A DNA stretch of 36,515 nt from a virus. Both the position numbers and the translations under genes were made by a program. Each line of letters begins with the position of its first letter. Position 1 is the stretch's first letter. This document shows positions 1 through 36,515 of this stretch, piece by piece. The notes under the pieces were generated by a model. It saw only the letters and a list, made by a program, of their open reading frames with translations. It was not told the origin of the DNA and searched no databases. The stretch is from positions 1 to 36,515 of IMG/VR virus record IMGVR_UViG_3300010354_000247, one strand, 5' to 3'.

Positions 1-300
1 CAGAGCGAGTATAATATCACTTCTTGGTTTGTTTCAAAAGCGATTAGACAGTTACGAAAAGATACTGAAGTTAAAGCAATCATCTCTTACGCTGATAGTG
101 ATTTTCATACTGGCACAATCTATCGCGCTTGTAACTTTAAGTATTGTGGTCTTTCAGATCCAAAAAAAGATTTCTACTATGCAGACGGTACCAAGCATTC
201 ACGGGGTAAAGTAAAAGGTGCCGAGGGAGAATGGAAAGAACGCTCCCGCAAGCACCGTTATGTGATGATGTTTGATAAGAATCTGAAACTCTTATGGTAA
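1..300 (+). CDS. Mom-like DNA adenine modification protein, 3' end only
   Basis: Frame 1 is open from the left edge to a TAA at 298-300, giving the last 99 residues; the start lies outside the window. The stretch ISYADSDFHTGTIYRACNFK followed by a GLSDP segment and a basic RKHRYVMMF ending matches what I know of phage Mom-family proteins (GNAT-like fold; Mu Mom adds a carbamoylmethyl group to adenine N6, protecting phage DNA from restriction). Arg codons are mostly CGN, unlike the AGA-rich structural genes beside it. The 3' end overlaps the 3' end of the convergent gp53 gene by 9 nt. Family assignment is from remembered motif pattern; a different GNAT-like protein is the main alternative. Confidence 0.62.
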   Translation, partial: QSEYNITSWFVSKAIRQLRKDTEVKAIISYADSDFHTGTIYRACNFKYCGLSDPKKDFYYADGTKHSRGKVKGAEGEWKERSRKHRYVMMFDKNLKLLW

Positions 301-942
301 TGTGTTTATTGTATTTTCCGTTTTTATAGTTCTTTGATCAATATATTGTGATGATTGATCATAAAATAGTTCTCTTCTAATGTCTCTAAGGACAGTTTGT
401 AGATATTGTGGTTTTAGTAAATAAATTAAACTTTTGTCATTATTTTTTTTAGTTTCATATTCATAATTACTTACTCCTATAACAGGATTTAGAGGATTTA
501 ATAATGGAGAAGTTGGATTTGGAATAGTAAAATTAGAATTGACAATTTGCCCTGAAGGTAATATTAATCTTCCTTTACTATCTTTTACTTCTATTGTTTC
601 ATAATGATGAATATCATTTAATTCATTACCATAAATTCTTTCACAGTAATTATATAAATCCTTGTTCGATAAAGGCCATTGATCTCTCAAATTGGTTATT
701 CCAGCACTAATAATAACGACCCAATCATATTCTACACTTCCATACATTTCTAATGCAACAAGTTCTGGGCGAGTACCATCTACAATACTATATTTGTTGA
801 AGATAGTAAATACATTTTGCAAATCATCTCTTATTTTTGCTCTTCTAAAAATATTTTTTACGACTAAGTAATCTTGAGATGATTGTTTTTCTTGTAGAAA
901 TGATTGATATTCTACATTTGGAAGTTCTCTAAAATATGTCAT
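292..942 (-). CDS. 53: Baseplate wedge subunit gp53
   Basis: A 216-residue protein close in length to T4 gp53 (about 196). The N-terminal part carries the family pattern: LPNVEY, then VVKNIFRRAKIRDDL, then DGTRPELVALEMYGSVEYDW followed by a short hydrophobic segment. gp53 is a structural part of the baseplate wedge and bears a LysM-like fold in T4. Its start codon overlaps the stop of the upstream gp48 gene by 1 nt (TAATG arrangement on the minus strand), so the two are translationally coupled in the gp4 / SAP-like / gp48 / gp53 operon. The C-terminal 80 residues (from about 135) are less conserved and rich in Asn and Tyr. Confidence 0.9.
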   Translation of the reverse strand: MTYFRELPNVEYQSFLQEKQSSQDYLVVKNIFRRAKIRDDLQNVFTIFNKYSIVDGTRPELVALEMYGSVEYDWVVIISAGITNLRDQWPLSNKDLYNYCERIYGNELNDIHHYETIEVKDSKGRLILPSGQIVNSNFTIPNPTSPLLNPLNPVIGVSNYEYETKKNNDKSLIYLLKPQYLQTVLRDIRRELFYDQSSQYIDQRTIKTENTINTLP

Positions 943-1823
943 TAGTAACCAACTCCTTCTGTAACGTTTTGATAATCTTCTGCATAAATTGGAGAAAGTT
1001 CTTGAAATTGTAATGACAATATCATGTGAACAGGAGTTGCATCAGTGAAAGTTGAATACTGACCAGATCCACTATAATTTACACTCATATTTGTAAGAGC
1101 GCACGGTTTAAACTTATTTAAAAATGGATGTGGTTTAGAACCTGTACGATATTCTATTTTAAAAACATTTGGAGATTTTACAAAAAATCCTTGAGCACCT
1201 TTTCTAGGTGTCATTTCTTGTTTAAATGTTCTAATTATTGTTTTAATTTCTTCAGCTTCAGATGAAGATCTTGGTATCAAATCAAAAGTAAATTGAAATG
1301 CTGTACGTATATTTACTCCTTGGAATAACATTTCAACATTTTGATTCACGACAGAACCTGTGGTTCTTGAAATAACAGAGTTAATGTTTACATCTTGTCC
1401 AGTAAGTGCTTGAACCGCTAAAGATGAAAATATTGCGGATGTTGCCTTTTGTCCTGTACCAGATGAAAATGTGTCACTAAATCCTTTAAACAATTTTGAT
1501 CCTTGTTCTATAGCACTACCAAAAGGATTTTCACCAGATGTTATATTTGCTCCTGCAGATAATCCAGCAGCTAAAGCAGCATTTAAAGTATTTTCTCCCC
1601 AATTTGCAGAATTTGAATCTGCAACAGATTGAGGCATTGGCAATATTACAATACTTTTGGGAGTTTGGATACTTCCTTGTAATGCTTGTTCTGTAGTATT
1701 AAGAGCTCCACTATTAATAGAACCTGCAGATAATCCAGGAGGTTTATATTCTATAACTTTAATTTGCAAGAAATCATCATTTTTTCCAATACTAGCTTTT
1801 GGGTATCGTAGTATTTGTGCCAT
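942..1823 (-). CDS. 48: Baseplate tail tube cap gp48
   Basis: A 293-residue protein. After an N-terminal stretch it shows VILPMPQSVADSNS (T4 gp48 has a similar ILLPRSKSDVD run), a Gly/Ala/Ser-rich middle (about 80-165), and FQFTFDLIPRSSSEAEEIKT, which matches the FTWDLTPRSTEDL region of T4 gp48. The C-terminal part ends in a run typical of tube-like folds (PVHMILSLQFQELSPIY). In T4, gp48 sits on the central hub and, with gp54, starts tail tube polymerisation. It is shorter than T4 gp48 (364). It lies 22 nt after the upstream gene; an ATAAATA late motif is placed in that gap on the minus strand. Confidence 0.82.
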   Translation of the reverse strand: MAQILRYPKASIGKNDDFLQIKVIEYKPPGLSAGSINSGALNTTEQALQGSIQTPKSIVILPMPQSVADSNSANWGENTLNAALAAGLSAGANITSGENPFGSAIEQGSKLFKGFSDTFSSGTGQKATSAIFSSLAVQALTGQDVNINSVISRTTGSVVNQNVEMLFQGVNIRTAFQFTFDLIPRSSSEAEEIKTIIRTFKQEMTPRKGAQGFFVKSPNVFKIEYRTGSKPHPFLNKFKPCALTNMSVNYSGSGQYSTFTDATPVHMILSLQFQELSPIYAEDYQNVTEGVGY

Positions 1824-1836
1824 TTATTTTTTTAAT

Positions 1837-1844
1837 TATTTATT
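1837..1844 (-). promoter_or_regulatory. Candidate late promoter before gp48
   Basis: On the minus strand the sequence reads AATAAATA, ending 13 nt before the gp48 start. It matches the T4 late -10 element (TATAAATA). It is closer to the start codon than the other late motifs in the window and lies in a very AT-rich stretch, so chance is a real alternative. Confidence 0.35.
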
Positions 1845-1845
1845 T

Positions 1846-2427
1846 TTAATTTTGAATAAATTTAGCATATGAAATAGATCTAAGAGTATTAAATTCATTA
1901 ACATTTACTTCATAAAAAGGACTTGCAACTTCTGGGAAAGTATATTGTCTTATTTTTCCCCAATGATAATTAAATCCAAAAAATCCATAATCCATAGATT
2001 CAGAAGCAAGTATCAATGGATGTCTATCGTAAATAATATTTGGTGTTTTAGCATAATATATGTAGGTGTAATATTTACCTGCAGATGGTATTTCTCTTTC
2101 AGTATCTTGCAATCTTTCTATAATCATGTCCATTAATTCAGAAGGACTTTCATTACCAATTAAATCTCTTTTAATTGATGAAATTCTATTCTCTCTTTTT
2201 TCATCTTTCTTTTTTCCAGAAGATCTTAATTTAGGATTATTTTTTTGATAATCTGGATCATATTTTATGATGTAAATTAATTGAGTTTTATTTAATCTAC
2301 TATAATTTGTACTTGTTGCCCCAGTTTTTGTATACTGATGAGGTATGTAATAATTTGTTGCAATTTCTTTTAATTCTGATAAAGTATAATCTTCAAGTTT
2401 TGGTTTTTCGTAACCTGTGAGATTCAT
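1846..2427 (-). CDS. SAP/HeH-like virion-associated protein
   Basis: A 193-residue protein of unrecognised specific function. Residues about 11-55 (YTLSELKEIA ... LNKTQLIYIIK) look like a SAP/HeH helix-extension-helix motif, often nucleic-acid binding or a small tether. Residues about 60-85 are strongly basic. The C-terminal half contains YDRHPLILA, SMDYGFFGFNYHWG and a FNTLRSISYA stretch. Its start overlaps the gp4 stop by 1 nt (TAATG), so it is co-translated with gp4. Position between head-completion and baseplate genes suggests a structural or DNA-end-associated role, but this is inference. Confidence 0.6.
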   Translation of the reverse strand: MNLTGYEKPKLEDYTLSELKEIATNYYIPHQYTKTGATSTNYSRLNKTQLIYIIKYDPDYQKNNPKLRSSGKKKDEKRENRISSIKRDLIGNESPSELMDMIIERLQDTEREIPSAGKYYTYIYYAKTPNIIYDRHPLILASESMDYGFFGFNYHWGKIRQYTFPEVASPFYEVNVNEFNTLRSISYAKFIQN

Positions 2428-2864
2428 TACTTAATTCCTAACTCGTCTTCTGTTATAACTTTGAATTTCCATTGGCGATCTGCACAAAATTCTTCAGCAA
2501 CTTTCCATTTTGCTTGGTTTTTTACCCATTCAGTAACTTCAAAAATGTATCCTTTTGTTTTTTTCTTCTGAATTTTTGGTTCAACAGTTTGTTTTTTGGG
2601 TTTTATTTCTATAATATATTTTTGTATTGATCCATTACTTTCTTTGACTTTGATATAAAAATCTGGAAAATATCTATGAATTTTTCCATCAATTGGTGAT
2701 CTGTAAGGTAGTGCAATTTCTTCGGATCCCCATTCAAGAATATTTTCATTTAAATCACAATAGAGGCAAAACTTTCTTTCCCATAAAGATCTATAAATGA
2801 TATTTGTAGGATCTCCCTTATATTTTTGTGGGTATGAAGGTTTGTATTTTCCTTTGTATGACAT
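2427..2864 (-). CDS. 4: Head completion protein gp4
   Basis: A 145-residue protein, nearly the length of T4 gp4 (150). Motifs: YRSLWERKFCLYCD, then WGSEEIALPYRSPIDGK, then HRYFPDFYIKVKE and KYIIEIKPKKQT. The D in PDFYI and the E-x-K in IEIKPKK form a PD-(D/E)XK nuclease-like core, as expected for this family, which trims or seals packaged DNA so that tails can attach. It is the first gene of the minus-strand operon, transcribed from the 34-bp palindromic intergenic region at 2865-2898. Confidence 0.87.
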   Translation of the reverse strand: MSYKGKYKPSYPQKYKGDPTNIIYRSLWERKFCLYCDLNENILEWGSEEIALPYRSPIDGKIHRYFPDFYIKVKESNGSIQKYIIEIKPKKQTVEPKIQKKKTKGYIFEVTEWVKNQAKWKVAEEFCADRQWKFKVITEDELGIK

Positions 2865-2871
2865 CTAAATA
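2865..2871 (+). promoter_or_regulatory. Late promoter motif for the tail hub operon
   Basis: CTAAATA on the plus strand, 28 nt before the GTG start at 2900. The same heptamer precedes several other late genes here at similar distance. Confidence 0.6.
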
Positions 2872-2891
2872 ATATAAAAGATCTTTATAGG

Positions 2892-2898
2892 TATTTAG
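2892..2898 (-). promoter_or_regulatory. Late promoter motif for the gp4-gp53 operon
   Basis: CTAAATA on the minus strand (TATTTAG on plus), 27 nt before the gp4 start. It mirrors the plus-strand motif at 2865-2871. Confidence 0.6.
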
Positions 2899-2899
2899 A

Positions 2900-3676
2900 G
2901 TGCCATTTCCCAGAAGTATATCTAGTGTAAAATCTTTATTTGGAAATTTAGCTCAAACTTCACACTATGAAGTTAAATTTGGTGGATTATCTAATGATCT
3001 TTCCACCTTTTTATTATCAAAGGGAATAACTCCATTTTTTACTGGTGGAGACTTTGGATTACTATGTTTTTCTGCTTCTCTACCTACGTCTTCTTTTGCA
3101 ACGTCAGAAGTATCTCCATATATTGGATTGAGGGAAAAGATAGCTCATACACGTTTATATACAAATATAACATTAGAATTTTATGTTGATAGTAATTATC
3201 AAACATTAAAATTATTAGAGCACTGGATGGATTATATTTCAAGTGGATCTTCTGCAAATCCAGTTTCAAATGAGTACTTTATTAGAATGCAATATCCATC
3301 TTCTTATAAGTCTGATCAAACTAAAATTGTAAAATTTGATAGAGATTATAATAGAGAAATTGAATATACTTTTAGGGGATTATTTCCAGTTTCTATTTCT
3401 AGTATTCCAGTTTCTTATGGACCATCAGATACTTTAAAAGTTGCTGCAACATTTGAGTATGATCGTTATATTTGTGGAAAAACAACCAGTATTTCAGTGT
3501 ATACTGGAAATTCGGAGAATAAAGATCCAATAATAAGAACTCCAAGAGTTCCAATGTCACCAGGTCAGGCAGGAACTTCTGGAGTTGTTTTTAGACCTGC
3601 AAATATGACACCAACTGAAGCCATAGTTAAGGGTGAGTTATATACAAGTTTAACTGGAAATCAAAAAGCGGTCTAA
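2900..3676 (+). CDS. 54: Tail tube-like protein (gp54/gp19 fold), probable tail tube initiator
   Basis: A 258-residue protein that opens with a GTG codon; no in-frame ATG exists nearby upstream and MPFPR is a natural beginning. The pattern HYEVKFGGL near the N-terminus, LCFSASLPTSSFATSEV (about 54-70), a central ALIP-like beta segment with the LEFYVDSNYQ stretch, and a RGLFPVSISSIPVSYG beta-hairpin (about 158-173) fit the T4 gp19/gp54 tube superfamily, which polymerises or caps the inner tail tube. T4 gp54 is 320 residues. The major tube gp19 is normally about 160-210 residues and lies elsewhere, so gp54 is preferred. It begins the plus-strand hub operon, directly before gp26. Confidence 0.72.
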   Translation: MPFPRSISSVKSLFGNLAQTSHYEVKFGGLSNDLSTFLLSKGITPFFTGGDFGLLCFSASLPTSSFATSEVSPYIGLREKIAHTRLYTNITLEFYVDSNYQTLKLLEHWMDYISSGSSANPVSNEYFIRMQYPSSYKSDQTKIVKFDRDYNREIEYTFRGLFPVSISSIPVSYGPSDTLKVAATFEYDRYICGKTTSISVYTGNSENKDPIIRTPRVPMSPGQAGTSGVVFRPANMTPTEAIVKGELYTSLTGNQKAV

Positions 3677-3679
3677 ATA
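3673..3679 (+). promoter_or_regulatory. Late promoter motif before gp26
   Basis: CTAAATA overlaps the stop region of the tube-like gene and ends 22 nt before the gp26 ATG at 3702. Confidence 0.5.
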
Positions 3680-3701
3680 TTGTTATTCATAATTGATTAT
3701 T

Positions 3702-4421
3702 ATGCCATTACCAAAAGTATCTACACCAACTTATGAGTTGGAAATACCTTCAATAAAGAAAACAATTAAATATAGACCTTTTCTTGTAAAAGAAGAAAAG
3801 ATTTTGATTATTGCAATGGAAAGCGAAGATCCAAAGCAAATTACTGAAGCTGTAAAAGATGTGATAAGTAATTGCATTATTACTAGAGGTGTTAAAGTTG
3901 ATTCTTTAGCAACCTTTGATATTGAGTATCTCTTTTTAAATATAAGAGGAAAATCTGTTGGGGAAACTGCAGAGGTATTAATTACTTGTCCAGATGATGG
4001 AGAAACTCAAGTTCCCGTTACAATTAACTTAGATGATATTAGAGTTGAAGTTAATAGTGAGCATAATAGAGATATTCAACTCGATAAAGATTTAAGCATT
4101 AGGATGAAATATCCTTCTATTCAAGAGTTCATTAACAATAATTTTATTAAAAATGATCAAATTAGTGTTGATGACACTTTTGGAGTTATTTGTTCGTGTA
4201 TTGAGCAAATTTATAGTGAAGAAGAGTCTTGGTCTGCGTCTGATTGTAGTAAAAAAGAATTAGTAGATTTCTTAGAATCTTTAAGTTCAAAACAATTTAA
4301 ACAGATTGAGAAATTTTTTGAGACTATGCCAAAGTTAAGTCATACTATTAAAGTCACTAATCCAAACACTGGAAATGAAAATAAAATAGTTTTGGAGGGA
4401 TTAACATCTTTTTTCGCTTAG
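3702..4421 (+). CDS. 26: Baseplate hub protein / tail assembly chaperone gp26
   Basis: A 239-residue protein starting MPLPKVSTPTYELEIPS; an in-frame TTG at 3693 exists, but the ATG at 3702 is the better start. KYRPFLVKEEKILIIAMES and TRGVKVDSLATFDIEYLFL followed by RGKSVGE are the signature of the T4 gp26 family (T4 gp26 is 208). T4 gp26 is a baseplate hub assembly factor; the fold class is akin to tail assembly chaperones. A -1 slippery heptamer (4409-4415) lies just before the TAG, followed by a hairpin, so a minor product of about 299 residues fused to the next ORF is predicted. ATA codons occur (at least five), as in other late genes. Confidence 0.85.
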   Translation: MPLPKVSTPTYELEIPSIKKTIKYRPFLVKEEKILIIAMESEDPKQITEAVKDVISNCIITRGVKVDSLATFDIEYLFLNIRGKSVGETAEVLITCPDDGETQVPVTINLDDIRVEVNSEHNRDIQLDKDLSIRMKYPSIQEFINNNFIKNDQISVDDTFGVICSCIEQIYSEEESWSASDCSKKELVDFLESLSSKQFKQIEKFFETMPKLSHTIKVTNPNTGNENKIVLEGLTSFFA

Positions 4422-4448
4422 CCATGACGCATGAAAGTCTTGCGTCAT
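4409..4448 (+). promoter_or_regulatory. Predicted programmed -1 ribosomal frameshift signal
   Basis: Slippery heptamer T TTT TTC at 4409-4415 in the correct phase of gp26 (codons TTT 4410, TTC 4413), an 8-nt spacer containing the gp26 TAG, then a perfect 8-bp stem: ATGACGCA (4424-4431), 9-nt loop, TGCGTCAT (4441-4448). A -1 slip would read CGC TTA GCC and continue into the 58-residue ORF. The stem also buries that ORF's own ATG. All parts are directly visible; function is inferred. Confidence 0.7.
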
Positions 4449-4600
4449 ATTATAAAATAAATTTTGCTCTTATTCAACATCATAAATATAGCTTGACGGA
4501 ATTGGAAAACATGATTCCTTGGGAAAGAGAAGTCTATGTTTCTTTATTACAGCAATATATTGAAGAGGAAAATTTAAAGAACGGTATGAATAATGGCTGA
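4424..4600 (+). CDS. Small gp51/T-like tail chaperone C-terminal extension (58 aa or fused to gp26)
   Basis: ORF in the -1 frame relative to gp26, beginning 2 nt after its stop. The core SLTELENMIPWEREVYVSLL resembles the conserved end of tail-assembly chaperones (a Glu-rich helix with MxPWERxxY). In marine T4-like phages a small protein at this place is often labelled gp51, though T4 gp51 itself is much longer (249). Its ATG is the first base of a strong hairpin stem and no clear Shine-Dalgarno precedes it, so translation by -1 frameshift from gp26 is likely, in the manner of lambda gpGT. Its end overlaps the next gene's start by 8 nt. Confidence 0.7.
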   Translation: MTHESLASYYKINFALIQHHKYSLTELENMIPWEREVYVSLLQQYIEEENLKNGMNNG

Positions 4601-6302
4601 GCAAGTCGTACCACTTACGGGATCTCCTTTATCTCAAGAATCCAGGCAAGTTATTGCTAGAACTACAAACTTGTCTGGTCAAACCATAAGAGGTGCAAAT
4701 TTATTATCACCAATAACCCCAAGTGAAACTGAGATTAAAAATCTTCAGGCAACTCAACAAAATCAAGCATCTTTAGTTGAAGTACAAAGTGGATTATTGG
4801 GAATTAAACAGGATATTAATCAATTAAATTCTGGTTTAATTTCTATTGCAACATTATTGCAACAAGATGCTACATCTGAAGAGAATAATTTAAGAGCACA
4901 ACAGGAAAGTGAAAGAAGACTTGCAGAGCAGCAAATAAGACTTGGAAAAGAAAACGAATTAGAGAAAAAAATACAAGCGGCAATTGTTGCTCCAGTAGCA
5001 AAAATTGCACCAAAAATACAAGATCTATTTGGAAATGTTTTACAATCTTTAACTTATCTTTTTGGTGGATGGTTAACTAGTCAAGTAATTGATTATATTA
5101 AGAATGAAGGTGAAGGAAATAATGAAAGATTAACTGAAATTAAAAATAATATTATAAAAAATCTTGGTATTGCTGGTGGAATACTAATAGCAGTAAAATT
5201 TGGATTTACTGCTTTAAGAAAATCTTTAGTTGGTGCTGTTGCACAAGTTTCTAAATTATTAGGAAAAACTGTTGCTGCACCATTTAATGCTATAAAGGGA
5301 GTAATTGCAGGAGGTAATAAAACACCATCTTCTTCTGGATCTTCTAAATCATCTGCACCACCATCAGCAAAACCTGCTGGAGGTATTGTTTCTGGTGCTA
5401 AAAATTTTATAAAAGGATTAGGACTTCCGCTAATAACTGGATCGGTAATGACTGGTCTTGATATTGCTTCTGGAGAAGATCCAAAAAGAGCAACCGCAGG
5501 AACTATTGGTGGGATGATTTCTTCTGGTGCTGCCTTTACTATGGGATCTTTATTACCTATTCCGGGGAGTGGTTTAGTTGCAGGAGCACTATCTTATGGT
5601 CCTGGACAAGATTTTGGAAAAGGACTTTATGATAAATTTTTTGGATCTCCACCAACAGTTCAACCTGAACAAAGTAAAACGGAAGCAGTAAAATCTGAAG
5701 TTAAACCACAAGAAAATAAACTACAATCTCCAGTAACAACTCCAAAAATTCAAACATCAAATACTAAAACAGAAGCATTAAAACCATACTCTTCTCCTCA
5801 AAGTGAAATGGTTTATGAACCAAAAATAAATGTTCCAGATTATTCAAATGTTTTTAATCTTTCTGTAGATAATACTTTTAATAGTATGAAATTAACAGAG
5901 GAAAATAAATCGGAAACTGAATTGAAAGGGAATGAAAATACAACATCTATGAGTAAAAGTAGTACTTTTACTCCATCTTCATTATTTGATCCAGCAAATT
6001 CTCAAAATTTTATTGCAGATTATAATAATTTAGTTTCTTCTGAAAATGCACCTCAAGTTGATAATTTAATACAACCTTCTCAAATTCAAAGTATACCTTC
6101 ACCTTCTCCACAAATTAGTCAACTACCTGAACCAAAACCAAATATAATTTATTCATCTCCAAACTCTTCACAACAACAATCCCCACAAATGAATCAAACA
6201 GCATTTAATGGTCCTTTGACAGATGTACCTTTAATTAGATCATCAAATCCTGATAATTTTTATACTTTGTATTCATATTCTTGCTATAACGTGGTGATAT
6301 AA
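4593..6302 (+). CDS. Tape-measure/hub-like virion protein (gp29 position)
   Basis: A 569-residue protein of no certain family. Residues about 45-140 are predicted coiled coil with many Gln/Glu (QQNQASLVEVQSGL, then AQQESERRLAEQQIRLG). Hydrophobic segments follow at about 148-165 (LTYLFGGWL at 153-161) and 190-212. Residues about 265-340 are Gly/Ala-rich with alternating small residues, then about 200 residues of low-complexity Pro/Gln/Ser/Asn. Coiled coil plus hydrophobic core, and its place directly after gp26 and the T-like ORF, fit a tail tape-measure role (T4 gp29 is 590 residues). It shares an L-x-YL-x-GW motif with the next protein, suggesting duplication. Identification is inference. 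Confidence 0.5.
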   Translation: MAEQVVPLTGSPLSQESRQVIARTTNLSGQTIRGANLLSPITPSETEIKNLQATQQNQASLVEVQSGLLGIKQDINQLNSGLISIATLLQQDATSEENNLRAQQESERRLAEQQIRLGKENELEKKIQAAIVAPVAKIAPKIQDLFGNVLQSLTYLFGGWLTSQVIDYIKNEGEGNNERLTEIKNNIIKNLGIAGGILIAVKFGFTALRKSLVGAVAQVSKLLGKTVAAPFNAIKGVIAGGNKTPSSSGSSKSSAPPSAKPAGGIVSGAKNFIKGLGLPLITGSVMTGLDIASGEDPKRATAGTIGGMISSGAAFTMGSLLPIPGSGLVAGALSYGPGQDFGKGLYDKFFGSPPTVQPEQSKTEAVKSEVKPQENKLQSPVTTPKIQTSNTKTEALKPYSSPQSEMVYEPKINVPDYSNVFNLSVDNTFNSMKLTEENKSETELKGNENTTSMSKSSTFTPSSLFDPANSQNFIADYNNLVSSENAPQVDNLIQPSQIQSIPSPSPQISQLPEPKPNIIYSSPNSSQQQSPQMNQTAFNGPLTDVPLIRSSNPDNFYTLYSYSCYNVVI

Positions 6303-6303
6303 T

Positions 6304-8286
6304 ATGGAAATGTCTGCAGATATAATATCACAAACTTCTAGTATTAATAACATATCAAAATCGATTTCTACCACAAGGTCTTCTTTATCTAGCACTAGTT
6401 CTTCAATTAATAGAATACAGAAAATAATATCAACAAAGACTAAAGTAAGGAATGATTTATTTTTTAAGAATCAAATACTAGAAAAAAGAAGATTAGAGGC
6501 AACAAAAAGAAGAGATCTTGAAGATCAAATTGAAGCTTCAAAAGTATCTACAAATATACAGTCTGGACTGAAAGTAGCGTCGTCAAGTGGTCAGGGACCT
6601 CTTGGAAGAATTTTATCATTTTTAGGATATTTGGGTGCTGGGTGGATTATTGAAAATCTGCCAACTTGGATAGCAATGGGAAAAGAATTCATCATAAGAA
6701 TGAAAAAGGCGGGAGAAATTATTTTTTCAATTCCAAATACTATGTGGAGAATCTTACAAAATTTTGGAGGATTATTAAAATCTACTGGTGACAATATTAA
6801 GAATTTAGATTTTACAGATTCTTCTAATAATATAAGAGATTCTTTTACTGAATTGACCAATACTGTCGATTTATTGGGATTTCAAATATCAGAAGGGTTT
6901 AAATTAATGCTTAAACCTAGTGGTGAAGTTGATATACCATCTACCGGAGAACAACAACCTGATACTGATTTTCCAGAAGTTCCAGCACCTTATCCTGGTG
7001 GTGGAACTCCGGGGCAAGGAGGAAAATTACAACCCATTCATAGACAAGCATTAGATATTATCTCGGGACCAGAAAGTGGTGGTGATTATAATGCAATGAA
7101 TAATGGGAGAGCGGGTGATAGACCTGGTGGATCTAAAAAATGGCTTGGAAAAAATCTTACTGATATGACAATTGGTGAAGTTAAAAATTATCAAAATGTA
7201 AAGGAAACTTTATGGGCGGCTGGAAGATATCAGATTATTCCAACATCTTTACCAACAGCTCAATCTGCAGCTGGATTAAAAGATAATGATATGTTTGATA
7301 AAAATAATCAAGATTTATTAGCAATTGGATTATTAAAGGTTCAAGGTCCAGGTGCTTGGTCTAAGTATTCCAAATATTCTAAAGAAGAAATATCTATAAT
7401 GTATAAAGCGAAAGATACTCCTTTAGGAAAATCAGTTCCTTCCTCACCTCCACCAAAATCAACAATAACTCCACAAACTCCATTATCTACTAGTTTCGCA
7501 CAGGTTACTGGAACAAGTGGAAATTCTCAGGGAAATAAACCATTAAGTGTTCCCTATAGTCCGTTTAAACCAGGATCTGGAGCAACCATAACATCAGGAA
7601 AAGGATTGAGAAATGGAAGACAACATACTGGATATGATTTAGCAGCGTCTCCAGGGACACCATTGTATGCATATTTTCCTGGAAAAGTAACTCATATAGG
7701 TTTAGATGGAACTTCATCTAGTGCTGGATATGGAAATTGGGTTGTATGGAAAGATGACATATATGGAGCATATCACTTTTTTGGACACATGAAAGGTCGC
7801 CCACCAGTAAATGTTGGACAACCTGTAAATCAAGGTACTTTAATGGGTAATGTAGGTAGTACTGGGAGATCTACTGGACCTCATTTACACTGGGAAATTT
7901 CCAATAATCCACCACAATCAAATGGACAATTTACTTCATATGAAGATCCTGGTTCATGGTTAAGAAAACATCCATTAAAAAAAGTTGATTCTCAACCTAA
8001 TATTGTATCACCATCATCAATACAAACACAACCTCAAATTCAAGAAATTAAACCTGAATTACAACCTCAACCACAAATTTCTTCACCCATAACTGAAAAA
8101 AACATAGTTCCTGAAAGGATTGGACAACAAATTCTGTTTATTGATAATAAATCTCCAGAACAGCAATCAATTTCTACACCTCCTTCCAAATCATATGGTG
8201 GTGATGTTTCTGGACAAATAACAGAATTTGATATGTTAAATAACTTTATGAAGCAAAAATTACTCTTAGATTTTAATTACCTATAA
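6304..8286 (+). CDS. Hub/tape-measure-like protein with transglycosylase and M23 peptidase domains
   Basis: A 660-residue protein. Residues 1-90 are coiled-coil-like; 100-140 hold hydrophobic helices with FLGYLGAGW (106-114), echoing the preceding protein. Residues about 243-370 look like a lambda-endolysin-type lytic transglycosylase: ISGPESGGDYNAMNNG with Glu257 as likely catalytic acid, and AAGRYQIIP at 305-313. Residues about 415-540 are an M23 (lysostaphin-type) endopeptidase: HTGYD (H441, D445), HFFGH (491-495) and HLHWE (H527, H529), which supply the zinc ligands and catalytic His. The rest is Pro/Gln-rich. Probable role: opening peptidoglycan during injection, at the tip of the tail. 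Its stop overlaps the gp27 start by 1 nt. Confidence 0.8.
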   Translation: MEMSADIISQTSSINNISKSISTTRSSLSSTSSSINRIQKIISTKTKVRNDLFFKNQILEKRRLEATKRRDLEDQIEASKVSTNIQSGLKVASSSGQGPLGRILSFLGYLGAGWIIENLPTWIAMGKEFIIRMKKAGEIIFSIPNTMWRILQNFGGLLKSTGDNIKNLDFTDSSNNIRDSFTELTNTVDLLGFQISEGFKLMLKPSGEVDIPSTGEQQPDTDFPEVPAPYPGGGTPGQGGKLQPIHRQALDIISGPESGGDYNAMNNGRAGDRPGGSKKWLGKNLTDMTIGEVKNYQNVKETLWAAGRYQIIPTSLPTAQSAAGLKDNDMFDKNNQDLLAIGLLKVQGPGAWSKYSKYSKEEISIMYKAKDTPLGKSVPSSPPPKSTITPQTPLSTSFAQVTGTSGNSQGNKPLSVPYSPFKPGSGATITSGKGLRNGRQHTGYDLAASPGTPLYAYFPGKVTHIGLDGTSSSAGYGNWVVWKDDIYGAYHFFGHMKGRPPVNVGQPVNQGTLMGNVGSTGRSTGPHLHWEISNNPPQSNGQFTSYEDPGSWLRKHPLKKVDSQPNIVSPSSIQTQPQIQEIKPELQPQPQISSPITEKNIVPERIGQQILFIDNKSPEQQSISTPPSKSYGGDVSGQITEFDMLNNFMKQKLLLDFNYL

Positions 8287-9611
8287 TGGAAGCATCAAGA
8301 AAATCTATATATGAAACTCTAGTTATAGAGTCTAACGATCAATCTCAAAGAATAGATTTAAGAGGATCTGTAGTTGGATTTGAATATTATGAAGATATAT
8401 TTTCTCCAGTAGTGACTGCGAAATTAAAAATTGTAAACACTGGTAATTCCGCTTCAAGTGAAAAAGATACTGCTAAACAATCTTTATATAATGGTTTACC
8501 ATTGAGAGGTGGGGAAAGAATAGCATTAAAAATAAAAGCAAATACAAAATCTAATATTGCATTAGATTTTTCAGATAAAGTTGAAAATTATTTTTACGTA
8601 TCGAGTATAACTGATGTAATATCAGAAACTCAAAAAGAAAGTTTTACTTTACATTTAGTTCCTAGAGAATCAATTACAAATGAAACAGTTAGAGTTACTA
8701 GAAAGTATCCAACATCATTGAGTATTGATGGATCTGTTGAAAAAATATTAAAAGAAGTTTTAAAAACAACTAAGATTGGTAAACTTGATAAAACTTCCAA
8801 TAAGTATGGATTTATTGGAAATATGAGGAAACCGTTTACAATTCTAACATGGTTAGCATCAAAATCTGTACCCATTGTTTCTAAAGATGGTACTGCAGGA
8901 TTTTTGTTTTATCAAACAAAAGATGGATTTAATTTTAGATCTATTGATGAAATGAATAAAGAAAATTCTAAAGCAACGTATGTTTATAGTGAATCAACTC
9001 AATCTTATGATGAAAAAAATCAAAAAATAAACAATGATTTTAAAATTTTAAATTACTTCGTAAATCGCAACCAAAATTTAATTGAAAAATTAAGATTGGG
9101 AACGTATGCAAGTTATAGAATGTTCTTCAATCCTTTAGATTTTAAATTTTCAAATCCAGAAGAAGGTGTGTTTAAACAAAGTGATTACATGGATTCCACT
9201 GAAAATCTTGGAGATAGAATGAAATTACCTAAAATTTCCGATGGATCCGATAAAACACTTGGTGATATACCCACAAGATTAATCACACAAATATTGGATG
9301 TTGGAACATTAGAACAAAATGTTTCTACAGATAAAAATTCAGATCCTCAAAAATATCAATCACAATCTTTAATGCGATATAATAGTTTGTTTACTCAACA
9401 ATTAAATATTATTGTACCATTGAATACTAATTTGAGTGCAGGTAATATAATTGAATGCAATTTTCCAAAAATTAGTAGTTCTGAAAAGAAAGAGTTTGAT
9501 CAAGAAACAAGTGGACTATATATGATAAAGGAATTATGCCATCATTTTGATACTGAAAGTTCTTATACATCTATGAAATTAATTAGAGATACATTCGGAC
9601 AGAAAAAATGA
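8286..9611 (+). CDS. 27: Baseplate central hub protein gp27
   Basis: A 441-residue protein, slightly longer than T4 gp27 (391). YETLVIESNDQ and DLRGSVVGFEYYEDIFSPVV at the N-terminus, RGGERIALKI and the FTLHLVPRESITNETVRV segment are characteristic of the gp27/hub family, which forms the torus joining tail tube to spike. The C-terminal part ends with LIRDTFG, usual for hub proteins after the ELCHHFD beta strand. It is coupled to its neighbours: 1-nt overlap with the preceding stop and a 4-nt ATGA overlap with gp5 downstream, consistent with a fixed gp27-gp5 stoichiometry. Confidence 0.85.
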   Translation: MEASRKSIYETLVIESNDQSQRIDLRGSVVGFEYYEDIFSPVVTAKLKIVNTGNSASSEKDTAKQSLYNGLPLRGGERIALKIKANTKSNIALDFSDKVENYFYVSSITDVISETQKESFTLHLVPRESITNETVRVTRKYPTSLSIDGSVEKILKEVLKTTKIGKLDKTSNKYGFIGNMRKPFTILTWLASKSVPIVSKDGTAGFLFYQTKDGFNFRSIDEMNKENSKATYVYSESTQSYDEKNQKINNDFKILNYFVNRNQNLIEKLRLGTYASYRMFFNPLDFKFSNPEEGVFKQSDYMDSTENLGDRMKLPKISDGSDKTLGDIPTRLITQILDVGTLEQNVSTDKNSDPQKYQSQSLMRYNSLFTQQLNIIVPLNTNLSAGNIIECNFPKISSSEKKEFDQETSGLYMIKELCHHFDTESSYTSMKLIRDTFGQKK

Positions 9612-11779
9612 TAGACGAATCAATACTTAAAAGTAATTTTATAGGTAGAGATGGATTTAGATGGTGGATTGGACAAATTCCACCAATTGAAGCACAAAAA
9701 TCTCAAGCAAATGGTGGTGGATGGGGAAATAGAGTTAAGGTAAGAATTTTAGGATACCATCCTTATAGTACTGCAGAATTATCAAATGATGATTTGCCAT
9801 GGGCGCAAGTTTTGATGCCATCAACTTCTGGTAGTGGGGCTGCAAATTATGCAGTAAATCCTAAATTACGACCAGGTGATACTGTGTTAGGATTTTTCTT
9901 AGATGGTGATAATGCGCAAATTCCAGTTATTCTTGGTTGTTTCGGGAGAACAGATCAAGTTCCAAGTACATCTTTTAAATCTCCTTTCACTCCATTTACT
10001 GGATATACAAAAAGAATACCAAAACCAAACGGAACCTTATATAGTTCAGAAGCAAACGAAGAAAATAGTAGTTCTCAAAAATCTCCTAGAGATGTATCTC
10101 CAGAAATAATAGATAAATTAAATCAAAAAAATGATAAAAATGATGAATTCTTTTATTTTTCTGGAGTAGGTAAAAAGGTAGTATTAGGAAATTCTAGTAA
10201 TGATACAATTGCAAAAGGAATTGGTGCGGAAGTTAATAATCTTTTGCAAAAAGTAAATGACGTAACAAATAAAATACAAAACGTTAAAACGGAAATTTCC
10301 AGATCAGTAGATAAAATTGTAGGTATTGCTAATGGATTTGTAGGTCAAGCGACTAATTCATTATATTTAAAATTAGTACCTTTATTGCAAGAAGGACTGG
10401 AAGCATTATATAAAGCAGTCTACGCAAAAGTTTTTGCTGCTACAAGAAGTCATGCTGCTGCACATTTAGCAGGTGTAGCAGCACAAGAAGCAATGATACC
10501 ACCAGTGAAGGCATTAGAGTCTTTTATACCAAAAATTACTGGTATTGTTGTTAATAAATTATTTGATGTAGTTGAAAATATGTTATCTGATACAGTTAAA
10601 AATGTTAAGTATTTTAAAAGTTGTGTTGGTGAGCAATTTGTGGGATCATTGCTAAATGATATAGTTGGGAAGATTGAAAGTGGGTTATCTTCTGTTTTAA
10701 ATGGAGTAAGCAAAATATTATCTGCTGGTTTTTCAGTAAGTGATTTTTTGAGAAGTGGAGTAAGTGCTATAAGATCCATAGGTGGTTTGTTTGATGTTAA
10801 TCAGAATAAAAATAAATCATTGGGAAATGTTGAAGAGTGGGTTATTGGAGTTGGTATAGTTGATGCTGGTGAAGATGCATTTAAATTTAAAACAATTTTG
10901 AAAAATATGAACATCGCCAATAAAATTGGAGATGTCGTTGATGGAGTAAAAGATATTAAATCTGGATGGGATATTTTTTCAGAAAAAACTAAGGATAGTA
11001 AAAATAAAAGTTATGTTGGAGGTTGTTACACTTTACAACAAACAAATTGCTCTGCACCAAAGGTAAAAGTATTTGGTGGATCTGGGAAGGGTGTTATTGC
11101 TGAAGCAATTTTAGGTTCATTTAATACAGATTCTTTTGGAGTAACAACAGCTAGTGTTATAGGAATAAAAATTAAAAATAAGGGTAAAAAATATAAATAT
11201 CCACCTTTTGTTGAAATTGTAGATGATTGTAATCAAGGTTATGGTGCAGTTGCAAGATCAGTAATAGATGAAAATGGGGAAGTAGTCAATATTTACATGG
11301 TGTCTGAGGGTGAAAATTATCCTGTGGGAAATATAAATGTGAATACTGGAGAAAATATTGCAGAGACTCAACCATCTCAAATTGCAAATTATGTTTCTGA
11401 TGTTTATATTGAACAAACTGGTTTTGGTTATAGTTCTAATGACTTAGTTTCAGATGATTTTGGAAATCAGTATTCTATTACTGTTGATGATAATGGATCT
11501 ATAATAGACGTTAACATTATAACTCCAGAAACCACAGATACTTTATTTGGTGATGAGATTATTCCAGATTTAATTAATACTTCATCAACATTATCATCAC
11601 CACCTTTAATAATAAATAAACATATAATTGTTGAAGATCTACCATCTATAACAATAGAATCCGATACTGGTATTGGTGCTGTTTTAAGACCTATTTTAGA
11701 TAAATTGCCACCTGAGGTTATTCAAAATAATGAATATTCTATAAGATCTACAAAGTTTGTAAAAGACTGTATTCAATAA
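9608..11779 (+). CDS. 5: Baseplate spike protein gp5 (OB-fold, no lysozyme domain)
   Basis: A 723-residue protein. Residues about 10-120 form the gp5/VgrG-type OB fold: FRWWIGQIPP, then NRVKVRILGYHPY, WAQVLMPSTSGSG, LRPGDTVLGFFLDGDNAQIP and VILGCFGRTD. No lysozyme catalytic pattern follows, unlike T4 gp5. Instead there is a helical, Ala-rich region at about 200-400, then beta modules from about 490 with the pattern I-K-N-K-G-K-K-Y ... P-P-F-V-E-I (520-540) and further GxxY repeats. It docks on gp27 by homology. The hydrolase activity appears to have moved to the 660-residue protein and the needle to the next gene. Confidence 0.8.
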   Translation: MIDESILKSNFIGRDGFRWWIGQIPPIEAQKSQANGGGWGNRVKVRILGYHPYSTAELSNDDLPWAQVLMPSTSGSGAANYAVNPKLRPGDTVLGFFLDGDNAQIPVILGCFGRTDQVPSTSFKSPFTPFTGYTKRIPKPNGTLYSSEANEENSSSQKSPRDVSPEIIDKLNQKNDKNDEFFYFSGVGKKVVLGNSSNDTIAKGIGAEVNNLLQKVNDVTNKIQNVKTEISRSVDKIVGIANGFVGQATNSLYLKLVPLLQEGLEALYKAVYAKVFAATRSHAAAHLAGVAAQEAMIPPVKALESFIPKITGIVVNKLFDVVENMLSDTVKNVKYFKSCVGEQFVGSLLNDIVGKIESGLSSVLNGVSKILSAGFSVSDFLRSGVSAIRSIGGLFDVNQNKNKSLGNVEEWVIGVGIVDAGEDAFKFKTILKNMNIANKIGDVVDGVKDIKSGWDIFSEKTKDSKNKSYVGGCYTLQQTNCSAPKVKVFGGSGKGVIAEAILGSFNTDSFGVTTASVIGIKIKNKGKKYKYPPFVEIVDDCNQGYGAVARSVIDENGEVVNIYMVSEGENYPVGNINVNTGENIAETQPSQIANYVSDVYIEQTGFGYSSNDLVSDDFGNQYSITVDDNGSIIDVNIITPETTDTLFGDEIIPDLINTSSTLSSPPLIINKHIIVEDLPSITIESDTGIGAVLRPILDKLPPEVIQNNEYSIRSTKFVKDCIQ

Positions 11780-11780
11780 A

Positions 11781-12521
11781 ATGCCTAGAAAACAGAATTG
11801 GGAAAAAAGAGATATATGCAGTTATGGTCCTAAGTTTAGGATTGATACTAATAACCCACAAATGGGTGGAAATGGGACTAACGTTTATGCTTTATATGCA
11901 ACTACAGATAATAAAGATATAAATTTTTCAGGACTAACTGAATGCGGAACTTATAGAATTTGGAACGACAGATCAATAGAGTTTATTGCGGGAAATAAAG
12001 ATTCTAGCGATGGTGTAGATATTGTAATTGCAGGAATGAGCGGTGATATTACTATCACTGCAATGAGAAATGGATCTGTAAAAATAAAAGGAAAAAATAT
12101 AGTAATCGAAGCTGATGAAGATATAGATTTGAAAGCGGGTAGAAATATAAACATTAATGGAAAGTCTAGAGTATTAATAAAAGGTAATAAATGTGAAGCT
12201 GATGGATTATTGGGTAATTTAATTCCCGAAAGTTTTGGTGCTTTAGCATTTGCAAAAAGTTATGTTGGAGCAGATATTATTACTAATAGTTTTATGGCAG
12301 GATTTCCAAGTATAATTGGGACAGCTCAAGATATTGCAATTGGTGCTGTAGATGCTCTTTCTAATGGTCCAGGATCATTTGTTTCTGGAGCTGCAAAGTT
12401 AGCTAAAGATAATTTAAAATTGGGACTTCCCATAGATGAGATTAAAGAAGTAAGTCTTCATACACTTCAATATTCTCAAGATTTTAGAGAATCTTTAAAT
12501 TCTGTAATAACGGAAAAATAA
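11781..12521 (+). CDS. Beta-helix spike/needle protein (gp5 C-terminal-like)
   Basis: A 246-residue protein starting 1 nt after the gp5 stop. Residues about 60-140 are strict short beta repeats (DIVIAGMSGDITITA, SVKIKGKNIVIEADEDI, LKAGRNININGKSRVLIKG), which look like the triple-stranded beta-helix of the T4 gp5 C-terminal needle and VgrG spikes. Charged and small residues alternate in the expected manner. The C-terminal 100 residues are Ala/Gly-rich and probably helical. Adjacent to an OB-fold gp5 that lacks this part, it probably forms the membrane-piercing tip as a separate polypeptide. A PAAR-like tip is not seen. Confidence 0.68.
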   Translation: MPRKQNWEKRDICSYGPKFRIDTNNPQMGGNGTNVYALYATTDNKDINFSGLTECGTYRIWNDRSIEFIAGNKDSSDGVDIVIAGMSGDITITAMRNGSVKIKGKNIVIEADEDIDLKAGRNININGKSRVLIKGNKCEADGLLGNLIPESFGALAFAKSYVGADIITNSFMAGFPSIIGTAQDIAIGAVDALSNGPGSFVSGAAKLAKDNLKLGLPIDEIKEVSLHTLQYSQDFRESLNSVITEK

Positions 12522-12524
12522 AAA

Positions 12525-15500
12525 ATGGCAGATCTAACAATAACTGGAAATAGATCTTTTTACAATGAAGATGCTGAATTCTTTAAAGACGTTTATATCT
12601 ATGGAATTTTACATTATGATTTCAAAAAAGTTGGAATAGTTAGTTTTAAATCTATTACTGTTGATGATTTACAGGTAAATGGAATTTCTACATTTAATGG
12701 TCAAGTATTTTTTAATAATGATTTAAGTATAACTGGAGTTGCAAGTTTAAGAGAATTATCTGTAAGTGGCATTTCTAGTTTTAATGGACCAATATTCATT
12801 AATAATGATTTAAAATCAACTGGTATTTCTACATTTAATATTGTAGATATTGATGAACTTTTTGTAAATAGAGCAACTGTAAGACAGAGGTTTAATGTTG
12901 GCATTGGAGGATCTACATTTAATGCTACTACTTCTACCAATAGAGTAGGTATAAATTCTTTCCTACCAGAACAAACTTTAGATGTAATTGGTAATGCTAA
13001 AATTTTTGGTCAACTTTATGATTCATTAAATCAACCTGGTACAATTGGAGATTTTTTGTCCAAAGATGCTCAAGGTATAAAATGGGTTAAATTTGAACCA
13101 GATTTTATTGAAGGAATTTTTGTATATAATGATGAAGTTTTAGTTGGTGTTCAATCTTTCCGAGGATTAAATTTAAAAACTGGAAGAGGACTTGGAACTA
13201 ATACTGATCCTATTCAAGGATTTGTAAATCCATCAAATGAATTTATTGCAGACATTTATGTTTATGATTATTGGGATTATAATCAAAATGGAAACATATA
13301 CAGAAATACAAATGTTGGTATCAATACTAACAATCCAATTTATGCTTTAGATGTCCATGGTGATGTTCACGTAACTAACAATTTAGAAGTATCGACAAAT
13401 ACTTTTCTTGGTGGAATATTAGATGTAGATGGAAATGCATCCTTTAATTCTACATCAGATTCAATAAGTAAAACTTCTGGGGCAGTAATTGTTAAAGGTG
13501 GAGTTGGGATTGAAAAAAATGTAACAATAGGGCAAAATTTAACTGTTGATACTGATTTATTTGTTACAAATAACACATATCTTACTGGAATTTTAGATGT
13601 AGATGATCAGGTATTTCTAAATTCACCAGCAAGTTCAACTAGTAAAGATACTGGTGCTTTAATTGTAGAGGGTGGAGTTGGAATTGAAGAAAATTTAAAT
13701 GTTGGACAAAAATCTACATTTGAAGGTCAAATTGAATTAAATTCTTCTTTAATTGATATTAATAATAGTACTGCATCAGGAAAAATTGATTATAGATTAT
13801 CATCTGTTGGCACAGGTGTTTCCTGGAGACCTCCAGGAGTAGAAACACAAAATGCAATTTGGGTTACTGTTGATGGTAATGATTCAAATACTGGATATCT
13901 TGAGGGTGATGCAAAAAGAACTGTAGGAGCGGCGGCGTCAATTGCTCAGGCGGGAGACACTATATTCATCAGATCTGGAGTTTACTATGAAAATAATCCT
14001 ATAGGTCTTCGCACCGATGTAACTGTTTCTGGGCAAGATTTAAGATTAGTTACAATTATTCCTCAAAATACAGATCGCGATGTTTTTCATGTTAGAAGAG
14101 GGTGTTTAATAGAAAATTTAAATTTTGCTGGAACAAGTGTTTCTGTTAATCATAGTGGATGTGCTGCGGTTGCATTTCCACCCACTTCACCAGCAAATTA
14201 TGCTAATAGTGGTTATATTGCTCCTGGGCCAGCAACAGAAGGACCATCCGGTAGATGGAGATCTCCTTATATTAGAAACTGCACTAATTTTATGACTGGC
14301 AGTATTGGCATGAAAATAAATGGAGATCATGCAACTGCTTCTACAATTGGAAATGATTTGAAATGTATGGTTTGCGATTCGTTCACTCAATATAATGAAA
14401 ATGGTATTGGAGTATCAATTACAAATAATGGATACGCGCAATTAGTTTCCATTTTTACAATTAATTGTGATATTGGAATCTATTGTGATAGTGGTGGTTC
14501 TTGCGATTTAACAAACTCTAATTCTTCATTCGGTAATTATGGTTTATATGCTGTTGGACTTGGAATAACAGAATTTATAGGGCAAGTGAATAAGTATCCA
14601 CCATCAAGATCGCAATTAGGCGTTGACGCTGGATCGGACACTGTTACTTTAGCAAATGTATCTGATGATATTAAAAATCCAAGGAGACCTTATGATGGTC
14701 AAGCATTATTCTTTAAGATTGATTTAGATAATTATCCTGATGCACAAGGTTCTGGAATTTTACAGGAACCAATGATTCAAATAAAAGAAATAAAAGTGAT
14801 TAATGGTGGTTCTGGATATAGTGCCAATAATCCTCCAACTATTATAATTAGAGATTCTGGAGATCTTTCTCAACAACCAAAAGGACCTCAAGGAATTATT
14901 GCTGAACTTAGTCCTACAATTGATGAAATTACCGGATCAATAACTGCTATTGACATTGTAAACTCTGGAAGAAATTATTTACCAACACAAAATTTAGAAG
15001 TTTTTATTGATGGTGGAGGTGGAGCTTCGGCAGAAATAGTTACTGAACCAATTTATTATACCGTAGATGTTGCTTCTAGTCCAACACCTGCAATAGGAAG
15101 ATATGCGGATGCAGTATCATTAATTTTTAAAAATATAGATTTTATTGCGACAGAATCTGTAGATAGAATGCTCTATTACTATAATGTAACTTTAGGAACT
15201 CCATTTTCTGTCCCTGGTGGAAGTTTTAAATGCGTTTCAGATGTCAAGTTAGTTTTAGGTGCAATATCACATAATCTTCAATTTGGTGGAAATGATAGAG
15301 TTTATGATGCTGCAAAAATATATGTAGATAATCCCTACCTGTCCGGTGAAGAAAGTCAATCAATTGTTACATTCAATTATGCTAGAGATATTGCAAAACA
15401 AATAATTAATAATGTAACTGTTACTAAACAAAATTATACTAATATTAATCAATATACTCAAATTAAAGATTTAACTTTAATTGCAGACCCGTCCCCATCT

Positions 15501-15998
15501 TCTGGTTCACCATCCAATACTAATCCAAATTCTTGTACAAATGTAAAAAATGCAATTGATACATTTTTTGCGATCATAACAACTGCAGTAAATCCAGCAT
15601 CTAATCCTAGATTACCTTTATCAAGAACTGTTGGAAGCACTGTTGGAATATCTACAATTACGTTTAATGAATTTATTCCATATGAATTATTTGGTAACGA
15701 AGAAATTTCTCTTAAAAGAATTAGTCGTATTTTAACTAGTTCACATTCTTTCGAATATATTGGTACAGGAACAAACATAAATACAGCAACACCCTTCCAA
15801 GGAGCAGTTCCGAAAAAGGAAAATGAAGTCGTCTACTTAGATGGTGCCCAGGTACCTTTTACAAGTACAGATCAAAAAGGAAATTTTGATATTGGTGAGG
15901 GATTTCAAATTAATCAACCGACTGGAACTATTCGAGGAAGAGATTTTACAAAGGCAATACAAGCAGAACTTACCCCAATAGTCATTGCTCTCAGATAA
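12525..15998 (+). CDS. Large fibre-like virion structural protein with pectate-lyase-like beta-helix
   Basis: A 1157-residue protein. The N-terminal 430 residues are repeated short beta modules typical of marine T4-like fibres (V-x-GISTFNG, NDLSITGVASL, and twice SGAVIVKGGVGIE / TGALIVEGGVGIE). From about residue 440 comes a right-handed beta-helix like the pectin lyase fold: WVTVDGNDSNTGY, GDTIFIRSGVYYEN, IENLNFAG, and TNSNSSFG at 663-670. Residues about 756-840 carry two GxGY/GxxY beta modules. The C-terminus has IGTGTNINTATPFQG, VVYLDGAQVPFTSTDQ and FDIGEGFQINQPTG, found in phage structural proteins. Probable baseplate-attached fibre or adhesin; exact role unknown. Confidence 0.7.
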   Translation: MADLTITGNRSFYNEDAEFFKDVYIYGILHYDFKKVGIVSFKSITVDDLQVNGISTFNGQVFFNNDLSITGVASLRELSVSGISSFNGPIFINNDLKSTGISTFNIVDIDELFVNRATVRQRFNVGIGGSTFNATTSTNRVGINSFLPEQTLDVIGNAKIFGQLYDSLNQPGTIGDFLSKDAQGIKWVKFEPDFIEGIFVYNDEVLVGVQSFRGLNLKTGRGLGTNTDPIQGFVNPSNEFIADIYVYDYWDYNQNGNIYRNTNVGINTNNPIYALDVHGDVHVTNNLEVSTNTFLGGILDVDGNASFNSTSDSISKTSGAVIVKGGVGIEKNVTIGQNLTVDTDLFVTNNTYLTGILDVDDQVFLNSPASSTSKDTGALIVEGGVGIEENLNVGQKSTFEGQIELNSSLIDINNSTASGKIDYRLSSVGTGVSWRPPGVETQNAIWVTVDGNDSNTGYLEGDAKRTVGAAASIAQAGDTIFIRSGVYYENNPIGLRTDVTVSGQDLRLVTIIPQNTDRDVFHVRRGCLIENLNFAGTSVSVNHSGCAAVAFPPTSPANYANSGYIAPGPATEGPSGRWRSPYIRNCTNFMTGSIGMKINGDHATASTIGNDLKCMVCDSFTQYNENGIGVSITNNGYAQLVSIFTINCDIGIYCDSGGSCDLTNSNSSFGNYGLYAVGLGITEFIGQVNKYPPSRSQLGVDAGSDTVTLANVSDDIKNPRRPYDGQALFFKIDLDNYPDAQGSGILQEPMIQIKEIKVINGGSGYSANNPPTIIIRDSGDLSQQPKGPQGIIAELSPTIDEITGSITAIDIVNSGRNYLPTQNLEVFIDGGGGASAEIVTEPIYYTVDVASSPTPAIGRYADAVSLIFKNIDFIATESVDRMLYYYNVTLGTPFSVPGGSFKCVSDVKLVLGAISHNLQFGGNDRVYDAAKIYVDNPYLSGEESQSIVTFNYARDIAKQIINNVTVTKQNYTNINQYTQIKDLTLIADPSPSSGSPSNTNPNSCTNVKNAIDTFFAIITTAVNPASNPRLPLSRTVGSTVGISTITFNEFIPYELFGNEEISLKRISRILTSSHSFEYIGTGTNINTATPFQGAVPKKENEVVYLDGAQVPFTSTDQKGNFDIGEGFQINQPTGTIRGRDFTKAIQAELTPIVIALR

Positions 15999-16001
15999 TA
16001 T

Positions 16002-16676
16002 ATGGCAGTAGCACCTCTTAATAAATTTTTAACTATATCTGTTCCAGTTGCTCCAGGAGAACAGACAATTTATACAACTCCTACAGGTGTTACTGGTATT
16101 TTGCTGTATGCACAAGTTGCAAATGTTGGTATAAACACTTATCCAAAAATTACAGTAACACATAGAAGAAAAAGCACTTCACTTAGAACTAACGGAAATA
16201 CTAGAGATATTAGACTTGTAAAGGAAATAGAAATACCACCAAATGATGCAGTTATTGTTGTTGATGGTAGATTAATATTAGAAAAAACTGCAGTTATTTC
16301 TGATTCTGTAGTTGTGAAAGGTACACAAGATGGAATTGTATCTATAACTGACTGCAAATATGATAATAATACTGGTATCACCACAATTACAACATATGAC
16401 CCACATAATTTTAATGTAGATGACGAAGTAACAATGAGTGGATTGAATTTTACATGTGGTAGCAATTCATCATTTGGAATAACTACTTCTATATTCCCAT
16501 CTCCACAAAAATCTTTTGTTGTTACTAGTATTGTAGATAATGTTGGAACTTCAAAAACATTTGTAACTAATACTGGAGTTGTTGCTGGAATTGCACATAC
16601 TTATGTTAGTGGAGGATTTGCAGCTCCATTACAAATGGAAATTATATGCAGTATTCTTGAAAATAGTTCTTCGTAA
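16002..16676 (+). CDS. Virion structural protein
   Basis: A 224-residue protein, mostly beta. The first 100 residues (SVPVAPGEQTIYTTPTGVTG, HRRKSTSLRTNG, IPPNDAVIVVDGRLILEKTA) resemble small virion proteins seen between fibres in marine T4-like phages; it could be a trimeric neck or tip. Residues about 105-160 (ITTYDPHNFNVDDEVTMSGL) match a beta module also present in the 2056-residue fibre (for example TTDIPHGLNFGTPIKIRGV). It starts 3 nt after the preceding stop, in the same operon. No enzyme motif seen. Confidence 0.6.
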   Translation: MAVAPLNKFLTISVPVAPGEQTIYTTPTGVTGILLYAQVANVGINTYPKITVTHRRKSTSLRTNGNTRDIRLVKEIEIPPNDAVIVVDGRLILEKTAVISDSVVVKGTQDGIVSITDCKYDNNTGITTITTYDPHNFNVDDEVTMSGLNFTCGSNSSFGITTSIFPSPQKSFVVTSIVDNVGTSKTFVTNTGVVAGIAHTYVSGGFAAPLQMEIICSILENSSS

Positions 16677-16678
16677 TT

Positions 16679-17722
16679 ATGTCGAATTTTAGATATCTAT
16701 CGGGTAGAGAAAAATTAAATTCCTTTCAGAATTTACATAAAGATAGACATTTATATCTAAGAATAAATGATGCTGAACCAAATTTAGGATATGTTGGTGA
16801 AAAAAATCTACCGCCTGGAATTTCAACTTATTATTCTTTAGTTACAATAGATAATGGAACTTCTTTTGATAGATATTGGAAAGAACAGGGAATAAGAATT
16901 CAAGATGAGGGGCAACAGGTAGGAATTGGAAATGAAGTTAATGTTCTAAACTTTGTTGGAGTAGCTGTTACTGTATTATTAACTTCATCTTCAACCGTAG
17001 ACATAAAAGTTTTTTCTCCCGGTTTAGATAATCAAATATTATACAACAATAATGATGATTTTGCAGCCGCTTCTGATTTTTATTATGATTCCGATACCAA
17101 TAGAGTTGGAATAGGAACTTCATTACCTGAGCAAAAATTAGATTTAAATGGAAATTTAAGAATTACAGGCAACATTTACGATTCTAAAAATGTTGTTGGA
17201 ATGGCAGGTTCTGTATTAGTTTCTACTCAAGGAAATGGAGTTGTTTGGGGTAAGGGAGCACCAGTTTCAATTGGAACAATACCCCACATGAATGCCGATG
17301 AAGGAGAATTGTGGTGGAATAAAATTACAGGAAATTTGAAAGTTTATTATGATGATGGAAATAGTAAACAATGGGTTGATGCCAGTAATGGCATGGGTAT
17401 CCAAGGATTACAAGGAACTCAAGGACTTCAAGGAAGGCAAGGAACTCAAGGACTTCAAGGACTTCAAGGACCAAAAGGTGAAGATAATCAGTGGCAAAAT
17501 GTTGAATTGGGAATAACTACAACTAAAAATGTAGGAATAGGAACCACTAATCCAACTTCACAATTAACAGTATTTGGTGACGGATATTTTTTTGGTGTTG
17601 TTACCTCTATTGGTGGATTTGTAACTGCTCCAGGTACAACTCCAGTCGAAATTAATTTAAATGGTAATGAACTAGTATTTAATGTTTATGGTATAGGATC
17701 CACTAGTTTATTGTTATATTAA
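16679..17722 (+). CDS. Structural protein with short collagen-like tract
   Basis: A 347-residue protein. The N-terminal 95 residues (FRYLSGREKLNSFQNLHKDR, INDAEPNLGYVGEKNLPPG) are followed by NNDDFAAASDFYYDSDTNRVG and a GIGTSLPEQKLDLNGNLRITG beta module, shared in style with the 1157- and 763-residue proteins. Residues about 241-265 form a short Gly-X-Gln collagen-like tract ([13 protein letters not shown]). Then a second IGTTNPTSQLTVFGDG module and a C-terminal beta end. Likely a fibre or whisker component. It closes the operon that began at 2900; a late promoter motif follows. Confidence 0.65.
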   Translation: MSNFRYLSGREKLNSFQNLHKDRHLYLRINDAEPNLGYVGEKNLPPGISTYYSLVTIDNGTSFDRYWKEQGIRIQDEGQQVGIGNEVNVLNFVGVAVTVLLTSSSTVDIKVFSPGLDNQILYNNNDDFAAASDFYYDSDTNRVGIGTSLPEQKLDLNGNLRITGNIYDSKNVVGMAGSVLVSTQGNGVVWGKGAPVSIGTIPHMNADEGELWWNKITGNLKVYYDDGNSKQWVDASNGMGIQGLQGTQGLQGRQGTQGLQGLQGPKGEDNQWQNVELGITTTKNVGIGTTNPTSQLTVFGDGYFFGVVTSIGGFVTAPGTTPVEINLNGNELVFNVYGIGSTSLLLY

Positions 17723-17723
17723 A

Positions 17724-17730
17724 CTAAATA
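17724..17730 (+). promoter_or_regulatory. Late promoter motif before the collagen-like fibre
   Basis: CTAAATA, 35 nt before the ATG at 17766, in the 43-nt gap between two structural genes. Confidence 0.5.
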
Positions 17731-17765
17731 AAAAAATATAGAAACTCTGCAAAGTATTTACTTAA

Positions 17766-20700
17766 ATGTCTTATCTTGATTTTCCAAATAATCCATCTGT
17801 AGGAGATCTTTATAGTGCTAATGGAGCATATTACGTTTGGAGTGGATATACTTGGGATAGATATACTGCAGGTAATCAAGGTGCTCAAGGAACTCAAGGA
17901 ACTCAAGGTAGACAAGGTGTTCAGGGTAATAGAGGAGTAGATGGAAAATCTGTTTCTGTTGTTGGTATAGTAACAGACGTAAATGCAGTTTATCCTACAG
18001 GTGGACCAAATAATCCAGATGGATATTTAAATTATTATTTTCCAGGTTCATCTTTAGCGGATGGAATTCTCAATGATATTGATGGACACTTATGGGTTTC
18101 TGATGGTGGTTCTCCAGCAAGTTGGACTGATGTTGGTAATATTAGAGGTCTTCAAGGAACTCAAGGAACTCAAGGTCTTCAAGGAACTCAAGGAACTCAA
18201 GGATTTCAAAATTCACAAGGACTACAAGGAACTCAAAGTGGACAAGGAGTTCAAGGATTAAGTAATCAAGGAGCTCAAGGAAGGCAAGGAAATCAAGGAC
18301 TTCAGGGGAGACAAGGTTCCCAAGGACTTCAAGGAAGACAAGGAACTCAAGGTCTTCAAGGAACTCAAGGAACTCAAGGACTTCAGAGTCTTCAGGGTTC
18401 TCAAGGTGTTCAAGGTATTCAAGGTTTAAGTAATCAAGGAACTCAAAGTACTCAAGGTCTTCAAGGTACTCAAGGTACTCAAGGATTACAAGGTATTCAG
18501 GGATTAAGTAATCAAGGTGTTCAAGGTAATCAAGGACTTCAGGGAAATCAAGGAGTTCAAGGAACTCAAGGAACTCAAGGAATAAGTAATCAAGGATCTC
18601 AAAGTACTCAAGGTCTTCAAGGTACTCAAGGTACTCAAGGTTTACAAGGTCTTCAGGGGTTAAGTAATCAAGGAGTTCAGGGTACTCAAGGAGAAAAAGG
18701 AGAGCAAGGAACTCAAGGAGCACAAGGTAATCAAGGACTTCAGGGAAATCAAGGAGTTCAAGGAGCACAAAGTTCTCAAAACAGTCAAGGAACACAGAGT
18801 GCTCAAGGTGTTCAAGGAGTTCAAGGTCAATTTGGTATTCAAGGATCTCAAAATACGCAAGGTATACAAGGTGATCAAGGTACTCAAGGAAATCAAGGAA
18901 TTCAAGGTCTTCAAGGAAATCAAGGAGTTCAAAATAGTCAAGGTGTACAAGGAACTCAGGGTGATCAAGGAACTCAAGGAAATCAAGGAATTCAGAATAG
19001 TCAAGGAGCACAAGGTCCACAGGGTATTCAAGGACTTCAAGGAACTCAAGGAGTTCAAAATGTTCAAGGTACTCAAGGAAGACAGGGAACTCAAGGACTT
19101 CAAGGAAATCAAGGTGTTCAAGGAGAACAAGGAACTCAAGGAACTCAAGGATTTCAAGGACTTCAAGGTACACAAGGTAATCAAGGAATAAGTAATCAAG
19201 GAGTTCAGGGTGAACAAGGGGTCCAAGGTCTCCAAGGTAATCAAGGAACTCAGGGAGTTCAAGGAGTTCAAGGTCTCCAAGGAAATCAGGGTGTTCAAGG
19301 AGTTCAAGGATTGCAAGGTGTTCAAGGTTTAAGTAATCAGGGAGTTCAGGGACTTCAGGGAACACAAGGAACACAAGGTCCACAAGGACCACAAGGATTG
19401 CAAGGTATTCAAGGTGTACAAGGACCTTTAAATAATAATCAAGGTACTCAGGGTCCTCAAGGTCTTCAAGGTCTTCAAGGTTTAAGTAATCAAGGTCCTC
19501 AAGGTCCTCAAGGACTTCAGGGAGTTCAAGGTAATCAAGGAGTACAAGGACCTTTAAATAACAATCAAGGTACTCAAAGTGCTCAAGGATTACAAGGTAA
19601 TCAGGGACTTCAAGGTACTCAAGGTACTCAAGGTAGACAAGGAACTCAAAGTCTTCAAGGTACTCAAGGATCTCAAGGTGCTCAAGGACTTAGTAATCAA
19701 GGTTTGCAGGGTGGGCAGAGTACTCAAGGTTTACAAGGTAATCAAGGTTCTCAAGGTGCTCAAGGATTGCAAGGTAATCAAGGTGTTCAAGGATCTTACA
19801 GTGGTAATGTAGGTTTTCCCTACAGATTTAGTACTAGTTTAGTATCTAATCCAAATCTTGGTTATTTTAGATTTAATAGAAATATATCTAATGTTATTAT
19901 AGAAATTTTAATTAGTACAGTTGATTTAATAGGTAATGATAGAAGTGTTGCGATTTCAGAGTTTAAAATTGGAACTACCATTTATATTACTGATGAAAAT
20001 AGAACCAATATAATGGCATTTGAGGTAATTAATAATGCATCTGTCTTAAATCCAACAACTTATTCTGTAGGTGTAAAATATTTGACAGGAAACACTCCTC
20101 TCAATAATGAGGTGATGTATATTTCTCCATTTAAGATAGGTACTCAAGGATTACAAGGTAATCAAGGAATTCAAGGACTTCAAGGAATTCAAGGTTCTAG
20201 TAATCAAGGAACACAGGGTACTCAAAATGTTCAAGGTTCTCAAGGAGTTCAAGGAGCTACTGGTTTAATTGGAGTATCTTATCAATATACAACAACTACT
20301 TTAGCTTTTCCTGGTTTAGGAAAATTTAAAAAATTTGTAGATACCGGAGTAACTTATCTTAGATTTAGTCTTGTTGACTATTATAACAATAATCAATCTG
20401 GGTTCTTGGCGAATTTAAATGTAGGAACTACCATTTATATTACTAATGCATTAAAAACAAATTTAATGATTTTTGAAGTAATTAGTGATTCTGTTTTAGG
20501 TTCATCTTTAGGTTCATCTTTTTACACAGTTGGTGTTAGCCAATTAAATGGAAACGATCCTGCTAATGATGAAGTGATGTATGTCACTATATTTAAAAAA
20601 GGTGTTCAGGGAGTTCAAGGTATTCAAGGGACAAATGGTAGTCAAGGAGTTCAAGGACCCCAAGGTACTCAAGGATTGCAAGGTAATCAAAGTACTCAAG

Positions 20701-22328
20701 GTCTTCAAGGAACTCAAGGAGTTCAAAATAGTCAAGGCATTCAAGGTGTTTTTGGAGTTCAAGGTGCCTTGAACGATAATCAAGGAACACAAGGTAATAT
20801 GGGTGTTCAAGGATCATCTACAGTAGTAAATACTAATAATATTACTGCATCTGATGATACAACAACTACAGTATTGTATCCAATTATGGTTCAAAATACT
20901 GGAGTTGTAGCGTCAGTAAAGGCTAGAAGTAGTGCAAATGCATTCTTTTTCAATGCTTCTGAAAATCGTTTAGTTGTTAATTTATTGAATACTAATAGTG
21001 ATGTTGGTATCGGTGGCAATCTTAGTATGTCTGGAAGTTGTGGAGTTACTCAAAATTTAAGTGTAAGTGGAACTGCCGGAGTAGGTGGAAATTTAAATGT
21101 ATCGGGAAATCATGGAGTTGGTGGAAATATTAATTGTTCAAATAGTTTAAATTTAAATGGTTCTGCTAATTTAGCTGGACAAATATTTATTCGAAATGGA
21201 TCGCCAACAGTATATCTTAGAGATACTGATAATAGAAGTTCTATGGTTCATTGTAATAGTAACATATTTTATGTCCTAAGTGGTAGTGGAGCTGATAGTA
21301 CAACATGGTCAGTTAATCCGTCTGGAGTATGGCCTTTAGAAATAAATTTAGATAATAGTGCTTTATCTACTGGAGATATTTCATCATTCTCCATGTATGA
21401 TAGAAATGATGGTTCATTCTATGTGAACCCAAATGGTGATACTAGACTTTCTGCTCTTTATGTTTGGGCAGGGGGCGGATCTTCACCCGCAACTTATGGT
21501 GGTGGTGGTGCTGGTTTGAGATATTATGGAAATTCATCACTTGAAATTGCAAGACCAGCAGGTAATGTAATTCAGGCAAATTTGACGGTTGATCCAGGTG
21601 GTGGTTTAAACGTTTATCAAGTTAGATTGAGTGGTGCAGGTGCTGGTGGACTTGCAGTTAATAACTCAAATAGTGGTACTGTATATGTAAATGCATTTTT
21701 AGGTGTTCACTGGGGTTGTCTCAAAAATAGAGAAAAACAAGATATTTTACTTGGTACAGTGATGGAAACTATTGACGAATTAATGGAATGGAAAATGATT
21801 GAGTTTGATTATTTTGATGATTACTTAGAGGAATATAGAAAAAAGAGAATACCATATAATGGTGATCTTGATTTAAAATCACCAATACAGTTCACATATG
21901 ATGGACAAGAATATAATGGGACAATTGTATTGGAAGAACCGATTTTAGAAGATGTCAACGACCCAAGTATTCATGTAGCAAATAAAAATGTTAGAGTAAA
22001 AGTAAGTGATACTGTTGCATCTAAAGCGGTTTATGGAGTATTTCTTGGGTGGGATGAAACAACTGATAATGATGAAGATCTTGGTAAAAATGTTGAACCT
22101 TGGAGTGATATAAATGTCGCATCAGTTGGAAACTTTTTTATCCGTGTAGCTCCAGGTCAAATTGTGAAGATTGGAGATTTACTTGAATCTAATGGAGATG
22201 GATGTGCAAGAGTTCAAGAAGATGACATTGTTAGAAGTAATACAATAGCTAAAGTTACAACTACAATTAAACAAATTGAGTTTGATGATGGATCTTACAT
22301 AGTAACTTGTGTTCTTTACTGTGGATAA
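17766..22328 (+). CDS. Giant collagen-like (Gly-X-Gln) tail fibre protein
   Basis: A 1520-residue protein. Residues 1-35 ([24 protein letters not shown]) form a fibre-type start. Gly-X-Gln tracts lie at about 36-60, 128-676, 792-832 and 946-1016. Between tracts two and three, and three and four, sit two related beta domains (about 677-791 and 832-945) sharing GTTIYIT, FEVI and NDEVMY/NNEVMY. Residues about 1017-1300 are beta-rich trimer-like modules. The last 220 residues ([13 protein letters not shown] ... [18 protein letters not shown]) resemble a C-terminal fibre domain with the G-D-L/x-L-x-S pattern. Likely a long receptor-contacting fibre. The tracts cause long open shadow frames on both strands. 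Confidence 0.85.
18147..19793 (+). repeat. Tandem 9-nt repeat tract coding for Gly-X-Gln
   Basis: About 1.65 kb of imperfect 9-nt units (such as GGAACTCAA or GGTCTTCAA) encoding about 549 residues. Gln is nearly always CAA. The unit changes frequently in the X codon (T, L, V, N, I, A, R, S). Periodic G(L/I)SNQ and GPLNNNQ units break the three-residue phase. Confidence 0.9.
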
Positions 22329-22331
22329 ATA
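22325..22331 (+). promoter_or_regulatory. Late promoter motif
   Basis: ATAAATA, overlapping the stop of the collagen-like gene and ending 23 nt before the ATG at 22355. Confidence 0.5.
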
Positions 22332-22354
22332 TTTTTTAATTTACACATTATAGT

Positions 22355-22744
22355 ATGAATTATAATCACGAATTTAAAGTTATTAGTTTATTTAAAACTT
22401 CATCATTAGAAAATTTTAATGATGTTATTAAAAGTTGTAAGTGGAGTATGACATCTTATAGGGAAGATTATCCAGATATAAAAAAAGAAAGTGAACTGAC
22501 AACACCATTTCAAATTAATTTAAGTGATTTTGAAAATTCCTTTATTGATTATGAAGATATAAATGAGGATCTTATTATCTCTTGGATTAAAGAACAGCAA
22601 AAATATTTAATTGCACAACTTAGAAAAGTACATAAAAAAAACATTGAAGAAAGAATTAAATATAATGTTGAAGTTATCCACAATCCGTTTAATAATGAAG
22701 GAATTTCTTACGGTCCTAAAATAATAGAAAATGATAATATTTGA
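22355..22744 (+). CDS. Hypothetical protein, possible fibre accessory
   Basis: A 129-residue protein not assigned to a family. Features: KSCKWSMTSYREDYPDIKKE near residue 30, an acidic middle (NLSDFENSFIDYEDINED) and ISWIKEQQKYLIAQLRKVHK, likely a helix. Codon style matches the structural genes. It follows the 1520-residue fibre by 26 nt and has its own late motif, so a chaperone or small baseplate/fibre partner is plausible but unproven. Its stop overlaps the -35 box of the following early-type promoter. Confidence 0.6.
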   Translation: MNYNHEFKVISLFKTSSLENFNDVIKSCKWSMTSYREDYPDIKKESELTTPFQINLSDFENSFIDYEDINEDLIISWIKEQQKYLIAQLRKVHKKNIEERIKYNVEVIHNPFNNEGISYGPKIIENDNI

Positions 22745-22769
22745 CAAACGCCCCAAGACCCCCTATAAT
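22741..22769 (+). promoter_or_regulatory. Perfect sigma70-type promoter with -10 inside an inverted repeat
   Basis: TTGACA (22741-22746), 17-nt spacer, TATAAT (22764-22769). The -10 box lies in the loop of a perfect 6-bp inverted repeat, ACCCCC (22758-22763) and GGGGGT (22772-22777). The gene start follows at 22796. Confidence 0.85.
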
Positions 22770-22795
22770 ATGGGGGTAATCAAGGAAACGACCGA

Positions 22796-23005
22796 ATGAG
22801 CGCCACTCAAGAATATGTAGAGGGTATTGTGATTGATCTTTGCACTCGATCTTTTCTTCTCTTAAGTGATCAAGGTGATGAACGTCTTGTAGAATGTGAG
22901 ACCACTAAAGAATTTATGAACGTGTTGGAATTTGTAACCGCTAATCTCAAACCAGACCAAATTGAATACTCTGATCTTGCAGTTTATGAAAACGCTAACG
23001 ATTGA
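22796..23005 (+). CDS. Small hypothetical protein, early-type
   Basis: A 69-residue acidic protein, MSATQEYVEGIVIDLCTRSF onward, with no family I recognise. An AAGGA Shine-Dalgarno sits about 10 nt before the ATG. Arg codons are CGN and the base composition is less AT-rich than the surrounding structural genes, as in the helicase downstream. It is expressed from the consensus sigma70-type promoter at 22741 and overlaps the antitoxin-like gene by 20 nt. Confidence 0.65.
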   Translation: MSATQEYVEGIVIDLCTRSFLLLSDQGDERLVECETTKEFMNVLEFVTANLKPDQIEYSDLAVYENAND

Positions 23006-23168
23006 AGAACTTCAAGAAAACTTTGAAGAATATCTTGATAAGGTGGAAGCAGGTGAGTCTTTTCTCATAAAGAGTAAGTACGGAAATGTAGTGATGGTCC
23101 CTTACAAGGAATACGAAGAAATGGACGACCTCATCCGAATACACACGGATCACGAAGAAGGTTGTTGA
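22986..23168 (+). CDS. Phd/YefM-like antitoxin, no partner toxin
   Basis: A 60-residue protein, start ATG at 22986 (a TTG at 22962 in frame would add 8 residues but lacks support). MKTLTIEELQENFEEYLDKV, then EAGESFLIKSKYGNVVMVPY and KEYEEM follow the Phd/YefM N-terminal fold (T-I-x-E-L-x-E-N/x-x-x-x-L-D-x-V-x-x-G-E...V-P-Y-x-E-Y). In bacteria this domain binds the operator and the adjacent C-terminal tail neutralises a toxin. Here no toxin gene is next to it; tRNA genes and late genes follow. It could act on a host toxin or as a regulator. Its stop overlaps the -35 of the tRNA promoter. Confidence 0.65.
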   Translation: MKTLTIEELQENFEEYLDKVEAGESFLIKSKYGNVVMVPYKEYEEMDDLIRIHTDHEEGC

Positions 23169-23193
23169 CAAAGAGTTCCAGATCCTCTATAAT
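23165..23193 (+). promoter_or_regulatory. Perfect sigma70-type promoter for the tRNA genes
   Basis: TTGACA (23165-23170), 17-nt spacer, TATAAT (23188-23193). The -10 lies centrally between a perfect 7-bp inverted repeat, CCAGATC (23178-23184) and GATCTGG (23195-23201). The first tRNA starts 13 nt after the -10. Confidence 0.85.
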
Positions 23194-23206
23194 TGATCTG
23201 GTTTAA

Positions 23207-23294
23207 GCGAGTGAGACTTGGTAGTCAGAGAGGTCTTATAAACCTTTTCCGCCAGATTAGCGGCTTTGACCTGGTTCGAATCCAGGCACTCGTA
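23207..23294 (+). tRNA. tRNA-like gene with long variable arm, anticodon loop CTTATAA
   Basis: 88-nt cloverleaf. Acceptor GCGAGTG (23207-23213) pairs with CACTCGT (23287-23293), last pair G1-U72; discriminator A. T arm CCTGG-TTCGAAT-CCAGG. Anticodon stem GAGGT/ACCTT with loop CTTATAA, so anticodon TAT by position. The variable region is long with a 4-bp stem CCGC/GCGG, which is normal for Leu, Ser or Tyr but not Ile. A rather than U at position 8, a weak D stem (GAC/GTC) and extra bases before the anticodon stem suggest an odd or decaying gene. Isotype not assigned. Confidence 0.55.
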
Positions 23295-23299
23295 CCTAA

Positions 23300-23371
23300 G
23301 GGACTGTCGCCTATTGGTTAAGGCCCACTGCTTATAACGGTGTGAAGAGAGTTCAATTCTCTCCAGTCCTA
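23300..23371 (+). tRNA. tRNA with anticodon TAT (Ile, reads ATA)
   Basis: 72-nt standard cloverleaf. Acceptor GGGACTG/CAGTCCT (G1-U72 again), U8, D stem GCCT/AGGC with loop ATTGGTTA, anticodon stem CACTG/CGGTG (one T-G pair), loop CTTATAA with anticodon TAT at 23333-23335, variable TGAA, T arm GAGAG-TTCAATT-CTCTC, discriminator A, CCA not encoded. It would decode the Ile codon ATA, which is used in the late genes but absent from the helicase gene in this window. Confidence 0.8.
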
Positions 23372-23377
23372 TTAAAA

Positions 23378-23385
23378 AATAAATA
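23378..23385 (+). promoter_or_regulatory. Late promoter motif
   Basis: AATAAATA, ending 21 nt before the ATG at 23407. A start at 23392 would leave almost no leader, which argues for 23407. Confidence 0.45.
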
Positions 23386-23406
23386 TATGATATGGGAATA
23401 TTTCCT

Positions 23407-23718
23407 ATGTCTTTCAAATATAAAATAACTCATGCATACTGTTGGTATAATAATGGTAGTATGATAGTAAAAATGTATTTTATTAATGAAATACCTTTTA
23501 CTTTTGATGAATTGCCAGATTTGGCAATAACTGATCCAGAAATAATCAGATTAGCAGATAAGCAAAGAACATTTGAACCAGAAGATTTATATCAAAATTC
23601 TTTTTATTTGATAGATGAAGAAGCACATCCATGCTTCTTTCCAGTTGATTTAGAAAATCCCGAAGATTTACCAGATGACTTAGAATATGATTGTGGCGAA
23701 GAAGATTTGTTGTCATAA
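23407..23718 (+). CDS. Hypothetical acidic protein
   Basis: A 103-residue protein starting MSFKYKITHAYCWYNNGSMI. An in-frame ATG at 23392 would add MGIFP, but the late motif position favours 23407. The second half is very acidic (IDEEAHPCFFPVDLENPEDL, then EYDCGEEDLLS). No family recognised. Codon use fits late genes. It sits between the tRNA genes and the large fibre; function unknown. Confidence 0.6.
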   Translation: MSFKYKITHAYCWYNNGSMIVKMYFINEIPFTFDELPDLAITDPEIIRLADKQRTFEPEDLYQNSFYLIDEEAHPCFFPVDLENPEDLPDDLEYDCGEEDLLS

Positions 23719-23721
23719 ATA
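23715..23721 (+). promoter_or_regulatory. Late promoter motif before the 2056-residue fibre
   Basis: ATAAATA, preceded by C, overlapping the previous stop codon and ending 29 nt before the ATG at 23751. Confidence 0.5.
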
Positions 23722-23750
23722 AAACATAGAAATATTTTGTCAAATATAAA

Positions 23751-26700
23751 ATGCCACTTAATAAACTAGATAATTTTATCAAGAATACAGAAGGACGCAT
23801 TCTTTATGTAAATCCAAGCGATCTTGACTCGACAGATTCTATCACTAATGAAGGCAATTCTCTTGCACAACCTTTTAAAACTGTACAGAGAGCATTATTA
23901 GAAGCTGCAAGATTTTCATATTTAAGAGGAAATAATAACGATTTAACTGAAAAAACTACTATTTTACTTTTTCCTGGTGAGCATATAATTGATAATAGAC
24001 CTGGTTATGCCATATATGCAGATAATAATAATGTAGCAAGAGTTACACCTGTTGATGGTGGTGTAGGAACTCCGGCACAGACAACACTATCTTTAGAATT
24101 AGACTCGGTTTTTGACTTAACTCAAGAAGATAATATTTTATATAAGTTTAACAGTGTTTATGGCGGTGTAATTGTTCCTAGAGGAACTTCCATTGTTGGT
24201 CTTGATTTGAGAAAGACTAAATTAAGACCAAAATATGTACCAAATCCTACAGATCCAAATGTTCCAAATTCTTCAATTTTTAAGATAACTGGAGCTTGTT
24301 ACTTTTGGCAATTTTCTATATTTGACGGTGACGACAGTGGATTAGTTTATACAAATCCAAGAAATTTTAGTTCTCAATTTAGTTCCCAACCAAGATTTAG
24401 TCACCATAAATTAACTTGTTTTGAGTATTGTGATGGTGTTAATATAGTTAATAGATTATCTTTTGGAGAACTTACTGACCTTGACATGTATTATAGTAAG
24501 GTTAGTAATGCATATAATTCTTATAGAGAAATTGAAAATTCTTCTAAATTTCCACAATCAACAACATCATTTGCAAAACGTGCGCCTGAATGGGAAATAG
24601 TAGGATCATTTAAATCCGATCCTATCAACATTGTTAACATTTTTTCAGGTAATGGGACTACTTCATCCAATAGGATTACTGTAACCACTGATATACCACA
24701 CGGATTAAATTTCGGAACTCCAATTAAAATCAGAGGAGTTTCTTCCTCAGAATATAATATTTCTACTTTTGTCCAAGATGTATTAAGTGAAACTCAATTT
24801 ACTTATCTTTTATCATCTTTCCCACCAAATTTAAATGCAACTCCACAATTAAATAATGCTAATGTAACAATTGAAACTGATACGGTTGGTGGAGCATCAC
24901 CATATATTTTCAACTGTTCATTGAGATCAGTTTGGGGTATGAATGGAATGCACGCAGATGGAGCTAAGGCATCTGGATTCCGTTCCATGGTTGTTGCACA
25001 ATTTACCGCAGTTTCACTGCAGAAAGATGATCGTGCATTCGTAAAATATAATGAAAGAACTAGAACTTATAACTCAGTTGAATACGTACCAGTATATGGA
25101 GCATCTCTTCCATTAGGATCTTCACAAACTAATAGTGAAAAGGTATATCATTTAGATCAAGATGCAATTTATAGACCAGGGTGGGAATCTAGTCATATTA
25201 AAATTTCAAATGATTCATTTATTCAAATAGTTTCCGTCTTTGCCATTGGATTTACTTATCATTTTGATGCTAATTCTGGAGCAGATGCTTCAATTACAAA
25301 TTCAAACTCAAACTTTGGTCAAGTTTCCTTAAAATCAGATGGATATAAATCTGAAGCATTTGAAAAAGATGATCATGCATATGTAACATCAATTGTTGCA
25401 CCTAGAGATATTGATACTTCAATTCCTGATGAAATTGAATGGTTGTCTTTGGATGTATTAAAAACAAGAACTGTAGAAAATCCAAAGAAACTCTACTTAT
25501 ATGGATTTACTGCAGAAAGTGGACTTCCAGTTTCAGTAACTCAAGGATACAGAATTGGTGCAAAAAATAATGATACTCTATACCTCAGATTTTTAGGTAT
25601 AGAGTATGCAGCAGATATCTACATGACTGGAAGAAGTGATTTTGCAAATGGTAATGAACTGAATAGACATGAAAAATCATATACTGTAACTGGAATTAAT
25701 GACAATAAATTTACAATTGGTACTCATAATTTAAGTACTGGTGAAAAAATTATTATACAAAGCAAAAAAGGTGATTTACCAGAAAATCTGACAGAACACA
25801 TTGTCTATTATGCAATTACAAGACAAACAGATAATACTTTAAATGATCAACAGATAAAAATAGCTGCTTCGTATACTTATGCATTCTTAAATGAAGCGAT
25901 TAAAACTTATGGTGGAACAATAAATGATTTAACAATTAAAAGTAGAGTATCTGATAAAGATGCTGGAGACATTGGTTCACCAATACAATGGGATGCTGAT
26001 GAAGGAAATTGGTATATAAATGTCAAATATGATAATCAGATATACACTTCATTTTTAGATTCTCCTACTGGAATTGGATATGATCCAAACGATGAAAACA
26101 AATATTCAGAATCTACTGACTTAGCTTTTGTAACAAGAATTGCAGATGAAAGGGGATTAGATGAAAAAGTTTACAAATTAAGAGTTGTAATACCAAAAGA
26201 ATCAGTAAATGCAAAAAATCCAGAAATTGGATTTATCCTTCAAGATTCAAGTTATACTGGTGCAATAAATGACAGTGAAATTTTTGGTTCTAATAAATCA
26301 ACTTTATCTTTAAGTGAAACAAGATATAATAGAAATCAAAAATTTATTGCAAAGTGTACAGTTTCCAGTGGTACAGTAACAGTAAGAACTGAATTACCAC
26401 ATCAATTAAAGCAAAATGATATTGTGATTATTCGCAATGTTAAAGATGATAATGAAACTTCCACAGGTGAATTTAATCGTGGATATAATGGTTCATTTAC
26501 AGTATTAAGCGTACTGAATGATATGGAATTTACATATTCCACTATTGATATTGCAGGAATACTTCACGATCCAGGCAATTTTATTAACAACACAAATACA
26601 AGAACAACAAATGAACTTCCAAGATTAGAAAAAAATGATATAAAATCTAATCTCTATGTTTACAGATCTGATGTAATTTCTGATTACATTAAAGATGAAA

Positions 26701-29700
26701 AGGATGGGGTTTATCATCTTTATGTTTTAAATGCAAATAATGCTCCAGAAAATACTTTTACAAATTACAAGTTTACTCAAACACCAGTAGATTTATACCC
26801 ACAACTTGATCGTGATAATTTTGATCCTAATCCAAAATCTTCAAAAACATATGCAAAAAGATCCCCAATAGGTGATGTTGTAACAAATGATCTTAAGAAA
26901 AGTATTACAAGAGAATCGATTGATATTTTCTGCAAGAATTTTGGTAAAGGATTAGAAATTCAAACAGTTTCTGGTTCTCAACAACCAACAGCAACAATAA
27001 CTTTTTCTAGAAATCATGGATTTGGTGGTATTGTAAATGGAACATTAAATGTAGGTACTGGAACTCGCAATAATGGAACTTACTATAATGTAAAATTATT
27101 CAATGAAAATACTTTAACAAATTGGAATGGTGCTACAGCAAAAGTAGTTGTTAGTGGAAATGCAATAACTTCTTATGAAATTATGGCAAAAGGTTCTGGT
27201 TATCAGAACGGAAATACTTTATATTTTGATATTTCATCTTCTAATATTGGAGGTAATGTAGATGCATATATTCAAGTAGCATCATCTGGAATTACTACCT
27301 ATGTTGGAGATGTTGTTCAGGTTACTGGAGATGGATTTACCGAAGATGGTTATTATCGAATTACCAGTGTAAGTAGTAAAAATCAAATTGTAATTGCAAA
27401 GCACTCTACAGATCCTCTCATTTCCTCAGGACAATACGCTTTTGTAACTGGACCATCAGTTAAAATACAGTCTACATCATATTCTGAGACACAAACTGTA
27501 ATTGATGGTGAGACTCCGATTACTATAAAATTAATTAATTTTAATACATATACCCCTCATGGATTGAGTGTAGGAAACAAATTTAGAGTTATTGACTCAT
27601 CAAATCTTAAATTGGGAGATTATGTAGTTAAAGACATACTCTCAACTACATCATTTAATGTTAGATCAGATTCTGATTTACCCAGTTCTGCCTCTAATGG
27701 ATATATTTTAAAGCATGGTTTATCTTCTAATCAAGGAATATCTGATGTTAGAGGAGAAAGTTATTCTACAAGAACAGTTCCTTTCTACGATGGTGAATCA
27801 TTTAAACTTTTATCTGCTATTTCTGCAGAAGATGAGGGATCATTAACAATAGAATGTTTAACTGGAATATCTACATCTAAGAGATTAAAACTTGGAGATT
27901 TGATACAAATAAATGATGAGATTATGAAAATTAATCAGGCACCATCTGATGTATCAATAAATGTTTTTAGAGGTTACTTAGGAACTCGTCAAGGAAATCA
28001 TGCAACAAATTCAATTATTAGAAAAGTTGATGTAATACCTGTTGAATTTAGAAGACCTACAATTGTTCGCGCTTCTGGTCATACTTTTGAATATCTTGGA
28101 TATGGTCCAGGAAACTATTCAACTGCATTACCACAAGTACAAATCAAAACTCTTTCTGAAAGAGAAGACTTCTTAGTACAAGCACAAGAAAGATCTGCTG
28201 GTGCTGTAATTTATACTGGAATGAATAGTAAAGGTGACACATTTAATGGAAATACTAAAGTATCCGCTTCTAGTGGTCAAACTATTTCTTATGATATTCC
28301 AAAACCAACTATTACTGGTCAAGATCCATCTAAATTGAGTGTTTCTTTTGATGAGGTTACAATAAAAGAAAGAATTTTAGTTGAAGGTGGAACCTCTGGA
28401 TTCGTTCTTTCTCAATTTGATGGTCCAGTTACAATGACCAAAACATTAAGAGTTAAGAAAACAACTACTCTTAATGGTAGACTTAGAGTTACATTTTCTG
28501 AAAAAGCAGTTAATGAAAACAGTGGTTCTATAGTAGTTAAAGGTGGTATTGGTGTTGGTGACGAATCATATTTCCGCAAAAAGATTACTGTACTGGGAGA
28601 AGTAGTAACTGCCACAGGAATACTTCCAGATGAAGATCAAGGTGCATATATTGGTAGTGCAACAACAGCGTATGGTCCAACATATATTGGAAATATTAGA
28701 GTTGGAGCAGCATCATCAAACACAATTGATACTAGATCTGGTGGATTAAGAGTTAATGCTTCCTATGGAAATCTGGATCAAAGTGCAAGTGCTGGAATTG
28801 CTCAAACTGCTAATAATGGTAAATTTATTATAAATTCTTCAGTTAATGATGTTGAAGTAAATGCAGGAACTGGAAAATCAATTTCTCTCAAAAAATCTAC
28901 TTATATTACTGGAGATTTAGAAGTTAGAGGTCCAGAAAGTGTTCCTCCTGGGTTAAATAGTGGAACAATTCGTGCAAACTATCTTGAAATTCCAAATATA
29001 ACACCAGTAGGAGGAATTGTAATATGGTCTGGAAATGAAAATCAACTTCCTGCTGTTACTGTAAATGGTAGTGTTGTTACAATGTGGGCAGTATGTAATG
29101 GTCAAGCAATAAGTAGAACAACTTATAGTTCATTATTTAATCTAATTGGTACTAAATTTGGATCCGGAAATGGATCAACAACATTCAATTTACCAGATTT
29201 GAGAAATAGATTCATAATCGGTTCAAATTCGGATAGCGGAACTAGTATTGAAGGATCTACAACTACTTCTGGTGGATCTAAAGATGCTGTACTTGTATCT
29301 CATCAACACACTGTAGAAGGTTCTGGGGCGCATCCACATGGAGTAACTATAACTGAAAGTGGGTCTTTATCTATGAGTGGAGGTACAGGAGCAAACGAAG
29401 GTAGTCATGATCACTCCGGATCTACAGGTGATCAAAGTGCAAGTCACAATCACACTTTTACAACTAGCTCATCAGGAGATCATAGTCATTCCATTAGAAT
29501 AAGTGATTATAGTGGTAGTTTTGGCGCTACTGATGTTGGAGGAGGTAAAGGTGGTCTTATTACAGTAGAAGATACTAGCTCAAATCCCTCAAACAGTTAT
29601 AATGGAAAAATTGGCAATGCTAATAATGATAAAGGAAAACAAATTGGTGGTCCTAAACTTGGAGATGTTGATAGTAGTGGTCAACATTCTCATGGTGGAA

Positions 29701-29921
29701 CAACTGCTGACCAATCTGCAAATCACAATCACACAGTATCTCTTTCTGGAGGAACACATACTCACACCGTTAGTGTGAGTGGAGGTAGTCATGGTCACTC
29801 AGGATCAACTGTTACTGGAGATGGATCACATCAACATACAGTGACTCTTGAAGGTATTTCGGGAGACAATAAAAATCTTCCACCTTATTATGCACTCTAT
29901 TATATCATGAGAATACTTTAA
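23751..29921 (+). CDS. Giant tail fibre with beta-helix start and collar/His-rich tip
   Basis: A 2056-residue protein. Residues about 15-90 (GRILYVNPSDLD, AQPFKTVQRALLEAARF, TTILLFPGEHIID) and the following 450 residues form a pectate-lyase-like beta-helix, with TNSNSNFG at 516-523 as in the 1157-residue protein. The middle has repeated beta modules (PHGLNFGTPIKI, PHQLKQNDIVII, PHGLSVGNKFRV). Residues about 1580-1740 include SGSIVVKGGIGVG. Residues about 1752-1815 are a phage tail collar domain (CNGQAISRTTYSSLF, FNLPDLRNRFIIG). Residues 1851-2029 have ten HxH motifs, as in metal-holding fibre tips (T4 gp12/gp37), ending LPPYYALYYIMRIL. Probably a receptor-binding fibre. Confidence 0.85.
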   Translation: MPLNKLDNFIKNTEGRILYVNPSDLDSTDSITNEGNSLAQPFKTVQRALLEAARFSYLRGNNNDLTEKTTILLFPGEHIIDNRPGYAIYADNNNVARVTPVDGGVGTPAQTTLSLELDSVFDLTQEDNILYKFNSVYGGVIVPRGTSIVGLDLRKTKLRPKYVPNPTDPNVPNSSIFKITGACYFWQFSIFDGDDSGLVYTNPRNFSSQFSSQPRFSHHKLTCFEYCDGVNIVNRLSFGELTDLDMYYSKVSNAYNSYREIENSSKFPQSTTSFAKRAPEWEIVGSFKSDPINIVNIFSGNGTTSSNRITVTTDIPHGLNFGTPIKIRGVSSSEYNISTFVQDVLSETQFTYLLSSFPPNLNATPQLNNANVTIETDTVGGASPYIFNCSLRSVWGMNGMHADGAKASGFRSMVVAQFTAVSLQKDDRAFVKYNERTRTYNSVEYVPVYGASLPLGSSQTNSEKVYHLDQDAIYRPGWESSHIKISNDSFIQIVSVFAIGFTYHFDANSGADASITNSNSNFGQVSLKSDGYKSEAFEKDDHAYVTSIVAPRDIDTSIPDEIEWLSLDVLKTRTVENPKKLYLYGFTAESGLPVSVTQGYRIGAKNNDTLYLRFLGIEYAADIYMTGRSDFANGNELNRHEKSYTVTGINDNKFTIGTHNLSTGEKIIIQSKKGDLPENLTEHIVYYAITRQTDNTLNDQQIKIAASYTYAFLNEAIKTYGGTINDLTIKSRVSDKDAGDIGSPIQWDADEGNWYINVKYDNQIYTSFLDSPTGIGYDPNDENKYSESTDLAFVTRIADERGLDEKVYKLRVVIPKESVNAKNPEIGFILQDSSYTGAINDSEIFGSNKSTLSLSETRYNRNQKFIAKCTVSSGTVTVRTELPHQLKQNDIVIIRNVKDDNETSTGEFNRGYNGSFTVLSVLNDMEFTYSTIDIAGILHDPGNFINNTNTRTTNELPRLEKNDIKSNLYVYRSDVISDYIKDEKDGVYHLYVLNANNAPENTFTNYKFTQTPVDLYPQLDRDNFDPNPKSSKTYAKRSPIGDVVTNDLKKSITRESIDIFCKNFGKGLEIQTVSGSQQPTATITFSRNHGFGGIVNGTLNVGTGTRNNGTYYNVKLFNENTLTNWNGATAKVVVSGNAITSYEIMAKGSGYQNGNTLYFDISSSNIGGNVDAYIQVASSGITTYVGDVVQVTGDGFTEDGYYRITSVSSKNQIVIAKHSTDPLISSGQYAFVTGPSVKIQSTSYSETQTVIDGETPITIKLINFNTYTPHGLSVGNKFRVIDSSNLKLGDYVVKDILSTTSFNVRSDSDLPSSASNGYILKHGLSSNQGISDVRGESYSTRTVPFYDGESFKLLSAISAEDEGSLTIECLTGISTSKRLKLGDLIQINDEIMKINQAPSDVSINVFRGYLGTRQGNHATNSIIRKVDVIPVEFRRPTIVRASGHTFEYLGYGPGNYSTALPQVQIKTLSEREDFLVQAQERSAGAVIYTGMNSKGDTFNGNTKVSASSGQTISYDIPKPTITGQDPSKLSVSFDEVTIKERILVEGGTSGFVLSQFDGPVTMTKTLRVKKTTTLNGRLRVTFSEKAVNENSGSIVVKGGIGVGDESYFRKKITVLGEVVTATGILPDEDQGAYIGSATTAYGPTYIGNIRVGAASSNTIDTRSGGLRVNASYGNLDQSASAGIAQTANNGKFIINSSVNDVEVNAGTGKSISLKKSTYITGDLEVRGPESVPPGLNSGTIRANYLEIPNITPVGGIVIWSGNENQLPAVTVNGSVVTMWAVCNGQAISRTTYSSLFNLIGTKFGSGNGSTTFNLPDLRNRFIIGSNSDSGTSIEGSTTTSGGSKDAVLVSHQHTVEGSGAHPHGVTITESGSLSMSGGTGANEGSHDHSGSTGDQSASHNHTFTTSSSGDHSHSIRISDYSGSFGATDVGGGKGGLITVEDTSSNPSNSYNGKIGNANNDKGKQIGGPKLGDVDSSGQHSHGGTTADQSANHNHTVSLSGGTHTHTVSVSGGSHGHSGSTVTGDGSHQHTVTLEGISGDNKNLPPYYALYYIMRIL

Positions 29922-29928
29922 CTAAATA
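29922..29928 (+). promoter_or_regulatory. Late promoter motif
   Basis: CTAAATA, directly after the giant fibre's stop codon and 19 nt before the ATG at 29948. Confidence 0.5.
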
Positions 29929-29947
29929 CTTATAAAATCCATGTAAG

Positions 29948-32239
29948 ATGGCAAATATCAAAAAATCATTTAATTTTAGGAATGGTGTTCAAGTTGATGA
30001 TGATAATTTTATAGTAAATGCAAATGGTTTGGTTGGAATTGGATCAACAATTCCAACTGAATCTTTAGATGTTTTGGGAAATATAAGATTAAGAGGAACT
30101 TTATATGCAGACAATATTGAAACTGGTTCAGTCACAAACACTTCATACACTGGATCTGTTAATTTTAATATTGTAAATGTTGGAATAACTTCCATTAAAT
30201 CTGGTATTATTTCTTCTTCTTCTGGAATTGTAACTTATTATGGTGACGGATCAAAACTTCAAGGTTTACCAACATCACAGTGGGTAGACGTTGATCAAGG
30301 TTCGGGATACACTAGTATTTACGCGGCAGGAAATGTTGGTATTGCAACAACAAATCCATTTTATACATTCCAAGTCGGTATAAGAACTGGTGGAGTTGGT
30401 ATTAATAGTAATGGAGATGTTGTCATTGGTAAAAATTTATATGTAAGTGGTATTGCAACTGTTAATACTAATTTAAATGTATCTGGAGTACTCACTTCTT
30501 ACTCATTTACAGGATTTGGTACAAATATTACAGGAATTAATGCTTCCAATGTAAGTAACGGGACATTAAGTAATGATAGATTACCATTAAACATTAATAA
30601 ACCAACTGGTACTGCTACTTTTAAATCACTTGTTGGAAATTTAGTTGGAATTGCAACAACTGCAATGGGACTTACAAGTGATGCAAATATAGACATTATT
30701 TCAATTACTAGTGATTATTCAAATTTAGGTGTAACTACAACAACATCTTTTAACGCATCTAATTCTATTGGAGTTGGAACAAATAACCCAAATTCAGATA
30801 TACACATAAGAAAAATTGGATCTGATGCAGAATTGCAAATAACGTCAGATTCAAATATTTCAAAAATTATATTAGGTAAAGATGTTACATTAACTAATAA
30901 TAATACAATATTTAAATTTAATGATATTTCCGGATCTGCACATCCTCAAAGTGGAGAAAATTGCTTTGATATTATAAATTATGCCGCAGGAAATTTCAAT
31001 AGTTTCATTAGACCGCAATCCACTCCAAATTTAAAGTTTAACTGGATTAATCACTCCACCAATGCCATCTTAATGTCATTAACTTCTGGAGGAAATCTTG
31101 GATTAGGAAAAACTAACCCAAGTTTAACTCTTGAAGTAGTTGGAACATCAACAGTCACTTCAAATTCATTTGTTGGTGGAAATTTTGATGTATCTGGAAG
31201 TTTAAGTGGAAGTTCTTTAAATGTAAATGGATCTTCATCTTTAAAATCGACAATAATTACTGGATTAGTTGGAATTTTCGCTAATAGTCCAAATTACACT
31301 TTGCAAGTAGGTAATAATTTAAATTCATTGGGAATCGGTACTGGTGTTGGTATTAGTTCAAGTGGAAATATTGTTGCTAGTGGAATATTAACAGCAAATA
31401 GTTTTACTGGAATTGGATCTAATCTTACATTACTGAATCCTGGAAATATTTCTTCAGGAACTATTTCGAATGTCAACATAAATTCTTCTTCTGGTATTAT
31501 AACTGTTGGTGTATTGACAGCAACTACTCTGTATGGAAATGGATCTAACATAACTTCATTATCTCCAAATAAAATATCAACTGGTACTATTTCTGATGTT
31601 AGTATAAATTCTCTTTCTGGAGTTATAACTGCATTTAAATTTGTAGGAAATGGTTCTAGTTTAACATCATTAAGACCTGAAAATATAAATTCTGGTACCG
31701 CTTCTTTTGTAAACATTTATTCGCCATCTGGAATTATAACTACTGGAATTTTATCTGCAACTTCATTAATTGGTAGTGGTTATAATGTTACGTCAATACA
31801 ACCCGAAAATATAAATTCTGGTAATTTTCCTGGAGGTAGTTATCTTTTCACATCCGGAAATGTTGGTATAGGTACAGACAATTTGAATGAATCTAATTTA
31901 AAGATTAAAAATACTGGTATATTCTGTGGTATCAATACCTTCATATCTTCGGCAGGTGTTACCACATTTATAGATCAACTTGATAACAATCAATTTAAAT
32001 TTAGTGAGTATTCTATCCACTTTGAGTATCCAGGATATATTCAAGTAGAAAAAGTTATTTTAACTCATAATAATGTAAGCACCAGTCACACCACTTATGG
32101 ATCTATTAGTAGTCCAAGTAAAATTGTTAATATAAGTTCTTCAACAGTAAACGGATACAGTCGTTTAGAAGTAACTCCACTATCTGGAATAAATGGATTA
32201 ACTACTTTTAGATTTTATAGAACAGTCATATATACTTGA
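29948..32239 (+). CDS. Fibre-like virion structural protein with internal repeats
   Basis: A 763-residue protein. N-terminus MANIKKSFNFRNGVQVDDDN, then repeated beta modules: VGIGSTIPTESLDVLGNIRL, VGIATTNPFYTFQVG, GVGTNNPNSDIHIRK, LGLGKTNPSLTLEVVG, each a G-I/L-G-x-x-x-P-x-x-x-L-x-V unit. Residues about 485-625 hold four units of roughly 41 residues (GSNLTLLNPGNISSGTIS, GSNITSLSPNKISTGTIS, and so on), with a degenerate copy near 183. The last 100 residues form a distinct beta end. No catalytic motif. Last gene of the late block; its stop is followed by terminator-like structures. Confidence 0.7.
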   Translation: MANIKKSFNFRNGVQVDDDNFIVNANGLVGIGSTIPTESLDVLGNIRLRGTLYADNIETGSVTNTSYTGSVNFNIVNVGITSIKSGIISSSSGIVTYYGDGSKLQGLPTSQWVDVDQGSGYTSIYAAGNVGIATTNPFYTFQVGIRTGGVGINSNGDVVIGKNLYVSGIATVNTNLNVSGVLTSYSFTGFGTNITGINASNVSNGTLSNDRLPLNINKPTGTATFKSLVGNLVGIATTAMGLTSDANIDIISITSDYSNLGVTTTTSFNASNSIGVGTNNPNSDIHIRKIGSDAELQITSDSNISKIILGKDVTLTNNNTIFKFNDISGSAHPQSGENCFDIINYAAGNFNSFIRPQSTPNLKFNWINHSTNAILMSLTSGGNLGLGKTNPSLTLEVVGTSTVTSNSFVGGNFDVSGSLSGSSLNVNGSSSLKSTIITGLVGIFANSPNYTLQVGNNLNSLGIGTGVGISSSGNIVASGILTANSFTGIGSNLTLLNPGNISSGTISNVNINSSSGIITVGVLTATTLYGNGSNITSLSPNKISTGTISDVSINSLSGVITAFKFVGNGSSLTSLRPENINSGTASFVNIYSPSGIITTGILSATSLIGSGYNVTSIQPENINSGNFPGGSYLFTSGNVGIGTDNLNESNLKIKNTGIFCGINTFISSAGVTTFIDQLDNNQFKFSEYSIHFEYPGYIQVEKVILTHNNVSTSHTTYGSISSPSKIVNISSSTVNGYSRLEVTPLSGINGLTTFRFYRTVIYT

Positions 32240-32264
32240 CATAATCGCTAAGTCCATATAGACT
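32236..32264 (+). promoter_or_regulatory. Candidate sigma70-type promoter of unclear target
   Basis: TTGACA (32236-32241), 17 nt, TAGACT (32259-32264, four of six matches). It overlaps the stop of the 763-residue gene. Only about 80 nt lie between it and the terminator at 32330-32351, so any transcript would be a small RNA. Confidence 0.35.
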
Positions 32265-32329
32265 ACCTTTGTCCCGGTTGAAGATGAGAATTTAGCTTTC
32301 TTTAAGACACTTTAAGAACTGTCCACCCC

Positions 32330-32351
32330 ATCCCCGTCAAGGGGATTTTTT
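32330..32351 (+). terminator. Rho-independent terminator after the late block
   Basis: Stem ATCCCC (32330-32335) and GGGGAT (32341-32346), loop GTCAA, followed by six T. It ends the structural operon and overlaps the -35 region of the helicase promoter. An additional 9-bp hairpin with one T-T mismatch lies just upstream at 32298-32318. Confidence 0.75.
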
Positions 32352-32353
32352 AT

Positions 32354-32362
32354 TGCTATAAT
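32354..32362 (+). promoter_or_regulatory. Extended -10 promoter of the helicase gene
   Basis: TGC followed by TATAAT (32357-32362), an extended -10 element; no good -35, since that place is occupied by the terminator stem. The run TATAATATGGGG is shared with the promoter at 22764. The helicase ATG is 23 nt further on. Confidence 0.6.
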
Positions 32363-32385
32363 ATGGGGACAGACAACAACACACC

Positions 32386-33618
32386 ATGATCCCAACTCTT
32401 CGTCCCCATCAAGATCGTGCTCAGAATGCTCTTAGCAAGTATCTTAAAGGTCAAGTCATTATGCCAACTGGTGCTGGTAAGACTCTTACTATGATCTTTG
32501 ATGCAATTCGTGAGTTTTCTAGCAACGTCAGTAAAACTATTGTAGTTGTTGCTCCACGAATCCTTTTGGCAGAGCAGTTATCTTCAGAGTTTCTTGAGCA
32601 CATTACTAACGCTCATGTAATGCACGTACACAGTGGTGAAACTCATCACTTCAGCACTACAAGTCCAAACAGAATCTTTGCTTGGAATTATCACAACAAA
32701 GGTAATAAACTGATTTTTACAACTTATAATTCTTTGATTCGTATTCAACAATCTGATATTCAAGTTGATACCATTTATTTTGATGAAGCGCACAATAGCG
32801 TAAAGAAGTCTTTCTTCCAATCTACTCAGCATTTTTCTGAGAAAGCTGGTCGTTGCTATTTCTTTACCGCAACTCCTAAGCATTCCACAACGACTTCTAA
32901 ACCTGGTATGAATGATGGATCTGTGTATGGTCAGGTAATTTGTTCAATTCCTGCACCTGAACTTGTGGAGAATGGTACGATTCTTCCTCCTAAAGTTGCT
33001 ATTAACAAGATTGATATGATTCGTGATAAAGACTATGGAGCAGAACGTGATTGTATGACTCTTTTGGATACAATTATCAATGAGGATCATATGGAAAAGG
33101 TTCTTGTTGCTGCACCAAATACTAAAGTTCTTATGCGTATGCTTGCAGAGACTGAGTTCATGACTGAAATTCAATCTCATGGATATGATGTTCTTTGGAT
33201 TACTGCAAAGTATGGGGCATTTATCAATAACAAAAAGGTTTCCCGTGAAGTGTTTTTTGATACTCTGACGGAGTGGGGTAAAGACTCTGAAAAGAAGTTT
33301 GTTATTTTGCATTATAGCATTCTTTCTGAAGGTATTAATTGCCCTGGTTTGACATCTTGCATTATGATGCGCAATATGGATGTGATTCAAATGTGTCAAA
33401 CCATTGGTCGCGTTATTCGTGTTGATCAACGCGATTCTGCTAGAATTCGTAATGGAGAACTCATCTCAGGGGACCTTCAGAACTACTCTAAGGCGTTTGG
33501 AATGATTCATGTTCCTGTTTATGCTAACAGTGGAATTGCCACCGCCAGGCGCCTTCAGAGTGTCGTAGAAACGGTGTTTGTTAAAGGTGACGCTGCCGTA
33601 AGCGTCATCACTCGCTGA
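32386..33618 (+). CDS. SF2 DEAH-box helicase (UvsW/Res-like)
   Basis: A 410-residue protein with the superfamily 2 helicase motifs in order: N-terminal LRPHQDRAQ, Walker A MPTGAGKT (26-33), motif Ia VVAPRILLAEQ, motif II DEAH (133-136), motif III FTATP (160-164), SEGINCPGL, and motif VI QTIGRVIR (338-345). It is shorter than T4 UvsW (about 500). Likely roles are DNA branch migration or recombination-dependent replication, as for UvsW. Arg is mainly CGT and none of its 36 Ile codons is ATA, unlike the neighbouring late genes, so it looks like an early gene or a separate acquisition. Exact phage family name not certain. Confidence 0.85.
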   Translation: MIPTLRPHQDRAQNALSKYLKGQVIMPTGAGKTLTMIFDAIREFSSNVSKTIVVVAPRILLAEQLSSEFLEHITNAHVMHVHSGETHHFSTTSPNRIFAWNYHNKGNKLIFTTYNSLIRIQQSDIQVDTIYFDEAHNSVKKSFFQSTQHFSEKAGRCYFFTATPKHSTTTSKPGMNDGSVYGQVICSIPAPELVENGTILPPKVAINKIDMIRDKDYGAERDCMTLLDTIINEDHMEKVLVAAPNTKVLMRMLAETEFMTEIQSHGYDVLWITAKYGAFINNKKVSREVFFDTLTEWGKDSEKKFVILHYSILSEGINCPGLTSCIMMRNMDVIQMCQTIGRVIRVDQRDSARIRNGELISGDLQNYSKAFGMIHVPVYANSGIATARRLQSVVETVFVKGDAAVSVITR

Positions 33619-33639
33619 ATTTAATCTGAGGAATTAACA

Positions 33640-33780
33640 ATGAATTGCAAAGTTGAATTGTGGGTTGGTGGCAAAGTGTTTTATGATTTTGTCCGCGCTA
33701 ATAGTTATGAGGAAGCGGCAAGAGTTGCCAAAAATCGCAATCCTAATGCTAGAATTCTAAGAGTCAATGCGGTATTTTAA
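33640..33780 (+). CDS. Small hypothetical protein (46 aa)
   Basis: MNCKVELWVGGKVFYDFVRA and then SYEEAARVAKNRNPNARILR; a beta-beta-alpha layout with a SYEEAARVAK helix, a form common in small marine-phage proteins. A GAGGA Shine-Dalgarno lies about 8 nt upstream. The stop overlaps the next ATG by 1 nt (TAATG), so it is in an operon with the helicase and the next two genes. Function unknown. Confidence 0.65.
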   Translation: MNCKVELWVGGKVFYDFVRANSYEEAARVAKNRNPNARILRVNAVF

Positions 33781-34010
33781 TGAACATTGAAAATGAAGGA
33801 ATTCTTGATGCTAAACCAACAGATCCAAATGGATATGTAACTAAAGATTTAGAATGGGCGGCGATTCCTTGGGGGAAAAAATTTATTATTGTTCACAAGG
33901 GTCAGCAAGTTCATACATCCAATAATTATAAGGATGCGAAAACTTACATTGAAAAACAAGTTAAAACATCAAGAAAAAAAGCAACTGCAAATTTGGAAAA
34001 GTTTTTATGA
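33780..34010 (+). CDS. Small hypothetical protein (76 aa)
   Basis: MNIENEGILDAKPTDPNGYV, then WAAIPWGKKFIIVHKGQQVH and NYKDAKTYIEKQV, with a basic, probably helical C-terminus (KTSRKKATANLEKF). Alternating beta strands then a helix. Coupled to its neighbours by TAATG and ATGA overlaps. No family recognised. Confidence 0.6.
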   Translation: MNIENEGILDAKPTDPNGYVTKDLEWAAIPWGKKFIIVHKGQQVHTSNNYKDAKTYIEKQVKTSRKKATANLEKFL

Positions 34011-34213
34011 CTCAAACATTTAATTGCACTTCTGATATTCCCTATGATAGACATGATTATGAGATTGTCTTGAAAAATGGTAAAAAAGTAATCTTTGATA
34101 ACTGGGAAGACACTCAGATGTATTGGTGGCATAACTCACAAATTCCAAATTTTTTGGATCTTATAGTCGTGAGAGATAAGAAAAGTACAAAATCAAAAGG
34201 ATTTGCTCAATAA
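34007..34213 (+). CDS. Small hypothetical protein (68 aa)
   Basis: MTQTFNCTSDIPYDRHDYEI, then VLKNGKKVIFDNWEDTQMYW and a basic C-terminus. The Tyr/Trp-rich NWEDTQMYWWHNS segment is characteristic but I do not know its function. Starts within the previous stop (ATGA) and ends just before a late motif at 34209-34216. Confidence 0.6.
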   Translation: MTQTFNCTSDIPYDRHDYEIVLKNGKKVIFDNWEDTQMYWWHNSQIPNFLDLIVVRDKKSTKSKGFAQ

Positions 34214-34216
34214 ATA
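34209..34216 (+). promoter_or_regulatory. Late promoter motif
   Basis: AATAAATA, overlapping the preceding stop and ending 21 nt before the ATG at 34238, the same spacing as other late motifs here. Confidence 0.45.
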
Positions 34217-34228
34217 ATTAAACAACCT

Positions 34229-34254
34229 AAGAGTCCTATGGGCACTCTTTTTTT
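34229..34254 (+). terminator. Terminator-like hairpin whose loop holds a start codon
   Basis: Stem AAGAGT (34229-34234) with ACTCTT (34244-34249), inner CC/GG pairs and a bulged C, followed by seven T (34248-34254). The loop TATG holds the ATG (34238-34240) of the next ORF. It may terminate the helicase operon, control translation of that ORF, or both. Confidence 0.55.
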
Positions 34255-34423
34255 GACTACAATTTTATCTTGTAGTCAAGTAGTATCAATAGCAAATCGT
34301 TTGGTAAGCATTAGTTTGCTTTCAAACAGTCAAAAAACGGAAATTTTACTTGAACTTCGTAAAGTAGTTCCCTCTTGTCCTTTAATTATCAAACCTAATG
34401 ATCGATCAAAATCCAATCCCTGA
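34238..34423 (+). CDS. Small protein with hydrophobic N-terminus (61 aa)
   Basis: MGTLFLTTILSCSQVVSIAN then SISLLSNSQKTEILLELRKV and VPSCPLI. The first 15 residues are hydrophobic and the ILSC box could be a weak lipoprotein signal, though a positively charged N-terminus is missing. The start codon sits in a hairpin loop 21 nt after a late promoter motif, which supports a real but controlled gene. Overlaps the next ORF by 26 nt. Confidence 0.5.
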   Translation: MGTLFLTTILSCSQVVSIANRLVSISLLSNSQKTEILLELRKVVPSCPLIIKPNDRSKSNP

Positions 34424-34592
34424 CGGTGAATCTCAAGAAGTAAAATGGAATCGGGGACTTGACCTTTTTATTGAATCTGTTCATAAACCTGATGTGGAAC
34501 TTCGTCAGTGTGCTCACAATCAAAAATGTTACAACGAACTCATGGCAGTTCGTGATAATGTTTTAGAATATCTAAAAACAGTAAGAAAATGA
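34398..34592 (+). CDS. Small hypothetical protein (64 aa)
   Basis: MIDQNPIPDGESQEVKWNRG followed by DLFIESVHKPDVELRQCAHN and a helical end (NELMAVRDNVLEYLKTVRK). Two Cys in the CAHNQKC segment could bind metal but no full motif is present. Overlaps both neighbours (26 nt and ATGA), an operon arrangement. Function unknown. Confidence 0.6.
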   Translation: MIDQNPIPDGESQEVKWNRGLDLFIESVHKPDVELRQCAHNQKCYNELMAVRDNVLEYLKTVRK

Positions 34593-34834
34593 GCGCAAAC
34601 TACGTTTACCTGATTATATTTTTCTGTATTGCATATCTGATACTTACAGATCAATCAATAGCAAAAGCATTTTATATTCTTACACAACTTGCAAGAGTTC
34701 AATACGAAAAAGTTAAGTGGCAGATATTGCACGACCCAGCAAATCCGATTATTAAATATTTGATTTGGAGACGTTCTATGAAACTTGCGAAAGATCTTGA
34801 ACTTGAATTTAAAATTAAAAATAATAAAAAATAA
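34589..34834 (+). CDS. Small membrane protein (81 aa)
   Basis: The N-terminal segment YVYLIIFFCIAYLIL (residues 5-19) is a clear transmembrane helix. The remainder is an amphipathic, basic tail (QYEKVKWQILHDPANPIIKY, then WRRSMKLAKDLEL). Starts with an ATGA overlap on the previous ORF. Probably inserted in the host inner membrane; role unknown. Confidence 0.6.
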   Translation: MSANYVYLIIFFCIAYLILTDQSIAKAFYILTQLARVQYEKVKWQILHDPANPIIKYLIWRRSMKLAKDLELEFKIKNNKK

Positions 34835-34872
34835 AATTAATCATTTTAACAATCTTTAATTGGTAGAAAACT

Positions 34873-35601
34873 ATGAATGAGCAAAATAATGTAGGTGTTA
34901 TTGGTAAACCAAGAACTTCAATATCAGAATCTTATAACCATATATCCTCTCTTGGATTTATTCCAAAAACAGTTATAGATGTAGGTGTTGGATATGGAAC
35001 TCATGGATTATATTCTGCATTTCCTTCTTCTAAATTAGTTTTAATTGAACCTCTTGTTGAATTTGAAGAGGCAATGAGGAATATTTTAAGTCAAAGAGAT
35101 GGTGAATATATTATTGCTGCAGCTGGAAAAGAACGTAAAATTACAACTTTTAATAAACATTTGCAACAACTTGATGCATCTAGTCTTCTTAAAGAACAAA
35201 CTGGACCAGAAACAGATGGTGAAGAAATTACTGTTCCCATGATAAAGTTAGATGATCTAATCTTATCAAAAAAATATGAACCTCCGTATCTTTTAAAGGT
35301 TGATGTTCAAGGAGCAGAACTTGATGTAATAGAGGGTGCTCATAATATTTTAAATGATTGTGAAGTTATTGTTTTAGAAGTTTCTTTATTGGAATTTTTA
35401 AAAGAAAGCCCACAATTTTATGAAGTTATTAATTTTATGCATCGTAAGGGGTTTGTACCTTATGATATTGTACCAGGATGGACTCGTCCTTTAGATCAGG
35501 CATTAGGACAAGTTGATATTGTTTTTGTGAAAGAATATGGAATCTTTAGAAAAGATCATAGATTTTCGTACCCACATCAACAATATTTTGTTTATTCTTA
35601 A
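34873..35601 (+). CDS. FkbM-family methyltransferase
   Basis: A 242-residue protein with the SAM-binding motif VIDVGVGYGTHGLYSA (34-49), an acidic end of strand two (LVLIEP, 55-60) and the FkbM hallmark LLKVDVQGAELDVIEGA (140-156), then VIVLEV. The family methylates sugar or other hydroxyl groups; such genes are frequent in marine phages, possibly modifying surface glycans or virion sugars. Its target here cannot be told. A GGTAGA stretch precedes the ATG by about 7 nt. AT-rich with AGA Arg codons, like the late genes. No late motif was found directly upstream. Confidence 0.85.
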   Translation: MNEQNNVGVIGKPRTSISESYNHISSLGFIPKTVIDVGVGYGTHGLYSAFPSSKLVLIEPLVEFEEAMRNILSQRDGEYIIAAAGKERKITTFNKHLQQLDASSLLKEQTGPETDGEEITVPMIKLDDLILSKKYEPPYLLKVDVQGAELDVIEGAHNILNDCEVIVLEVSLLEFLKESPQFYEVINFMHRKGFVPYDIVPGWTRPLDQALGQVDIVFVKEYGIFRKDHRFSYPHQQYFVYS

Positions 35602-35625
35602 ATACTAGAATCTTTATTTTTCAAT

Positions 35626-35632
35626 CTAAATA
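35626..35632 (+). promoter_or_regulatory. Late promoter motif
   Basis: CTAAATA ending 22 nt before the ATG at 35655, in the 53-nt gap after the methyltransferase gene. Confidence 0.45.
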
Positions 35633-35654
35633 ACACTATATCTGGACAATAAAT

Positions 35655-35963
35655 ATGCTCTCTACTCAGTATCGTCTTCGCCTTGAATTTATTTGCAGCA
35701 GAATTATAAATTGTGAAGAAGTAAAATTAGAAGATATGATCTGGGCAGAGAAGTTGGCAAAGGCAAATCGAAGTGCTGCCACGATGCTACGTCAGGCACG
35801 GAGAAAGGCATCAAATCCTGATATGCGGGAAGGTAGTATGGATGACTTTCTCAACATTTTAGATCTGGGCAACCCTGATCCAAGAGAGCACCGCACAAGG
35901 TTTGATGGTGCAGATGATATCGCAGACTTTTTCCATAATGACGATGGAATGAGGCGTGATTGA
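35655..35963 (+). CDS. Hypothetical helical protein (102 aa)
   Basis: MLSTQYRLRLEFICSRIINC, then WAEKLAKANRSAATMLRQAR and an acidic, Asp-rich tail (MDDFLNILDLGNPDPREHR, FDGADDIADFF). Basic helical first half and acidic second half. Arg codons are largely CGN, unlike the structural genes. Its stop overlaps the following ATG by 1 nt (TGATG). No family recognised. Confidence 0.6.
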   Translation: MLSTQYRLRLEFICSRIINCEEVKLEDMIWAEKLAKANRSAATMLRQARRKASNPDMREGSMDDFLNILDLGNPDPREHRTRFDGADDIADFFHNDDGMRRD

Positions 35964-36067
35964 TGGAATTGATCGAATTTGCTTCGCACGAACTTTATCT
36001 GTTCGTTGCATTTATGTGTGGTCTGCTCTTAGGATATATTGTAGGTAGAAGAGAAGACAATATGTAA
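35963..36067 (+). CDS. Small membrane protein (34 aa)
   Basis: MELIEFASHELYLFVAFMCG followed by LLLGYIVGRREDNM: one transmembrane helix (about 10-27) with a basic/charged C-terminal end. Coupled to the upstream gene by TGATG. Too short to assign, but its operon position and clean membrane profile support expression. Confidence 0.5.
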   Translation: MELIEFASHELYLFVAFMCGLLLGYIVGRREDNM

Positions 36068-36078
36068 ACCGTCACACA

Positions 36079-36107
36079 CCCACTTGACTTTTCGTTAAGG
36101 GGGTTTT
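36079..36107 (+). terminator. Terminator-like hairpin overlapping a promoter
   Basis: Imperfect 10-bp stem CCCACTTGAC (36079-36088) and GTTAAGGGGG (36094-36103), with one A-G mismatch and one G-T pair, loop TTTTC, followed by four T. It encloses the -35 box of the next promoter. Confidence 0.5.
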
Positions 36108-36112
36108 ATAGT
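36084..36112 (+). promoter_or_regulatory. Sigma70-type promoter of the right-edge gene
   Basis: TTGACT (36084-36089), 17-nt spacer, TATAGT (36107-36112), five of six matches in each box. The ATG follows at 36135. The -35 is inside a hairpin stem. Confidence 0.75.
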
Positions 36113-36134
36113 AGGTACATACAAATCCAAAGCG

Positions 36135-36515
36135 ATGACCTACAAAGCAACTCTCAAAGTTCATTTTGATACTGAATGGACTCATACTGGTGGAATCTAT
36201 GATGATGAAACTCTTCCAGAGGAGCATTATACCTTTGAGATTCCTACTCAAGACATTAACAGCATTCAACTATTCCGTTTCTTTGCGAATGTAGCACTGG
36301 TGATGGGACATAATGATGTTGGTATTATGAAAGGTGCTTGTGCCCTTGCATTCAACGATATGCGTAGTCAAGAGGATATGCGTAAGGTTGCCGAAGAGTA
36401 TGACCTGAAACTTGCAGAAGATAAGAATGAGTGGGTGGACAAGTATTGGGAACTTTATAAGGAAACGCAGGAGAAGATTGCTGACCTGAAAGCAAAACTC
36501 TCACGTTACGAACAA
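36135..36515 (+). CDS. Hypothetical early-type protein, truncated at right edge
   Basis: First 127 residues, MTYKATLKVHFDTEWTHTGG onward; the frame is still open at the end. Features: a beta-rich start, then IPTQDINSIQLFRFFANVAL, and from about residue 85 a long charged coiled coil (MRKVAEEYDLKLAEDKNEW, LYKETQEKIADLKAKLSRYE). No family recognised. CGT Arg codons and a sigma70-type promoter suggest early expression. Confidence 0.65.
   Translation, partial: MTYKATLKVHFDTEWTHTGGIYDDETLPEEHYTFEIPTQDINSIQLFRFFANVALVMGHNDVGIMKGACALAFNDMRSQEDMRKVAEEYDLKLAEDKNEWVDKYWELYKETQEKIADLKAKLSRYEQ

Follow-up and report, generated by a model that had tools for sequence, protein, structure and literature searches.

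Comparison of gp26 genes across the relatives of phage T4 makes it very likely that gp26 undergoes a programmed -1 ribosomal frameshift that adds a second domain to the protein; there are no protein, ribosome-profiling or reporter data, and both the slip and its rate are inferred. The case considered here is the window, by which we mean the whole stretch of DNA analysed, a 36.5-kb virus record whose closest named relatives are T4-like cyanophages. In the proposed mechanism, the ribosome would slip back by one base on reaching T TTT TTC, a heptamer that lies immediately ahead of the stop codon of gp26, so that one mRNA would yield two proteins: G-like gp26 as the abundant product and, in the minority, a GT-like gp26-gp51 fusion. 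A downstream hairpin would probably aid this slip in the window, and an internal GGAGGG may also do so. Phages of the T4 group would instead make these products from a pair of paralogues, genes 26 and 51. The analogy with lambda suggests that the tape measure protein would be coated by the short form, and that the C-terminal domain of the long form would recruit tube subunits.

The frameshift site of gp26 and its conservation

The gp26 gene of the window (plus strand, 3702-4421, from ATG 3702 to TAG 4419-4421) encodes a G-like 0-frame product of 239 aa, which belongs to the T4 gp26 family PF12322 (T4_baseplate; 253.3 bits against a Pfam cut-off of 24.5) and to PHROG_150 (baseplate hub). The gene ends with the codons ..TCT TTT TTC GCT TAG, where the heptamer T4409 TTT TTC (4409-4415), of the X XXY YYZ type, is in the 0-frame phase and the stop follows one codon past it, with the -1 frame open beyond this stop, namely, from 4409 to a TGA at 4598-4600. 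A slip would lead into the stretch 4415-4600 (plus strand), which encodes a T-like domain of 61 residues plus stop, homologous to residues 201-249 of T4 gp51. The predicted fusion (plus strand, 3702-4600, read as 3702-4415 and then 4415-4597) would have 238 + 61 = 299 residues; it is inferred from the sequence, without protein data. The predicted sequences are IVLEGLTSFFR / LAMTHESLASYYK for the fusion, IVLEGLTSFFA for the end of gp26 and MTHESLASYYK for the N-terminus of a free -1-frame product. Downstream of the heptamer, after a spacer of 8 nt (4416-4423), there is a perfect stem of 8 bp with a loop of 9 nt, formed by the 5' arm ATGACGCA (plus strand, 4424-4431), which holds the ATG of the -1 ORF, and the 3' arm TGCGTCAT (plus strand, 4441-4448). 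The preliminary description, made from the sequence alone, had proposed exactly this heptamer, phase, stop position, spacer and hairpin, and all of these held at every coordinate, as did the open -1 frame and the length of the fusion, the latter remaining a prediction. The description had not included the Shine-Dalgarno-like GGAGGG (plus strand, 4394-4399), which ends nine bases before the heptamer.

The site lies between a tail tube gene (plus strand, 2900-3676; PF23849, 2.7e-17; PHROG_45, 3.5e-41) and an ORF of 569 aa (plus strand, 4593-6302) that overlaps the end of the -1 ORF by 8 nt. This large ORF has no clear family match and is only a weak candidate, by position, for the tape measure protein; large ORFs at the corresponding place in phages phiM19 and QD01 match tape-measure PHROGs with E of 1e-4 to 1e-5. 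Relatives differ in the length of this ORF, which spans about 425-700 aa within the window clade, and a tape measure might vary in this way. Further along, the product of 6304-8286 is a tail-region protein of 660 aa that carries an M23 peptidase domain (PF01551, 7.8e-21), and on the minus strand 2427-2864 encodes a head closure protein (PHROG_218) that also matches a TnsA-like endonuclease fold (PF08722, 2.9e-24). Several gp26 relatives have zinc-ribbon-like pairs of CxxC, which are absent from the window protein and from most cyanophage members.

Across 11,071 codon steps in the main genes of the window, the only in-phase T TTT TTC is the one at 4409-4415, and this heptamer is retained in 80 of 80 close relatives. 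Five IMG/VR scans with diverse gp26 queries, supplemented with named phage genomes, yielded 349 gp26-type loci whose gene end could be read; these searches matched peptides within gp26, not the junction. An in-phase heptamer, within 31 nt of the stop, is present in 335 of them (T TTT TTC in 316, T TTT TTT in 19), down to about 22% gp26 identity, the carriers including the Aeromonas phages Aeh1 and Ah1, the Vibrio phages QD01 and ValKK3, Stenotrophomonas phage BUCT608, Xanthomonas phage X1, Sinorhizobium phage phiM19 and Methylophilales phage Melnitz-3. Thus, the check proposed in the preliminary description, that heptamer and phase be looked for in related phages, was passed decisively, and its view that such a frameshift is not a standard feature of T4-like phages has to be revised: the site is close to standard across the T4 superfamily outside the T4 group. 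The 14 loci without the heptamer comprise 12 Tevenvirinae (the T4 group), in which the ORF found is gene 51, with the domain already fused in one ORF, and two divergent vibriophages with an overlapping TAATG in its place, which indicate that the domain can be expressed by other means. In the Vibrio phages K493 (locus L092, 2708-2890) and YC (locus L095, 2714-2920), gp26 is followed, with no slippery heptamer, by a -1-frame ORF starting at a TAATG that overlaps the gp26 stop, likely a reinitiation variant; YC is classed in Ackermannviridae, and its -1-frame ORF matches the gp51 family.

Since the sequences are related, the raw locus counts are not independent, and controls were therefore taken within the genes. 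In a non-redundant set of 176 loci (under 90% DNA identity), the codon preceding the heptamer ends in T in every case despite the varying residue (Ser 98, Asn 42, Ala 20, Asp 14, His 1, Thr 1), compared with background T-ending shares of 63% for Ser, 74% for Asn, 34% for Ala and 78% for Asp. The second Phe codon of the heptamer is TTC in 168 of these loci, as against 27% elsewhere in gp26. At the heptamer Phe codons, the third-base majority is 100% in three clades, compared with 52-97% at further conserved Phe positions in these genes, among which another Phe-Phe pair served as an internal control. Heptamer and phase are thus conserved beyond codon usage.

The -1-frame domain and the flanking signals

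Conservation of the -1 frame as coding sequence is shown by comparison: the domain of about 60 residues encoded in this frame at heptamer loci aligns across all lineages, differences concentrate at third codon positions (58-72% in clades A-C), and the product of the window matches PHROG_634 at 4.7e-28. At 95 of the 176 non-redundant loci, the opening 10 codons of this frame include no ATG, GTG or TTG; separate translation from a usual start is therefore unlikely there, and, barring the use of unusual start codons, the domain cannot in general depend on an initiation of its own. In the start-less genomes of Aeh1, ACG-2014j, ACG-2014i, ACG-2014d and MbCM1, no gene is annotated at the conserved domain. 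The stem of the window begins with an ATG (4424), 2 nt past the gp26 stop; this ATG recurs in about 70 of 72 sequences of the window clade, so that some free 58-residue protein could be made. GenBank lists this ORF as cyanophage 'gp51', and its homologue in T4 is the C-terminal part of gp51. The earlier statement that the ATG of the 58-residue frame lies inside the stem holds for the window, and neither the ATG nor the hairpin is universal.

The hairpin of the window, taken alone, beats 98 of 100 synonymous recodings (z -2.4). Averaged within clades, the same recoding gives z values of -4.4 (window clade) and -3.7 (ACG-2014j-like clade, where the stem has a different sequence), as compared to -0.3 and 0.0 for control segments within gp26; no such local stem is seen in the MbCM1-like clade (z 0.1) or in the mixed remainder (z -0.5). 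Among the 72 distinct sequences of the window clade, one base pair appears as U-A in 39, G-C in 27 and A-U in 2, and both-side changes at the stem fill 31 cells versus 11.8 in shuffles, while slid controls fail. This covariation ties the free third base of one codon to the middle base of another and therefore goes beyond coding alone. Covariation and the synonymous-codon null show that the hairpin is real and present only in two cyanophage clades, so that hairpin conservation, also among the checks proposed beforehand, held in part. Since the hairpin is limited to these two clades, the comparison shows the heptamer to be the core, universal part of the signal and the hairpin a clade-specific aid. 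A test of longer-range structure (60-120 nt) gave a stronger z in the mixed group and was set aside, because its codon pool is dominated by AT-rich cyanophages; an Rfam scan of the frameshift site gave no match.

The GGAGGG may be a third stimulatory element, its role being inferred. Its Glu codon is GAG in 53 of 60 members of the window clade, whereas the GAG share is 30% elsewhere in gp26. This bias is the one signal that stands out; in other clades the evidence is weak, and a general enrichment of Shine-Dalgarno sequences was not upheld. The E. coli dnaX -1 signal is known to consist of an internal Shine-Dalgarno, a heptamer and a downstream stem, and the window shares this three-part layout; dnaX differs in having another heptamer in an unrelated gene, and in gp26 the Shine-Dalgarno part is weakly supported.

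Alternative explanations

Could the conserved domain be made only as a separate protein? In this scenario, the 58-residue ORF would be translated from ATG 4424 by termination-reinitiation at TAGCCATG, with the hairpin regulating the start. In its favor are the near-constant ATG of the window clade, the annotation of gp51 as an ORF of its own in GenBank and the divergent vibriophages with TAATG but no heptamer. However, conservation of the ATG is accounted for by its pairing with CAT in the stem, the ATG is buried in that stem, no Shine-Dalgarno is found at the usual distance from it, more than half of the non-redundant loci (the 95 noted above) lack an early start codon, the T4 domain is made only as a fusion, and the invariant heptamer is left unexplained; we consider this reading very unlikely. 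A version of the best explanation, in which frameshifting makes the fusion and reinitiation adds a free T domain in the ATG-bearing phages, has on its side the same ATG, which the window shares with most of its clade; it is merely unlikely, but no start-site signal was found and no observation needs it.

The -1 reading could also arise from slippage of the polymerase, not the ribosome, on the T6/T7 run, as might be suggested by the element being a T run, with seven T in 19 loci. Yet T6 is generally short for polymerase slippage, the run ends in C in 316 of 335 loci against a TTT background of 73%, which fits tandem slippage of tRNA-Phe, and the hairpin in two clades fits ribosomal slippage too, so that transcriptional slippage appears very improbable. 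Finally, chance, or plain conservation of a Phe-Phe protein sequence beside a neighbouring gene, could be invoked because the genome is AT-rich (33% GC); this possibility is all but excluded by the variable third base at other conserved Phe codons, the invariant wobble T on a variable residue and the uniqueness of the in-phase T TTT TTC among the window genes. The programmed ribosomal frameshift thus remains the preferred reading.

gp26 and gp51 as a tail chaperone pair

How does T4 relate to this frameshift? Residues 1-201 of T4 gp51 (249 aa) match the whole PF12322 profile (3.9e-52), PHROG_150 matches gp51 nearly end to end (2.6e-84), and the -1-frame domain aligns with residues 201-249, the heptamer Phe standing opposite F200 of T4-type gp51. 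This two-domain alignment shows that the predicted frameshift product of the window is colinear with T4 gp51. A direct comparison of T4 gp26 with gp51 gives E 2e-6 and 20% identity over 161 residues, and a model of T4-type gp51 (pLDDT 93) has a gp26-like domain followed by helices. Sequence comparison thus supports the view, new here, that T4 gp26 and gp51 are paralogues standing to each other as G and GT: T4 gp26 is homologous to the 0-frame product of the window, and gp51 is homologous end to end to the fusion, but in T4 these are two paralogous genes on opposite strands, with no frameshift. We infer that T4 makes from two genes the products that its relatives would make from one, the fusion protein being as yet undemonstrated. 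A third paralogue, T4 gp28, was considered on the basis of a weak PHROG hint (T4 gp26 against the gp28 family PHROG_1140, E 9e-4; T4 locus L082, 1727-2353 against 4273-4806) that profile comparison did not uphold (gp26-family profile against T4 gp28, E 0.14). In Citrobacter phage Moon (KM236240, locus L355, 11607-13245), a relative of T4, gp27 is annotated as 'tape measure chaperone' and gp28 as 'GT-like fusion protein', an assignment contradicted by the sequence evidence, which points to gp26 and gp51.

Like gpG/gpGT of lambda and their P2 (E/E') and HK97 counterparts, which are tail assembly chaperones made via -1 frameshifting, gp26 and the T-like domain are encoded in adjoining ORFs, the second in the -1 frame and the first with a slippery heptamer shortly before it ends; the pair is likewise flanked by the tail tube gene upstream and by a large tail ORF downstream, and the predicted long product is the short one plus a helical C-terminal domain. 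The differences are that gp26 represents a distinct sequence family (PF12322), that its heptamer is T TTT TTC instead of the G GGA AAG known from lambda, and that its stop lies one codon past the heptamer, so that the ORFs barely overlap. The lambda analogy drawn in the preliminary description is supported by the two-ORF layout after the tail-tube gene and by the separate two-domain gene product of T4. From the position of gp26 and the -1 ORF, with the tail tube gene before them and the large tail ORF after them, and from the literature on T4 gp51, we infer that gp26 and the fusion act as assembly chaperones of tape measure and tail tube; the binding partners are inferred, without binding data. 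Sequence searches of the PDB gave no match, whether with gp26, with T4 gp51 or with the gp26 profile, and a fold search of the PDB with the T4-type gp51 model gave nothing meaningful. For the gp26 model, Foldseek against the PDB listed above probability 0.3 only HK97 2ob9 and YqbN 3klu, which we take to be a chaperone relative, at a non-significant E of 1.6-4, and Phage_TAC_3 matched weakly in 4 of 55 members (best E 0.068). As this fold link is only suggestive, we say by analogy that the gp26/fusion pair works like G/GT; homology or common ancestry with lambda G/GT is unproven. The two-gene form proposed for T4 has a single precedent in phage 0305phi8-36, where G and GT are two paralogous genes (PMC2147016); the relevant section of that paper does not discuss T4 gp26/gp51.

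T4 has been named in a review as the exception to the widespread frameshifted tail chaperone (PMC5009743). Sullivan et al. 2010 (PMC3037559) noted that cyanophage gp51 has about 20% of the usual (T4) length and that gp51 is 'missing' in Aeh1. The domain structure of gp51, together with the frameshift, would explain the short cyanophage gp51, the 'missing' gp51 of Aeh1 and the apparent exception of T4. The PRFect and GeneTack papers and a 2016 frameshifting review do not mention gp26/gp51 frameshifting in cyanophages or T4, and we found no report of it in the open literature; since subscription papers, including Xu 2004, were outside the search, priority is uncertain. Frameshifted tail chaperones as such are known; new, as far as the open literature shows, are their predicted occurrence across the T4 superfamily and the reading of T4 gp26/gp51 as G/GT.

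A bolder reading, which we favor by a modest margin, is that the T4 superfamily has its own G/GT system in which frameshifting is widespread, T4 26/51 being a resolved version with the duplicate permanently fused. The tree could be rooted only at the midpoint and does not decide the order of the gp26/gp51 duplication and the frameshift, so that the direction of change is unsettled. The present evidence brings the T4 superfamily inside the frameshift rule, predicts roles for gp26 and gp51 and indicates that gp51 is misannotated or unannotated in many cyanophage genomes. T4 gp26 is known as a baseplate hub subunit and T4 gp51 as an 'assembly catalyst' that is essential for assembly but has no known function and does not occur in the particle (PMC3004832); if the bolder reading is true, this 'catalyst' would gain a role as a GT-type initiator linking the tape measure and the tail tube.
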